Shown: one piece after another, positions 1 through 64,000 of the stretch
How positions within the stretch are numbered: the first letter of the stretch is position 1
Layout of the letters: each line of letters starts with the position of its first letter
DNA from: Deltaproteobacteria bacterium
GTDB taxonomy: Bacteria > Myxococcota > Myxococcia > Myxococcales > 40CM-4-68-19
Reading direction: 5' to 3'
Length of the DNA: 64,000 bases
NCBI GenBank assembly: GCA_005879315.1
Contig: VBLC01000046.1
Span: 129,424-193,423 of the forward strand
Program-made: the position numbers and the translations under genes
Notes under the pieces: generated by a model
What the model saw: the letters and a program-made list of their open reading frames with translations, nothing else
What the model was told of the DNA's origin: nothing
The model's database searches: none

Positions 1-827
1 TTTTGTACATTTTGCAAAGCCGCCACGTCCCGCTCCAGCACCGACCCCAGTTCGCGCTCGTGCTTTTGCAGGACGCGCCGCACGATCTCGACGAGAAAAT
101 CCTCCGCCAGATCCATCGCGCCTTCGAGGTCCATCCAGGCCACCTCGGGCTCGACCATCCAGAATTCGGTCAAGTGGCGGCGCGTCTTGCTCTTCTCCGC
201 CCGGAACGTCGGACCGAAGACGTAGGCCTTGCCCACCGCCATCGCCGCCGCCTCGCCGTAGAGCTGGCCCGATTGAGTCAGATAAGCCTTGCCGAGATCG
301 AAGTAGGGAACCTCGAACAAGGTCGAGGTCCCCTCGCAGGCGGCGGGCGTGAGGATGGGCGAGTCGACGAGGGTGTAGCCGCGCTCGTCGAAGTAGTCGC
401 GGATGGCTTTGATGATGGTGTGCCGCACGGCGAGGATGGCCCGCTGCCTCGCGGAGCGCAGCCAGAGGTGTCGCTGCTCCTGGAGAAAGCCGACACCATG
501 TTCCTTGGGCTGGATGGGGTAGCCCTGCTCGCCTTGGACGACCCGAAAGTCATTGACGTGCAATTCGAAGCCGAGCGGGCTGCGCGGGTCCTTGGCAACC
601 TTGCCGCGCACTTCGACCGCGGCCTCCTGCGGAACGCCAGCAGCGGCAGCGAAGACCGCCTCCGGCACGTCCTTCTTGGACACGATGCACTGGATGATGC
701 CCGTGCCGTCCCGCACCTGGAGGAAATGCAGCTTGCCGCTCGACCGCTTGCCGTACAGCCAGCCGCGCAGCAGGACCTCCTCGCCCTCGTGCGTCGCAAT
801 GTCGCTGACGTAGACGTGTTTCTCCAT
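1..827 (-). CDS. asnS: Asparaginyl-tRNA synthetase (partial, C-terminus outside window)
   Basis: Minus-strand reading from ATG at 827: [47 protein letters not shown]...; class II aaRS segments ([42 protein letters not shown]). Confidence 0.95.
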
Positions 828-898
828 GGGGCGGCGGATGCTATTGCCTCGCTGGCCGCGCGTCGAGTAGACCGTGCGTCCTCGTAAGCGGAGGTACA

Positions 899-3097
899 TT
901 GATCCTCTCCATCCTCCTCGCAGCACTGCTGGCGCAGCCGGCCCCGCCGAAGCTCGAACCGGCGAAGCCGCAAGCGCCGAGCGGCCCCGGGCCCGCCGCC
1001 CAGCGGACCGGACCCGCGATCGATGAGGACGGCATCGAGATCGCCGGCGCCTCGGCCAGCACGGTGCGCACGCCGAGCAGCGACTCGGCCTGGGGTGGCG
1101 TCCGCAGCGGCCGCGAGGCCGAGCTCTCGCAGCGCGTGGCCGATTACCAGCTCGAGGCGTTGCTCGATCCCGACAAGCACACCGTCGAGGGAAAGGAGCG
1201 GCTCACCTGGCGCAACCGGAGCGACAAGCGCATCACCCACCTCTATCTGCACCTCTACCTCAACGCCTTCGAGGGGCAAGGCAGCACCTTCTTCAGCGAG
1301 ATGTCGCGATACGGCGGCTTCCGCAGCGGCGTGCAGACCAAGAAAGGCGAGTGGGGGTACATCGAGCTCAAGAAGGTCGAGCAAGGCGGAAAGCCGGTGC
1401 GCTGGAGCTTCGTCCATCCGGACGGCGGACCCTCGACCGATCGGACGGTGGTGCGCTTCGATCTGCCCACGCCGGTGCCTGCTCACGGCACGGCTGTCCT
1501 CGACATCGACTTCCACGACCAGCTCCCGCGCGTGGTCGCGCGCACCGGGTACTTCGACAAGTACCATCTCGTCGCGCAGTGGTTTCCCAAGATCGGCGTG
1601 CTGGAATTGCCCGGCGAGCGCGGCGCCGTTCGCCCCCGCTGGAACTGCCACGAGTTCCACCTCAACAGCGAGTTCTATGCCGACTTCGGCTCCTACCGCG
1701 CCGAGATCACCCTGCCCAAAGGGTACACGCTCGGATCGACCGGAAGGGAGATCGACCCCGCGCAAGAGACGCCGCAGGGCGTGCGCCACCGCATCGCCGA
1801 GGACGACATCCACGACTTCGCCTTCACCGCCTGGGACAAGTACGCGCCGCCGCTCGAGGGCGACTGGCAGGGCGTCCACGTCAAGGTGCTCCACGCTCCC
1901 GAGCACGCCGAGTCGGCGCGCATCGCGCTCCAGGCCACCATCGACTCGCTCGAATACTTCTCCCGCACGCTCGGCCGCTATCCCTACCGGCAGGTCACGG
2001 TGGTGGTGCCGCCCTTCAACGCCTGGGAATCGGGCGGCATGGAGTACGAGACGTTCTTCACCAGCGTCGGCGCCCTCGGGCCGCCGTATCTGCAGCTCGT
2101 CCGCTACGTCACCGTCCACGAATTCGGCCATGGCTACTTCATGGGTCTGCTCGCCTCGAATGAATTCGAAGAGCCCTTCCTCGACGAGGGTCTCAACGAG
2201 CTGTGGGACACGCGGATGCAGTCGCAGGAGTTCCTCCAGATCCCCGCGCCGGGCATCCTCGGCCGCATCGGCCTGCGCACCCCGAAGGTCTCCTGGTGGG
2301 ACTACGAGCGGTACGAGGGAGGCACCTCCCGCTTCCCGGCCGACCCCATCGCGGGCAATTCCTGGGACCGCTACTCGAGAGCGAGCTACGGGCTCGTCTA
2401 CGCCCGCACCGTGCTCGTCTTCCATGATCTCGAGCAGCGCCTGGGCGGCGATCTGCTGGCGCGAGGCTTCCAGGAATACTACCGGCGCTGGCACCATCGG
2501 CATCCGTCGACGGCCGATCTGGAGAAGACGCTCGCCGACGTCGCCGGGGAGAGGGCGCCGGTCGTCCACCGCTGGTTCGCGGAGCAGGTCTACGATCGCG
2601 CGCCGATCGACGACCGGGTCGTCTTGGTCGAGGCGCAGGAGATCCTGCTGCCTCTCGGCTTCGTCGAGCTGCCCGACGGCAAGCGGGTCGAGCGCGACGC
2701 CAAGGAGGTAGAGAAGCTGGTGCGCGAGGCGCGCGAAGCCTTCCGCAAGGCGCATCCCGACGCCAAGCCTTCCCAGCCGGGGCCTTTTCCCTGGCGCTCG
2801 ACGGTCGAGGTGCGCCGCTACGCCGCGCAGGTGCCGCAGAAGCTGCTGGTCAAGTTCGAGGACGGAACTAGCGAGACCATCGTCTGGCCCGAGGAGGAGC
2901 GCTGGCACCGCTACGTCTTCGAGCGGCCGGTGAAGATCGAGTCGGCCCAGCTCGATCCCGAGCGCAACTGGCTGCTCGATCTCGACAAGCTCGACGACGG
3001 CCGCACGCGGGAGAAGAGCGCGCTCGCGGGACGGCGCTGGACGCTCGAGTTCAAGGCCTGGAGCGAGCTTGCCCTCTCGCTCCTGGAGGCGCTGTGA
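899..3097 (+). CDS. M1-family (aminopeptidase N-like) metallopeptidase
   Basis: [28 protein letters not shown] matches HExxH-(18)-E; TTG start preceded by GCGGAGGT; signal-like N-terminus. Confidence 0.85.
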
Positions 3098-4086
3098 TCA
3101 CGCCGCGTCTCTATCGGCGCTCGCTGCGCAATGCGCTGCAGTGGCGGCTCCTGTTTCTCTGGTGGGCCTCCCTGCTTCTTCCGGGCTTCGTCGCCGCCCA
3201 TCCGGTCGGGCATTACCTGAGCTCCCAGCTTGACCACTCGACGCGCGCGAAGGACGTCGTCGCCTGGATGGACGCGTCCACGGCGGTCGATCTGCTCCGT
3301 CATCTGGGCGATGCGGGCGCTGGTGAAGCCCTGGTGATGGGCCTTCTCGGGGCCGTGGTGGCGCTCCTCTTCCTCGCTCCCTTCATGGCGGGAGCGATGG
3401 TCGCCGCGGCGCGCAGCGACGAGCCGCTCCCGCTGCATCGGCTGCTTGCCGGCGCAGGCGAGATGTACGGCCGCATGTTCCGCACCACCCTCTGCGGGCT
3501 CATCCCTGTCGGCATCGGCGCGGCGCTGGCGAGCGCGGCGTTGAAGGCGGCGCAATCGCTGGCGTCGAAGGCGATCTGGGAGACCCAAGCACAGCGCAGC
3601 TTCCGCATTCTCTTCGTCGTCGCGGCGATCATTTTCTTCCTCTTTCATCTTCTCGTCGACACGGCGCGCGCGCAGTTCGTCGCCGAGCCCGCGCGGCGGT
3701 CGGCGCTGCTCGCGCTCTGGAGCGCGGTGAGGCTGTTCTGGCGTCGGCCGCTGCGGGTCCTCGCCGTCGGCGCATTGGGCAGCGCCGTCGGGCTCGGCCT
3801 CGCTGCCCTGGCGATGGTGTTGCGATTGCGCATCGATCAGGCCGGTATATTCAGTATACTCATTGCCTGGATGCTCGCCCAGGCCGCGCATCTGTCGATC
3901 GGCTGGGGCAGGGCGGCGCGCATCTTCGGCATCGCGGAGCTGGCGCGCGCCGACACTGCCGATCGGGCTCGCTCCGAAGCCTTCCGCATGGAGCCGCCCG
4001 CGAGCAGCCCGCCGCCGGTCGTACAATCGGAGACGCTGGAGACGCTCGTCCCGCCGTCCGCCGTTCCCTTGTCGCCCTCGAAATAG
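3094..4086 (+). CDS. Multi-TM hypothetical membrane protein
   Basis: ORF overlaps upstream stop (GTGATCA); several hydrophobic segments. Confidence 0.7.
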   Translation: MITPRLYRRSLRNALQWRLLFLWWASLLLPGFVAAHPVGHYLSSQLDHSTRAKDVVAWMDASTAVDLLRHLGDAGAGEALVMGLLGAVVALLFLAPFMAGAMVAAARSDEPLPLHRLLAGAGEMYGRMFRTTLCGLIPVGIGAALASAALKAAQSLASKAIWETQAQRSFRILFVVAAIIFFLFHLLVDTARAQFVAEPARRSALLALWSAVRLFWRRPLRVLAVGALGSAVGLGLAALAMVLRLRIDQAGIFSILIAWMLAQAAHLSIGWGRAARIFGIAELARADTADRARSEAFRMEPPASSPPPVVQSETLETLVPPSAVPLSPSK

Positions 4087-4140
4087 GTTGTCCCGCATTT
4101 TTGTCGGGGCGCGGCTACAATCGCGCCGCGGAGGAAGACC

Positions 4141-6630
4141 TTGCAGGAGAAGTACGACCCGAAGTCGATCGAGCCCCGCTGGCAGGAGCACTGGGCCAAG
4201 CGCGACCTCTTCCGCGCCGGCAACCGCCGCGACGCCCCGAAGAAGTACGTGCTGGCGATGCTGCCCTATCCCTCGGGCGAGATGCACATGGGACATGCGC
4301 GGGTCTACTCGATCACCGACGTGCTGGCCCGCTACTCTCGCAAGCGCGGTTTCGACGTCTTCCATCCCTTCGGCTGGGACTCCTTCGGCCTGCCCGCGGA
4401 GAACGCCGCGATCAAGGAAGGCGTGCACCCGGCGGTGCGCACGCCGAAGAACATCGCCTCCTTCAAGGCGGACGTCATCTCGCTGGGCATCTCGGTCGAC
4501 TGGTCCACCGAAATCAGCACCAGCGATCCCGAGTACTACCGCTGGAACCAGTGGTTCTTCCTCCGCATGCTGGAACGCGGGCTCTGCTATCGCCGCCGCG
4601 CTCGGGTGAACTTCTGCCCCTCCTGCAACACCGTCCTCGCCAACGAGCAGGTCGAGGAAGGCAAGTGCTGGCGCTGCGGCTCGACCGTCATCGAGCGCGA
4701 GATCCCCGAGTGGGCCTTCCGCATCACCGCCTATGCCGATCGGCTCCTGGAAGGGCTGAACAAGATCGACTGGCCCGAGCGGGTGGTGGCGATGCAGCGC
4801 AACTGGATCGGCCGCTCCGACGGCCTGGAGATCGACTTCGCCGTCTCCGGGCGCAAGGGCAAGGCCTTCCGCGTCTTCACCACGCGCGCCGACACGATCC
4901 ATGGCGCGACCTACGTCGCGGCAGCGCCCGACCATCCGCTGGTGATGGAGCTGGCGCCGGAGGAGAAGAAGGCCGAGATCGCCGCCTTCGCCGAGAAAGT
5001 GCGCCGCGCCGCCAAAGAAGTGGGCGAGGGCGCGCAGGCCGCCGAGAAGGAAGGGCTCGACACCGGCATCCGGGTGCGGAATCCCTTCACCAAGAAGCAG
5101 ATCCCCGTCTGGGTGGCGAACTTCGTCCTCTCCGGCTACGGCACGGGCGCGGTCATGTCGGTGCCGGCGCACGACCAGCGCGACTACGAGTTCGCGGTCA
5201 AGTATGGATTGCCCATCGAGTGGGTCATCCGTCCCGCCGACGAGGACGAGGTCACCCAGGCCGCCGCGCGCAAGCTGGCCGAGCAGAACAAGGCCTTCAC
5301 CGAATACGGCTTCCTCTTCGACTCCGGCGAATTCTCCGGGATGCCCTCCGAGCAGGCGCGGCTGGCCATCGCGGCGGAAGCGCAGCGGCGCGGCATCGGG
5401 CGTCCCGCGGTGAACTACCATCTGCGCGACTGGGGCGTCTCGCGGCAGCGCTACTGGGGCACGCCCATCCCCATCATCTATTGCGATCGCTGCGATCCGG
5501 ACCACCGCGGCATTCCCGTCCCCGACAGGGATCTGCCGGTGGTCCTGCCCGACATCGACGTGAAAGAAGTGCTGACCGGCAAGGGTGAGCCACCGCTGGC
5601 GAAGGTCGCCTCCTGGGTGAACATCAAGTGCCCCAATTGCGGCGGGCCGGCGCGGCGCGAGGCCGAGACGATGGACACCTTCGTCGACTCGAGCTGGTAC
5701 TTCGCTCGCTACCTCGATCCGCACAACGACCGCGAGCCGTTCTCGCGGGCGCAGGCCGATCGGTTCCTTCCCATCGACGTCTACGTGGGTGGGCCCGAGC
5801 ACGCGGTGCTCCACCTGCTCTACTTCCGCTTCTGGACGATGATGATGGAGGAGCTGGGGCTGTGCGGCATTTCCGAGCCGGCGCAGAAGCTGGTCACCCA
5901 GGGCATCGTCAAGGGCCGCGACGGCGAGAAGATGAGCAAGTCGAAGGGCAACGTCGTCCCGCCCCGCGAGATCATCGAGCGCTACGGCGCCGACACCGCG
6001 CGGCTGTTCATCCTCTTCGCCGCGCCGGCGGAGAAGGACATGGACTGGTCCGACGAGCAGGTCGAAGGCCAGCACCGCTTCCTCGGCCGCGTCTTCCGGC
6101 TGGTGCAGGGCGCGCTGCCGAAGGTGCGCGACGCGCGCGCTGGAGGGCCGCCCGACGAGCTGCGCCGGCGGACGCACAAGACCATCCTGCGCGTCACGCA
6201 GCAGCTCGAGCGGCTGCAGTTCAACACCGCCATCTCCTCCTTGATGGAGCTGTCCAACGCCGCCGCGGACTACCAGGGCGATCCGGGCGTGCTGCGCGAG
6301 TGCCTGGAGATCCTCGTGCAGCTGCTCTCGCCCATGGCGCCGCACATCGCCGAGGAGCTATGGGAGGCGCTGGGCGGGAAGGGCGAGTTCTCTCTCTTGC
6401 AGTGGCCGCAAGCGGACCCGGCGCTGGTGGTCGACGACGCCTATTCCATCGCGGTGCAGGTCAACGGCAAGCTCCGCGGCGAGGTGCAGGTGGCGGCGAC
6501 GGCGGGCGAGGCGGAGATCCGCGAGATCGCCGCGCAGGACCCCAAGGTGGCCGGCTGGCTGCACGGAAAGACCGTCAAGAAGGTCGTCGTGGTCCCGCGA
6601 CGGCTGGTCAACTTCGTCATCGCCGGATGA
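4141..6630 (+). CDS. leuS: Leucyl-tRNA synthetase
   Basis: HIGH-like PYPSGEMHMGHARVYSITDV; KMSKSKGN signature; zinc/editing domains; TTG start. Confidence 0.97.
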   Translation: MQEKYDPKSIEPRWQEHWAKRDLFRAGNRRDAPKKYVLAMLPYPSGEMHMGHARVYSITDVLARYSRKRGFDVFHPFGWDSFGLPAENAAIKEGVHPAVRTPKNIASFKADVISLGISVDWSTEISTSDPEYYRWNQWFFLRMLERGLCYRRRARVNFCPSCNTVLANEQVEEGKCWRCGSTVIEREIPEWAFRITAYADRLLEGLNKIDWPERVVAMQRNWIGRSDGLEIDFAVSGRKGKAFRVFTTRADTIHGATYVAAAPDHPLVMELAPEEKKAEIAAFAEKVRRAAKEVGEGAQAAEKEGLDTGIRVRNPFTKKQIPVWVANFVLSGYGTGAVMSVPAHDQRDYEFAVKYGLPIEWVIRPADEDEVTQAAARKLAEQNKAFTEYGFLFDSGEFSGMPSEQARLAIAAEAQRRGIGRPAVNYHLRDWGVSRQRYWGTPIPIIYCDRCDPDHRGIPVPDRDLPVVLPDIDVKEVLTGKGEPPLAKVASWVNIKCPNCGGPARREAETMDTFVDSSWYFARYLDPHNDREPFSRAQADRFLPIDVYVGGPEHAVLHLLYFRFWTMMMEELGLCGISEPAQKLVTQGIVKGRDGEKMSKSKGNVVPPREIIERYGADTARLFILFAAPAEKDMDWSDEQVEGQHRFLGRVFRLVQGALPKVRDARAGGPPDELRRRTHKTILRVTQQLERLQFNTAISSLMELSNAAADYQGDPGVLRECLEILVQLLSPMAPHIAEELWEALGGKGEFSLLQWPQADPALVVDDAYSIAVQVNGKLRGEVQVAATAGEAEIREIAAQDPKVAGWLHGKTVKKVVVVPRRLVNFVIAG

Positions 6631-7097
6631 AGAAAGGCAGGCCTCCGGCGCTTCTCTTCGCCCTCGCCGTCGCCTGCGGCTACGCCCCCGTCCGCCGTGC
6701 GGCTCCGCGGGGGATTCATGTGGCGGCGGTGCGCAACGACACGGCGCAGGCCGAAGCGGGCGGCCTCTTCGCCCAGGAGCTGCGCGCAGAGCTGGCCGGC
6801 CGCGGGCGTCTCGATCCCGACGGCGCGCCGGGCGACGAGCTGGCCGCGGAGCTGATCTCGATCGCCTCTTTGCCGACCGCAGCCGGAGCCGACGGCGCGC
6901 TCGCTTTCGCCGTCTCGGCCGTTCTGCGCGTGCGCGTTGGCGGCTGGGAGGACACGTCCTCCGGCTCGGAGGAGTACGCGAGCGGCGTCGATGTGCTCGG
7001 GACCGAGGCCAACCGCCGCGCCGCGCTGCGCCGCCTGGCGCGGACTCTCGCGCGCGAGGCGATCGAACGCTACGACGTCGCCGACCGGTTCAAGTGA
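6627..7097 (+). CDS. lptE: LPS-assembly lipoprotein LptE-like
   Basis: Short lipoprotein (lipobox ...AVACGY) coupled to leuS by ATGA overlap; leuS-lptE neighbourhood is common. Confidence 0.7.
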   Translation: MKKGRPPALLFALAVACGYAPVRRAAPRGIHVAAVRNDTAQAEAGGLFAQELRAELAGRGRLDPDGAPGDELAAELISIASLPTAAGADGALAFAVSAVLRVRVGGWEDTSSGSEEYASGVDVLGTEANRRAALRRLARTLAREAIERYDVADRFK

Positions 7098-7112
7098 TTC
7101 CGGTCACCAAAG

Positions 7113-7128
7113 TGTGATCGCGATCACT
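7113..7128. promoter_or_regulatory. CRP/FNR-type palindrome TGTGATCGCGATCACT
   Basis: Direct match to TGTGA-N6-TCAC(A); contains perfect 14-bp palindrome GTGATCGCGATCAC. Function unknown. Confidence 0.3.
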
Positions 7129-7390
7129 TCGCCGGCGGCTGCGCCGCTTTGCTCAAGCGCGAGATGCGCCGCGCCGCCTGACCCTTGTGGATCACGCCCT
7201 TCGAAGAGGCCTTGGCGATCTGCTTCACCGCCGCCGTCAGCTCGGTCTTGATCCTGGCCGCGTCGCCGGCGGCCGCCGCCTCGCGAAAGCGGCGCACGCT
7301 CGTGCGGAGCGCCGAAAGGATCTGCTGGTTGCGCGCGCGATGCTTGTGCGCCTGGCGGTTCTGCTTCTCTGCCGATCGGGTATTGGCCAC
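7124..7390 (-). CDS. rpsT: 30S ribosomal protein S20
   Basis: MANTRSAEKQNRQAHKHRARNQQILSALRTSVRRFREA... typical S20. Confidence 0.95.
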   Translation of the reverse strand: MANTRSAEKQNRQAHKHRARNQQILSALRTSVRRFREAAAAGDAARIKTELTAAVKQIAKASSKGVIHKGQAARRISRLSKAAQPPAK

Positions 7391-7640
7391 GAAAACTCCC
7401 GGAATTTAGGCGGTCGCAGTTAGCAACCGGTTGGGCTGGTGTCAACGCGCTCGGGACACAGGTTGTCCACGGGGCGAGAGGAGCCTCCTAGCACTCCGTC
7501 TACGTGCCGTCACGTATCTTCGACCTCCCTCGGAAGCAAGGGGCAGCACCTCGAAATCCCATGGGTTTTTTGGACGACAAAAATGAGACCGTCTCTTGCT
7601 GAACGCGGCCGAAAGGGATTGTTTTTTCTAAACTTGGCTT

Positions 7641-7683
7641 GAATCCACAGGCTATCCACAACTGCGGTGGCGCCTGTGGAGAA
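7641..7683. promoter_or_regulatory. Cluster of DnaA-box-like 9-mers (GAATCCACA, CTATCCACA, and TTCTCCACA on minus)
   Basis: Three near matches to TTATCCACA in 43 bp next to a T-rich tract; another, TTGTCCACG, at 7463-7471. Confidence 0.4.
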
Positions 7684-7684
7684 C

Positions 7685-8497
7685 CTAGGAAGAAGACTTC
7701 TCGCGCGCCTTCGCCTCGTTCCAGAGCAAGTCCATCTCCGCGAGCGATGACGAGCGCGGCGAGCTCCCTTTCTCGCGCAACCGCGCTTCGATGTGATGGA
7801 AGCGGTTCTCGAAGCGCCGCAGCGCTCCGCGGAGCGCTTCTTCGGGGTGCACCTTGAGCCAGCGGCCCAGATTGGCGAGGGCGAAGAGCAGATCGCCCAG
7901 CTCATTCTCGATGCTCTCGCGCTGGCCCGCCGCCATCGCCTCTTCCAGCTCGTTCAGCTCCTCGCGCACCTTGGCGAGCACGCTCTTCGCATCGGGCCAG
8001 TCGAAGCCCACCGCGCCGGCTTTCTCCGTCAGCCGCTCCGCCCGCACCAGCGCCGGCAGCCCGACCGGCACGCCTCCGACGGCCGACCGCTCCGCAAGCC
8101 CCTTCTCCTTGCGCTCGTCGGCCTTGATCCTCTCCCAGTTCTTCACCACCTCGCGCGATCCCGAGACCGTCAGGTCGCCGAACACGTGCGGGTGGCGGCG
8201 GGTGAGCTTGTCCGCGATCGTCGCGGCGACATCGGCGAAATCGAACTTGCCCTCCTCGCGGGCGATGCGCGCCTGGAAGACGACCTGGAAGAGCAGGTCG
8301 CCGAGCTCCTCGCGGTGGTGCGCGGAGTCGCCGGCCTCGATGGCCTCGATGACCTCGTGGGCTTCTTCGAGCAGGTAGGGAGTGAGCGTGCGCAGGGTCT
8401 GCTCCCTGTCCCAGGGGCAGCCGCCGGGGTCGCGGAGCTTGTCCATGATGTCGAGCAGCCGGCCCACTGCGACTGCCGCTTTCGCCTGATCGGCCAT
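7685..8497 (-). CDS. mazG: Nucleoside triphosphate pyrophosphohydrolase MazG
   Basis: LRDPGGCPWDREQTLRTLTPYLLEEAHEVIEAIEAGD and duplicated MazG half (ELNELEEAMAAGQRESIENELGDLLFALANLGRWL). Confidence 0.95.
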   Translation of the reverse strand: MADQAKAAVAVGRLLDIMDKLRDPGGCPWDREQTLRTLTPYLLEEAHEVIEAIEAGDSAHHREELGDLLFQVVFQARIAREEGKFDFADVAATIADKLTRRHPHVFGDLTVSGSREVVKNWERIKADERKEKGLAERSAVGGVPVGLPALVRAERLTEKAGAVGFDWPDAKSVLAKVREELNELEEAMAAGQRESIENELGDLLFALANLGRWLKVHPEEALRGALRRFENRFHHIEARLREKGSSPRSSSLAEMDLLWNEAKAREKSSS

Positions 8498-8576
8498 GCC
8501 GCGGCCATACCACATCCCCTCCAGATCCCCGGCGGTTTCCTTGCTGCTCTCTCGACGCAGCGGCTAGGATGCCGCC

Positions 8577-10568
8577 GTGGGGAGATCCCTGCGCGCGATC
8601 TACATCCTTGCCGTCGTTGCGCTGGCGGCGGCCGAAGCACGCGCCCAGCGGATGTCGGACAAGTCGGCGCCTCCGCCCGCGCCGCTGGTGACCGCGCCCG
8701 TGCCGCAGCCCGTGCCGGCGGCGACGGGCACCGGCGGCATCATCCTGCCGACGGAGAAGAGCTCCGACCTCCAGCAGCACTGGAACGCGCGCCGCGACTA
8801 CCTGCGCGACCGCGACGAGCACCGCGCCGACGACGAGGAGCAGCGCGTCCGCCAGCTCAAGGACGACCTCGCCATCGAGAATCTCTTCTTCATCTCCGGC
8901 GCGCTGGTGCGCGAGAGTCAGCAGGCGCTTGCGGCCGGAGCGCCGGCGCTGGCGGTGACGCGCTGCAAGCATGCGGTGGAGTTCGCCCCGGCGATGGCCG
9001 AGGCGCACAGCTGCCTTTCGCGCGCGCTCCTGGCCGAGAACATTTTCTCCCTCAAGTCCGCCGCCAGTGAATCGTTCGCCGCAGCCTCGGCGACGATGGC
9101 CGATCCGCGCTCGGGGCATGCCCTCCTCGCCAATGTCCTCGGCGTGCTCTTCATCGGCCTGCTCGCCGCCGGAGTCACCTTCGCCCTGGTGCTCTTCATC
9201 CGCTACGCGCAGCTCTACGCGCACGACGTGCATCACCTCTTCCCCCTCGGCGCGCGCCGCTGGCAGACGGCGATGCTGGCGGCGGTGCTGATCCTCCTGC
9301 CGCTCCTTCTCCAGCTGGGGCCGGTGCCGCTGATCTTCACTGCGCTGCTCGCCTGCGCGCTCTATACGACCACGCTGGAGACGGTGATCGCCTGCGCGCT
9401 CTTGCTCATGCTGGCGGCCTCGCCCTGGATGGCGCAGGCGATCGGTCGCGTCGCCGCTTTCGGCGGATCGGCGCTCGACGTCTGGCTCGTCGAGCACGGC
9501 CCGGGATCGCCGCCCGAGATCGCCCGGCTGCAGAAGCGGCTCGAGTTCGGCAACGACCTGGCGGTCGATTTCGCCCTGGCGCGCAAGGCGAAGCGCGACG
9601 GCGACTTCGCCACGGCCGAGAAGCTCTATCTGCGCGCGCTGGAAGTCCCAGGCGCCAGCTCCTCGGGGTTGGCGGCGGTGCGCAACAACCTGGGCAACGT
9701 CTATCTGCTCGAAGGGGAAACCAGCAAAGCTCTGGCCCAGTACCAGCAGGCCATGGACCTGCGCGAAAGCATGGCCGCGCCGCACTTCAACATGAGCCGC
9801 GCGCTCAACCTCGGCGGGGTGGATACGCTGGAGAAAGTCCAGGCCGAGCAGGCGCGCGCGCTGGAGCTGGGCCGCGAGGCCGTCGATCGATTCACCGCCG
9901 GCCAGCTGCAGGCGAACAAGAAGTCGAACAAGTTCGTCATGGACATCGCGCTCGACGACGCGCTGCTCGAGCCCTTGCTCGAGGCGGAGGAGCGCGTCGC
10001 CGATGGAGTGGCCGATGAAGTCCGCTCCCAGCTGGCCGGGCCGCTGAGCAACGAGGTCGCGTTTCTCCTTCCGCTCGTCGCCGGCGGCCTTTTCCTGCTC
10101 CTGCGCGCGGCGCGCGGCCGGATCAGGCCGAGCAACCGCTGCGAGCGCTGCGGCCGCGAGGTGTGCCGGCGCTGCGATGCCGAGGCGCGCCCGCAGGAGC
10201 AGCTCTGCGCCCAGTGCGTCAACGTCTTCATCCGCCGCACCGGGGTCGATCCGGCCGAGCGCCTTCGCAAGGAGTACGCGGTTCACGCCTATCACCGGCG
10301 CCGCGAGACCACCGCGCGCGTTCTCGGCCTCGTCTCCGGCGCAGGGCACGTCATGCTCGGCTATCCCCTGCGCGGCATCGTCTTCATGCTGGTGACGGCG
10401 TCGCTCGCGGCGAGCCTGCTCCTCTGGCGCGGCCTGGCGCGCGATCCGGTGGCGGTGCGCCAGGGCGTCTCGCTCCTGCGCATCGCCGCCAGCGCCCTCT
10501 GCCTCGTCGCCGTCTACGTCTTCTGCCTGCGCGATCTCCTCGCCCGCCAGCGCGCCGAGGGGGCCTAG
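8577..10568 (+). CDS. TPR-containing membrane protein with zinc-ribbon-like CxxC pairs
   Basis: TPR-like repeats, TM segments, CERCGREVCRRCDAEARPQEQLCAQC. Confidence 0.7.
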   Translation: MGRSLRAIYILAVVALAAAEARAQRMSDKSAPPPAPLVTAPVPQPVPAATGTGGIILPTEKSSDLQQHWNARRDYLRDRDEHRADDEEQRVRQLKDDLAIENLFFISGALVRESQQALAAGAPALAVTRCKHAVEFAPAMAEAHSCLSRALLAENIFSLKSAASESFAAASATMADPRSGHALLANVLGVLFIGLLAAGVTFALVLFIRYAQLYAHDVHHLFPLGARRWQTAMLAAVLILLPLLLQLGPVPLIFTALLACALYTTTLETVIACALLLMLAASPWMAQAIGRVAAFGGSALDVWLVEHGPGSPPEIARLQKRLEFGNDLAVDFALARKAKRDGDFATAEKLYLRALEVPGASSSGLAAVRNNLGNVYLLEGETSKALAQYQQAMDLRESMAAPHFNMSRALNLGGVDTLEKVQAEQARALELGREAVDRFTAGQLQANKKSNKFVMDIALDDALLEPLLEAEERVADGVADEVRSQLAGPLSNEVAFLLPLVAGGLFLLLRAARGRIRPSNRCERCGREVCRRCDAEARPQEQLCAQCVNVFIRRTGVDPAERLRKEYAVHAYHRRRETTARVLGLVSGAGHVMLGYPLRGIVFMLVTASLAASLLLWRGLARDPVAVRQGVSLLRIAASALCLVAVYVFCLRDLLARQRAEGA

Positions 10569-10571
10569 CCG

Positions 10572-11723
10572 ATGGCTCTCTCCGGCACCCTCAAGGATTT
10601 CGGCATCGCCGACATCCTCCAGCTGATCGGCCACCAGACCAAGACGGGCCGGCTGAGCATGAGGAGCGGCAACGAGGAGGTGGAGGTCTTCTTCATCGAG
10701 GGCAACGTCGTCTTCGCCAGCGAGAAGGCGCGCAAGTCTTCCAACCTGCTCGGCGCCCTGCTCTTGCGCGCCGAGCTGCTCACCCAGCAGCATCTCGACG
10801 AGGCCCTGGCGACGCAACAGCGCACCTTGAAGCGGCTCGGCGACATCCTCGTCGATGGAGCGATCGTCACCCAGCAGCAGCTGGCGCAGATGATGCGGCT
10901 GCAGACCACCGAGACGCTCTACAAGCTCTTCGCCTGGAAGAACGGCTGGTACGAATTCTCCCAGGAGGACGTCGACAACTCGCGCAGCACCTTCGACGCC
11001 ATCCGCGCGGAGAGCATCCTCCTGGAAGGCTTCCGGCGCATGGACGAGTGGCCGCAGGTCCGCAAGAAGGTGCCCTGGACCGACGCCACTTTCGAGAAGC
11101 TGAAGGAGCTCGACACCCGCGACCTTCCCTCCATCGACGACGGGGGCCTCGGCCTCGATGGCGCGGCGGAGATCGACAAGCCCGCCGAGAAGCACAAGCT
11201 CGTCTACAAGCTCGCGGTCAACGGCAAGGACGTGCAGAAGATCATCGACGCCAGCCGGCTCGGCGAGTTCGAGGCTCTCAAGGCCCTGAGCGAGCTGATG
11301 GAATGGGGCTTCCTCAAGCCCCTGGCCCCCGAGCGGGGCGCGAAGGCGCTGGCGGCGGGCTTCAAGGCGCAGACCAAGAAGCTGACGGGAGCGGGGGCGA
11401 TCGTCCGGCTGGCGCTCTCCTTCGCCTTCTTCGTTGCGACGCTCTTCGTCGTCCGCTGGGTCGCGCCGCAGCTGGGCTCGGCGCGGCCCGAGAATCCCGC
11501 CCGCCACGGAGCGCTGGCGCGGGTCATCGCGCACGACCAGCTGGTCCGGCTGGAAAATGCGCTCGAGCTCTACAAGACGGAGCACGGCGACTATCCGCAG
11601 GCCTTGAAGCAGCTCGTCGAGGGACAGCTGCTCTCGGACCAGGACCTGCGCTATCCGTACCGGGAGCTCTACTACTATCGTCGGACGCCGCAGGGGTTTG
11701 TATTACTGCCTCCTCTTGATTAG
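10572..11723 (+). CDS. DUF4388 (PATAN-like) protein with C-terminal pseudopilin-like tail
   Basis: MALSGTLKDFGIADILQLIGHQTKTGRLSMRSGNEEVEVFFIEGNVVFA; C-term TM then NALELYKTEHGDYPQALKQLVEG. Confidence 0.75.
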   Translation: MALSGTLKDFGIADILQLIGHQTKTGRLSMRSGNEEVEVFFIEGNVVFASEKARKSSNLLGALLLRAELLTQQHLDEALATQQRTLKRLGDILVDGAIVTQQQLAQMMRLQTTETLYKLFAWKNGWYEFSQEDVDNSRSTFDAIRAESILLEGFRRMDEWPQVRKKVPWTDATFEKLKELDTRDLPSIDDGGLGLDGAAEIDKPAEKHKLVYKLAVNGKDVQKIIDASRLGEFEALKALSELMEWGFLKPLAPERGAKALAAGFKAQTKKLTGAGAIVRLALSFAFFVATLFVVRWVAPQLGSARPENPARHGALARVIAHDQLVRLENALELYKTEHGDYPQALKQLVEGQLLSDQDLRYPYRELYYYRRTPQGFVLLPPLD

Positions 11724-11760
11724 ATCAGACGAGAGGCCCGATCCCGGGCCCAGGAGCTGG

Positions 11761-12729
11761 ATGGCCGAACCATCTGCGCGGCTGGAGCTGCTCGACAACG
11801 ATGGCGCACGAACTCTCGCCGGAGGGCGGAGCGAGAACCTCAAGCTGATCGAGCAGAGGTTCGGAGTTCACATCGGACAGCGTGGCAACGTCTTTCTCAT
11901 CTCGGGTGAGCCCGACAAGGTCGTGCTCGCCGAGAAGCTGCTCGGCCAGCTCAACGAGCTGATCCAGCGCAAGTACCCGTTGGGGCTGGAGGACGTGGAG
12001 CAGGCGAGCAAGGTCATGCTGGCCGATCCCGCCGCCGATCTCAAAGACATCTTCCTCGACACCATCTACGTCACCAACCGCAACCGGCCGGTGACGCCGA
12101 AGGGCTTCAACCAGAAGGCGTACATCGACGCCATCCGCAAGCACGACATCGTCTTCGGCGTCGGCCCGGCCGGCACCGGCAAGACCTACCTGGCGATGGC
12201 GATGGCGGTCGCGGCGCTCGTCGAGCGACGGGTGAAGCGCATCGTGCTCTGCCGGCCGGCGGTCGAGGCGGGAGAGAAGCTCGGCTTCCTTCCCGGCGAT
12301 CTCGCCGAGAAAGTCAGCCCCTACCTGCGGCCGCTCTACGACGCGCTCCACGACCTGATGGACATGGACCGCGCCCAGGACCTGGTCGAGCGGGGCACGG
12401 TGGAAGTGGCGCCGCTCGCCTTCATGCGCGGCCGCACCTTGAACGACGCCTTCGTCATCCTCGACGAGGCGCAGAACACCACCACCGAGCAGATGAAGAT
12501 GTTCCTCACCCGCCTGGGCTTCGGCTCCAAGGCGGTCATCACCGGCGACGCGACGCAGACCGACCTGCCCGCCGGCAAGGCCTCGGGCATGCTCGAGGCG
12601 CGCGTCATCCTCCGCGACATCGAGGGCATCCGCTTCTGCGAGTTCACCGACAAGGACGTCGTCCGCCACCCGCTGGTCCAGGAGGTGGTGCGAGCCTACG
12701 ATGCGGCGACGGTGAACAAGAAGGGTTAG
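11761..12729 (+). CDS. phoH: PhoH-like ATPase
   Basis: GPAGTGKTYLAMAMAVAAL, RPAVEAGEKLGFLPGDLAEKVSPYLRPLYDAL, ILDEAQNTTTEQMKMFLTRLG. Confidence 0.95.
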   Translation: MAEPSARLELLDNDGARTLAGGRSENLKLIEQRFGVHIGQRGNVFLISGEPDKVVLAEKLLGQLNELIQRKYPLGLEDVEQASKVMLADPAADLKDIFLDTIYVTNRNRPVTPKGFNQKAYIDAIRKHDIVFGVGPAGTGKTYLAMAMAVAALVERRVKRIVLCRPAVEAGEKLGFLPGDLAEKVSPYLRPLYDALHDLMDMDRAQDLVERGTVEVAPLAFMRGRTLNDAFVILDEAQNTTTEQMKMFLTRLGFGSKAVITGDATQTDLPAGKASGMLEARVILRDIEGIRFCEFTDKDVVRHPLVQEVVRAYDAATVNKKG

Positions 12730-12738
12730 AAGGGGCGC

Positions 12739-14043
12739 ATGCTCCTCTTCCTCATCGCGGCGCTGCACGGCTCGCTCCATTTCATCGACGACGACTACCC
12801 CAAGGCGCTCGCCGAGGCGCGCGCGCAGCACAAGGCCGTCTTCATCGATTTCTGGGCGACCTGGTGCCACAGCTGCCTTTCCATGCAGCGGTTCGTGCTC
12901 AGCGATCCAGGGATGAAGCCGGTGAGCGATGAAGTAGTCTGGCTTTCGATCGAGACCGAAGCGGAGAAGAACCGGCCGGCGGTGGAGAAGTACCCGCTCG
13001 ATGGCTGGCCGACTTTCCTCGTCATCGATCCCGATAGCGAGCAGGTGATCGGGCGCTGGCTCGGGTCGAGCAGCGTCAAGGAGATGCGTGCTTTCGTCGA
13101 GGACGGCGCGCGCAAGTACCGGGCGAAGGGAAAGCTCGACGCGGCCGAGGCGGCGCAGCGCGACGGCGATCAGGCGCGCATCCGCGGAGACCTGAAAGCC
13201 GCGGCCGATGCCTATGGAAGGTCGGTGGCGCTGAGCAAGCCAGGCGATGCCCAGCGCTCCGAGCGGTTGACGCTCTACGTGAGTGCGCTGCGCAAGCTCG
13301 ATACGCCGGAGGCGGCGCGCACCTGCGTGGAGTTGGGGCTCAAGGAGGCGCGCAAGCTGGGGAACAGCGCGGTTGCGCTCGACTTCGTCTCGTACGCCGA
13401 CAATTGCGGTGAACGATTGCCGAAGGGAGACGCGCTGGCGAGGAAGATGCGGCAGCTCGCCATCGCGCGCATCCGCGAGGTGCTGCACGAGAAGGACGCG
13501 CCGCTCGCCGCCGACGACCGCAGCGACGGGCTCTCCACTCTCGCCCAGATGCTCGACGACGCCGCCAAGCACGAGGAGGCGGTAGCAGCGATGCGCGAGC
13601 GTGCGCGGCTGCTCGAGGCGGCCGCGGCGGCGGCGCCCGATGCGACGATGGCCTCCACCTTCGATCCGCACCGCACCGACACCTATCTCTACCTGGGCGA
13701 GCCGGAAAAAGCCGAGCGGCTCCTCGCCCAGCGCGAGAAGGAGATGAGCGAGGACTACAACCCGCCGGCGCGGCTCGCGCGCGTCTACTTCGAGGAAAAG
13801 AAGCTCGCCGAGGCGGAGGCGGCGGTCGACCGCGCGCTCTCGAAGATGACGCGCGGACAGCGGCGGCTCGGCATCCTCGGGCTCAAGGCGAAGATCCTCG
13901 GCGCCGAGGGCAAGCCGAGCGACGCCGTCGTGCGCGAGCAGCTCGAGGTCTCGCGCGAGCTGCCCAAGACGCAGCGCAATCCGCAGCTCGAAGCGAAGCT
14001 CGAAGAGCAGCTGAGGCGGTCCAAAGGTCAAGCAACTCGCTGA
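12739..14043 (+). CDS. Thioredoxin-fold protein with TPR-like C-terminus
   Basis: VFIDFWATWCHSCLSMQRFVL (DsbD-gamma-like CxxC) followed by helical repeats. Confidence 0.75.
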   Translation: MLLFLIAALHGSLHFIDDDYPKALAEARAQHKAVFIDFWATWCHSCLSMQRFVLSDPGMKPVSDEVVWLSIETEAEKNRPAVEKYPLDGWPTFLVIDPDSEQVIGRWLGSSSVKEMRAFVEDGARKYRAKGKLDAAEAAQRDGDQARIRGDLKAAADAYGRSVALSKPGDAQRSERLTLYVSALRKLDTPEAARTCVELGLKEARKLGNSAVALDFVSYADNCGERLPKGDALARKMRQLAIARIREVLHEKDAPLAADDRSDGLSTLAQMLDDAAKHEEAVAAMRERARLLEAAAAAAPDATMASTFDPHRTDTYLYLGEPEKAERLLAQREKEMSEDYNPPARLARVYFEEKKLAEAEAAVDRALSKMTRGQRRLGILGLKAKILGAEGKPSDAVVREQLEVSRELPKTQRNPQLEAKLEEQLRRSKGQATR

Positions 14044-14076
14044 TCCGCGCAGACCTGCTAATATTCGGCGCCCGTC

Positions 14077-16479
14077 ATGCCTGCCCCGCAGCCGCCATCG
14101 TTGACTGCGCGCATCCTGCGCTTCCGGCGGGTGCGGCAGGGGCTCGCCCTCGCCCTCCTGGCAGCGGTTTCGGTGAGCGCCGCGTTCCTCCTGCCTCCTT
14201 CGCGCTTCACGCCCGCCATCCCCGGCGACGACGCGCTCGGCAAGCCCTTCTCCGGCACGCTGAAGGCGAACCGCGACTACGACGTCCTCGATCCCGAGAC
14301 GACCGCGGAGAAGCGCGACGAGGCCGCCCGCTCCGTCTGGCCCGTCTACGACTTCGACCGCAGCGCTGCCGAAGTGCTGCAGCGGCGCATCGCCGACGCC
14401 TTCGCCCAGGCGCGCGAGGCGCTGGCGCAGTGGAAGCGCAACAACCCCGCCAAGGCGCCGCACCTCGCCTCGCTCAGGCCCGGGCGCAGGATCGACCGCG
14501 AGGTTCTCGAGCTGGTCCTCTCCGGCCGCGACGAGTTCTGGAAGACGCTGCAGGCGGTGATCGACGACGACGAGTATCTGGAGCTGGCGCGCAGCGGCTT
14601 CGACGCCTCCGTCGAGCACGCTGCCGCGCGCCTGGCCGGGCTCGCCGCGACGGGATTCATCGTCGAAGAGCGTGGGCTGCTCGCGGCTGACCGCGACCGC
14701 GGCGGCATCGCCGTCCGCACGCTGCCCGGTCCGCTCTCGGGCGGACCCTACGGAGCGCCGCTGGCGGAACAGACGGTGCGCGACATCGATCGCATCAAGG
14801 ACCTGGCGCGCGCCCGCGCCGAGGTCGAGCGGCTCGCCGCGGAGCAAGTCGGCGAGCTGTCGCTGCCGCTCCGGCATGGGGTGGCCCAGCTGGTGCGTCG
14901 ATCGCTGCGGCCCAACCTCGCCTACAACGAGGGCGAAACGCGCCGCCGCCAGGAAGCGAAGCGGCAGCAGGTCAAGGACGTCCTCCTGCAGATCAAGAAG
15001 GGCGAGAAGATCATCGGCGACGGCGAGCAGGTGACCAAGACGCACCTGCTCATCTTCCAGGCGCTGCGCGCGGCCGGCCGCGCTTCCGAGGCCGAACAGG
15101 TCCGCTGGGGCGGCGGGCTCTTCGCCGCCCTGGTCTGCGCGGCGGTCTTCGAGTTCGGCCGCCGCAACGTGCGCAAGTTCCGCCTGCGCAGCCGCGACGT
15201 CGTGCTGATGGCAGCGCTGCTCGTCGGCCAGCTCCTGCTCGTGCGCGGCGCGCTGGCCGGCGCCGATGCCTTGCACGAGCTCGTCCGCGACCAGTTGCCG
15301 GTGCGGTTCGCCTTGCCGGTGGCGCAGGCGCTCCCCGCCGCGATCCCTTTCGCCCTCGGCTCGCTGCTGGTCCGATTCCTTCTCCAGTCGGAGGCGGCGC
15401 TCCTCTGGACGGCCGCGTTCGCGCCTCTTTGCGGATTGCTCGCGGGAGGCTCGCTGCAGGTCGCGCTCGCCGCGCTGGTGGGAGGCATCGTCGCCGCCGA
15501 CCGCATCGGTCACGCCGGCAGCCGCTCGGCCGTCTTCCGCGCCGGCCTCTTCACCGGCCTCGCCACCGCGGTCGTGCTCACGGCCTTCTCCATGTTCCAG
15601 GGCCGGCTCTGGTCGCTGGACGCTGCCGCCACCGTCGCCGCGGCCGTCCTCGGGGGCGCGATCCTCATGCCGATCCTGGCGCTGATCCTCGCGGCACTGC
15701 TCGAGGCGGTCTTCGGCTACGTCACCGACATCGAGCTGCTCAAGCTGGCCAGCTTCAACCATCCGGTGCTCAAGGATCTAATCGTGCAGGCGCCCGGCAC
15801 GTACCACCACGCCATCCTCATCGGCCAACTGGTCGAAGCAGCGGCGCGCGAGATCGGCGCCAATCCCCTGCTCGCGCGGGTGGGCGCCTACTATCACGAC
15901 ATCGGCAAGGGCAAGAACCCGCTCTTCTTCGGCGAGAACCAGAAGGGCGAGAACCGGCACGACCAGATCTCGCCGCAGATCAGCGCGCAGATCATCCAGC
16001 GGCACGTGCAGGACGGAATCGAGCTGGCCCGCCAGGCGAAGCTGCCGCGGCAGGTGATCGACTTCATTCCCCAGCACCACGGCACGCGCGCCATCGCCTA
16101 CTTCCTCCACCGCGCCAAGGAGGAGGCCGAGCGGACCGGCGGGCCGCCGCCGGGCGACGGCGACTTCCGTTACGCCGGACCCAAGCCGCAGACGCGCGAG
16201 ACGGCGCTGGTGATGATCGCGGACGCGGTGGTGGCCACCGCCCGCAATCTTTCCACCGCCGCGCCGGAGAAATTGCGCGCGCTGGTCGATCGCGCCATCC
16301 AGGCGGTGGTCGCCGAAGGACAGCTCGACGAATGCGAGATCACCCTGCGCGACCTGGAGAGGACCGCGCAGAGCTTCGCCGCCACGCTGGCGACGCTCTA
16401 TCGCGCTCCCGCCGACCTGCCGCCCAGCGCGCAGCGGCCGGCGTTGCGCGTGCTCGAGTCCGACGTCAGACGCGCGTGA
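14077..16479 (+). CDS. pgpH: 7TM-HD family phosphohydrolase (PgpH/YqfF-like)
   Basis: Multi-TM region then HHAILIGQLVEAAAREIGANPLLARVGAYYHDIGKGKNPLFFGENQ HD motif. Confidence 0.9.
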   Translation: MPAPQPPSLTARILRFRRVRQGLALALLAAVSVSAAFLLPPSRFTPAIPGDDALGKPFSGTLKANRDYDVLDPETTAEKRDEAARSVWPVYDFDRSAAEVLQRRIADAFAQAREALAQWKRNNPAKAPHLASLRPGRRIDREVLELVLSGRDEFWKTLQAVIDDDEYLELARSGFDASVEHAAARLAGLAATGFIVEERGLLAADRDRGGIAVRTLPGPLSGGPYGAPLAEQTVRDIDRIKDLARARAEVERLAAEQVGELSLPLRHGVAQLVRRSLRPNLAYNEGETRRRQEAKRQQVKDVLLQIKKGEKIIGDGEQVTKTHLLIFQALRAAGRASEAEQVRWGGGLFAALVCAAVFEFGRRNVRKFRLRSRDVVLMAALLVGQLLLVRGALAGADALHELVRDQLPVRFALPVAQALPAAIPFALGSLLVRFLLQSEAALLWTAAFAPLCGLLAGGSLQVALAALVGGIVAADRIGHAGSRSAVFRAGLFTGLATAVVLTAFSMFQGRLWSLDAAATVAAAVLGGAILMPILALILAALLEAVFGYVTDIELLKLASFNHPVLKDLIVQAPGTYHHAILIGQLVEAAAREIGANPLLARVGAYYHDIGKGKNPLFFGENQKGENRHDQISPQISAQIIQRHVQDGIELARQAKLPRQVIDFIPQHHGTRAIAYFLHRAKEEAERTGGPPPGDGDFRYAGPKPQTRETALVMIADAVVATARNLSTAAPEKLRALVDRAIQAVVAEGQLDECEITLRDLERTAQSFAATLATLYRAPADLPPSAQRPALRVLESDVRRA

Positions 16480-17624
16480 GGCTGTCGCGCAACGTCGTCA
16501 TCCTCGGTGTCGTCTCGCTCTTGGCCGATGTCTCGAGCGACATGGTGGTGCCGCTTCTTCCCGCCTTTGTCATTTCGCTGGGAGGAGGCGCGGCGTTCGT
16601 CGGCGCCATCGAAGGCGCTGCCGAGGCGACAGCGGCGCTCTTGAAGTACCTCTCCGGCGGGTGGGCCGACAAAGCGCGCCGCCTCCTGCCGCTGGCGGTG
16701 ATCGGCTATGCGCTGGCCGGGCTGGCGCGGCCGTTTCTCGCCGTCGCGCGGGCGCCCTGGCAGGTGCTGCTGGTGCGCAACATCGACCGCGTCGGCAAGG
16801 GCGTGCGCACCTCGCCGCGCGACAAGCTCCTTGCCGGCAGCGTCGAGGAAGGGCGGCTCGCGGAAGCGTTCGCCTTCCACCGGGGCATGGACAACGCCGG
16901 AGCCGCCGTCGGGCCGCTGGTCGCTGCGGGGCTCTTGCTGCTCTGGCCCGGCGATCTGCGCCGCGTCTTTCTCTTTGCGGCCATCCCCGGCGCGCTGGCG
17001 GTGCTGGCGCTGTTCGCGGTGCGCGAAGAGGAAGCGCCGCGCAGCGAGGAGCCGGCGGCGGAAGATCATCTTCACGGTGCGCGCGTGCCGCCTCGGCTCC
17101 TCGCCGCGATCGCGCTCTTCACGCTGGGCAACTCCACCGACGCCCTTCTCGTGCTGCGTGCGCAGTCGGTCGGCGTGGCCACGGTGCACCTGCCCGTGCT
17201 CTGGTCGCTGCTCAACGTCACGCGCGCCGTGCTCTCCTGGCCGGCGGGGCGGGCGGCCGACAAGCTCGGCCGGCGCCGCACCCTCGCTGCCGGATGGCTC
17301 TGGTACGCGCTCTGCTATGCCGGCTTTGCCCTGGCGAGCGCGCCGTGGCACGCGTGGGCGCTCTTCGCCGCCTATGGCCTGGTGGCGGCGCTCAGCGAAG
17401 GCACCGAGCGTGCGCTCATCGCCGCAGCCGTCGGGAAGGAGCGCCGGGGTCGCGCGCTCGGGCTCTACAACCTCATCTCCGGCGCGGGGCTGCTCGTCGC
17501 GTCCGTCGTCGCCGGCGTGATCTGGGAACGCGCCTCGCCCGCCGCGGCCTTGCTCACCGGCGCGGCCCTGGCAGCCGTAGCGGCTGCGCTGCTCGTCGCG
17601 GGCTCCGCCAGGCAGGCGGCGTAG
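16476..17624 (+). CDS. MFS transporter
   Basis: MRLSRNVVILGVVSLLADVSSDMVVPLLPAFVISLGGG...; ~12 hydrophobic segments; GTG start overlapping upstream stop. Confidence 0.85.
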   Translation: MRLSRNVVILGVVSLLADVSSDMVVPLLPAFVISLGGGAAFVGAIEGAAEATAALLKYLSGGWADKARRLLPLAVIGYALAGLARPFLAVARAPWQVLLVRNIDRVGKGVRTSPRDKLLAGSVEEGRLAEAFAFHRGMDNAGAAVGPLVAAGLLLLWPGDLRRVFLFAAIPGALAVLALFAVREEEAPRSEEPAAEDHLHGARVPPRLLAAIALFTLGNSTDALLVLRAQSVGVATVHLPVLWSLLNVTRAVLSWPAGRAADKLGRRRTLAAGWLWYALCYAGFALASAPWHAWALFAAYGLVAALSEGTERALIAAAVGKERRGRALGLYNLISGAGLLVASVVAGVIWERASPAAALLTGAALAAVAAALLVAGSARQAA

Positions 17625-17661
17625 GCTTTCGCCGCAGCACCGCTGTGCCCAGCTTTGAGCA

Positions 17662-18141
17662 ATGCGAGTGAAGATGGGGCGCGTCATCCTGCTCGATTAC
17701 CTGGTGCGCGTCGGAGACGGTCGTGTGGTCGAGTCGAGCTCGGGCAAGGGGCCGATCGAATACCTGCACGGCGCGAACCAGATTCTCCCGGCGCTGGAGC
17801 GGGTACTCGAGGGAATGATGGAGGGCGACCAGGCCGCCTTCAGCATCGCGGCGGAGGAGGCGTACGGCTCGCGCCGCGAGGACAACGTCATCTCGCTGCC
17901 GCGCGCTCTCTTTCCCGCTGATGTGAAGCTCGAGCGCGGGCTCTGCCTCTACGCGCGCGCTGCGGGAGGGCAGAGCTACCCGATCACCGTGCGGGAAGTG
18001 AAGGCCGACATGGTGGTCGTCGATCTCAACCATCCGCTGGCGGGCGAGCGGCTCTTCTTCGAGGTGAACATCCGGGGCGTGCGGCCCGCCGGGGAGCAGG
18101 AAGTGTTTCTGGGGAAGGCCGCGGCCGCCGAGGTCGTGTAA
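17662..18141 (+). CDS. FKBP-type peptidyl-prolyl isomerase, SlyD-like (no His-rich tail)
   Basis: YLVRVGDGRVVESSSGKGPIEYLHGANQILPALERVLEGMMEGDQ...EEAYG. Confidence 0.85.
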   Translation: MRVKMGRVILLDYLVRVGDGRVVESSSGKGPIEYLHGANQILPALERVLEGMMEGDQAAFSIAAEEAYGSRREDNVISLPRALFPADVKLERGLCLYARAAGGQSYPITVREVKADMVVVDLNHPLAGERLFFEVNIRGVRPAGEQEVFLGKAAAAEVV

Positions 18142-18149
18142 ATACAACT

Positions 18150-18280
18150 GACAGACCCGGGCCCGGGTTCGTACACGCGTGCGGGTAGGGGGACGCCGAC
18201 GGGTTCGGAAAGAAGTGCCGTGCCCGTAGCCGTCCCCGTCCCCGTGAACGTAAACGCACCCGGACCCGGGCCCGTTTTTC
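18150..18280. repeat. GC-rich imperfect inverted-repeat region between convergent genes, likely bidirectional terminator
   Basis: 14-bp palindrome ACCCGGGCCCGGGT at 18155-18168; GTCCCCGTCCCCGT words; right arm ACCCGGACCCGGGCCCG followed by TTTTT. Confidence 0.6.
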
Positions 18281-20513
18281 AGCGTAGCAGTTCGAGCCAT
18301 CGTCTCGCTTCGATTGCGCGTCCGGGGGGCGCGTCTTTTCCCAGCGCCAAGAACGCCTCTCTCGCCATGGCGTCGTTGCCGAGGTGCCACGCCGCGATTC
18401 CCTTCATCCGCAGCGCCTCCTCGATGAACCTGGCGTCGGGCAGCTCGCGCGACAGCGCGCTCTCGGCGAAGCGCAAGCATTCCTGCCATGCGCCGCGGTT
18501 CTGCATCTGCTTGGCGATGAGGTAGGCGGCGAGCCCGTCGCGCGGTCGGGCCGCGTCCAGCTCGCGCAGCGCGAGGACGACCTCGGGGCCGGTGTTACCC
18601 TCTGCGAAGAGGGACCGCAGCGCCGGCCAGGTAACCCGATCGCGGACCGCGCGGAGCCGCACCGTCAGCGACCGCTCGGCGGCCTCGGTCTGCGGTAGCC
18701 GGGCCGCCTCTTCGTAGCGCGCGATCGCCTGCGGGACATCGCTCGCCTTCCACGCCGCATCGCCCGCCTGGACCAGCACCTGCGCCCGCAGCGGAGCGGA
18801 GATCTTGGGATGCGACAGCGCCTTGGCCTCCGTCTGCTGCGCGCGGGCGCTCTCTCCCGCGGCGATCTGCGCACGCGCCAGCTGCAGGAGCAGCGCCGGA
18901 TCGTCCGGCTCCATCTCGGCACAGCGGCTCCACAGCCCCGCGGCCGCGAGCACTTCCCCGCGTTGCACCGCCGCCAGAGCCTCGCGCTGCAGTCCGGCCA
19001 CCTCGTGCGCGCAACGTTTGCGGACGATCGCCGGCGCCGAGTATCGCTGCGAAGCCAGCGCCACCGCGCGCTCCGGCTCGTGCAGCGAGTCGAGGAATCT
19101 GCCGTGCTCTTCCGCGAGCGCGCCCAGATCGCCGAGCGAGTCGGAGCGGTACGCCTGCCGCACGAACGCCGGACCGCGCGTCTCCCACAGCCAACGGACG
19201 AACGAGCCCGCCGTGGTGTACGCCCGCGCTCCCGACTCGGCGTAGAAAAGGCCAGGCTGGAAGAGCCGCTGCACCTGGGGCATGAGATGGAGGTCGCGCA
19301 GCGCGCGCGCCTCCTCATGCACCGTGAATTCTCCCGCCGGCCAGTCGCCCGCCACCGCCAGGCCCTCGATGAGCGCCATGTCGGGGACGAGCCCGCGCAG
19401 CGATCCCGGAACGCCCCAGGGCCCGCGCGCGATGTCCGCCGCGAGTGCGTGGACCAGCTCATGGCGCAGGATCGGATGCGGCGCGGGCGCGTCGTTGGTG
19501 TGGATCTGCCGTAGCCACGGCTTGGTGAAGCTGGTCTCGGCCGCGCCGAGCAGCCGGCGCTTCTCGTCGGCCGAGCGGTAGAAGTAGACGTCGACCTTTC
19601 CGCCCTCGCCTCCTTCGCCGAGAAAATCGCGCGCCGCGAGATAGGACGCCTCGGCATCGCGCCCGAGAAGCGCCTGCTCCGCCGGCGCCTTCTCGCGCGG
19701 GAAGTGGAGCACCAGGTGCCCGGTCTCGAGCCGTCCGCCCAGCTCCGCATCGAGGAGAGATGCGCTCGCCTTCCAATGAAGGGCTTGCGCCTGCAGCGAT
19801 AGCCAGAGAGCGCCGACGGCGCAGAGCAAGAGGGGCACTGCAGAACGCCGCTGCCCATTGGCGACAAGAGCGACGCCGATGGCTGCGCCGGCATAGAGCA
19901 GCGTCGCTCCGCGAAAGATCCAGAGCGCGCTCGAGGGCCGGATGGCCTCGTCGTAGAGCGGTCCCGGGTACATTCCGCCCAGATGGTCGAAGACGAAGAC
20001 CTGCGGCCCGCGCAGGACCGGCCAAAGCGAAACGGCGAGCGCTGCGACGAAGATCGCCGCGACCGCGAGCCCCTCGCGGCGCGGCCAGAGAAAACCGCAG
20101 GCGACTCCGACCGCAGCCGAAAGCGCTCCGCTGGGGAGGGCCAGCGCTGCGTAGAGGGCCAATCCGCCGAGCGGCTCGCATGCCGGCCTGCGCAAGCCGT
20201 TGAGCAGGATGACGAGCACTGGAACGGCGAGCGCGCAAAGCCCAAAGCAAAGCGCGCGCCGCGCCGCTCGCGCCGGGGACGGTGCGGCGAGCTCGCGCTC
20301 CATGCGCGCCGCCGCCACTCCCGGCGCCGCGCCGAAGAGGCCGGCCGCGAGCGCGACGAGCTCGCTCAGCTCGTAGCCGAGATGATCGGCGAGCGGCAGA
20401 AAGCAGGCGACGAGCGCGAGGAGAAAGAGCGCGAAGAGATAGAGCCGCGGTCCGCGCCGCTGCCACAGCGCGCTTGCCCCCTCGGGCCACGTGCTGTCAG
20501 ACTGAACGCGCAT
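18279..20513 (-). CDS. Membrane protein with gluzincin-like metallopeptidase (HELVH) and TPR C-terminus
   Basis: N-terminal TM helices; RHELVHALAADIARG...LIEGLAVAGDW; TPR-like repeats after. Confidence 0.7.
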   Translation of the reverse strand: MRVQSDSTWPEGASALWQRRGPRLYLFALFLLALVACFLPLADHLGYELSELVALAAGLFGAAPGVAAARMERELAAPSPARAARRALCFGLCALAVPVLVILLNGLRRPACEPLGGLALYAALALPSGALSAAVGVACGFLWPRREGLAVAAIFVAALAVSLWPVLRGPQVFVFDHLGGMYPGPLYDEAIRPSSALWIFRGATLLYAGAAIGVALVANGQRRSAVPLLLCAVGALWLSLQAQALHWKASASLLDAELGGRLETGHLVLHFPREKAPAEQALLGRDAEASYLAARDFLGEGGEGGKVDVYFYRSADEKRRLLGAAETSFTKPWLRQIHTNDAPAPHPILRHELVHALAADIARGPWGVPGSLRGLVPDMALIEGLAVAGDWPAGEFTVHEEARALRDLHLMPQVQRLFQPGLFYAESGARAYTTAGSFVRWLWETRGPAFVRQAYRSDSLGDLGALAEEHGRFLDSLHEPERAVALASQRYSAPAIVRKRCAHEVAGLQREALAAVQRGEVLAAAGLWSRCAEMEPDDPALLLQLARAQIAAGESARAQQTEAKALSHPKISAPLRAQVLVQAGDAAWKASDVPQAIARYEEAARLPQTEAAERSLTVRLRAVRDRVTWPALRSLFAEGNTGPEVVLALRELDAARPRDGLAAYLIAKQMQNRGAWQECLRFAESALSRELPDARFIEEALRMKGIAAWHLGNDAMAREAFLALGKDAPPGRAIEARRWLELLR

Positions 20514-20901
20514 GGCGCCTCCCGACGACCTCCGCAAGAGCCCGCGCGCTCCCATCCGCTTGCGCGTCGATTACGAGCGGATGAACTCCTTCTTCGCCGA
20601 CTACACCGCCAACATCTCCAAGGGCGGCACTTTCATCAAGACCGAGCGGCCGCTGCCCATCGGCACGCGCTGCCTGTTCTCCTTTTCCCTTCCCGCGCTC
20701 TCCGAGCCGCTGCAGCTCGAGGGCGAAGTGAGCTGGATCCTCCCGCCCGAGACGGCGCGGGAGCGGGGCGAGAACCCCGGGATGGGCGTGCGCTTCCTCT
20801 TCTCCGAACGCGCCGCGCAGCGCGAGTTCGAGGATCTGGTCGAGCGGATGATGGAGCAGAGCCTGGGCGAAGAAGTCGCGCAAGGCTTGCTCGAGCGCTG
20901 A
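20512..20901 (+). CDS. PilZ-domain protein
   Basis: RKSPRAPIRLRVDYERMNSFFADYTANISKGGTFIKTERPLPIGTRCLFSFSLP. Confidence 0.85.
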   Translation: MAPPDDLRKSPRAPIRLRVDYERMNSFFADYTANISKGGTFIKTERPLPIGTRCLFSFSLPALSEPLQLEGEVSWILPPETARERGENPGMGVRFLFSERAAQREFEDLVERMMEQSLGEEVAQGLLER

Positions 20902-20903
20902 GG

Positions 20904-21347
20904 TCACTCGGGGATGTCGATGAACACCGCGCGGGTCCCCGGCCCGACGGCGTGCGCGGCGGCCTCGCCTCCGCCGACCTCGACGACATAGCGGGAGGGC
21001 TTCTTCACGGTGCGGACGATGTCGGTGCGCGGCTCGGCGCGCTCGACGACCCCGACGACGGTGCGGTCCTCGCCGAGAAAGATCATGTCGAGCGAGAGGA
21101 GCGTGTTGTGCATCCAGAAGCCGTGCTCGGCGGTGGCGGGGAAGAGGAAGATCATGCCGCGGTCCTGCGGCAGATCGCGGCGGAACATCAGCCCGCGCTC
21201 GCGATCCGCGCCGTTGGCGGCGATCTCCACCTTCACGATCCAGGGCCCGCGCGGCGTCTCGAAGCGCACCGAGCCAACCCGCAGCTCCGTTTTCTCCGCG
21301 GCCTGGCTGTGGCAGGCGAGAAGAAGAAGGAAAAGGGCACGCCGCAT
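20904..21347 (-). CDS. DUF192 family exported protein
   Basis: RERGLMFRRDLPQDRGMIFLFPATAEHGFWMHNTLLSLDMIFLGED. Confidence 0.9.
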   Translation of the reverse strand: MRRALFLLLLACHSQAAEKTELRVGSVRFETPRGPWIVKVEIAANGADRERGLMFRRDLPQDRGMIFLFPATAEHGFWMHNTLLSLDMIFLGEDRTVVGVVERAEPRTDIVRTVKKPSRYVVEVGGGEAAAHAVGPGTRAVFIDIPE

Positions 21348-21356
21348 GGGCGACCG

Positions 21357-21740
21357 TTATCGCGCCGTCCTCACGCAATACCAACTGGAATTCACCTGGC
21401 CGAAGAGCTGCGAATACTTGTCCGGCGGAAGCCGCTGCTTCATCGCATCGAGGTATGCCGAGCTCAAGTTGAGCTGCGAACAGGTCATGCCCGCGGGACA
21501 GCTCGCGCCGGCTCCGGCGCAGGACTGCGAGCAGTAGCCGCTATTGAATCCCGGCGTGGCGAGGCAGGCAAAGCTCTCGCACTCGCTCGATCCCAGATAG
21601 AGGTACTCGCGCCCCGGCTGCGGTTGCAGCTCGCCGCCGTTGATGTCCTGGACGTGACAGGGCGCACCCAGATCGCTCCGCGCGCACGCTCCGGCAAGCA
21701 AGAGAAGTGTCAGGCGCGCGACGGTTCGGAACCCCTTCAT
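21357..21740 (-). CDS. cglC: Cys-rich lipoprotein, CglC/GltK-like (adventurous gliding)
   Basis: Lipobox LLAGACARSDLGAPC; Cys-rich; divergent neighbour of paired beta-barrel genes as in the Myxococcus G2 cluster. Confidence 0.6.
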   Translation of the reverse strand: MKGFRTVARLTLLLLAGACARSDLGAPCHVQDINGGELQPQPGREYLYLGSSECESFACLATPGFNSGYCSQSCAGAGASCPAGMTCSQLNLSSAYLDAMKQRLPPDKYSQLFGQVNSSWYCVRTAR

Positions 21741-21819
21741 GCGGGTGGAAAGTTGGTTCTCAGCCCCCCTTCCGCAAGGGGTTGCCCGCCTGGCGACCGG
21801 CTCCCATGTTTGCGGCGCC

Positions 21820-22473
21820 ATGCGCCTGCTGCCGCTCTGCATCATCGCCCTCCTTGCTACTCCTCTGCGAGCCGAGGGCCCGCCGGAGGCCGCGGACACC
21901 GTCACCGCCGTCCAAAAGAGGCCCCTGCGGCAGGCGAAGCGGCTGGAGATCCTGCCCTACGGCGCAATGAGCATCGGCGATCCGTATCTACAGCGCTGGG
22001 GCGCCGGCCTGCGTGCGATGTATCACCTCCGCGAGGGCCTCTCGCTCGGCCTGGACGCGACCGGCCTGGGCACCTGGGCGACCGAGGATTTCGTCATCGC
22101 CAAGCGCGAGCTGCATGCTCGCATCGTCGATTCGCGGCAGCGCGCATCGCTCGCGGCCGTCGTCTCGATCGCGCCGCTCTACGGAAAAGTGGCGCTGCCG
22201 GGCGATGCCCTGGTGCATTTCGAAACCTTCGCCGACGCCGGCCTGGGCGCCGCCGTCACCGAGACCGACGCCACCCGGGGCGTCCGGCCGCTGGTGACCG
22301 CCGGCATCGGCCAGCGCATCTTCCTCAGCGAGAGTTTCGCGCTCACCGCTCGGGTGGGCGGCAATCTCTACGCCGAACGCGTCAAGGTGCCCGACGGCAC
22401 CCTCACCAAGGCGATGGGCTTCTGGAGCATCGCCCTGGGCATTTCGTTCTATCTCCCCGGCGGTGAGCGATGA
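21820..22473 (+). CDS. gltB: GltB-like outer-membrane beta-barrel protein
   Basis: Signal peptide MRLLPLCIIALLATPLRAEG; SIGDPYLQRWGAGLRAMYHL motif shared with next gene; gene order. Confidence 0.6.
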   Translation: MRLLPLCIIALLATPLRAEGPPEAADTVTAVQKRPLRQAKRLEILPYGAMSIGDPYLQRWGAGLRAMYHLREGLSLGLDATGLGTWATEDFVIAKRELHARIVDSRQRASLAAVVSIAPLYGKVALPGDALVHFETFADAGLGAAVTETDATRGVRPLVTAGIGQRIFLSESFALTARVGGNLYAERVKVPDGTLTKAMGFWSIALGISFYLPGGER

Positions 22474-23246
22474 AGAGGAGCGTCATCGCGGCCGCGTTCC
22501 TCCTCGCCGCCGCCCAGTCGCGCGCCGAGGAGGAGAAGCCGAAGGCCACCCAGGTGGCGGTGGGCGAGGCCCCCGAGAAGCCCAAGGTGACGGCGGTCGC
22601 GATGGGCGAGCTTCCGCCCGTCGCAGGCGCATCGCGCTACCGCGCGCCGGCCTCGCTGCCTCCGGTGAGCGCGCAGCTCTTCCACCTCAAGGGCATGCTC
22701 GAGATCGAGCCGCTCTTCGCCTTCTCCATCGGCGATCCCTTCTGGCGCACCTTCGGCGCCGGCATTCGCGCCGAGCATCACATGGACGAGCGCTGGTCGC
22801 TGTCGGGCCACCTCATCGGCGGCTTCTCGCTCCTGGCGGCGCCCATTCAGGTGTGCACCGACGTCTCCTGCGGCGATCCGGCAGGGGACAAGCTCCGCTC
22901 CACTCCCGGAAAGCTGCAGCTTCTCGTCGGCGCGGAGCTGGGCTGGGCTCCCGTCTACGGCAAGCTCTCGCTGATGGGCGAGCGCACGCTGCATTTCGAC
23001 GCCTACCTCAGCGCCGGCCCGGAGCTGGTGATGGAGCGCATCGCGCCGGACGCGGCCTCGCCGGAGGCCACGCGCTGGGCGCCGGGAGCGCGCGTCTCGC
23101 TCGGCGAGCGGCTCTTCTTCGGCGATCGATTCACGGTGCGCATCGCAGCCAGCGAGCTGGTCTACTCCGGCCGGGTGCGCGGGCGCAGCGAGGTGGAGCG
23201 CAAGTTGACCTTCGAGGGCGGGTTGGCCTGGCTGTTCGGGCGGTGA
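22470..23246 (+). CDS. gltA: GltA-like outer-membrane beta-barrel protein
   Basis: Signal peptide; SIGDPFWRTFGAGIRAEHHM paralogous to upstream gene; ATGA coupling. Confidence 0.6.
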   Translation: MKRSVIAAAFLLAAAQSRAEEEKPKATQVAVGEAPEKPKVTAVAMGELPPVAGASRYRAPASLPPVSAQLFHLKGMLEIEPLFAFSIGDPFWRTFGAGIRAEHHMDERWSLSGHLIGGFSLLAAPIQVCTDVSCGDPAGDKLRSTPGKLQLLVGAELGWAPVYGKLSLMGERTLHFDAYLSAGPELVMERIAPDAASPEATRWAPGARVSLGERLFFGDRFTVRIAASELVYSGRVRGRSEVERKLTFEGGLAWLFGR

Positions 23247-23259
23247 AGGGGATGATGAC

Positions 23260-24957
23260 ATGCGCATCTGCGCATCTTTGACGGCGGCCGCGGTGCTCGC
23301 TGCGGGAGCGGCGCGGGCCGCCCCGGCCAGAGGCGCAGCGGAGGCCGCTGCGCAGGAGGCCTTCTCGCGCATCGACGGCGAGCAGCTGACCGCGGTGCAG
23401 GCGCAGGCGCGGTTCTCGCAGCTCATCGCGAGCCTGGCGGAGGCCGGCCTTTCGCGCAGCGGCACGGCGCTTCTGGCGTCGCTCGCCGCCGATGAGAAGC
23501 AGAGCGAGGACGTGCGCGCCGGCGCGCGAGCCCAGCTGATCGCGCGCGCCGGGCAGGACGACAGCCTCGCCCAGGCGGCGCTGACGGAAAAGATCGCGCC
23601 GGGGAAGCTGCCGGCCGCGATCGCGGTGCGGTTGGCGCGCGGCCACCTGGAGCGCGCGCTGCAGCTCTCCCCTCCGGAGGAGGGCGGCGATTTCATCGGG
23701 CTCCAGCCGGGGCCGTCGCTGGTGCCGGCCTCGGGCGAACCGCTCGACAAGGAGCTGGCGCGCGAGATGGGCGCCCCGCAGCAGGAGGCGAACGGCGCGG
23801 CAAAGCCGCAGGCGCCTGCGCCGGAGACCGACCGCAGGGCGCTGCGCGAGCTGGACGCGGCCCGCGCGCTGGCCGCCTCGGTGCCGGCCGGCGATCCATC
23901 CGAGGGAGACGCGCGGGAGGTGGCGGGGCTCGCAGCGCTGGCAGCGGGCGACGCCGAGAGCGCGGCGAAGGAGTTCCTTTCGCTGGCGCAGCTGCCGATC
24001 GAGCGCGGCGACGAGGGCGCCTCGGCGCGACGAGACGCCGCCTTCCTGCAGCTCGCGCGCCTCGCCTACCAAGGCGGTGACGATTCCCGCGCGACCGCCC
24101 TCTACGAGAAGGTCGGCCGCGGCGCGCCCGAGTGGCTCGACGCGCTCTTCGAAGCGAGCTGGGCGCACTTCCGCCGGGGCGAGGATGAGAAGGCGCTGGG
24201 GAATCTCCTCACCCTGCACGCGCCTTTCTTCCAGGGGCGATTCTTTCCCGAGTCGTTCGTGCTCAAGGCTCTGGTGCTCTACGAGAACTGCCGCTACGGC
24301 GACGCGCGCCGCGCGCTCGACGAGTTCGACCGGCGCTACCAGCCGCTGCAGGAGGGCCTGACGTCCGCGCTGGAAAAGCTGACCACGCCGCAGGCCGCTT
24401 ATGAATTCCTCGCCCGCGGCGCGGTGGGGCTGCAGCCCTCGCCGGCGCGCGAGGAGATCGGACGCCTCGAGCAGGAGCTGCAGCCCGACGTCGCCGCGGT
24501 GGTCGAGCTGGCGCAGGAGATCGACTCGATCGACAAGCGGCCGGCCGCGTTCCGCGCCTCCAGGCTGGTGGCGCGCATGGCGACTTCGGCGCGGCAGGCG
24601 CGGCTCGACCTGATCGACGGCGCCGGCCGCAAGCTCCTCGCGCGGATGGGGGCGGAGCGGGCCGAGCTGCGCGAGCTGCTCGCCCAGTCGCTGCGGCTCT
24701 CCTACGAGATCGCCGGCCGGGAGAAGGAGCTCGCCACCTCGAACGAGCCGGGTCTCGCGGCGCAGCCGCAGCGCGATCCGCCCCAGGTCAAGGACGACGA
24801 GGAGGTATGGCCTTTCCAGGGCGAGTACTGGCGCGACGAGCTCGGCAGCTACCGGTACCAGCTCGGCCAGCGTTGCCGCCATGCGCGGCCCGCGCTGCCG
24901 CAGGCGGCGAAGGGCGGACCTGCGCCGGCCAAGGTGGCGGCCGAGCCCGGCCGCTGA
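23260..24957 (+). CDS. gltC: GltC-like periplasmic TPR protein
   Basis: Signal peptide, helical repeats (AALYEKVGRGAPEWLDALFEASWAHFRRGEDEKALGNLLTLHAPFF); position after gltA-like gene. Confidence 0.6.
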   Translation: MRICASLTAAAVLAAGAARAAPARGAAEAAAQEAFSRIDGEQLTAVQAQARFSQLIASLAEAGLSRSGTALLASLAADEKQSEDVRAGARAQLIARAGQDDSLAQAALTEKIAPGKLPAAIAVRLARGHLERALQLSPPEEGGDFIGLQPGPSLVPASGEPLDKELAREMGAPQQEANGAAKPQAPAPETDRRALRELDAARALAASVPAGDPSEGDAREVAGLAALAAGDAESAAKEFLSLAQLPIERGDEGASARRDAAFLQLARLAYQGGDDSRATALYEKVGRGAPEWLDALFEASWAHFRRGEDEKALGNLLTLHAPFFQGRFFPESFVLKALVLYENCRYGDARRALDEFDRRYQPLQEGLTSALEKLTTPQAAYEFLARGAVGLQPSPAREEIGRLEQELQPDVAAVVELAQEIDSIDKRPAAFRASRLVARMATSARQARLDLIDGAGRKLLARMGAERAELRELLAQSLRLSYEIAGREKELATSNEPGLAAQPQRDPPQVKDDEEVWPFQGEYWRDELGSYRYQLGQRCRHARPALPQAAKGGPAPAKVAAEPGR

Positions 24958-25072
24958 TCCGTCGATGCGAAAGGAAGTTCCCAGCCTGGGAGACATCGTT
25001 CACACCGCCGCCGTCGGCAGGCCGGCGCTGCCGGGCGCGAAGGTTGCAGCCTGAGAGGGAGGGGAGGGGTCC

Positions 25073-28000
25073 ATGCTCGTTCTCTTCATCGCCGCCGCCA
25101 TCGCTCAACAGCCCGCCCGCGACAAGGCGCTGCTCCACCCCCACGTCGAGCAGATCGTGGCGGAGAAGGAGCAGGAGCAGGAGCAGACACTGCGGCGCCT
25201 TCTTTCGCTGGGCGGTTCGGCGGAGGAACAGGCGGAAGTGACGGCCCGCCTCGCGGCGGTGCTGCGAGCGCGCGGTCTTTCCCTCTCCATCCGCGCCCAG
25301 GCCGAAGCCGACCAGGGCGACGAGGTCTCGGCAGGCCGCGATCGCGCCACCGTCGCCGCCGTGCGCGCCGAGGCCATCGCGCGCTATCGCGAGCTCTTGA
25401 AGAAATATCCCGCCGCGCCGCGCCTGGACGAGGCGCTCTTCTTCCTCGCCGACATCCTCCAGGACTCGAGCCGCGATCAGGAGGCGGTGGCCGCCGCCCG
25501 CGAGCTGGTGAAGAAGTACCCGCGCTCGCCCTGGGCGCCCGCCAGCCACGTCTTTCTCGGTGAGCATCTCTTCGACCAGGCCAAACTGGCCGAGGCGCTG
25601 CACGAGTACCGCGCCGCCGCCGAAGTGCCCGGAGACGAGGTCTATCCCTACGCGCTCTACAAGGCGGCCTGGTGCCGGTTCAATCAAGGCGCCTTCGTCG
25701 ACGCCATGAAGCTTCTGCGCCGCGTGGTGGAGGTCTCGGCTAAGGCCGGCGACGAGAACAAGGTCCACCTCGCCCGCGAGGCGCGCCGCGACTATGTCAT
25801 CGCCTACGCCCGCGTCGGCAAGCCCGAAGCGGCTCGCGACGAGTTCGCCCAGATCTTCGGCGCCGAGGCGGGCCGCAAGATGCTCGAGCAGTACGGCAAG
25901 CTGCTCTTCGAGACCGGCCGCGATCCCGAAGCGCAACTGGTCCACCGCCAGCTGCTCGAGATCCACGGCGACATCGCGGCGGCGGCGCTCGATCGAACAC
26001 GCCTGCTCGTCCTCGCCCAGCGCAGCGGCCGGCGCACCGAGCTGCTCCGCGAGGCGAAGTTGCTGACCGAGACGTTCCTGCGGGTGAAGAAGAACGCCGC
26101 GCCCGGCGACGAGGCCTTCGAGGAAGCGAGCCGCATCGCCGAGGAGACGCTGCGCAACCTCGCCGTGCAGATCCACAACGAGGCGCGCAAGACCGATCTG
26201 GAGGAGACCTGGGCGGCTGCGCGCTCGCTCTATTCGCAATACCTGACCATCTTCCCCGACGCGCCAGACGCCTACGAGCTGCGCTTCTTCTACGGCGAGC
26301 TCCTCTACGCGCAGGACGACAAGGGCGAGGCGGCCGGGATGTACGAGGCGGTCGTGCGGCAGGACATGGCGCGCAATCCGCCCGGCCGCTGGCTGCAGAA
26401 GGCAGCGTGGAGCGCGGTGCTCTCGCGCGACGAGTTCATCCGCGGCGATGCGAAGGAGAAGAAGGATACCGGCGAACGCCGCGCGCAGCGGCCGCTCACG
26501 GCCGACGAACAGAAGCTGGCCGCGGCCTGCCGCCTCTATCTGCTGGCGCTGCCCGAGGGTCCGCACGCCGTCGAGGTCGCCTTCAAGGTCGGCCGGCTCG
26601 AGTACGTCTCCAGCGACCTGCCCGAAGCCGAGAAGCATCTCTCCTGGGTCGCGCTCAAGCACCCCGAGCACGAGCTGGCCGAGTACGCCGCCAACCTGGT
26701 TCTCGACATCTCCAACCTGCGCAAGGATTGGGAGAGCGTGCACCGCTGGGCGATCAAGTTCCTCGAGGACAGGAAGCTGACTGCGCATGGGACGCTCGCG
26801 AACGATCTGCGGCGCATCGAGGAGGAGAGCGCGTACGGCATCTCCGACTCGACCGGGACGGACGAGAAGAAGGCGGAGACCCTGCTGGCGTTCGCCGCGT
26901 CTCATCCCAAGGGCGAGCTGACCGACAAGGCGCTCTTCGGAGCTGCCGCGGCCCTGTCGCGCGCCGGCCGTGTCGACGATGCGCTGGCGGCGCGCGCGCG
27001 GGTCTGGAAGGAGACGCCGGCTTCGCCGCTGGTGCCTCGGGCGCTGCTCTCGTCCGCTTCCGACCACGCCGCCGTCGGGGATGTCGGTGAGGCGGCCGCG
27101 CTGCTCGAGAAGTACGCGGCGGGTTTCCAGAAGCAGCACGCGCTGGAGAAGTGGCTGCGCGAGCACGGCAAGACCAGGAAGGCGAAGAGCGCGCCCGTCT
27201 ACGAAGAGACCAAGGCGCAGACCGCGCTGCACGACGCGGCCTTCTTGCGCGAGGCGCGCGGCGAGCTGCGACAGGCGCTGAGCGATCGCGCGCTGGCGCT
27301 GCAGCTGTGGAAGAAAGCGGCGGACTCCGACGACGAGCTCTTCGCCAAGGCCGCGCTGCGAGCAAGACTGGGTGAGGCGGCCCGCGCCGCGCGCGAGTTC
27401 ACCGCGGTCGCCCGCGAGGCGAAAGCGAAGCCGGCGCTGGAGTTGACGGCGCTGCGCGAGGCGGCGAGGCAGTACGCGCGCGCCGGCGAGACGGGAAATG
27501 CGCAGTGGTCGTGGACCGAGCTCGAGCGCGTCTTCAAGTCTCTCGCCCCGAAAGCGCGCGAGAAGCTGACGCCCGACGCGCTCGCGGCAGCCGCCGAGGC
27601 GCACTTCGCGCTCGGCACGCACGCCTTCGATCAATTCAAGCGGCAGCAGATCCAGCCGCCCTTGATGGCGACGCTCAACCGCAAGGTGACTCTCCTGCAG
27701 GCGGTGAAGAGGCGCGCCGAAGAGACCGTCGCCATGCGCCAGGCCGAGCCCGCCGTCTGCGCTCTGGCCCAGCTCGGCGAGGCGCAGATCCTGCTGGGGC
27801 AGGCCATCGCGCAGAGCCCCTTCCCGCCGCGGCTCAACGGGGAGCAGCGAAAGCTCTACCGCGAGATGCTCGAGGAGAAGGCGCAACCGCTCCAGGTGGA
27901 CGCGCGGGAGACCCTCAAGAGCGCCGACGAGAAGGCGCGCGAGCTGGGCGTGACCGGCAGCTGCGCCGCGAAAGTCTCCTCGCTCTTGGAGAAGGTCAAC

Positions 28001-29143
28001 GCCAAGCCCGGCGCGCGGCCGCAGATGCAGCTCGCGCCGGCGCCGCTCGCGCCCGCGTCGGAGTTCCTCGAGGCCGACGCCAAGCTGGTCGCGGCAGGAG
28101 AGCCGCAGCCGGGCGAGCGGGCGCGGCGGCTGCTGGACGACGCGCTTGTGGCGCTGAAGTCGGCGGACAAGATCAAGCCCGAGGAGCTGGTCGCCAAGTT
28201 CCAGGCGGCCGCCGAGGAGTCGGGCGCTCCGGGAATTGCGCTCTTCGACTACGCGGTGGCGCTCGATCGCGCAGGCCGCGCAGAGGAGGCGGAGAGCGTC
28301 TACCGGAAGATCGCCAAGGGCGAGCTGGGCTATCGCGCTGCAGAGCGGCTGGTCTCGCTGGCGCTCTCGCGCGGCGATGTCCGGGCCGCGCGCCAGGCGC
28401 TCTCGATCGCCGACTCCGCCTTGGCCGGCGATGCGCGCGCGAAGACGCTGCGAGCCGAGCTGGAGCTGATGCTGGGCGACGCTCCTGCGGCGAGATCCGC
28501 ATTGAGGCTGTCTCTGGCCCAGCGCCCGAACGACGTTCGGGCCCTCTGCGCGCTTGCGCGAGCACATCTGGCCCAAGGGGACAGGGGCGCTGCGAGACTG
28601 TTCGCCGCGCGCGCCGCCCAGGTCGATCCGCACCATGCGCTTCCGCTCATCGTCAAGGCGGAGGTCGCGCGGGCGGAGAACGACCCTGCCGCCGAGTTGG
28701 CCGCGGCGCGCGCGGCGGCGGAGGTGGATGAGCGCTCGGCGCTGGCCGCGCTGGTCCTGGGCCGCGCGCTCTTCGAGCGCGGATTGACGGGCGACGCCGT
28801 CGATCAATTCGCCCGCGCCGCCGCGCTCGACGCCGGCTCCTATCCGGCCGCGCTCGCCCTCGGACAGGCGCTCGCGGCATCGGGCCGCACGCAGGAGGCC
28901 GAGCAGGCGCTCGCCCGTGCGGTCGCGCTCGCTCCCAAGGCCGCCCAGCCGCACCTCGACCTGGCCCGTCTGAAGCTGGATGGCGACAACGATGCCCAAG
29001 CCGCGCTGTCGGAGGCAAAACTTTTCCTCGCGTTGTCCACGCAGCCTCCGCCCCCAGGGCATCCGATCCACGCCTTGGTGCAGCGCTGCGAGGAGGCGCT
29101 CAAACAGCGGGCGCAGGCATCGGTCGTGCAACAGGGGAAGTAG
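25073..29143 (+). CDS. Large (1356 aa) TPR protein, GltD/AgmU (GltE)-like
   Basis: Signal peptide and many TPR-like repeats; purine-rich RBS GAGGGAGGGGAGGGG; position within glt-like cluster. Confidence 0.6.
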   Translation: MLVLFIAAAIAQQPARDKALLHPHVEQIVAEKEQEQEQTLRRLLSLGGSAEEQAEVTARLAAVLRARGLSLSIRAQAEADQGDEVSAGRDRATVAAVRAEAIARYRELLKKYPAAPRLDEALFFLADILQDSSRDQEAVAAARELVKKYPRSPWAPASHVFLGEHLFDQAKLAEALHEYRAAAEVPGDEVYPYALYKAAWCRFNQGAFVDAMKLLRRVVEVSAKAGDENKVHLAREARRDYVIAYARVGKPEAARDEFAQIFGAEAGRKMLEQYGKLLFETGRDPEAQLVHRQLLEIHGDIAAAALDRTRLLVLAQRSGRRTELLREAKLLTETFLRVKKNAAPGDEAFEEASRIAEETLRNLAVQIHNEARKTDLEETWAAARSLYSQYLTIFPDAPDAYELRFFYGELLYAQDDKGEAAGMYEAVVRQDMARNPPGRWLQKAAWSAVLSRDEFIRGDAKEKKDTGERRAQRPLTADEQKLAAACRLYLLALPEGPHAVEVAFKVGRLEYVSSDLPEAEKHLSWVALKHPEHELAEYAANLVLDISNLRKDWESVHRWAIKFLEDRKLTAHGTLANDLRRIEEESAYGISDSTGTDEKKAETLLAFAASHPKGELTDKALFGAAAALSRAGRVDDALAARARVWKETPASPLVPRALLSSASDHAAVGDVGEAAALLEKYAAGFQKQHALEKWLREHGKTRKAKSAPVYEETKAQTALHDAAFLREARGELRQALSDRALALQLWKKAADSDDELFAKAALRARLGEAARAAREFTAVAREAKAKPALELTALREAARQYARAGETGNAQWSWTELERVFKSLAPKAREKLTPDALAAAAEAHFALGTHAFDQFKRQQIQPPLMATLNRKVTLLQAVKRRAEETVAMRQAEPAVCALAQLGEAQILLGQAIAQSPFPPRLNGEQRKLYREMLEEKAQPLQVDARETLKSADEKARELGVTGSCAAKVSSLLEKVNAKPGARPQMQLAPAPLAPASEFLEADAKLVAAGEPQPGERARRLLDDALVALKSADKIKPEELVAKFQAAAEESGAPGIALFDYAVALDRAGRAEEAESVYRKIAKGELGYRAAERLVSLALSRGDVRAARQALSIADSALAGDARAKTLRAELELMLGDAPAARSALRLSLAQRPNDVRALCALARAHLAQGDRGAARLFAARAAQVDPHHALPLIVKAEVARAENDPAAELAAARAAAEVDERSALAALVLGRALFERGLTGDAVDQFARAAALDAGSYPAALALGQALAASGRTQEAEQALARAVALAPKAAQPHLDLARLKLDGDNDAQAALSEAKLFLALSTQPPPPGHPIHALVQRCEEALKQRAQASVVQQGK

Positions 29144-29209
29144 GCGGGCGTAGCCGCCACCGGCAGCAGGCGGGCGGGCGGCCGGAACCGGGTCGCGGGG
29201 GAGGGGGGA

Positions 29210-29476
29210 ATGCTCAAGAAGCTCTTGCTTGCGGCCGCCGCGGCAGCCTTTCTCGGGACCGGCGCCGCCGCTGCAGATGACGCAGGCAAGAAGCCGCCGA
29301 CCGCGCGGCCCCGCCGAACCGTCCTCCACTTCGGCGAAGACGACATCCGAGGCGACATCACCCGGCCGGATGGAGAGCTCGTCCAGGCCCCGCGCAAAGT
29401 TTCCGATCAGAGTCTCGTGCGCGTGCGCCGCTCCTTTCTCGACCGCGCCCTCGCCGCTCCCCTCCATGGACGCTGA
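29210..29476 (+). CDS. Small exported protein, GltF-like candidate
   Basis: Signal peptide; RPRRTVLHFGEDDIRGDITRPDGELVQAPRKVSDQSLVRVRRSF; RBS GGGGGAGGGGGG. Confidence 0.5.
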   Translation: MLKKLLLAAAAAAFLGTGAAAADDAGKKPPTARPRRTVLHFGEDDIRGDITRPDGELVQAPRKVSDQSLVRVRRSFLDRALAAPLHGR

Positions 29477-29503
29477 TCAAACCCTCCTCATGGACGGCAA
29501 CCG

Positions 29504-31435
29504 ATGATTCCGATCGTTCTCAAGGTCTACGACGGCGGGAAGCTCAGGGCGTCCCGGTCCTTCCTTGCCGAGCGGATCCAGATGGGGAGTGGCCCAGCCG
29601 ACCTGGTGCTCGACGCGCCCTCGGTCGCGCCCAGCCACGCCGTGATCGAGATCGCGCAGGGAGGCGTCATCCTCCGCGCCGTCGGCGCCGCGCCCGTCTA
29701 CCTGAACGGCCAGCCCATCCTCGCGGCGCCGCTGCGCCACGGCGACCTCATCTCCATCGGTGAATTGCGCATCATGGTCGAGCTGCAGAAAGCCGCGCCG
29801 GCGTCATCGCCGATGAGGCGGCCGCGGCTGCAGCTCATCACCGGTTCGGGCGAGGAGCAGCCGAAGTTCGACTCCGCGCATGCCCAACCGTCGTTGCAGG
29901 TGGTACGCGAGGATGTCGCGCAGCCTTCCGCGCTGGGCGCCGAGAGCGACCAGGGCCTCCACGCGCGCGCCGAGAGCGACCTGGGCCTCCATGTGCTCGA
30001 GCCCGAGATGCCCGCGCCGGCGGCCGCGCCCGCAGTGGTGGAGAACGCCGCGCTGGCGCTGCCCGAAGAGGAGCCGCCGCCTCCGCCGGCGCAGGCTCTA
30101 CCTCCTCTTCCCGAGACGGCGACGCAGGGCGGCGAGTGCGCCGAGGTGGAGCTCTTCTGGCACGACACGCGGCTGAGCGTCTGGCAGCTGCAGCCGGGCG
30201 AGAAGTTCGTCGCTGGCACCGACCCTGGCTGCCACGCGCTGCTCTCCGGCGTCGACCGCGCAGTGGTGCTGCGCAGCGACGTCAACGGCTGGACGGTCGC
30301 GGTTCCGCGCCCGCTCTCCATCACTCTCGAAGAGGGTGGCCGCACGGTGGGCGGACCCGAGCTTCTCGTGCGCGGTCGCAGCCAGGCCGACGCGCAGGGC
30401 CTGGTGGTCCCGCTGCCGCAGCGGGCGGTCGCGCTGCTCTCCAGCGGCGAACTGGCGCTGCGCATCCGCCGTGTCCGCAGCGCCGCGCGCGCGGGCTCCG
30501 AGCGCACCGATTGGAAAGGCGTCCTGGTCGCCTCGCTGGCGGCCCTGGCGATGATGTTCGGACTCCGGCTCTGGTCCAACTCGGTGCCGGTCAAGACCGT
30601 CGGCGAGCCCGAGCTGATCAAGTCCCGCCCGCTGGCGGTGCGCAGCGTGATCAAGCCCGTCGAGGCGCCCATCAAGAAGACGGAGCAGAACCAGGGCCGC
30701 AAGGATCCCGGCCAGGCCGTCGCCCGCCACATGGGGCCGGAAGGCCAGGCCGGCACCAAGACCGCTCCGCGCAGGGATGCGCGCGCCGAGCGCAAGATGG
30801 ACGACCGGGCGCTCCTCGCCCAGACCGGACTGCTCAAGGCTCTCGGCGCGGGCAAAGGAACCAACGACGTCTTCGGCGTGGCGTTGGAGAAGGGCACCGT
30901 CGACGCCATGGGCCACCTCACCGGCCCGCGTGTGGGCGACGCTCGCGGCGACGGCGGCATGGGCCTCAAGTCGCTCGGCGGCAAGGGTGGCGGCGGCGAC
31001 GGCTCGGGCCTCGGCCTGGCGCGCATCGGCACCAACGGCATCGGCGGCGGCTTCGCCAACTACGGCGACGGCAAGGGCGGCCTGCACGGCAAGGAGGACG
31101 GCGACATCGGCCTCGGCCCCGGCAAGCCACAGGTGGTCGGACAGATCGACCCCGAGCTGATCCGCAAAGTCGTCCACGACCACCGCGCGCAGATCCGCAC
31201 CTGCTACGAGACGCAGCTCAACACCCGGCCGACGCTGGCGGGCAAGCTTGTCTCCGCCTGGACCATCGACCCGAGCGGCGTGGTCACCGAGGCCCACACG
31301 CAGGAGAGCACGCTGCACGACCATGCGGTCGAGCAGTGCGTGGCGAGCAAGATCAAGACCTGGCGCTTCCCCATCCCCAAGGGCGGCGGCGAGGTCTTCG
31401 TCACCTATCCCTTCATCTTCACGCCGGGAGGCTGA
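29504..31435 (+). CDS. gltG: FHA-TM-TonB-like protein, GltG-like (AgmX/PglI-type C-terminus)
   Basis: N-terminal FHA-like fold, single TM, Gly-rich linker, C-terminal RTCYETQLNTRPTLAGKLVSAWTIDPSGVVTEAHTQESTLHDHAVEQCVASKIKTWRFPIPKGG. Confidence 0.7.
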   Translation: MIPIVLKVYDGGKLRASRSFLAERIQMGSGPADLVLDAPSVAPSHAVIEIAQGGVILRAVGAAPVYLNGQPILAAPLRHGDLISIGELRIMVELQKAAPASSPMRRPRLQLITGSGEEQPKFDSAHAQPSLQVVREDVAQPSALGAESDQGLHARAESDLGLHVLEPEMPAPAAAPAVVENAALALPEEEPPPPPAQALPPLPETATQGGECAEVELFWHDTRLSVWQLQPGEKFVAGTDPGCHALLSGVDRAVVLRSDVNGWTVAVPRPLSITLEEGGRTVGGPELLVRGRSQADAQGLVVPLPQRAVALLSSGELALRIRRVRSAARAGSERTDWKGVLVASLAALAMMFGLRLWSNSVPVKTVGEPELIKSRPLAVRSVIKPVEAPIKKTEQNQGRKDPGQAVARHMGPEGQAGTKTAPRRDARAERKMDDRALLAQTGLLKALGAGKGTNDVFGVALEKGTVDAMGHLTGPRVGDARGDGGMGLKSLGGKGGGGDGSGLGLARIGTNGIGGGFANYGDGKGGLHGKEDGDIGLGPGKPQVVGQIDPELIRKVVHDHRAQIRTCYETQLNTRPTLAGKLVSAWTIDPSGVVTEAHTQESTLHDHAVEQCVASKIKTWRFPIPKGGGEVFVTYPFIFTPGG

Positions 31436-31438
31436 TCG

Positions 31439-31900
31439 ATGCTGCTCGCTCTCTTCCTCGCTGCCGCGCAGCCCTGGCTGCAGATGGAGGCCGGCCCGAT
31501 GTTCCTGCGCAACGGCGGCGGCGGGCCTCTCTTGCGGGTTTCGGTGGGCCAGCAATTTGCCGAACGACTCGGCGGAGAGCTGTGGCTGACCGCCGGGCTG
31601 CAGGGCCCAGCCGGCGGAGCGCGGGGCGATAGCGCGGTCCTGGGCGGAGGCGCGGGCGGGCGCGTGCTCCTGCGCTCCTTCGGCGAAGAAGGCAAGCTGG
31701 GCCTCTGGGCGCGAGCCGGGGTGGGCTGGTCGGCGGCCGCGGCCGGCAACGACGGCCAGGGACCCTCGGCATTCGGCGGCGCGCTGCTCTCCTTCCAGCC
31801 GTTCATGAAACGATTCACCGTCGGCCTCGAGGCCGACGCGCTCGCCTTCCGCAGGAACGTCGGGTTCGCCGTCCTGCCCTCCCTGCGCTGCAGTTTCTAG
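31439..31900 (+). CDS. gltH: Small outer-membrane beta-barrel-like protein, GltH-like
   Basis: Signal peptide, amphipathic beta pattern, terminal aromatic (CSF); directly follows GltG-like gene. Confidence 0.5.
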   Translation: MLLALFLAAAQPWLQMEAGPMFLRNGGGGPLLRVSVGQQFAERLGGELWLTAGLQGPAGGARGDSAVLGGGAGGRVLLRSFGEEGKLGLWARAGVGWSAAAAGNDGQGPSAFGGALLSFQPFMKRFTVGLEADALAFRRNVGFAVLPSLRCSF

Positions 31901-31921
31901 CTCTGCGAGGCCCGGGCCGGG

Positions 31922-33013
31922 GTGTATGCTGCGCCCCCGGTGATCGTCCACCCGCCCATCCCCTTGCCCGACCGGTGGTCGCTCGGCGACCTCGAGCGCT
32001 TGCGGCTCATCCTTCGCGGCGGCTCGGTGATCGAATGGCGCCGGCTGCACTTCCGCGACAAGGCGGAAGTGGACCGCTACCTCCGCCTCTGTCTCTTCGA
32101 GCCGGACGATCCCTTCGACCGCGCCCGCCTGCAGCGCATCCTCGACGAGGCAGTCGACTACCTGCGCACCACCTTCCGCTACGCGGTGGCCGAGGAGGTG
32201 GCCAATCCGCAGCAGCTCCAGGATCTGTTCCTGCTGGCCTCCGGCGTGGGCGATCCCAAGCTGCGTCGCATCGCCTGCCTCGTGCTCAAGGTGATGCACG
32301 TCGTCCACCACGTCGAGGCGCGAGGCCTCCTGCATCGGGCGCGCGTCAGCGAGGAAGAGCTCTGCCAGATGGTCACGCAGCGGGTCGACTCGGCCATCGC
32401 GCAGCTCCGCCGCGAGGGCCTGCCCATCATCGCCGCGGCGGGCAGCGTGAAGACCCGACACAGCGTCATCACCAAGCTTCTCGCCAAGAAGGAGACGCTG
32501 GCGGCGCAGATCTACGACCGGGTCCGCTATCTCGTCGTGACCGCCGACCGCGAGCACGTCCTGCCCGTCCTGGTGCGGCTCTGCGATCTGCTCATCCCGT
32601 TCAACTTCGTCGTCCCCGGGCAGTCGCAGAACACGCTCTTCTCCTTTCGCAAGCTGGTGCGCGAGTCGGCCCAGCTGCGTGCGCTCGCTCCGGAGCTGCA
32701 AGTCGGCCTGCATCTCGAGGAGCACGACCGGAAGAACGGTGGCACCAACGAGTTCTCCGGCAACTCCTACCGCGTGCTCAACTTCGTGGTGGATCTGCCG
32801 GTGCGCCTGCCCGACCATGTGGTCGAGGCGGGCGATGGCCGCATCGCCTTCTGCATGGTCGAGCTGCAACTGGTCGACCGCGACACCAGCGCCGGGAACG
32901 AGAAGGGCGAGAACGCTCACTCGCGCTACAAGAAGCGGCAGCTGCGCACCGTGCTGCGCCGGCTCTCGCGCGGACTCGTTCTGCCCAAGGGGATGAAGCC
33001 CGCACCCAGGTGA
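31922..33013 (+). CDS. Conserved hypothetical (possibly TIGR04552-type) with RelA/SpoT-synthetase-like motifs
   Basis: SVKTRHSVITKLLAKK...QIYDRVRYLVVTADREHVLPVL...GNSYRVLNFVVDLPV...CMVELQLVDRD...ENAHSRYKK. Confidence 0.6.
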   Translation: MYAAPPVIVHPPIPLPDRWSLGDLERLRLILRGGSVIEWRRLHFRDKAEVDRYLRLCLFEPDDPFDRARLQRILDEAVDYLRTTFRYAVAEEVANPQQLQDLFLLASGVGDPKLRRIACLVLKVMHVVHHVEARGLLHRARVSEEELCQMVTQRVDSAIAQLRREGLPIIAAAGSVKTRHSVITKLLAKKETLAAQIYDRVRYLVVTADREHVLPVLVRLCDLLIPFNFVVPGQSQNTLFSFRKLVRESAQLRALAPELQVGLHLEEHDRKNGGTNEFSGNSYRVLNFVVDLPVRLPDHVVEAGDGRIAFCMVELQLVDRDTSAGNEKGENAHSRYKKRQLRTVLRRLSRGLVLPKGMKPAPR

Positions 33014-33067
33014 GCGCTTGCAGTTGACGGGCGGGATTCTTCGCGATAGTCGCGCAGGTCCCGCGAG

Positions 33068-33143
33068 GGCACCGTCGCCAAGTTGGTAAGGCAAGGGACT
33101 GCAAATCCCTCATACCCCGGTTCGAATCCGGGCGGTGCCTCCA
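33068..33143 (+). tRNA. tRNA-Cys (GCA)
   Basis: Acceptor GGCACCG/CGGTGCC, anticodon arm AGGGA-CTGCAAA-TCCCT, T-arm CCCGG-TTCGAAT-CCGGG, encoded CCA. Confidence 0.97.
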
Positions 33144-35804
33144 CTAAACGGAGATCTCGCGCAGACCCCGGGCGGCGATCGGCGTGCGCGGCAAGATGGC
33201 GTGGAACACGCTCCCTTGCCTCGGCGTGCTGCGAACTCCCACCGATCCCCCCTGGGCTTCGACGAGGCGCTTGGTGAACGCAAGACCGAGCCCGGTGCCG
33301 CCGTACTTCTTGTTGAACCCGGCGTCGAGCTGCTGGAATTCGACGAAGAGGCGGCGCAGGTCCTCCGGCTTGATGCCGACTCCGGAGTCCTGCACCTCCA
33401 GCAGGAACGCGTCCACCCCTTCCGGCCGCGCCCGGACCACGACCGATCCGTCCGGCGGTGTGAACTTGAGGGCGTTGGAGAGGTAGTTGTAGAGCACCTG
33501 CTTGAGGCGGGTCGGATCGGCGAGGACGGGCCCGACCGCTTCATCGACCTCCATGCGAACCTGGATGCGGCCGCTCACCGCCGCGGGTTCCAGGCTGGAG
33601 ATCACCTCACCCACGATTTCGGGAATGTCGATCGGCTCGGGGTGGAGAATCAGCTTGCCCGATTCGAGCTTCACCAGATCGAGCACGTCGTTGATCAGGC
33701 GCAGCAAGTGACGGCCGCCGCTGAGAACGTGACTGAGGAACTCGTCTTGCTTGAGCGAGAGGGGCCCCACCTCGCCGGACTGAACGAGCTCGGTGAAGCC
33801 GAGGATCGCATTGAGCGGGGTCCGCAACTCGTGCGACATGTTGGCGAGGAACTCGCTCTTCATCCGGGACGCCTCGAGCAAGCGGTGGTTCTCCGCCTCG
33901 GCCCGCTGCATCTTCAGCCGCTTGTCTTCCTCGGAGGCCGCCAGCGCCTTGGCCAGCTCGTCCGACCGTTTCTTCTCGGTGATGTCGCGCCCCGTGCCCC
34001 GATAGCCGCGGAAGGTGCCGTCCTCGACCACGATGGGCATTCCGCTGATGCTGAGGTACTGCATCTCTCCGTCCGCGCCGGTGTGACGGCACTCGAAATC
34101 GCGGAACGTCTTGCGGCCGGCCATGGCCGCCTTGAGCTCGTCCCAGGAACCCGACGCCGGCGTAGTGTCGGGCAACTCCCAGAGGGCCTTGCCGAGCGAG
34201 TTCTCGGCCGTGTAACCCGACTTGGCCTGGGCCGCGTCGGACAGGCTGATGAAGTGCAGGCCCGCGTCCTGCTCCCAGTACCAATCCGAGGACAGCTCGG
34301 TCAGGCTGCGGAAGCGCGCTTCGCTCTCGCGCACGGCCTGCTCGGCGCGGGCGCGTTTGGTCACGTCGGTGTAGATGCTGACGGCGCCAGTGCCTGGAAC
34401 CCGGTATCCTCTGATCTCGAGAATGGTTCCATCCGGGCGCTCGTGCTCGAAGTGATGCGCCTCGAAGCGGCGCGCTTGATCGACGAGCACCCGCACTTGC
34501 TCCTCGCCATCGCCGGGCCCGTAGTCACCTCTCCGCACGCCGTAGCGAATGAACTCTTCGAATGAGGTACCCGGCTTGCAGAGAGCTTCGGGGAAATCGA
34601 GCAGCTCGCCGAATCGACGATTCGTGGCGATCACTTTCAGATTGTCGTCCGCGATGCTGATTCCCTGGTCCATGTACTCGAAGGTCTTCTCCAGCACGTC
34701 CTTGCTCTGGCGCAGTCGGATGAGCAACACGCAGCCGGCGATGGCGAGGGCGAGACCGACCGCGAAGCCAGGCAGGACGCGCGGGAGCACGCTGAGGACG
34801 GTGACTTCGACCTCGCTCTGCGGAACGTGCGCCACGATCGTGCCCCGAAGCATGGGGAAACGGCGCGAGGCGGCCAGGTTCGCGACGTGGTTGGTCGGCG
34901 AGGTGGGGCGCCAGAAGACCTTGCGCTCGTCGCCCTGGATCTCTTGAAACGGGAACGGGATCACGTCGTTGATCAGCTCCGCGGTCCGTTCCTGGAACCG
35001 CCGGCTCGACAGCATGGCGCGCTTCGCCTCATCCGACAGGGGCACGCTCGGATGAAAGAGGAGTTTCGGGTTCTTGCTATGGGCGACGCGGATTCCGTAC
35101 TGATCGAAGAGGGCAGAGAAGCTGCCCCGCCCGGCCGTGTCGTTCGCGGCTCGCAGTACCGCCCACAGCGCCTCTGCGCGGACGGAGAGGAAATAAACGC
35201 CGACGACGAGCCCGGCGGCCGATCGCACCGGCGCCGCGAAATTCACGGACGGCGTGTTACCGGTTTCTGCGGAGCTGATGAAGACGTCGGAAGTCGCCTC
35301 GACGCCGATGAGCGCACTCTGGAACTCCGGCCGCTCGCCGAGGTTCTTTCCGAGGAGGGGCCGCTCCGTGGCCGCGATGACTCTTCCGGCGGGGTCGAGC
35401 AGGCCCAGGCCGCGGATGGCGGGGCCTTCGCCGCGAAACACGTCGAGGCGGTCCTCGATCGAGGGCAGACTGCTGCGCCGCATCGCGGGCGAGCGGGCGC
35501 AGAAGGCTACGATCGCCTGGTCCCGCGCCGCGCGCGAGGCCGCCGCCTGGTACCCGCCGTACATGGCCTCCAGCGTGTGGCCCACCTCGTCGACGCGCGC
35601 CTGCAGAACGGCGACGTTGGCCGAGCGCACCAGGGATCGTTCGCGCTGCAGGCCGAACCAGGTCACGAGCAGCGGCGGCAAGACCAGGCCGACGAGCAGG
35701 AAGGTCAACAGCTTGCGGTGCAATCGCCAACGGCGGAGATCGACCGGGGAGACGTGCTGCTCCTCTGCTCCCGGCCTGCTCTCTGGCACAGCGTTCTCGG
35801 CCAT
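33144..35804 (-). CDS. Sensor histidine kinase with periplasmic sensor and PAS domains
   Basis: MKSEFLANMSHELRTPLNAILGFTELV (H-box), N/G boxes (YNYLSNALKFTP, DSGVGIKPEDL, GTGLGLAFTKRLVEAQGG), two TM, PAS regions. Confidence 0.93.
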   Translation of the reverse strand: MAENAVPESRPGAEEQHVSPVDLRRWRLHRKLLTFLLVGLVLPPLLVTWFGLQRERSLVRSANVAVLQARVDEVGHTLEAMYGGYQAAASRAARDQAIVAFCARSPAMRRSSLPSIEDRLDVFRGEGPAIRGLGLLDPAGRVIAATERPLLGKNLGERPEFQSALIGVEATSDVFISSAETGNTPSVNFAAPVRSAAGLVVGVYFLSVRAEALWAVLRAANDTAGRGSFSALFDQYGIRVAHSKNPKLLFHPSVPLSDEAKRAMLSSRRFQERTAELINDVIPFPFQEIQGDERKVFWRPTSPTNHVANLAASRRFPMLRGTIVAHVPQSEVEVTVLSVLPRVLPGFAVGLALAIAGCVLLIRLRQSKDVLEKTFEYMDQGISIADDNLKVIATNRRFGELLDFPEALCKPGTSFEEFIRYGVRRGDYGPGDGEEQVRVLVDQARRFEAHHFEHERPDGTILEIRGYRVPGTGAVSIYTDVTKRARAEQAVRESEARFRSLTELSSDWYWEQDAGLHFISLSDAAQAKSGYTAENSLGKALWELPDTTPASGSWDELKAAMAGRKTFRDFECRHTGADGEMQYLSISGMPIVVEDGTFRGYRGTGRDITEKKRSDELAKALAASEEDKRLKMQRAEAENHRLLEASRMKSEFLANMSHELRTPLNAILGFTELVQSGEVGPLSLKQDEFLSHVLSGGRHLLRLINDVLDLVKLESGKLILHPEPIDIPEIVGEVISSLEPAAVSGRIQVRMEVDEAVGPVLADPTRLKQVLYNYLSNALKFTPPDGSVVVRARPEGVDAFLLEVQDSGVGIKPEDLRRLFVEFQQLDAGFNKKYGGTGLGLAFTKRLVEAQGGSVGVRSTPRQGSVFHAILPRTPIAARGLREISV

Positions 35805-35997
35805 CGCGATCCTCCATCAGGTACTCAGCAAGCAGTGGGCCAAGCAGGCAACCGTACGAGACCGCTCGCCGCAGGAGGCGGCACGCTCTTGGCGCGCGCG
35901 GATAGGGAAAGGGCGCACAGCGCACGACAGGACTCTGGCGTCGGCACCATGGTGTCGGAGCAGGAGATGCGGACCGCGCCCGGCGCTGAGGCCGGGC

Positions 35998-36648
35998 TCA
36001 GTAGGCGGGCGCGCCGGCCGAGAGCGGCTGCATCCAGCGGCTGAACCATTCCGTGGCCAGCCGCGAGACTTCCTCGAGCGCGCCGGGCTCCTCGAACAGA
36101 TGCGTCGCGCCGCGCACCAGCACCATCTCCTTCTCGACCCGCAGCTGATCGAAGGCCTGGCGGTTCAGCTCGATCACCACTCCGTCGCGGCTCCCGACGA
36201 TGAGCAGCGTCGGGGCCTGCACGTCGCGCAGCGCTGGCCCGGCCAGGTCTGGCCGCCCGCCGCGCGAGACCACCGCGGCGATCCCGCGCGGCCGCATCGC
36301 CGCCGCGATCAATGCCGCCGCCGCCCCGGTGCTGGCGCCGAAATAGCCGACCGGCAGATCGGCCAGCTCGCCCGGCAGGGACTCGCGCAATCCCGCCAGC
36401 CGCCTCGCAAGCAGCATGACGTCGAAGCGGAGATGCTTCGTGTAGCGCTCCTCGATCTCTTCCTCTTCCGTGAGCAGGTCGAGCAAGAGCGTCCCGAAGC
36501 CCGCTTCGTTCAAGTCAGCGGCCACCGCGCGGTTTCGCGGGCTCAGCCGGCTGCTGCCGCTGCCGTGCGCGAACAAGATCAGCCCGCGCGCACCCGAGGG
36601 AAGATGCAGATCGCCTTCCAGCTCCACGCCGCCGGCAGCGAAGCGCAT
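35998..36648 (-). CDS. Alpha/beta hydrolase (dienelactone-hydrolase-like)
   Basis: LILFAHGSGSSRLSPRN, GYFGASTGAAAAL (GxSxG), ATHLFEEPG. Confidence 0.85.
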   Translation of the reverse strand: MRFAAGGVELEGDLHLPSGARGLILFAHGSGSSRLSPRNRAVAADLNEAGFGTLLLDLLTEEEEIEERYTKHLRFDVMLLARRLAGLRESLPGELADLPVGYFGASTGAAAALIAAAMRPRGIAAVVSRGGRPDLAGPALRDVQAPTLLIVGSRDGVVIELNRQAFDQLRVEKEMVLVRGATHLFEEPGALEEVSRLATEWFSRWMQPLSAGAPAY

Positions 36649-37310
36649 CAGCGCACCTCCTCCGGCTGCCCGCCGCCGCTGGCGAGCAGCTGGTGCACTT
36701 CCTCGTCCGTGGTCTGCGAGAAGTCGTCGTACCAGAGGCCGACGGCGCGGAAGGGTTCGGGGGTCGCGCCGCAGACGATGTCGTCCACCTCGGCGCGGAT
36801 GCTCTCGCAGGTCGAGGCCGCCGCGATGGGCACTGCCACCACCAGCTCGCGCGGCCGCAATTGCCGAAGCGCCTGCACCGCTGCGCGCATCGACGAGCCG
36901 GTCGCGAGGCCGTCGTCGACGAGGATGACGACCTTGCCCTCGACCTGCGCCGGGGGGCGTCCGTCGCGGTAGGAGCGCTCGCGCCGGATCAGCTCGCGCA
37001 GCTCGTCGGCCGCGACGCGCGAGAGGGTCCCCTCGTCGATCCCGAGCGCGTCGACCACTTCGTGGTTGAGCACCACGATCCCTCCGCTGGCGAGCGCGCC
37101 CATCGCCAGCTCCTCCTGGCCGGGCACACCCAGCTTGCGGACGACGAAGACATCGAGCGGCGCACGGAGCCGCTGCGCGATCTCCCACGCCACCGGCACT
37201 CCCCCGCGCGGGAGCGCCAACACGACGACGTCCGTCCGCCCCTGGTACTTGCCCGCCAGCGCCTGGGCGAGGACCCGCCCTCCGTGCCGCCGATCGCGGT
37301 AGAGAGCCAT
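36648..37310 (-). CDS. Phosphoribosyltransferase
   Basis: VVILVDDGLATGSSMRAAVQALR (PRPP motif), LALPRGGVPVAWEIAQRL. Confidence 0.88.
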   Translation of the reverse strand: MALYRDRRHGGRVLAQALAGKYQGRTDVVVLALPRGGVPVAWEIAQRLRAPLDVFVVRKLGVPGQEELAMGALASGGIVVLNHEVVDALGIDEGTLSRVAADELRELIRRERSYRDGRPPAQVEGKVVILVDDGLATGSSMRAAVQALRQLRPRELVVAVPIAAASTCESIRAEVDDIVCGATPEPFRAVGLWYDDFSQTTDEEVHQLLASGGGQPEEVR

Positions 37311-37404
37311 CGGGGAAAAGCTAGCGATGGTTTCGTCGGAGGCCCGGCCGCCGCCTCGGCAAACGCTGCGCTGCGCTCGCCTGCACGCTGTAGAATGCCC
37401 CGCC

Positions 37405-38847
37405 ATGGTGGGGACACTCACTCCCGCGATGGGGCTGAAGCGCAAGGCGCTCGCGCTGCCGCCGGGGCCGGCCCTCTACCTGGCGCTGCACTGCGATCAT
37501 CCCGCGGCGCCGCCCTCGCGCCATCTGCTCGTCGATGCCGACGTCGTCTTCATCGGCCGCGGTCCCTCGCGCAGCAACGCGCGCCTCGCCGAGGGGGGCC
37601 TGCGGCAACTCTCGCTCTACGTCGCCGACGACTGGATGTCGAGCCGCCACGCCACTCTCCGCCGCTCGGGCGAACGCTGGATCGTCGAGGACACGGGTTC
37701 GCGCAACGGGACCCTGCTCAACGGCCAGGCCTGCTCGCGCGCCGTGCTCAAGGATGGCGATCTGCTCGAGCTGGGCCACAGCATCCTCCTCTTCCGCGAG
37801 TCGGTGCCGCGCACGAGCGACGATGTGCCCGACCTCGACGCCTCCCGCCTTCATCCTCCCGCGCCGGGGCTGGCGACGATGGTGCCGGCGCTGTCGGCGG
37901 AAGTGGCGCGCCTCGGGACGGTCGCGCGCTCGGTCGTGTCGGTCGTCATCCACGGCGAGACGGGCAGCGGCAAGGAGCTGGCCGCGCGCGCCATCCATCT
38001 GCTCTCGGGGCGGAGCGGCTCCTTCGTGGCCGTCAACTGCGGCGGCATCGCCAAGACGCTGGTCGAGACGGAGCTGTTCGGCTACCGCAAAGGCGCCTTC
38101 TCCGGCGCCGACGAAGACCGCCCCGGGCTGATGCGCAGCGCGGACAAGGGCACGCTCTTTCTCGACGAGATCGCCGACCTGCCCGCGGCTGCGCAGGCCG
38201 CGCTCCTCCGCGCGCTGCAGGAGCACGAGGTGCTGCCGGTCGGCGCCACGCGGCCCGTCAAGATCGACGTGCGCGTGCTGGCCGCGACGCACTTCGACCT
38301 GCCCAAGCTGGTCGCTGAGGGACAGTTCCGCGCAGATCTCTTCGCCCGCATCTCCGGATTCACCGTCCGGCTGCCGCCGCTGCGCGAGCGGCGCGAGGAC
38401 CTCGGCATCCTGGCGGGCGACATCCTCCGCCGGCTGGCGCCTGACCTGCTCGACCGCGTCTCGCTCACCACCGACGCGGCTCGCGTTCTCTTCCGCCACG
38501 GATGGCCGCTCAACATCCGCGAGCTGGAGAAGTGCCTGGCCACCGCGCTCGTCCTGGCCGCGGGAGAGCCGATCGATCTTCCCCATCTGCCCGACTGGGC
38601 CCGCGGCGGCGCCCCCGGCCACAGGCAGCTCCTCGCGCCCGTTGCAGGGCCCGATCTCACCGGCCGCGAGGTCTCCGCCGACGACCAGCGGCAGCGCGAC
38701 GAGCTGGTCGCGCTCCTCAAGGAGCACCGCGGGAACATCTCCTCGATCGCCCGCGCGATGGGCAAGGCGCGCATGCAGGTGCAGCGCTGGCTGAAGCGCT
38801 TCGGGATCGATCCGCAGACTCGCACCCACGGCAGATCAGCTACTTGA
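37405..38847 (+). CDS. FHA-domain sigma54-dependent transcriptional activator (bEBP)
   Basis: FHA motif GRGPSRSNA...SSRHATLRRSGERWIVEDTGSRNGTLLNG; AAA+ GETGSGKELAARAIH, ELFGYRKGAFSGADE, GTLFLDEIADLP; C-terminal HTH. Confidence 0.92.
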   Translation: MVGTLTPAMGLKRKALALPPGPALYLALHCDHPAAPPSRHLLVDADVVFIGRGPSRSNARLAEGGLRQLSLYVADDWMSSRHATLRRSGERWIVEDTGSRNGTLLNGQACSRAVLKDGDLLELGHSILLFRESVPRTSDDVPDLDASRLHPPAPGLATMVPALSAEVARLGTVARSVVSVVIHGETGSGKELAARAIHLLSGRSGSFVAVNCGGIAKTLVETELFGYRKGAFSGADEDRPGLMRSADKGTLFLDEIADLPAAAQAALLRALQEHEVLPVGATRPVKIDVRVLAATHFDLPKLVAEGQFRADLFARISGFTVRLPPLRERREDLGILAGDILRRLAPDLLDRVSLTTDAARVLFRHGWPLNIRELEKCLATALVLAAGEPIDLPHLPDWARGGAPGHRQLLAPVAGPDLTGREVSADDQRQRDELVALLKEHRGNISSIARAMGKARMQVQRWLKRFGIDPQTRTHGRSAT

Positions 38848-38861
38848 CGTATCCGCTCCTC

Positions 38862-38877
38862 TGGCACGGCGGCTGCT
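38862..38877 (+). promoter_or_regulatory. Sigma54 -24/-12 promoter TGGCACG-GCGG-CTGCT
   Basis: Matches TGGCACG-N4-TTGCW with one mismatch; 38 bp upstream of a small ORF, just after a bEBP gene. Confidence 0.65.
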
Positions 38878-38914
38878 CTAGCCTCCTCCGCGAAGTCCTG
38901 CTGGAGGGAAGCAA

Positions 38915-39085
38915 ATGCTGAAGCTGATGCGTGAGTGGGGATTCCCGGTCGGTCTCCTCGGGCTCTGGGGCGTCGTCGCCGCCTACACCTTGCATGCGCT
39001 CGTCGGCCTGCAGACCACCCAAGTCCCCGTGATGCTGGCGCCGCCGGTGGTGATCGAAGTTCCCCGCGCGACCCACGGCTCCTGA
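38915..39085 (+). CDS. 56-aa single-TM membrane peptide (not in ORF track)
   Basis: ATG with upstream GGAGGGAA; translates MLKLMREWGFPVGLLGLWGVVAAYTLHALVGLQTTQVPVMLAPPVVIEVPRATHGS*. Confidence 0.6.
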   Translation: MLKLMREWGFPVGLLGLWGVVAAYTLHALVGLQTTQVPVMLAPPVVIEVPRATHGS

Positions 39086-39128
39086 TTCGTCGACCTCGCC
39101 GCTGCGCAGGTACTGAGCTTGCAGTCGC

Positions 39129-39171
39129 GGGGGCGCGCCGGTAAGGGGGGAACGGCGCGCCCCCGCTTTTA
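39129..39171 (+). terminator. Rho-independent terminator
   Basis: 12-bp perfect stem GGGGGCGCGCCG / CGGCGCGCCCCC, 12-nt loop, followed by GCTTTTATTT. Confidence 0.9.
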
Positions 39172-39198
39172 TTTGGGGCGCGGTAGGTTGCGCGCGGA

Positions 39199-40320
39199 AT
39201 GTTCCGCTCGTGGTACGCGACCTGTCCGCGCGGCGCCGAGCCAGCGCTGGAAAGTGAGCTGCGCGCGCTGGGCGCGAAGGGCATCCGCTCCAGCGTCGGC
39301 GGCGCGCGCTTCACCGGCGAGCGCGAGATCGCGCTGCGGGCGTGCCTCGAGCTGCGGACGGCGCTGCGCGTCCTCGAGCCGGTCGGCGATTTCCCGGCCC
39401 TCGACGCGGATGACCTCTACGCCGGTGCCGCCAGCCTGCCCTGGAAGGAGCTGATCGCCAGAGGGCAGACCTTCGCAGTCTCGGCGAGCGGCCGCACCGA
39501 GCGGCTCGTTCATACCCATTTCGTCGAGCAGCGGATCAAGGACGCGGTCGTGGACCAGCTGCGCGAGTCCGCTGGCTTCCGTCCGGGCGTCGACCCGCGC
39601 GCCCCCGACGTGCTGCTCGTGGCCCATCTCGCGAAGGGACGGTGCAGCGTCTCGCTCGATCTGGCCGGCGAGCTGCTCTCCAATCGCGGCTACCGGATCC
39701 GCACGGTCGAGGCCCCGCTGCGCGAGGCGCTCGCCGCCGCCGTCGTCCTTCTTTCCGGCTGGGAGGGAAAGACGCCCCTGCACGATCCGGTCTGCGGCTC
39801 GGGGACGCTCGCCATCGAGGCTGCTCTCTTTGCCGCCAGACGCGCACCGAACGCCGCGCGCCGGCTCGCCTGCGAGAAATGGCCGCGCACCAGCGCGGAG
39901 GACTCGCGGGTTCTGGGCGATCTACGCGCCGAGCTGCAGCGGCGCGTCGTCGAGCCGCCGCCCATTCTCGCGTCCGATCGCGATCCCGAAGCGATCGCAG
40001 CGACACAGGCCAACCTGCGCGAAGCCGGCGTCGCGGTGCGCGTCTTCCAGGCCGACGCGCGCGACATTGGCCGGCTCGACCCACCCGGCCAGCTGCTCCT
40101 CAATGTTCCCTATGGCGAGCGCCTCGAGGCGGGCGGCCGCAAGCAGCTCAAGACCTTCTATCATCAGCTCGGCAAGAGCCTGCGCGCGCTCGCCGGCCAC
40201 CGCGCCGCGATTCTCAGCGCCGGCGAAGATTTCGAGAGCGCCTTCGGGGCCCGCCCGCGCTCACGCCACACGCTCTGGAACGGACCGTTGAAGTCCGTCC
40301 TCTACCGGTACCAGTTCTAG
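39199..40320 (+). CDS. THUMP-domain class I RNA methyltransferase (RlmL/Trm14-like)
   Basis: CPRGAEPALESELRALGAKGIRSSVGGARFTG; DPVCGSGTLAIEAALFAARRAPN; LLNVPYGERLEAGG (NPPY-like). Confidence 0.9.
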   Translation: MFRSWYATCPRGAEPALESELRALGAKGIRSSVGGARFTGEREIALRACLELRTALRVLEPVGDFPALDADDLYAGAASLPWKELIARGQTFAVSASGRTERLVHTHFVEQRIKDAVVDQLRESAGFRPGVDPRAPDVLLVAHLAKGRCSVSLDLAGELLSNRGYRIRTVEAPLREALAAAVVLLSGWEGKTPLHDPVCGSGTLAIEAALFAARRAPNAARRLACEKWPRTSAEDSRVLGDLRAELQRRVVEPPPILASDRDPEAIAATQANLREAGVAVRVFQADARDIGRLDPPGQLLLNVPYGERLEAGGRKQLKTFYHQLGKSLRALAGHRAAILSAGEDFESAFGARPRSRHTLWNGPLKSVLYRYQF

Positions 40321-40571
40321 GGCTTCTTCTCGAAGTCCTCGCCGGAGACGTCCTTGGGCAGGTCGCCCGCGCTGTGCGCGCGGCCGCTCTTTTCGGCCCG
40401 ATCGAACTCGTCCTTGTAGTTCTCCACCTCGCGCTCCGCCTCGAGGCCGGTCTGCACGGTGTCGGTCCGCTTGGCGAAGTCGGTCGCGGCCTCGCGATAC
40501 TTCTTGTCAGCCGACTTGCTCCCCTCGCCTTCGTTCTGCCTGCCGAGGCCCTTGCGCAGCTTGTCGTCCAT
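40317..40571 (-). CDS. Small charged hypothetical protein
   Basis: 84-aa ORF MDDKLRKGLGRQNEGEGSKSADKKYREAATDFAKRTD...; good codon bias. Confidence 0.55.
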   Translation of the reverse strand: MDDKLRKGLGRQNEGEGSKSADKKYREAATDFAKRTDTVQTGLEAEREVENYKDEFDRAEKSGRAHSAGDLPKDVSGEDFEKKP

Positions 40572-40658
40572 GGATGCGCCTCCACGGTAAAAGATGATGA
40601 CGCCCCAGGGGATTTCCAACGAGCGCCCGCCCGGACGCCGAGGCAGCGGGCTTGCGAA

Positions 40659-42527
40659 TCAGCGCCGGTCGAGGGCGCGCAGCTCTTCCGCCGCGAACTT
40701 CGCCTCGACGTCGCGAGTGGCTTGCTCGAGGGCCTTCTGGAAAAGACTGCGGGCTCCAGCGCGGTCGCCGCCTGTCGCGCGCAGAAGCGCCAGGTAGTAG
40801 TAGGCTTGGCAGAGCTGCGACGGCTTCTCGTCCTCATCGGCCTCGCCCGCGGTCTTGAGCGCCGCATCCTCGCTCTCTTGCCCCGCATAGACGCGCACCA
40901 GCGGCGCCGGCCAGTCTTCGTCGTCCAGCTCGCGGACGTACCGGGCCGCCTCGTTCTTCGCCTGCTCGGCGCGGCCGCTGCGACGCAGCAGCGCGTAGAG
41001 CTCGAGGTGCGAGCGGATGTCTCCGGGATTCCGGTCTGCCTGTGCGCGCAGCATGTCTTCGGCCTGCTTCGGCCTGCCCGCGTTGGCCACGGCGCGGGCG
41101 CCGGTGATCACGCCCAAGCTCGCCTCCGGCTGGCGAAGAACGGCGCGCAGGTGCTCGCCAAGCTGCTGCTTGAACTGCTTCTCGTCGAAGACGGGCGGCT
41201 TCGGAACAGGCGGGATGGGTGACACGCCGGGGACGACCGGCTGCGGCGGAAGCCCCGTGCGCCGCTCCAGCTCGGCCCGCCGCTGCCTGGACGAGCGCCG
41301 TTGGACGATCACCCCGGAGCAGAAGGCCGCCAGGATGGCCACGGTCGCCAGCGCGAGGACAGATCTCGTCGATCGCCGCCGCGGCGCGGCTGCGACCGGC
41401 GCTCCTTGCCCCAGGCTCTCCAGCGCGCGGGCCATCCCGGCCCCGTCGGCGAATCGGCGCGATGGCTCTTTCTCCAGCGCGCGGGAGACGACCGCCGCAA
41501 GTCCCTGCGGCGCGGAAACAGGCAGCGGGTCCGGCTGCGCCGTGAGAGTCGCGTGCCCTGCCTCGATCAGCGACCGGCCGCGGAAGGCGCGCCTTCCCGA
41601 GAGCATCTCGTAGAGGATCGCGCCGGCGCTGAAGACGTCGGAGGGAGGCCCGGCCTTCTCGCCTCGCGCCTGCTCCGGCGAGAGATACCCCGGCGTCCCG
41701 AAGATGGCGCCGCTGACGGTGAGTGCGCTGTCGCCCTCGGCGGGTGTGACCAGCTTGGCCAGACCGAAGTCGAGAATCTTCAGTCGGCCGTCTTCGGTGA
41801 CGAAGACGTTCTCGGGCTTGAGGTCGCGATGCACGACGCCGCGTCCGTGCGCCGCGGCCAGCCCGCGCGCGAGCTGTAGTCCGAGATTGTGCGCTTGCGC
41901 GGGCGGCAGCGGTCCCTTTGCGAGCACGGTGCGCAGCGTGTGCCCTTCGAGGAGCTCGGTGACGAGAAACGGCACGCCATCCTCCTCGCCGAGGTCGTAC
42001 ACGGCGAGCACGTTCGGGTGCTCGAGCGAACCGGCCATGCGCGCCTCCTGCTCGAAGCGGCGCACCCGCTCGGGCTCGTGCGCTCCGGTGACGACCTTGA
42101 TCGCCACCCGGCGGCCGAGCCGCGTGTCCATCGCAGCCAGCACGCGGCCCATTCCTCCAGCGCCGAGCTCGCGCTCGATCCGATACCGGCCGTTGGCCAG
42201 CGTCGCTCCCTTCTCGAGTGCGGCTTGCGGCGGCGCGGTGGCAGGCGCGGGCGTGGCCGGCCCGGGCGAGATCTGCCTCGGCGATCGCGGCGGCGCCTGC
42301 GTCAGGACGAAGCCGCGCCGGGTCAGGTCGAAGAACCAGGAGATCACCGCCGTCGCCAGAAGGCCCAGCGCAGCGATCCAGATCAGCGCCCGCATCGTCC
42401 AGGGCGGCAGATCCATGCCGTGCACGACGATGTCGGCGAGCTGCAGCCCGCCCGCCGCCACGACGGCGTAGGCGGTCACCGCGCCGAGGACGCCGCGCCG
42501 CCGCAGCTCGGACAAGGAGAGGTTCAC
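40659..42527 (-). CDS. Ser/Thr protein kinase with N-terminal TM cassette and C-terminal helical repeats
   Basis: GAGGMGRVLAAMDTRLGRRVAIKVV, VVHRDLKPENVFVTEDGRLKILDFGLAKL, APE-like PGYLSPEQA; GTG start 42527 likely (ORF extends to 42575). Confidence 0.93.
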   Translation of the reverse strand: MNLSLSELRRRGVLGAVTAYAVVAAGGLQLADIVVHGMDLPPWTMRALIWIAALGLLATAVISWFFDLTRRGFVLTQAPPRSPRQISPGPATPAPATAPPQAALEKGATLANGRYRIERELGAGGMGRVLAAMDTRLGRRVAIKVVTGAHEPERVRRFEQEARMAGSLEHPNVLAVYDLGEEDGVPFLVTELLEGHTLRTVLAKGPLPPAQAHNLGLQLARGLAAAHGRGVVHRDLKPENVFVTEDGRLKILDFGLAKLVTPAEGDSALTVSGAIFGTPGYLSPEQARGEKAGPPSDVFSAGAILYEMLSGRRAFRGRSLIEAGHATLTAQPDPLPVSAPQGLAAVVSRALEKEPSRRFADGAGMARALESLGQGAPVAAAPRRRSTRSVLALATVAILAAFCSGVIVQRRSSRQRRAELERRTGLPPQPVVPGVSPIPPVPKPPVFDEKQFKQQLGEHLRAVLRQPEASLGVITGARAVANAGRPKQAEDMLRAQADRNPGDIRSHLELYALLRRSGRAEQAKNEAARYVRELDDEDWPAPLVRVYAGQESEDAALKTAGEADEDEKPSQLCQAYYYLALLRATGGDRAGARSLFQKALEQATRDVEAKFAAEELRALDRR

Positions 42528-42634
42528 CGCGCGGAGCCTAGCTCGCCGGCAGCCGTTCTGCGCCGGAAAACGCACCCTTGTTCAGGTGTGGTGCCTTGCG
42601 GCCTTCACGGCCGAATCCTCTAGTGTCCGAGGCC

Positions 42635-43270
42635 GTGTTCTGGAGAAGGAGCTACGATCGGCGGGATGCGCTCGCTGTTGCCGAGAAGGCGAAGGCTCGC
42701 GGCAGCGTGCGAAAGGCAGTTCGCTGGTATCGCAAAGTGCTCGACCACGACCCCAACGATCTTCCGGTGCGGGCCAAGATCGCGCCGCTCCTCGCCCGCC
42801 TCAAGCGCTGGGACGAGGCGAAGAGCAATTTCGACGTGGCCGCGGCCGGGTTTCTCTCGGCCGGTTTCGTTCCCAAGGCCATCGCGGTCTGGACGGTGGC
42901 GGCGCAGACATTCCCCGAGCACGTCGAATACTGGGAACGCATCGCCAACGAGCAGGTCAAGTCCGGCAAGCGGCAGGACGCGGTGCAGTCGCTGCTTCTC
43001 GGCCGCTCGATGCTTCGCCACAAGCGGCAGCGGCCGCTGGCCGCGCTCCTTCTGCGCCAGGTGCTGGCGCTGGAAGGAACGCACGTCGATGCGACGCTCG
43101 ATCTCGCCGATCTCCTGCGCCGCGACGGCATCCGCGAGGAAGCGAGGCGGCTTCTCGCGGGGCTGCTCGGAGTGGTGGCCGGCCGCGCCCAGCGCCGCCG
43201 GGTCCGCTTTGCCCAGTTCCGCCTCGAACCCACTTTCCGCGGCGCCTTCGACTGGGCGTTTGCCCGCTGA
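42635..43270 (+). CDS. TPR-like hypothetical protein
   Basis: ARGSVRKAVRWYRKVLDHDPNDLPVRAKIAPLLARLKRWDEAKSNFDVAAAGF; GTG start inferred. Confidence 0.65.
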   Translation: MFWRRSYDRRDALAVAEKAKARGSVRKAVRWYRKVLDHDPNDLPVRAKIAPLLARLKRWDEAKSNFDVAAAGFLSAGFVPKAIAVWTVAAQTFPEHVEYWERIANEQVKSGKRQDAVQSLLLGRSMLRHKRQRPLAALLLRQVLALEGTHVDATLDLADLLRRDGIREEARRLLAGLLGVVAGRAQRRRVRFAQFRLEPTFRGAFDWAFAR

Positions 43271-43294
43271 CGTTTCAAAAGGAGGAAGAAGGAA

Positions 43295-44734
43295 ATGGAA
43301 CACCTTTATCTCTGGCCGACGAACCCGGCCGCGTCGTTGCTGGCGATTTGGGTGCTCAGCCAGGTCTTCCTCTATTTCGCGCGGGCGCCGATGCACCGCG
43401 CCTTCCGGGCCCTTGCGCGCCTGACCGGCGGAGCCTTCCGGATCGCAGCGCGCTGGTGCCGGGGAATGGGGCAGATCGTCGCCAAGCGCGACCACGAGAT
43501 GATCGTCGAGATGGGCAAGGGTGACCTCGAGGCCAAGATCGGCCGCGAGTTCCACCGCGTCGAGGGCGCCTTCGCCAAGGAGCTGGCCCGCTATCCCGAC
43601 CTGCACCGCAAGATCGATGACGTGGTGACCAAGGTCGACGCCGACTTCCAGGAGTGCGCCACCGCCTCGCCCGAGGCCCCGGGCTGGACGGAGGCGGTCG
43701 CGGCGGTGGCGAAGATGCCGCCCAACAGCGACCGCGTGGTGCAGAAGGTCCTCGAGGAGATCCAGAAGTCGGCCACCGCCGGCGAGAAGAAGGCGCTGCA
43801 GGAGTTCCGCGACGCCACCTCCAAGCGGCACAAGATCCTCGGCAGCATGGCTCCCGCCTGGAAGGAGCTGACCAAGCTCGCCAGCGAAGTGAGCAACGCC
43901 GTCACCGGCGCGCTCGAGTCCACCAAGCGCATCGACGGTTACATGACGCAGTACGAGAAGGTGCGGCAGGCCGATCAGAAGGCGGTGCGCTCCTTGGGGT
44001 GGAACTCGACGCAGCTGTTCGTCGTCTCGGTGCTGGTGATGGCCGTGGCGATGGGCGGCGCGTTCGTCAACTTCAACCTCATCGCGCTGCCGATGAGCGA
44101 GCTCGTTCCCTCCGGCAGCCGCATCGGCGGCATGCCGGTGGCGACGGTGGCCGCGCTGGTGATCGTGCTGATGGAAGTGGCGGCCGGCATCTTCGCCATG
44201 GAGATGCTGGGCATCACCAGCTTCTTCCCCAAGCTCGAGCTGCTCCCCAAGTCGCGGCGGCGGATGATCCTCACCGTTGCGCTGGGCGGCCTCTTGCTCC
44301 TCGCCTGCATCGAGGCGTCACTGGCGATCCTCCGCGAGCAGATCGTCGAGTCCTCCAGCGTGCTGAAGCAGGCTCTCGCCGGCGTCTCGGCGGCGCCGGT
44401 GGCCCAGACCGCGACCTCGAAAATCCCCGTCATCGGGCAGGCTGTGCTGGGCTTCGTGCTGCCCTGGATTCTCGCCATGGTGGCGGTCCCACTCGAGACG
44501 CTGATCTCGACCGGCGGCCACATCGTGCTCAGCGCGACGGCAGGCCTCCTGCACCTCGGGAGCATGCTCTCGCGGCTGGGCGGCCACCTCATGCGCTACC
44601 TCCTCGAGGGGCTGCGGCACGTCTACGACATCTACATCGTCATTCCGCTGCAGATCGAGAAGATGGTGGGCAGCAGCAAGGGGGCTCAGGCGCTCCCGCC
44701 CGTCGCCTCGCTGCGGCCGGGGAGTCGCCCATGA
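43295..44734 (+). CDS. Hypothetical multi-TM membrane protein with coiled-coil-like N-terminal half
   Basis: RBS AAAGGAGGAAG; long soluble helical region then multiple TM segments. Confidence 0.75.
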   Translation: MEHLYLWPTNPAASLLAIWVLSQVFLYFARAPMHRAFRALARLTGGAFRIAARWCRGMGQIVAKRDHEMIVEMGKGDLEAKIGREFHRVEGAFAKELARYPDLHRKIDDVVTKVDADFQECATASPEAPGWTEAVAAVAKMPPNSDRVVQKVLEEIQKSATAGEKKALQEFRDATSKRHKILGSMAPAWKELTKLASEVSNAVTGALESTKRIDGYMTQYEKVRQADQKAVRSLGWNSTQLFVVSVLVMAVAMGGAFVNFNLIALPMSELVPSGSRIGGMPVATVAALVIVLMEVAAGIFAMEMLGITSFFPKLELLPKSRRRMILTVALGGLLLLACIEASLAILREQIVESSSVLKQALAGVSAAPVAQTATSKIPVIGQAVLGFVLPWILAMVAVPLETLISTGGHIVLSATAGLLHLGSMLSRLGGHLMRYLLEGLRHVYDIYIVIPLQIEKMVGSSKGAQALPPVASLRPGSRP

Positions 44735-45378
44735 AGCGGATCGCGCTCGCTGCCCTGTTGGCGGCTTCTTGCTCGAGCGGCACGCAGTACGCCCACGCCG
44801 TCTGCGCGCTGGTCGACGTGTCGGGCACCTACGTCGACCAGAAGGAAGAAGTGGTCAACGTCATCCGGCGCGGCCTTTTGCCCAAGCTCACCCCGGGCGA
44901 CAGCATCTACGTCATCCGCATCGACGACGAGAGCTACAAGAAGAACAACGTCGAAGCGTCGCTCAAGCTCGACATCCGCCCCTCGCGGGCGAATGCCCAG
45001 AAGCTCGCCTTCGCCTCGCAGCTGGACGCCTTCGCCCACCGCAGGACGCGGGCCGGGCACACCGACATCCGCGGGGCGATGATGCTCGGCGCCGAGTACC
45101 TGCGCGAGAGCGGGGCGGGCCGCAAGACGATGGTGGTCTTCTCCGACATGGAGGAGGACCTGCCGCGCGGCGTGAAGCGCGACCTCGCCCCCGACGAGCT
45201 CAAGGGCGTGCGGGTGGTGGCGATGAACGTCAAGCGGCTCGCCGCCGACAACGCCAACCCCGGCGCCTATCGGCAGCGGCTCTCGACCTGGGAGAAGCAG
45301 GCGACCGGCCACGGCGCCAAGGATTTTCGCGTCGTCCTCGATCCGGAGAAGCTGCTCGAGATGCTCGACGAGGGTTGA
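44731..45378 (+). CDS. vWA-domain-like lipoprotein
   Basis: Lipobox LLAASCSSG; MIDAS-like CALVDVSGTY ... AGHTDIRGAMML ... MVVFSDMEED. Confidence 0.75.
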   Translation: MKRIALAALLAASCSSGTQYAHAVCALVDVSGTYVDQKEEVVNVIRRGLLPKLTPGDSIYVIRIDDESYKKNNVEASLKLDIRPSRANAQKLAFASQLDAFAHRRTRAGHTDIRGAMMLGAEYLRESGAGRKTMVVFSDMEEDLPRGVKRDLAPDELKGVRVVAMNVKRLAADNANPGAYRQRLSTWEKQATGHGAKDFRVVLDPEKLLEMLDEG

Positions 45379-45418
45379 CCGACCGTTGCCCCCGGGTGTC
45401 GAATGACCCGGGGGCGCA

Positions 45419-46132
45419 GTGGCCGAGAACATCTACAAGCTCTTGCAGGGCGCGGAGGAGACCGCCCAGACCTCGCAGGCGTCGATCTTCGGCGTCGAGG
45501 TGGCGCTGGTCACCAACGTCAACGATCCGCAGAAGGAGGGGCGGGTGAAGGTCTGCCTGCCGCGGCTGCCGGGAAAGCCCGAGAGCGGCTGGGCTCGCAT
45601 CGCCCAGCCCGCGGCAGGCCCCGGCCGCGGGATGTATTGGCTCCCGCTGGTCGGCGACGAAGTGCTCGTCGGCTTCGAGCGCGGCAGCGTCAGCCATCCC
45701 TACGTCATCGGCTGCCTGTGGAACGGCAAAGACAAGCCGATGAAGAACGCCTTCAATCCCGACAACACCACGCGGATGATCCAGACCGCGTCCGGTCACC
45801 TGGTCATCCTCGAGGACAAGGACGGCGAGGAGAAGATCATCATCGCCGACAGCTCGGGGAAGAGGACCGTCACCTTCGACGTGAAGGCGAAGAAGTTCAT
45901 CGTCGAGGCGAAAGAGGGAGACGTCGAGATCAGCGCAGAGAAGAAGATCGTGCTGCACTGCGAGGATCTCGAAATCAAGTCGACGAAGACGGGCAAGGTG
46001 GACATCGGCAGCACCTTCGATCTGGTGGTGTCCGACAAGGGCGCGCTCAAGGCCGGGCCGCAGATGAACCTCAAGGCCCAGCGCGTGGATCTGAACCCGA
46101 GCGGCGGGGCGGGATCGGGCGGTGACGACTGA
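45419..46132 (+). CDS. gpV/VgrG-OB-type spike protein (phage baseplate assembly protein V-like)
   Basis: GVEVALVTNVNDPQKEGRVKVCLPRLPGKPESGWARIAQPAAGPGRGMYWLPLVGDEVLVGFERGSVSHPYVIGCLWNGKDKP. Confidence 0.85.
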   Translation: MAENIYKLLQGAEETAQTSQASIFGVEVALVTNVNDPQKEGRVKVCLPRLPGKPESGWARIAQPAAGPGRGMYWLPLVGDEVLVGFERGSVSHPYVIGCLWNGKDKPMKNAFNPDNTTRMIQTASGHLVILEDKDGEEKIIIADSSGKRTVTFDVKAKKFIVEAKEGDVEISAEKKIVLHCEDLEIKSTKTGKVDIGSTFDLVVSDKGALKAGPQMNLKAQRVDLNPSGGAGSGGDD

Positions 46133-46141
46133 ACTTGGTGT

Positions 46142-46226
46142 TGGTGCCCAGGGCGAGATTCGAACTCGCACGCCTTACGGCGCCGCCCCCTCAAGACGGT
46201 GTGTCTACCAGTTCCACCACCTGGGC
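46142..46226 (-). tRNA. tRNA-Leu (GAG)
   Basis: Minus: GCCCAGG...CCGTC-TTGAGGG-GGCGG...GTTCGAATC...CCTGGGC-A-CCA with long variable arm; anticodon GAG. Confidence 0.93.
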
Positions 46227-46275
46227 GAGAGCGAGAGGGAAGCGCTTCTAGCACTGCTCCGATCTCGCTGCAACG

Positions 46276-46695
46276 CTACTTCTTGACGGGCGGCGGCGCG
46301 CTCTGACCTGGGGCGGGCGCGCTGGTCGGACCCGGCGCGGGTACCGCCGCGCCGCCTGTGACCGGAGCGGGCGCAGTCTGTCCCGTCGGCTCGAGCGGCT
46401 TCGGCTCGGAGGTCTTCTGTGTCGCCTGGGCCGCCAGGTTGCGCCGCGCGCGCAGTACCGAGTCGCTGTGCGACGACCTCCAGGCGAGGCTCAACGAAGT
46501 GAGCATGAAGATGATGGCGCAGACGGTGGTGACCTTGGAGAGAAAGGTCACCGATCCGCGACCGCCGAAGACCGTGTTCGCCCCGCCGCCGCCGGCGAAG
46601 GCGGCCATCGCGTCGCCTTTTCCCGGCTGCAGGAGGATGACGAAGATGAGAAAGACGCTGACGACGACATGGACGGTGACGATGAAGGCGAACAT
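46276..46695 (-). CDS. secG: Preprotein translocase subunit SecG
   Basis: MFAFIVTVHVVVSVFLIFVILLQPGKGDAMAAFAGGGGANTVFGGRGSVTFLSKVTTVCAIIFM. Confidence 0.95.
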   Translation of the reverse strand: MFAFIVTVHVVVSVFLIFVILLQPGKGDAMAAFAGGGGANTVFGGRGSVTFLSKVTTVCAIIFMLTSLSLAWRSSHSDSVLRARRNLAAQATQKTSEPKPLEPTGQTAPAPVTGGAAVPAPGPTSAPAPGQSAPPPVKK

Positions 46696-46810
46696 GGGGC
46701 AGCGCGAATAACACGCGGGCAGCGAGGCGGCAAGGCCGGGCGGCTGCCGGCCCGCCCGCTTTCCGGCCGTGCGCGGAACTGGTAAAGTTTCTCTCGGGGG
46801 AGCGCGAAGA

Positions 46811-47635
46811 ATGCCCGGCGCGGCGAGGCTCGGAGACAAGGCCCAGGTGCAGGCGGACGCCCACGGCTGCCCGGCCTGTCCTCATCCCGGGACGGGGCCC
46901 ATCGTGGTGGCGTCGACGAATGTCTTCGTCAACAGCAAAGGCGCGGCGCGCAAGAAAGACCTGGGCATCCATGCCGCCTGCTGCGGACCGAACCTCTACA
47001 ACATCAAGGAAGGTTCCCCCACCGTCTACGTCAACGGCCAGCCCATGGCCCGCATGCAGGATGGTACCAAGCACTGCGGCGGCGACGGCAACATTACCGA
47101 GGGGTCTCCCGACGTGCTCATCGACGACGGCGCCAGCGGCGCCGGCCTGGGCAGCTACCTCGTCAACGCCACCAAGATCCTGCTGGAGAAAACCGCGGCG
47201 ACCAAGGCGGCGCAGGCGAAAAAGATCTCCGACACGCACAAGGGCGGAGAGCCGGCGAAGGGCGGCGGCCGCGATCTCGCCAAGGACGAGAAGCCGGCGA
47301 AGAAGTCGGGCTCGATCACCGCCGCCAGGTGGGCCGTGCAGCGCGCCGCCAACGGACAGGAAGTCGAGCTGCACATCGAGACCCAGGACGGCAAGGGCCA
47401 GCTCACCATCGAGATCTGGGCGCAGAGCGCCGACCGCACGCAGGACAAGAAAGTGAAGAGCGAGAGCGCCTCGGCCGGCAAGAGAGTGAAGAAGAAGATC
47501 AAGCTGGCGATCCCGCCCGATGCTGCGGCGGGCAACGAATGCTCCTTCTACTTCGTCGTCAAGGACGAGGAGGGCGGCGAGCAGAGAAGCGATCCGCTCT
47601 TCGTCGACCGCGCGCCCTTCAAGTTCTCCGTCTGA
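46811..47635 (+). CDS. PAAR-like (DUF4150) protein with C-terminal beta-rich extension
   Basis: MPGAARLGDKAQVQADAHGCPACPHPGTGPIVVASTNVFVNSKGAARKKDLGIHAACCGPNLYNIKEGSPTVYVNGQPMARMQDGTKHCGGDGNITEGSPDVLID. Confidence 0.88.
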   Translation: MPGAARLGDKAQVQADAHGCPACPHPGTGPIVVASTNVFVNSKGAARKKDLGIHAACCGPNLYNIKEGSPTVYVNGQPMARMQDGTKHCGGDGNITEGSPDVLIDDGASGAGLGSYLVNATKILLEKTAATKAAQAKKISDTHKGGEPAKGGGRDLAKDEKPAKKSGSITAARWAVQRAANGQEVELHIETQDGKGQLTIEIWAQSADRTQDKKVKSESASAGKRVKKKIKLAIPPDAAAGNECSFYFVVKDEEGGEQRSDPLFVDRAPFKFSV

Positions 47636-47661
47636 GGGCGAGCGCGCTCAGGCTTGCCTGA

Positions 47662-48372
47662 TCACATTTCGATGAGGCCTTTGCGCAGGCCCTCGGTGAC
47701 GGCCTCGACGCGGTTGGTGACGTCGAGCTTCTCGTAGATGTGCTCGAGATGCGTGCGCACGGTGGCGCGCGAGAGGCCGAGGACCTGCGCGGCCTCCTTG
47801 TTCGAGAGGCCCTTGGCGATGAGGCGGAGAATCTCGATCTCGCGCTCGGTGAGCGGCCGCATGGGGGGTTCTTCGCGGTGGCCGGGCGGCAGCGGCGCCT
47901 TCTCCGGCGGTGCACCTTCCTCCGGCACGTGGAAATGCCGCAGCAAGCGCCGCGCGAGATTGGGCTGGATGATCGTCCCGCCCGCCTTCACCTCGCGGAT
48001 GGCCTCGATCACTTTCTCCGACGGCGCGCCCTTCAAGAGATATCCGCTGGCGCCGGCCTTGACGGCCTCGATGACCTTCTCCTCTTCGTCGAAGATGGTG
48101 AAGACCAGCACCTCGATCTGGGGCCAGCGCTTCTTCACCTGGCGCGTGACCTCGATGCCGGTCATCCGCGGCAGGCCCAGGTCCTGGAGGATGACGTCGG
48201 GCGGCGGCTGCTTCTTCTCGAGGAGCTCCAGCGCGGCTTCGCCCGAGAGCGCGGTGCCGACCACCTCGATCTCCGGCGACTCCTGGAGGATCTTGAGCTG
48301 GTTCTTGAGGATCTGCGGCTGGTCCTCGACGATCAGGACCCTGATCCTCGGTGCTGCGGTTGCGGCGCTCAT
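47662..48372 (-). CDS. NarL/LuxR-type response regulator
   Basis: Receiver RVLIVEDQPQ...VILQDLGLPRMTG; HTH LTEREIEILRLIAKGLSNKEAAQVLGLSRATVRTHLEHIYEKL. Confidence 0.95.
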   Translation of the reverse strand: MSAATAAPRIRVLIVEDQPQILKNQLKILQESPEIEVVGTALSGEAALELLEKKQPPPDVILQDLGLPRMTGIEVTRQVKKRWPQIEVLVFTIFDEEEKVIEAVKAGASGYLLKGAPSEKVIEAIREVKAGGTIIQPNLARRLLRHFHVPEEGAPPEKAPLPPGHREEPPMRPLTEREIEILRLIAKGLSNKEAAQVLGLSRATVRTHLEHIYEKLDVTNRVEAVTEGLRKGLIEM

Positions 48373-49691
48373 CTCGGTAGCTCCTCTCCGGCGTAAACGG
48401 TCAGCTCGATGCACGTCCCGTGGCCGGGCTCGGACGTCATCCGGATCTGTCCACCGACTTTGTGGGCGCGCTCGCGCATGTTGGCGAGCCCATAGTGTCC
48501 GTCGCGCGAGAGAGCGGCCGGCTCCTTGGGAAGGGCGAAGCCGTTGCCGCGGTCCTGCACGGTGAGCCGCGCCGAGCCGGAGGTGAAGGTGAGAGTGACC
48601 TCGACCGGCGTCCCCTTGCCGCAATGCTTGCTCACGTTGGTGAGCGATTCCTGCAGCACGCGGAAGAGAGCGAGCGCGCTCTCGGGCCCGACCTGCCGCT
48701 CGCGGCCGACGCGCGAGAAGCGCACCTCCAGCCGATGCCGGCCGCTCGCCATCTTGCAGTAGTCCGCGAGCGTGGCGACGAGGTCGAAGTCCTCCTTCAT
48801 CATCCGCAGCGAGCGGCGCAGCTCGTCCATCGAGTCTTCCGCCGCCTGGTGCAGGTCGGAGATCTCCTTGCGGATGGTGGGGAGGATGGCCGCGCGGGCC
48901 TCGCTCGTGCCCTGCAGGCGCGAGCGCACTTCCGAGCCGTCGATCATGTTGAGCAGATACTCGCTCTGGATGGCGACCGAGCTGAGCACTCCGCCCAGGC
49001 CGTCGTGGATCTCGCGCGCCAGGCGATTGCGCTCTTCCATCACCGCCATCTCCTTCAGCGCGAGCGAGAGCTTCTGCAGCTCGCGGTGCTTCATCCTGTC
49101 GCGCTCGTTCAGATAGACCATGACGTAGACGAGGATGCAGTTGATGGCCGAGTACCAGAGCAGGATGAAGATGTCGACCTGCACGACCGCGTGGCCGCCG
49201 AGGAGCTGATCGAGCTTGGCTACCGCCGGGAAGGTGAGCAGCGGCGGCACCACCGAGAGCGGAGTAGGGAAGAGCACGACGAAGAGCGTGGTGAAGAGCA
49301 GCTGCGCCGCGAGCAGCGGGCTGCGCAGGCCGCCGGTGACGCTCACCAGCCAGACGAGAACGCAGAGGTCGGCGCAGAGCGTGATGAAGGTGAGCGCGCG
49401 GCCGACCTTCTTCCTCGGCAGGAAGACGTAGTTGGCTGCGCTGTAGGCGACCATCACCAGATACACGGCGAAAGCGCCAGGCCCGCCGACGCCGAACGCC
49501 TGCGACCAGGCGGGCACGCCGATGACTCCGAGGCCGAGCACGAGGAAGGCGAGCCGGGCGTAGAAGAGAGCGCGCGCCCGGGTGATGAAGCGGTCCTCGG
49601 TGAACCGGGTGGCGCCGCCGATCTCCAACTTGCCGCCGAACAGACCGCCGCCCCGCGCGGGAGGGAGCACGGCAGCGGTCGTTTCGCTCAC
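48369..49691 (-). CDS. NarX/DesK-type sensor histidine kinase (HisKA_3)
   Basis: EERNRLAREIHDGLGGVLSSVAIQSEYLL; ATPase DRGNGFALP...GHYGLANMRERAHKVGGQI; 6 TM N-terminus. Confidence 0.95.
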   Translation of the reverse strand: MSETTAAVLPPARGGGLFGGKLEIGGATRFTEDRFITRARALFYARLAFLVLGLGVIGVPAWSQAFGVGGPGAFAVYLVMVAYSAANYVFLPRKKVGRALTFITLCADLCVLVWLVSVTGGLRSPLLAAQLLFTTLFVVLFPTPLSVVPPLLTFPAVAKLDQLLGGHAVVQVDIFILLWYSAINCILVYVMVYLNERDRMKHRELQKLSLALKEMAVMEERNRLAREIHDGLGGVLSSVAIQSEYLLNMIDGSEVRSRLQGTSEARAAILPTIRKEISDLHQAAEDSMDELRRSLRMMKEDFDLVATLADYCKMASGRHRLEVRFSRVGRERQVGPESALALFRVLQESLTNVSKHCGKGTPVEVTLTFTSGSARLTVQDRGNGFALPKEPAALSRDGHYGLANMRERAHKVGGQIRMTSEPGHGTCIELTVYAGEELPR

Positions 49692-49730
49692 GGCGCGCGA
49701 CGATAGCAGCCGCGCGAGGGAGCGAGCAAT

Positions 49731-49982
49731 CTACCGATCGGCGGCGCAGGCGGCCGCGATCTCGGGGTGGCGCTCGCGAATGTAATCGAGGCGGTCGCGC
49801 GACTTGCCGGTCTTCTCGTCGAAGAGAGGCGTGCCGCCGGCGTAGACGGTGTCCTTCGGATCGCCGAAGGAATTCAGGCCGCGAGCCGTCAACTGCGCGT
49901 CGAGGCAGGAGGGGGGCGCGGCCGCACGCTCCTGTGCCCGCTGGCAGGAACAGAGCAGCAAGAAGACAACCGCAGTGCGCAT
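49731..49982 (-). CDS. Small putative lipoprotein
   Basis: MRTAVVFLLLCSCQRAQERAAAPP...; lipobox-like CSC. Confidence 0.5.
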   Translation of the reverse strand: MRTAVVFLLLCSCQRAQERAAAPPSCLDAQLTARGLNSFGDPKDTVYAGGTPLFDEKTGKSRDRLDYIRERHPEIAAACAADR

Positions 49983-49999
49983 CGCCTTAGAATGCCACC

Positions 50000-50626
50000 G
50001 TGACGCCGCTTCTGCGATGGGACAGCGCGCTGCTCAAGCTCGAGCTTCTCGGCGACCCGCGTCTGGCCTGGCCCGGCGGAGTGACGCTCTCGGGCAACCA
50101 GGCGCTGGCGGCGGCGCAGTCTGCGCGCGGGCTCATCGCAGTCGCGCTGCGCGGGGTGGTGACGCACGAGATGCGCCAGGCGCTGCGGCTTTGGGGAGCG
50201 ACGCTGCTGCCTTCTGCGCCGCCCGCGCCGGATCTGTCGGCGGAGTTCGCGCGCACGCTCGGGACGGAGCTGGCCGCCGAGCTTTCGCAGGAGCCGCCGC
50301 TTCTCGTCGCTCCCGCAGGTGAAGCGTCGATGCTGCTCGGCGCGCTGCGCGCATTGCGGGCGAGATGGCCGAAAGTGCGCGGCGTGGCTTTGGTCGCTGG
50401 CGACGAAGAGCTCCCCGATCTGCCCCGCGAGGCTCCCGAGGGAGTGGACCGGCTCGCCATCTCCTGCGCTCAGGCTCGCGACGCTCGTGCGAGAGTCGCG
50501 CGCGAGCTGGGTCTTCTCGCCGGCCATGCCTCGGCTGCGGCAGCGGCGTATGCGCAAGAGCACGGGGGAGTCGCTCTCGTGACCGGACCGGGCGAGCGCG
50601 AGTTCTCCCTCGATCCTCCGAGATGA
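50000..50626 (+). CDS. PLP fold-type-II (cysteine synthase/threonine synthase-like) apparent pseudoenzyme lacking the catalytic-Lys segment
   Basis: TPLLRWDSALLKLE...LSGNQALAAAQSARGL...PLLVAPAGEASMLLGALRALRARWPKVRGVALVAG...ARELGLLAGHASAAAAAYAQ; no GS[VF]KDR motif; GTG start. Confidence 0.6.
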   Translation: MTPLLRWDSALLKLELLGDPRLAWPGGVTLSGNQALAAAQSARGLIAVALRGVVTHEMRQALRLWGATLLPSAPPAPDLSAEFARTLGTELAAELSQEPPLLVAPAGEASMLLGALRALRARWPKVRGVALVAGDEELPDLPREAPEGVDRLAISCAQARDARARVARELGLLAGHASAAAAAYAQEHGGVALVTGPGEREFSLDPPR

Positions 50627-51270
50627 AGACGATTCTCATTCTCGGTGTCGGTGGCCTGGGGTGCCCCGCTGCGCTCGCGCTGAAAGAGGCTGGTGTGCCG
50701 CTGCGGCTGGTATTGGTCGACCCCGATCGGGTCGAGCGCTCGAACCTGGCTCGCCAGATCCTCTTCAGCGAAGCGGACGTCGGCCAGCCCAAGGCGGAAG
50801 TCGCCGCGCGGAAGCTGGGAGCCGAGGCGCGCGTCCTGCGCTTCGAGCCGTCTACAGCGGCAGACTTGCTCCGGGGCTGCGACGTCCTCCTCGACGGCAC
50901 CGATGACTTCGCCACGCGCTTTCTCGCCAACGACGAGGCCGTCCGGCGCCGGATTCCATTGGTGCACGGCGCCGCGCTCGGCTGGACCGGCCAGCTTCTC
51001 ACTGTCCTCCCTGGCCGCAGCGCCTGCCTGCGCTGCTTCTTCGAAGGGCCGCCGGCGCCGGGTGCGCTGCCTACCTGCGCGGAGGCGGGCGTGCTCGCAC
51101 CTCTCTGTGGAGCCGTCGGCGCCGCCATGGCCGAGGCGGCCCTGGCTGTCCTCTCGGGCAAGGCGAAGGCGGGCGTCCTGCGCCGCTGGGATGCCCGGCG
51201 CGGAGCCGAGCGTCCGCTGGCGCTCCGCCGCGATCCGCTCTGCGCCGTCTGCGCAGGCGTGGCATCCTAG
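50623..51270 (+). CDS. ThiF/MoeB-type E1-like adenylyltransferase lacking the usual N-terminal helix
   Basis: MKTILILGVGGLGCPAALALKEAG...LVDPDRVERSNLARQILFSEADVGQPKAEVAARKL...DGTDDFATRFLAND; CLRC...CAVC zinc pairs. Confidence 0.9.
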   Translation: MKTILILGVGGLGCPAALALKEAGVPLRLVLVDPDRVERSNLARQILFSEADVGQPKAEVAARKLGAEARVLRFEPSTAADLLRGCDVLLDGTDDFATRFLANDEAVRRRIPLVHGAALGWTGQLLTVLPGRSACLRCFFEGPPAPGALPTCAEAGVLAPLCGAVGAAMAEAALAVLSGKAKAGVLRRWDARRGAERPLALRRDPLCAVCAGVAS

Positions 51271-51284
51271 AGGCGGAGGAACCG

Positions 51285-51566
51285 ATGCCCATCACCGTCA
51301 AGATTCCCGCGCCGCTCCGGTCGCTGACCGCCAACCAGAGCGAAGTGGCCGTCGAGAACGCGGCCACCGTCCAGGACGCCCTGGAAGAGCTGTCGCGCAA
51401 ATACCCGGGGCTCAAGGACCGCTTGCTCGACGAGAAGGGCGCCCTGCGCCGCTACGTGAACCTGTTCCGCAACGACGAGGACATCCGCCACGGCCGGGGG
51501 CTGGCCACGTCGCTCGCGGAGGGCGACAAGCTCACCATCGTGCCGGCCATCGCGGGCGGATGCTGA
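51285..51566 (+). CDS. MoaD/ThiS/CysO-family sulfur carrier protein ending in GGC
   Basis: MPITVKIPAPLRSLTANQSEVAVENAATVQDALEELSRKYPGLKDRLLDEKGALRRYVNLFRNDEDIRHGRGLATSLAEGDKLTIVPAIAGGC*. Confidence 0.93.
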   Translation: MPITVKIPAPLRSLTANQSEVAVENAATVQDALEELSRKYPGLKDRLLDEKGALRRYVNLFRNDEDIRHGRGLATSLAEGDKLTIVPAIAGGC

Positions 51567-51865
51567 GTCCCGAGCAGCAGGAGCGGTATTCGCGCCATCT
51601 CCTTCTCGACGGGCTCGATCAGGAGAAGCTGCTGGCCGCGGCCATCCGCGTCCGCGGCACGACCCGCGCGGCGCGCTGGGCCGCGAGGTATCTGGCGGCG
51701 AGCGGGGTGGGTCGGCTCATCGTCGACGAGCCCTCCTGGGAGCCTGAGTTGCGCGCGCTCGGCCCGTGGCTGCAGCTGGGCGGCGAGGCGCGCATGGAGA
51801 TCGCGCCGCAGGGCGAACCCTTCGACGGCGCCTGGGCTGCGCTGGAAGTCGTGCGTGGTCTTTGA
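51560..51865 (+). CDS. Truncated/degenerate MoeB-ThiF N-terminal-like protein
   Basis: MLSPEQQERYSRHLLLDGLDQEKLLAAAIRVRGTTRAARWAARYLAASGVGRLIVDE...: canonical E1 N-terminal motif, nucleotide-binding Gly loop lost; overlaps both neighbours. Confidence 0.65.
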   Translation: MLSPEQQERYSRHLLLDGLDQEKLLAAAIRVRGTTRAARWAARYLAASGVGRLIVDEPSWEPELRALGPWLQLGGEARMEIAPQGEPFDGAWAALEVVRGL

Positions 51866-52742
51866 TTCCCTCGCCGGCGCAGTCGGCAACACCCCTTTGG
51901 TGAGGCTGAGATCGCTCGAGCCCGGCGGGGTGGAGATCCACGCGAAATTGGAGTGGTTCAATCCCGGCGGCAGCGTGAAGGACCGCGCCGGACTGCAGAT
52001 CATCCGCGAGAGCGTCGAGAAGCTGCGCGGCCGGACGTTGATCGACTCGACCAGCGGCAACACCGGGATCGCCTACGCCTGGATCGGCGCGGCGCTGCGC
52101 GTGCCGGTGGCGCTGGTCATGCCGGAAAACGTGTCTGAAGCGCGCAAGCGCATCGTCCGCGCCTTTGGAGCGCAGGTCATCTATTCCGATCCGCTCGAGA
52201 CCTCCGACGGCGCCATCCGCCTGGCGCGCCAGCTGGTGCGCGAGCAACCCGATCGCTGGTTCTACGCCGATCAGTACTCCAACGAAGCGAACCCGCGCGC
52301 CCACGAGCTGGGCACGGCGCGAGAGATCTGGGACCAGACCGGCGGCCGGGTGACTCATGCAGTGGTCGGAATCGGCACCGGCGGCACCATCATGGGAGTC
52401 GGCCGCGGCCTGCGCGCGCGCAACCGGCGCGTGCAGATCGTCGCCGTCGAGCCGGCGGAAGCGCTTCACGGCCTGGAGGGCCTCAAGCACATGCCCTCGT
52501 CGATCGTGCCCGCCATCTACAAGGAGTCCGAGCTGGACCGGAAGCTCTCGATCCCCACCGATGCCGGCTGGGACATGGCCGAGCGGCTCGCGCGCGACGA
52601 GGGCCTCTTCGCCGGCCACAGCGCCGGCGCGGCCGCCTTCGGCGCACAGCTGGTGGCGCGCGAGATCGCCGAGCGAGGCGAGACCGGCGTCGTCGTCACG
52701 CTGTTCCCCGACCGCGCCGACCGTTACATTGCCCCGGCATGA
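51855..52742 (+). CDS. cysM: Cysteine synthase (CysK/CysM family)
   Basis: GNTPLVRLRSLEPGGVEIHAKLEWFNPGGSVKDRAGLQII...STSGNTGIAYAW...GIGTGGTIMGVGRGL. Confidence 0.95.
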   Translation: MVFDSLAGAVGNTPLVRLRSLEPGGVEIHAKLEWFNPGGSVKDRAGLQIIRESVEKLRGRTLIDSTSGNTGIAYAWIGAALRVPVALVMPENVSEARKRIVRAFGAQVIYSDPLETSDGAIRLARQLVREQPDRWFYADQYSNEANPRAHELGTAREIWDQTGGRVTHAVVGIGTGGTIMGVGRGLRARNRRVQIVAVEPAEALHGLEGLKHMPSSIVPAIYKESELDRKLSIPTDAGWDMAERLARDEGLFAGHSAGAAAFGAQLVAREIAERGETGVVVTLFPDRADRYIAPA

Positions 52743-53182
52743 TCGCGCCGGAGGTGCTCCGCCAGATCGCCGCGCACGCGCGCTCGACCTATCCGGCCGA
52801 GTGTTGTGGGCTCTTGTTGCGCGACCGGAGCGGCGCGATCTCTTTCCGGCCGATCCCCAACATCGCCGGCTCGCCGGAAGCGCGGCCCACCAGCTCGCGC
52901 ACCGCTCGCGACGGATATGTGATGGATCCGAAGGCGCTGCTTTCGGCAATGCAGGAAGGCGACCTTTGGGCCATCGTCCATAGCCATCCTGACGTCGGTG
53001 CCTATTTCTCTAAAGAAGACAGAGACATGGCGCTAGGCGATGGGGAGGAGCCACTCTGGCCCGGCGTGCGATATCTGGTCGTTTCGGTGCGCGCCGGGCG
53101 CGTGGAGGGCGCCCGCATCTATACCTGGGATAGTTCCCGCGGCGATTTTGCAGAAGAAGAAGTTATCGGAATAATCGAATAG
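52739..53182 (+). CDS. JAMM/MPN+ metalloprotease (Mec/Mov34-like)
   Basis: YPAECCGLLLRD ... AIVHSHPDVGAYFSKEDRDMA (HxH-x7-S-x2-D). Confidence 0.93.
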   Translation: MIAPEVLRQIAAHARSTYPAECCGLLLRDRSGAISFRPIPNIAGSPEARPTSSRTARDGYVMDPKALLSAMQEGDLWAIVHSHPDVGAYFSKEDRDMALGDGEEPLWPGVRYLVVSVRAGRVEGARIYTWDSSRGDFAEEEVIGIIE

Positions 53183-53234
53183 ACATTCATTAGGCGCGAA
53201 TGTATGGTGCGCCAATCTCTTGGAGCGCACCGCG

Positions 53235-54026
53235 ATGAATCTCGGCAGCTCGTCGAATGGCTTCACCGTCTGGTTTACCGGAATGAGCGGCGCCGGCAAA
53301 TCGACGCTGGCGCAGGGTCTGGCTAACCGCCTGCGACGACTGGGGAAAATAGTCGACGTGATGGACGGCCCGGAAGTCGAGCAGATGCTCGGGGTCGGCA
53401 AGGGCGGCACCAAGGACGAGCGCAATGCCGAGGCGCGCAAGCTGGCCTGGGTTTGCAAGCTCGTGACGCGGGGCGGCGGAACCATTCTGCAATCGGCCAT
53501 CGAGAGTCCCTATCGCGAAACCCGCGACGAGGCGCGGCGGCAGATCGGCCGGTTCGCCGAGGTCTTCGTGGAGTGCCCCATCGAAACACTCATCCATCGC
53601 GACCGGAGCGGCCGCTACAAGCGCGCGCTCGCCGGCGAGTTGAAGACGCTCGTCGGCATCACCGAGCCTTACGAGCCGCCGGTGCATCCGGAGGTGGTCG
53701 TCGACACCAGCAAGCACTCGGTCGACGAAGCCGTCGAACACATCCTCGGCCAGCTCGTCGCGCAGCGGCTGCTCGATCCGGAGTTCGCCGCCTTGAAATC
53801 GCGGCCGCGCCTGCAGGCGCGCGCGCCGCTGCCCGAGCAGCCGAAGCCTGCGGCGGCGAAGGTGGAGAAGCCTCGTCTCGCCAAGGTGAAGAAGCTGCGG
53901 CAGCACAAGGCGGCCAAGCCTTCCAAGCCGGCCAAGGCGCAGCGGCGGGCGCCGGCGCGCAAGTCGGCGGCCGCGCGCACGGCGCGGGTGGGGCCACAGC
54001 GGCGCGGCGGAAAGCGCAAGCGCTGA
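53235..54026 (+). CDS. cysC: Adenylylsulfate kinase-like protein with Lys/Ala/Pro-rich C-terminal tail
   Basis: GFTVWFTGMSGAGKSTLAQGLANRLRRLG...ERNAEARKLAWVCKLVTRGGG...FVECPIETLIHRDRSGRYKRALAGELKTLVGITEPYEPP. Confidence 0.85.
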   Translation: MNLGSSSNGFTVWFTGMSGAGKSTLAQGLANRLRRLGKIVDVMDGPEVEQMLGVGKGGTKDERNAEARKLAWVCKLVTRGGGTILQSAIESPYRETRDEARRQIGRFAEVFVECPIETLIHRDRSGRYKRALAGELKTLVGITEPYEPPVHPEVVVDTSKHSVDEAVEHILGQLVAQRLLDPEFAALKSRPRLQARAPLPEQPKPAAAKVEKPRLAKVKKLRQHKAAKPSKPAKAQRRAPARKSAAARTARVGPQRRGGKRKR

Positions 54027-54029
54027 GCC

Positions 54030-54845
54030 ATGCTGCAGGCCAAGCGCGAGGCGGCGCTGCAGCGCCTGCGCGGGCTGGGCAGCGCGCTGGTGGCCTATTC
54101 GGGCGGCGTTGATTCGGCGCTGCTCCTGGCGCTGGCGCGCGAGGCCTTGGGAGCGCGAGCCGTCGCTTTCACCGCCGTTTCGCCGGCCGTGGCGCCCGAT
54201 GAGCTGGAGGGCGCGCGCTCTCTCGCGCAGGAGCTGGGCGTCGAGCACGTCGAGCGCGCCTCGGGTGAGCTGGAGGATCCCCACTACGCTCAAAATCCCG
54301 TCGACCGCTGCTACTTCTGCAAGACCGAGCTGTACCGGCTGGCCGAAGACGAGGCCCGGGCGCGCGGGCTCGCCGCCGTCGTGGCGGGGACGAATGCGGA
54401 TGAGCTCCTCGACTACCGCCCAGGCCTGCGCGCAGCGCATGAGCACCAGGTGGTCCAGCCGCTTGCCGAGGCGGGGTTGAGCAAGGCGGAGATCCGCCAG
54501 CTGAGCCGCGAGATGGGCCTGCCCACCTGGGACAAGCCGCAGCAGCCCTGCCTCTCCTCGCGCATTCCCTACGGCACGGAGGTGACGGCCGAGCGGCTCG
54601 CCCAGCTGGCGCGCAGCGAGATGGCCCTGCGCGCTCTCGGTCTGCGCGAATTTCGCGTCCGGTACCACGGCGACGTCGCCCGCATCGAGGTCGCCGAGGG
54701 AGAGCTGGACCAGCTCCTGCGCGTCCGCGACCAAATCGCGCGAGTTCTAAAAGAATCCGGCTTCAAGTTCGTCAGCCTCGACCTCGAGCCCTTCCGCAGC
54801 GGCCGGCTCAACGAAGCGGCTGGCCTCGTGCCTCTCCGCCGCTGA
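54030..54845 (+). CDS. larE: ATP-dependent sacrificial sulfur transferase LarE-like
   Basis: VAYSGGVDSALLLALAREALG PP-loop; DRCYFCKTELY; KPQQPCLSSRIPYGTEVT. Confidence 0.9.
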   Translation: MLQAKREAALQRLRGLGSALVAYSGGVDSALLLALAREALGARAVAFTAVSPAVAPDELEGARSLAQELGVEHVERASGELEDPHYAQNPVDRCYFCKTELYRLAEDEARARGLAAVVAGTNADELLDYRPGLRAAHEHQVVQPLAEAGLSKAEIRQLSREMGLPTWDKPQQPCLSSRIPYGTEVTAERLAQLARSEMALRALGLREFRVRYHGDVARIEVAEGELDQLLRVRDQIARVLKESGFKFVSLDLEPFRSGRLNEAAGLVPLRR

Positions 54846-54931
54846 TCATCGGTCGATCGGCGGCTGCCGCCCGGGCAATCGCTCTCGTACCATGCGCGCG
54901 CTCATTCCCGAGCTCGGGAGGTCGGTCGCGC

Positions 54932-57406
54932 ATGCCTATCGTCTCGTCCAGTCCGCGCGGCAAGCGGGTCCGCCTCGCCCTCGCCGCAGCGCTGCTCGCC
55001 GCCGGCTGCTCGGGCGGCGGCGGGTGCGGCACCTCCTGCGGCGGCGCTTTCAAGGCGGTCGACGAGCAGGGCCATCCCATCCAGTTCACCGGCGCGCGCC
55101 TCGACAACGTCGCGCAGGTCCGGCTGACCCGGAGCGGCTTCAACTTCCTCAACGCCAGCCACCTGAACGAAATCCTCGGCGCCCTCAACTCCGGCGCCGG
55201 CCTCTCCATGCCCTGCATCGAGAAGGACGCCCTTCTCGACGCCTGCCTCGGCAGCTTCGGCCTGCGCTTCAGCGTCCTCGCCGGCGACACCAACTTCAAC
55301 GGGTCCTGCGACGCGGCCGACTCGACCCCGCTGCACATCGCCTTCAAGGACGTGAGCTGGATTCTCCTTCCCCCCGGCACGCTGCGGGCGCACATCGTCC
55401 TGCACCTCAAGACCGGGGACATCTACCTGCGCACCAAGGAGGAGCACAGCACGCTCTGCGGTGGCACGAGCGCCATCCAGCTGCGCGCCTTTTACGACGA
55501 CGAGCTCCCCGGGCTGCCGGAGAAAGACACGGTGGTCGACCTCGACCTCGGCTTCAGCACCGCTCCGGACGGAAGGCTGCAGATCAATTTTCCCAACGCC
55601 TCGCTCGACGCCATCGTCGCGAACTTCCAGCCGGGAGCACTCTGGCTCGACGGCAACGTCGGCACCGATCCGCCCATCGCCCCGAACGCGGCCGGCAAGT
55701 ACTTCGGCAACGGGTGCGATTCGAGCGCCCGTGGCACCTACGCCGTGACCAAGAATGGTGGCGCGCAGCTGAGCTGCTCGCAGGTCTTCACCGACTTGTC
55801 CGCCGGCTGCGATCCGAACGGCAGCAACGGCGCCCTCTGCGGCATCGTCGAATATGTGCGCGGCTCTCTCTTCGATGATCTCAAGAACCATTTCGCGAGC
55901 CACATCGTCAGCGTGCTGCGCGCGCAGCTCGACAACCTCCGCTGCCAGCGCGCGAGCGACAGGCAAAGCAGTCCAGTCGCGTGCGACGGCAATCATCCCT
56001 GCCCAGCCGACGACGACGGCCACGCCCTCGCTTGCGATCTCGCGCGCGGCGTCTGCTACTCGCCCGCGGCAGGCACCGGCAACTTCAACTGCGAGCCGAT
56101 CCCGCTGGCCATCGCCGGGCAGCTCGACGTGAGCCACCTCACCGAGAGAGTCGGCTTTCCGCCCGAGACGAAGCTCGACATCTTCGCCGGCCTGGGGAGC
56201 AAGGGCGCGGCGGGCCTCGTTGACGGCAACGGGCTGCAGCTCTCGGCCCAGGCGGGGACGGCGCCCGCCTCGCCGCTCCTGGCGCTTTGCGTGCCGCCCG
56301 CGCAGCAGGCTTCCGCGGTCGACCCACCGCCGATGGATTTCGAGGCCAACAAGCCCGCCGGCGTCACCAGCTACGATGCCGCTTTCTCTCTCGCCGGCGC
56401 GATGCTCAACCGCGGTTTTCTCGACGCCTACCATGCTGGCCTCCTTTGCGTGGCGGTGACCCACAAGACCACGCCGTACATCTCCAGCGGGCTGTTCAGG
56501 CTCTTCCTGCCTTCGCTGGGGCTGGTCACTGGCGACAAAGAGGTGCCGATGAACGTCCTCTTCCGGCCCACCCAGCCGCCCTACGTGCGCGTCGGCCGCA
56601 ACACCACCAAGGTCAATCCCGACGGGAGCATCACGCCGGACGATCCGCTGCTCACGCTGGCTTTCAAGCAGCTCGAGGTCGACTTCTATGCGCTCGTCGA
56701 CGAGCGACAGGTCCGTCTCTTCACGCTGCAGGCCGACCTGCAGCTGCCGCTCGGCATCCGGACTTTTGCCGAGCCGAACGCGGACACGCTGCAGCCCGTG
56801 CTGGGCGGGCTCGAGACCCTGCTCACCAACGTCTCGGCGCTCTCGCCCGACGGCGGCCCCTATGGCCCGAGCGATCTGCTCGCGGAGGATCCGGGCGCGC
56901 TCAAGGACCTGCTTGCGGCGGTGTTGCGATTGGCGCAGCCGCTGCTCGCCGGCGTGATCAAGCCGATGGTGCTGCCGACCATGCTCGGCCTGCGCTTCGG
57001 GGTCGAGGGCATCGCGGGCGCCGTACCGATGACGGACGTCGGGAGGGGCGGCTATCACCATCTGGCGCTTTGGGCGAACGTGAACGAGTGTGGGAGCTCC
57101 TGCGCGCCTCGCACCGTGCGCACCGAGGCGCGAGTGGCGAGCGCCCAAGCCCCGGCAAGCCTGGAAAGGGCCCTGCGTCCCGAGCTCGAGATGGAACTCT
57201 TCTCACAGGCGCGCTGGGCAGAGTTCAGCTATCGGGTCGACGGCTCGCTCTGGTCGCCCTGGATCGGAAATGTCTCGCGGCTGACCATCCACGATCCGCT
57301 CTTCCTCCTGCCGGGGCATCACCTCGTCGAGGTCACCTCGCGCGAGGCTGGTGACGACCGGACCATGGACCGCGAGCCGGCGACGGTGGACTTCGTCGTC
57401 AACTGA
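54932..57406 (+). CDS. Large hypothetical lipoprotein
   Basis: Lipobox LLAAGCSGGGGCG; 824 aa with no motif I recognise. Confidence 0.75.
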   Translation: MPIVSSSPRGKRVRLALAAALLAAGCSGGGGCGTSCGGAFKAVDEQGHPIQFTGARLDNVAQVRLTRSGFNFLNASHLNEILGALNSGAGLSMPCIEKDALLDACLGSFGLRFSVLAGDTNFNGSCDAADSTPLHIAFKDVSWILLPPGTLRAHIVLHLKTGDIYLRTKEEHSTLCGGTSAIQLRAFYDDELPGLPEKDTVVDLDLGFSTAPDGRLQINFPNASLDAIVANFQPGALWLDGNVGTDPPIAPNAAGKYFGNGCDSSARGTYAVTKNGGAQLSCSQVFTDLSAGCDPNGSNGALCGIVEYVRGSLFDDLKNHFASHIVSVLRAQLDNLRCQRASDRQSSPVACDGNHPCPADDDGHALACDLARGVCYSPAAGTGNFNCEPIPLAIAGQLDVSHLTERVGFPPETKLDIFAGLGSKGAAGLVDGNGLQLSAQAGTAPASPLLALCVPPAQQASAVDPPPMDFEANKPAGVTSYDAAFSLAGAMLNRGFLDAYHAGLLCVAVTHKTTPYISSGLFRLFLPSLGLVTGDKEVPMNVLFRPTQPPYVRVGRNTTKVNPDGSITPDDPLLTLAFKQLEVDFYALVDERQVRLFTLQADLQLPLGIRTFAEPNADTLQPVLGGLETLLTNVSALSPDGGPYGPSDLLAEDPGALKDLLAAVLRLAQPLLAGVIKPMVLPTMLGLRFGVEGIAGAVPMTDVGRGGYHHLALWANVNECGSSCAPRTVRTEARVASAQAPASLERALRPELEMELFSQARWAEFSYRVDGSLWSPWIGNVSRLTIHDPLFLLPGHHLVEVTSREAGDDRTMDREPATVDFVVN

Positions 57407-57424
57407 GAGATCGCGCTTGGCGCG

Positions 57425-58087
57425 TCAGGGGAAGGGGTCCATCTCCGGTGGATAGAACACCTCCACGAGCGTAAGGCCGTGCGCGGGGGCCGTTGCGCCC
57501 ATCCACGGCCGGTGCCGCGCGGCCAGCTCCCGGAGCGACTCCGGCGAGGCATAGCCGAGCGCGACTGCACCGAGGTGCCCGGCGAGATTGCGAATCTGAT
57601 GCTTGCGAAAGGCTCGCGCCTCGACGAGGAGGATGCCCTCGTCGTCGAGAGACCAGCTCGACAGGGGCGGCGCGGGCCGGTGCAGCTTGGAGGGCGAGGC
57701 GAGGCCGGACAGCTCCGGCAGCCCGAGAAGGCCACGCAAGGCCGTGCGCGCCCGCTCCCAGTCGCCGCGCGGCACGAACGAGGACATGCGATACCGGTAG
57801 CGCTTGCCGATCGCGCTCGCCCGCGCATGGAACGACGGATGCGCCTCGGCCCAGCGAAGGAGACGCAGGCCTTCGGGGAACCGCAGCGCAGGAAACTCGG
57901 GCGCGCTCGCACTGCGGAACGACGCGACTTGTCCTTCCGCAGCGACCCCGGCATCGGTGCGCGAGGCGCCTTGCACGGTGTGGCCGAGAATTTCCTCCAG
58001 CGCTCCCTGCACGGTAGAAAGTCCAGGCTGCTTCTGCCAGCCGCGGAAGGCGCTGCCGTCGTAAGCGAGGAGGAGTGCGAAATTCAT
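57425..58087 (-). CDS. truA: tRNA pseudouridine synthase A
   Basis: LAYDGSAFRGWQKQPGLSTVQGALEEIL, GASRTDAGVAAEGQVASF (catalytic Asp), KRYRYRM, FRKHQIRNLAGHL. Confidence 0.95.
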   Translation of the reverse strand: MNFALLLAYDGSAFRGWQKQPGLSTVQGALEEILGHTVQGASRTDAGVAAEGQVASFRSASAPEFPALRFPEGLRLLRWAEAHPSFHARASAIGKRYRYRMSSFVPRGDWERARTALRGLLGLPELSGLASPSKLHRPAPPLSSWSLDDEGILLVEARAFRKHQIRNLAGHLGAVALGYASPESLRELAARHRPWMGATAPAHGLTLVEVFYPPEMDPFP

Positions 58088-58242
58088 TGCCGCTTCCGTC
58101 GATCTTGCGGTCAGGCAGGCGCCCGCACAGGGTCGCATTCTGGCGCAGATCGCCCGCCCTCTATATTTTTCATTACGGTGTTCGGCGGAGATGGTTGCCC
58201 GGCTGGCTGGGCCGCGCGTACACTTGGTAGCGTGGAGGTGAG

Positions 58243-59535
<1,293 letters not shown>

Positions 59536-59555
59536 GAGCAGAGCGTGTTGAAGAG

Positions 59556-59593
59556 GCCTTCCCGCCCTGCGTCCAAGCGGGTAGAGGCTTTTT
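59556..59593 (+). terminator. Rho-independent terminator after clpX
   Basis: GCCTTCCCGC...GCGGGTAGAGGC hairpin followed by TTTTT. Confidence 0.75.
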
Positions 59594-59605
59594 CGGGAGG
59601 CCCGC

Positions 59606-60574
59606 ATGAAGCGCATTCTCCTCGCTGCTCTCTTTCTCTCGCTTCCGGCGCTGGCGCAGGAATATCCCGGCGACGACGACTACTCCTGGCAGATGCGGGA
59701 GCCGCCGCCGCCCGACTACGACCAGCCGCCGCCTGCCGATTACGACGAGCCTCCGCCGCCTGCGCGGCGGGGTCCGACGCTCGACGACTTCCGCGGCGAC
59801 CGCGAGCTTTCCGGGTCCGGCGAGTGGCTCGACACGCCGGAGTACGGCACGGTGTGGCGGCCCACCAGTGTCGACTCGGACTGGCGGCCGTATCTCTACG
59901 GGCACTGGGAGTGGACGACGGTCGGCTGGGCCTGGGTGAGCGACGAGCCCTTCGGCTGGGCCGTCTATCACTACGGCCGCTGGGCGTACATGGGCTCGTG
60001 GGGATGGGCCTGGGTCCCCGGCCGCGTCTGGGCTCCCGCCTGGGTCGCCTGGCGCTGGGGCAACGGCTACGCCGGCTGGTGTCCGCTCGGGCCGCGCCTG
60101 GTGGTCTGGGAGCAGCCGCAACTCTGGGTCTTCGTCTCGGCGAATCACTTCCTCGATCCGGTTCCGCGCTATGTCGTGCCGAGGACCGAGCTGCCCGTTC
60201 TCTACGCGCGGGCGAGGGCGCTGCCGGTGCAACCTGGGCCGCGCGCTGGACCCATCGCCGGAGCGGTCGCGCGCGCGACGGGACATTCAGTGAGGCCGAT
60301 GCCCATCCGCGAGGCTTCTTCGCCGCGAGCGACGGGCGGCGGGGCGGGTGTCTGGTACTACCGGCCGCGCACGGCTCCGCTGGCGGCGCCGGTCGGGACT
60401 CCGCGGCCGCACGCACAGGTGACGACGGGCGGCGGGCAGCGCTTCTACCGCGGCGCGCCTGCGGCCGTCAGATCTGGCGACGCGCCTCGCCCTGCTCCGG
60501 CGCCTCACGCGACCGGCACGAGGACTGCGCCGCAAGCGGAGTCCGGCTCCGAACAGAAACCGCATGCCCGGTGA
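59606..60574 (+). CDS. Exported DUF6600-like Trp/Tyr/Pro-rich protein
   Basis: Signal peptide; PPPPDYDQPPPADYDEPPPP; repeated W-P-Y-GHWEWT..GW.WVSDEPFGWAVYHYGRW pattern. Confidence 0.75.
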   Translation: MKRILLAALFLSLPALAQEYPGDDDYSWQMREPPPPDYDQPPPADYDEPPPPARRGPTLDDFRGDRELSGSGEWLDTPEYGTVWRPTSVDSDWRPYLYGHWEWTTVGWAWVSDEPFGWAVYHYGRWAYMGSWGWAWVPGRVWAPAWVAWRWGNGYAGWCPLGPRLVVWEQPQLWVFVSANHFLDPVPRYVVPRTELPVLYARARALPVQPGPRAGPIAGAVARATGHSVRPMPIREASSPRATGGGAGVWYYRPRTAPLAAPVGTPRPHAQVTTGGGQRFYRGAPAAVRSGDAPRPAPAPHATGTRTAPQAESGSEQKPHAR

Positions 60575-60598
60575 GCCATCACTAGATTAGCCGGCGAC

Positions 60599-61537
60599 AT
60601 GGCCGGCCGTCGGCAGCAGATCCTCTTCGCGGTGCGCGTCGCCGCGTGGCTCGTGATGGGCGCGCTGGTCATCGGCCTCGCGCGGCGGATGAACTGGGAC
60701 GAAGTCTTCGGCGCATTCGCTGCCGCCGACCTGCGGCTGGCGCTGGTAGCGACGCTCTTCGGCGTCCCTTGCGTCGCCCTGCAGGGACTGCGCTGGTCGT
60801 CGCTGGTCAATGCCGTGCGCAAGGTCCCGTTCGCGACGCCGGTGGCGGCGATCTTCGTCGGCCAGGCCGCGAGCGCCTTCCTTCCCATGCGCGCCGGCGA
60901 GGCAGTCCGCACCGAGCTGCTCGCGCGCGCCACCGGGATGGGCCGCGCCGCATCGCTCGGGACCGTCGCCCTCGACCACAGCGTGAACGGCCTGGTGATG
61001 TTCGCCATCGCCGGCTCGCTGCCGCTGCTCTTGCCGGTGCCGCGCTGGATGGCGATCGTGCTCTGGAGCGGCATGGCCGGAGCCATCGCCCTCGCGCTGG
61101 TCCTGCTGCGGCTCTCGCGCACTCCCAGCTCCAGCGAAGGCCGACTCGGCCAGCTCATCGCCAAGATGCGCTCGGGCCTGGTGGCGCTGCGCAATCCCGC
61201 AGCGGTTGCGAGGGCTGCGGGCTTCTCCGCCGCCTCGTGGAGCGTGGAAATCGCCGTCGCGATGCTGGCGCTGGCGGCCTTCCATCTGCCGCACGACCTG
61301 CCGCACGCCATGGCAGTGCTCTTCGGCGTCAGCCTCGCGCAGGCGATCCCGGCGCCGCCCGCCTCGCTGGGAAATTTCGAGCTCGGCGCAGGCACGGCGC
61401 TGGTCGCGTTCGGCGGGCCGCCCGAGCATGCCGCGGCTTTCGCCATCGGCTACCACGCCATGCAGCTCCTGCCGACGCTGGTGGCGGGCGGCTTGATGCT
61501 CTCGCGCTTCCGCCTACGCCTCCCCCAGCACGCGTAG
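60599..61537 (+). CDS. Flippase-like / UPF0104 (lysylphosphatidylglycerol synthase TM region) protein
   Basis: Multi-TM; FVGQAASAFLPMRAGEAVRTELLARATGMGRAASLGTVALDHSVNGL. Confidence 0.85.
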   Translation: MAGRRQQILFAVRVAAWLVMGALVIGLARRMNWDEVFGAFAAADLRLALVATLFGVPCVALQGLRWSSLVNAVRKVPFATPVAAIFVGQAASAFLPMRAGEAVRTELLARATGMGRAASLGTVALDHSVNGLVMFAIAGSLPLLLPVPRWMAIVLWSGMAGAIALALVLLRLSRTPSSSEGRLGQLIAKMRSGLVALRNPAAVARAAGFSAASWSVEIAVAMLALAAFHLPHDLPHAMAVLFGVSLAQAIPAPPASLGNFELGAGTALVAFGGPPEHAAAFAIGYHAMQLLPTLVAGGLMLSRFRLRLPQHA

Positions 61538-62545
61538 GTAATTGCCGCCGAGGATGCCGCGCAGCTCCGCCTCGCTGAATCCGCGGCGCGAGAGCAGCTC
61601 GGTCAGGTCGGGATAGCGGCGCGCCTCGCGCATGCCTTCGACGCTGTAGACCCAGCCGTCGAAGTCGGTGCCGATGCCGATGTGCTCGGGCCCCGCGACC
61701 AAGGCGCCGTGGACGATGGCGTCGGCCATGGCATCGATCGAAGGTCCGCCGAGGATCTTGTTCCAGGTGATGATGCCGGCCACTCCTCCCGAGCGGGCGA
61801 GAATTCGCAGCTGCTCGTCGGAGATGTTGCGCTCCAGATCGGCGAAGCGGCGAAAGCCGGTATGGGTGGCGAGGAAAGGTCGCGCCGCCGTGCTCGCCAC
61901 GTCGGCAAAGGAGCGGTCGGAGCAGTGCGTGACATCGACCAGCACTCCCAGCTCCTCGCAGCGCCGGACGACCTTGCGGCCCAGTTCCGTCAGGCCGGGA
62001 GCGCCGCGCAGGACGGCAAACCAGGGATGGCCGGGGATCCGCGCCGGCTGGGCGATGCCATTTTGTACAAAATGCGTGAGCGTCAGGTAGCGCAGGCCGC
62101 GGGCAGCGAGCTGCTCCAGCTTCTCCAGCGAGCGCTCGATGTGATGCCCCCCTTCCGCCGCATGCAGCACGGCGAGCTTGCCACTCTGCAGGATCCCTCG
62201 GACCTCCCCCCGCCGCCGGGCGACCTGCGCCAGCGCTGGGTGCCGCGCGCAGAGAGCCTCGAGCGCCTCGAACGTCCCGAGCGCCGCGCGAAATGGGCGC
62301 ACGGGCAGCACGGCCGGCGCATACGCGCAGTTGGTCAGCACCCGCAGCCCGCCCGCGCGCGCGCGCGGAAGGTCGAGCTGCTGGCGCAGCGGATTCCAGC
62401 GCCGCGGCGGTTTGTGCTCACGCCCGAGATCGCGCCGCAGGTAGTAGGCGTTCAGTCCCGGATGCGCGTGCAGATCTGCGACCGGCGCCGCCTCGTGGAC
62501 GGCCCTTGCGTCGATCGGCGCGACCTCCGGACGATAGATGAGCAC
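61514..62545 (-). CDS. Membrane dipeptidase (peptidase M19)
   Basis: DLHAHPGLN, HAAEGGHHI, LTLTHFVQN, VDVTHCSDRSF, HTGFRRFADLERNISDEQL, IGIGTDFDG. Confidence 0.93.
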   Translation of the reverse strand: MLIYRPEVAPIDARAVHEAAPVADLHAHPGLNAYYLRRDLGREHKPPRRWNPLRQQLDLPRARAGGLRVLTNCAYAPAVLPVRPFRAALGTFEALEALCARHPALAQVARRRGEVRGILQSGKLAVLHAAEGGHHIERSLEKLEQLAARGLRYLTLTHFVQNGIAQPARIPGHPWFAVLRGAPGLTELGRKVVRRCEELGVLVDVTHCSDRSFADVASTAARPFLATHTGFRRFADLERNISDEQLRILARSGGVAGIITWNKILGGPSIDAMADAIVHGALVAGPEHIGIGTDFDGWVYSVEGMREARRYPDLTELLSRRGFSEAELRGILGGNYLRVLGEA

Positions 62546-64000
62546 TCAGTGCTGCGTCACCCGCACCGTCGTCTTCATCTGCTTGCCGGTGTCGAGGTCG
62601 CGCGCCGACATGGTGAGGATGCCCTCGATGTTGACGTCGAAGGTGATCTCCAGCCGCGCCTTCCCCGCCGGCCCGGGCTTGAGGCCGCTGAAGAGGAAGT
62701 CGCCGAGCAGCTCGTTGTGCGACACCTCCGGGGCGTCGCCCTGGAAGATGCGCATGGCCACTTCCGTCTGGCCGTCGTAGCTGGTGGTCGCCTCGACTGC
62801 CTTGGCGTTGGGGATGGCGGCGTTGCGCGGAAAGACGGTGTGGAACGCGCCGCCCGCTTTCTCCAGCCCGATGGCCATCGGGATCACGTCGAGCAGCTGC
62901 AGCTTGAGGTTGGAGTCGTCCTCCAGCGAGTGCGCATAGAGTGCCGCGCCGATCGCCACCGCCTCGTCGGGGTGCACTCCCTTCGAGGGGGCCTTCCCGA
63001 CGATCTCGGTGAGCCGCTTCTGCACCGCCGGCATGCGCGTCTGCCCGCCGACGAGGAGCAGCTCGTCCACTTTCGCGGCGTCGAGGCCCGCGTCGCCCAT
63101 CACCCGCGTGAGGATCACGATGGTGCGATCGACCAGGCTCTTCGTCAGCTCCTCGAGCAGCTTGCGGGTGAAGACGAAGTCGATGTTGAGCGGCTGTCCC
63201 TGGGGCGTCATGGTCACGAACGGCACGCTGAAGGGGGCCTGCTCGCGGCTGGAGAGATCGATCTTGACGCGCTCGGCGAGGTCCTTGATCCGCTGCATCG
63301 CCACCGGGTCGGTGGAGAGATCGATCTGGTGCTTCTTCCGGAACTCCTCGATCACGTGCTTGATCATCGCCTGATCGAAGTCGAGCCCGCCGAGGAAGAT
63401 GTCGCCGCCGGTGGCTTTGACCTCGAAGACGCGGTCGCGGATCTCGATGATGGAGACGTCGAAGGTGCCGCCGCCGAGGTCGTAGATCACCACCGTCTCG
63501 TGCAGGTTCTTGCCGATGCCGTAGGCGAGCGCGGCGCTGGTCGGCTCGTTGATGATCCGGACCACCTCGAGCTGGATCATCTTGCCGGCGTCCTTCACCG
63601 CCTGCCGCTGCCGGTCGGTGAAGTAGGCGGGGACGGTGACGACGGAGCGGCTGACCTTCTCTCCCAGATAATCCTGCGCGACGCCGCGGATCTTGTTCAA
63701 AATCTTCGCGCTGATCTCGGCGAGCCGGAAATTCTTGTGGCCGACGTCGAGGACCACGTCGTTGCGCTCGCCCGGCTTCATGTCGTAGGCGACCGTCTTT
63801 TGCATCAGCGCGACGACGTCGCTGGAGAAGGAACGCCCGATGAGGCGCTTGGCCGCATAGACAGTGTTGCGCGGATTGAGCTGCCACTGGCGCTTGGCTT
63901 CGTGTCCGATCAGCTCGTTGCCCTTCTCGTCGATGGCGAAGACGGAGGGGATGATGAACTCGCCGCCCTTGTAAGGGATGAGCTTGACCGTATGGTCGTC
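62546..64000 (-). CDS. Hsp70/DnaK-like chaperone without C-terminal lid (N-terminus outside window)
   Basis: VVTVPAYFTDRQRQAVKDAGKM, RIINEPTSAALAYGIG, VIYDLGGGTFDVSIIEI; frame stays open to 64000; ends after substrate-binding beta domain (EGILTMSARDLDTGKQMKTTVRVTQH*). Confidence 0.95.
   Translation of the reverse strand, partial: DDHTVKLIPYKGGEFIIPSVFAIDEKGNELIGHEAKRQWQLNPRNTVYAAKRLIGRSFSSDVVALMQKTVAYDMKPGERNDVVLDVGHKNFRLAEISAKILNKIRGVAQDYLGEKVSRSVVTVPAYFTDRQRQAVKDAGKMIQLEVVRIINEPTSAALAYGIGKNLHETVVIYDLGGGTFDVSIIEIRDRVFEVKATGGDIFLGGLDFDQAMIKHVIEEFRKKHQIDLSTDPVAMQRIKDLAERVKIDLSSREQAPFSVPFVTMTPQGQPLNIDFVFTRKLLEELTKSLVDRTIVILTRVMGDAGLDAAKVDELLLVGGQTRMPAVQKRLTEIVGKAPSKGVHPDEAVAIGAALYAHSLEDDSNLKLQLLDVIPMAIGLEKAGGAFHTVFPRNAAIPNAKAVEATTSYDGQTEVAMRIFQGDAPEVSHNELLGDFLFSGLKPGPAGKARLEITFDVNIEGILTMSARDLDTGKQMKTTVRVTQH

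Follow-up and report, generated by a model that had tools for sequence, protein, structure and literature searches.

We propose that an operon in the window (the whole stretch of DNA that was analysed, 64,000 nucleotides) resembles the CysO/CysM/Mec system and that its sulfur carrier is made as an inactive precursor, capped by one Cys after its Gly-Gly end. In the reading that we consider probable, the JAMM protease of the operon would both trim this cap and release cysteine, and the identity of the cap residue would be incidental. The gene order is pseudo-CysM, E1, carrier, pseudo-E1, CysM, JAMM, APS kinase and LarE, with the following features:

50000..50626, + strand: degenerate CysM paralogue (pseudo-CysM), 208 aa; Pfam PALP at residues 84-185 only, below cut-off
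50623..51270, + strand: ThiF/MoeB-type E1, putative active half; Pfam ThiF 22-236/238, E 1.3e-53, and alignment
51285..51566, + strand: CysO-type sulfur carrier, precursor end GG-Cys; ThiS E 7e-17, best PDB match 3dwg_C
51560..51566, + strand: ATGCTGA, the pseudo-E1 start overlapping the carrier Cys codon (TGC) and stop (TGA); read from the sequence, same in G005 and G006
51560..51865, + strand: pseudo-E1 with N-terminal MoeB arm (QQERYSRHLLL); NCBIfam MoeB-type matches, alignment and AlphaFold model
51855..52742, + strand: CysM/CysK-type cysteine synthase, GTG start; PALP E 7e-66, TIGR01138 cysM 316.7 bits, below the equivalog cut-off
52739..53182, + strand: JAMM (Prok-JAB) metalloprotease, Mec/QbsD-like; PF14464 E 1.5e-19, motif HSHPDVGAYFSKED
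53235..54026, + strand: APS kinase (CysC) with long basic C-terminal tail; PF01583 E 2e-38
54030..54845, + strand: LarE-type ATP-dependent sulfur transferase; TIGR00268 E 1e-94, above cut-off

The pseudo-CysM stop and the E1 start share the bases ATGA (50623-50626), the CysM stop and the JAMM start overlap in the same way, and pseudo-E1 and CysM overlap by 11 bases. Pseudo-CysM, with its C-terminal motif GEREFSL, is kept in all genomes checked of the family to which the source genome belongs (f1), and its place is taken by a full-length second CysM in the f9 and Polyangiaceae loci. The APS kinase gene adjoining the JAMM gene is conserved, as is LarE as a member of the operon. Behind its kinase domain, the APS kinase has a Lys/Arg/Ala-rich C-terminal tail of ~80 residues. 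LarE, standing in a carrier/cysteine operon without a rhodanese, is a candidate sulfur donor; its cysteines lie in RCYFCK and QQPCLSS, which we take to be as expected for a cluster-bearing LarE. Elsewhere in the window, the products of 45419-46132 and 46769-47635 resemble, by eye, VgrG/baseplate-spike and PAAR-like proteins (contractile injection system).

The carrier translation is 93 aa long and ends in LTIVPAIAGGC followed by the stop TGA, which confirms the Gly-Gly-Cys end described in the earlier note; the Cys, numbered 94 there, is residue 93. The Pfam ThiS match runs from residue 5 to residue 92, the second Gly, leaving Cys93 outside the family profile. M. tuberculosis CysO (3dwg_C) is the best PDB match (E 3.8e-19, residues 1-92), as expected of a CysO-like beta-grasp carrier of the CysO/CysM/Mec pathway, and the extra residue after GG is a feature of JAMM-matured capped carriers (QbsE, HcyS, PtmS2/PtmS3). 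The ending GGA-TGC-TGA is also found in G006 (carrier 84% identical) and G005 (80%), two species-level genomes of the same genus other than the source. An assembly or frame error at the carrier stop, which the earlier note had named as fatal to its reading, is scarcely credible: the source genome is a 125-contig draft, but the two other assemblies carry an identical GGATGCTGA junction with diverged flanks. When 195 genomes of the phylum were searched with the pattern P-[A/P]-x-[A/S]-G-G-C-stop, the only true GG-C carriers were those of the source genome, G005 and G006. The other four matches (G128, G129, G143 and G145; loci L060 and L063 inspected) are non-carriers.

The JAMM gene (52739-53182) lies, as had been noted before, in the same operon as the carrier, and a JAMM in the same operon or genome is a feature of capped-carrier systems. 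Its HSHPDVGAYFSKED motif is intact and has an upstream Glu, so that the E, HxH, S and D residues are all present; the HxH-x7-S-x2-D motif is retained in all JAMMs of f1. This is the sole Prok-JAB match in the source genome, which is 97.6% complete. The cysteine synthase is CysM-type by its PALP and cysM/cysKM matches, the cysM score being below the equivalog cut-off, and shares 40% sequence identity with an actinobacterial CysM, the top structural match of which is M. tuberculosis CysM. It has a Lys at what is presumably the position of M. tuberculosis CysM Arg220 and lacks the C-terminal extension, so that O-phosphoserine is only a possible substrate. No classical CysE scored above the cut-off in the source genome (best 90.7 vs 210.65 bits), a result that hints at the serine donor but does not decide it. 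The operon E1 has no rhodanese domain and thus differs from the MoeZR-type E1 of the CysO/CysM/Mec pathway.

We suggest a plausible series of reactions for these proteins, whose cleavage steps, order and products we infer. A residue behind GG would prevent adenylation, and release of Cys from carrier-Cys is the known reaction of Mec. The GG-Cys precursor would be inactive until cleavage behind Gly92 by the JAMM takes off the Cys and leaves GG at the end. The free GG would then be adenylated by the E1 and its carboxylate converted to a thiocarboxylate, the sulfur of which CysM would transfer to activated serine to give carrier-Cys. Finally, the same JAMM would free the new cysteine, its first and last steps acting on the same chemical structure. 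That the encoded Gly-Gly-Cys end has the structure of CysO-Cys after the S-to-N shift, as the earlier note argued, is chemically right, and therefore the protease need not distinguish the two. By analogy with known systems, trimming of the cap by the operon JAMM is likely. The JAMM is also kept in G003, G008 and G010, whose carriers have no residue to trim behind GG, and therefore maturation is not its only job; what it does throughout is probably to release the product, and trimming would be an additional activity that is tolerated.

The carrier tails of related genomes bear on why the cap is a Cys. Within f1, the tail after GG is Cys in the source genome, G005 and G006, absent in G003, G008 and G010, Arg in G007 and G009, and Ser-Arg in G011, and the operon is kept in all of these genomes whatever the tail. 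In related families, the tails are Arg, Ala-Arg and Ala-Gly-Arg, and the JAMM is again present. In a tree built on four concatenated proteins, the three GG-Cys genomes cluster together next to G003, the support of the grouping being moderate (79); a single origin of GG-Cys in this genus would be the simplest reading. We reject the view that GG-C is conserved in the operon under selection, since the carrier of G003, from the same genus, has no tail after GG. The carriers of G053 and G047 run through GG into APELDAERIARWARHLLVPG, forming one chain with pseudo-E1 with the junction GG-APEL. Because the carrier of G053 is fused through its GG, a free GG can arise there only by cutting after GG, and a JAMM gene lies directly downstream of the fusion.

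A source for the Cys codon is at hand in the 7-base overlap ATGCTGA. Its ATG starts pseudo-E1, the TG of this ATG and the next C form the Cys codon, and TGA stops the carrier; in this genus, the TGC codon is therefore forced by the overlapping ATG of the next gene. Together with the comparison of relatives, this arrangement suggests that the extra Cys may be a chance by-product of the gene overlap that the neighbouring protease removes. The cap would be Cys by way of the overlap between carrier stop and next start, and its identity would be incidental because the protease tolerates many tails. The overlap alone does not explain the excess of Cys caps in Actinomycetota.

There, we searched 397 genomes with the pattern hydrophobic-P-A-[VIM]-A-G-G-X-stop and checked the matches with the carrier profile. 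This gave 38 carriers (loci L076-L142) with a single residue after GG: Ala in 15, Arg in 8, Cys in 6, Ser in 4, Gln in 2, and Thr, Gly and Ile in 1 each. None of these 38 one-residue caps is Pro, Asp, Glu, Val, Leu or aromatic. Eight GG-V matches in G548 were left out as one identical repeated DNA segment, of which the copy L085 gave no carrier match, and the matches at L068, L071, L072 and L074 are non-carriers. The cap residues are far from random against base composition, and their spectrum would fit a protease that takes only certain residues, so that it may read out the specificity of this enzyme. Many of the capped carriers adjoin threonine synthase and have no JAMM gene within a few kb (L103, L119, L122, L123, L124, L130, L131 and L142). 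Threonine synthase was called by NCBIfam for L119, L122 and L123 and as a close homologue for L103, and the remaining partners by a weak match to the cysteine-synthase profile together with similarity to these four.

These data bear directly on the claim of the earlier note that the Cys is encoded as a mimic of the pathway product. According to this explanation, GG-Cys would have been selected for its identity with CysO-Cys, so that maturation of the carrier falls to the one protease that releases the product and is tied to cysteine supply. The two ends are indeed chemically identical, PtmS3 is a published GG-C carrier, and a number of actinobacterial carriers also have a Cys cap (6/38 observed vs ~1 expected from base composition, P ~5e-4, for related carriers without kinship correction). 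However, Ala and Arg caps are both commoner than Cys, close relatives that share this CysM and JAMM carry R, SR or no tail, and the overlap explains the codon in this genus. Nor is Cys enriched in CysM/JAMM operons: it caps 2/20 carriers beside CysM and/or JAMM vs 4/13 beside threonine synthase (Fisher P 0.18), and no tie of GG-C to cysteine operons was seen among the capped actinobacterial carriers. Product mimicry as the reason for the Cys is thus not supported, and we regard it as unlikely. Of the original proposal, maturation of the carrier by the JAMM stands, by inference and precedent; the choice of Cys as a product mimic does not, in view of relatives that have the same operon and JAMM and vary in their tails.

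The Cys might also stay on and work, its thiol accepting or relaying sulfur, or blocking the carrier as a redox switch. A terminal thiol beside GG could do such chemistry, but to our knowledge all characterised carriers (MoaD, ThiS and CysO) need a terminal GG for adenylation, and the nearest relatives have the same operon without Cys; we give this idea very little weight. Removal of the cap by another protease is as improbable as product mimicry. In that case, the JAMM would only release Cys or strip the carrier from proteins in the manner of a desampylase, which would fit its retention in the capless G003, G008 and G010 and the fact that the nearest NCBIfam model is desampylase, at a score below its cut-off. 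Against it, the fused carrier of G053 adjoins a JAMM, and in the known precedents, QbsD and PtmS1, the protease is a JAMM (PMC6006322).

The E1 appears to be divided. E1 (50623-51270) is 215 aa long and consists of a ThiF domain only. In the alignment, it keeps the Rossmann GVGGLG, NLARQ, GQPK, DGTD and the CxxC zinc cysteines; it starts at the Rossmann motif, and the N-terminal RYxR(Q/H) arm, present in cis in actinobacterial MoeZ, was found neither in E1 nor upstream. With its nucleotide-binding and catalytic residues and without the arm, it looks like the active subunit of a two-subunit E1. Pseudo-E1 has the arm and lacks the nucleotide-binding GxGxxG and NLxRQ as well as GQPK and DGTD, as would an inactive subunit that has lost its nucleotide site. 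It is conserved across f1, and its residues 1-67 give NCBIfam MoeB-type matches (E 8e-7 to 5e-6). E1-type enzymes are the best PDB matches of its AlphaFold model (pLDDT 85.7; the other four models were of poor quality), at a low TM-score of ~0.5. The arm is likewise split from E1 in f1, f4, f6, f9 and a Polyangiaceae locus (candidate split-E1 loci elsewhere: L056 8689-9816, L049 8909-9655, L048 8366-8872 and L005 6147-6563); in the f5 locus L045, a pattern search for the arm gave no match.

MoeB Arg14 and ThiF Arg11 are arginine fingers for the neighbouring subunit, reported to be non-essential, and in yeast Tcd1-Tcd2 the finger is supplied by the partner subunit (PMC13139853). Taking this finger in trans together with the division between arm and active site, a split, two-subunit E1 is plausible from the sequences. 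We extend this to a scheme that we hold tentatively, at a little less than an even chance, in which the armless active half would receive the arm (arginine finger) in trans from pseudo-E1. The carrier gene would sit between the two, fused in one genus to pseudo-E1 such that a JAMM cut after GG would free both, and the tails, GG-Cys included, would be scars of the junction. One active and one inactive adenylation subunit are likewise combined in eukaryotic SAE1/SAE2 and NAE1/NAE2 (PMC12355090) and in Tcd1-Tcd2, where the partner gives the finger as proposed here (PMC13139853). Compared with these, ours would be the E1 of a sulfur carrier in a bacterium, its inactive subunit would be very short, and the pairing is a proposal.

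The GG-Cys end alone is a further case of already known capped carriers, PtmS3 included. In HcyS/HcyD of Wolinella succinogenes, a one-residue Ala cap is likewise removed by a JAMM, but the pathway is that of homocysteine/methionine. The QbsE/PdtH-type cap is two residues, Cys-Phe. QbsE/QbsD and PdtH (thioquinolobactin, PDTC) also have extra residues after GG and a JAMM encoded in the cluster, QbsD being the protease that exposes the GG of capped carriers in the passage of PMC6006322 that cites it; they differ in serving a siderophore pathway and in having an E1 fused to rhodanese (PMC1779556). PtmS3 of Streptomyces platensis, published as a GG-Cys carrier beside PtmS2 (GG-Met-Val), is likewise of the ThiS/MoaD type with a single Cys after GG, and acts with the E1 PtmS4 in a pathway that requires the JAMM PtmS1, the loss of which abolishes the thioacid product (PMC6006322). 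However, the PtmS system serves thiocarboxylate natural products, and ptmS1 is reported to be clustered with ptmS2, not ptmS3; threonine synthase is the neighbour of the GG-C carriers in two large actinobacterial genomes (L103 and L123). A cut behind GG is required for MoaX of M. tuberculosis (PMC4326299). Operons with ThiS/MoaD, E1, JAB and cysteine synthase have been on record since 2006, along with the proposal that JAB releases ThiS/MoaD from fused proteins (PMC1779556). The CysO-CysM-Mec system of M. tuberculosis, the cycle of which is summarised in PMC3227635 (operon types 4c/4d, PMC1779556), likewise unites a CysO-like carrier, a cysteine synthase and a JAMM in one operon. There, however, CysO ends in GG without a cap and MoeZR is one chain with rhodanese, whereas the myxobacterial E1 is split and without rhodanese, and pseudo-CysM, APS kinase and LarE are added.

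The placing of the carrier between two parts of an apparently split E1, sometimes fused to one of them, is more novel than the GG-Cys cap. The cap drifts freely between sister species, and the resulting natural series (none, C, R, SR, AR, AGR and fusion) could be used for testing what JAMM proteases cut. If the split E1 is true, the two-chain layout of one active and one inactive subunit, known from the SUMO and NEDD8 activators, would also have arisen in a bacterial sulfur pathway.
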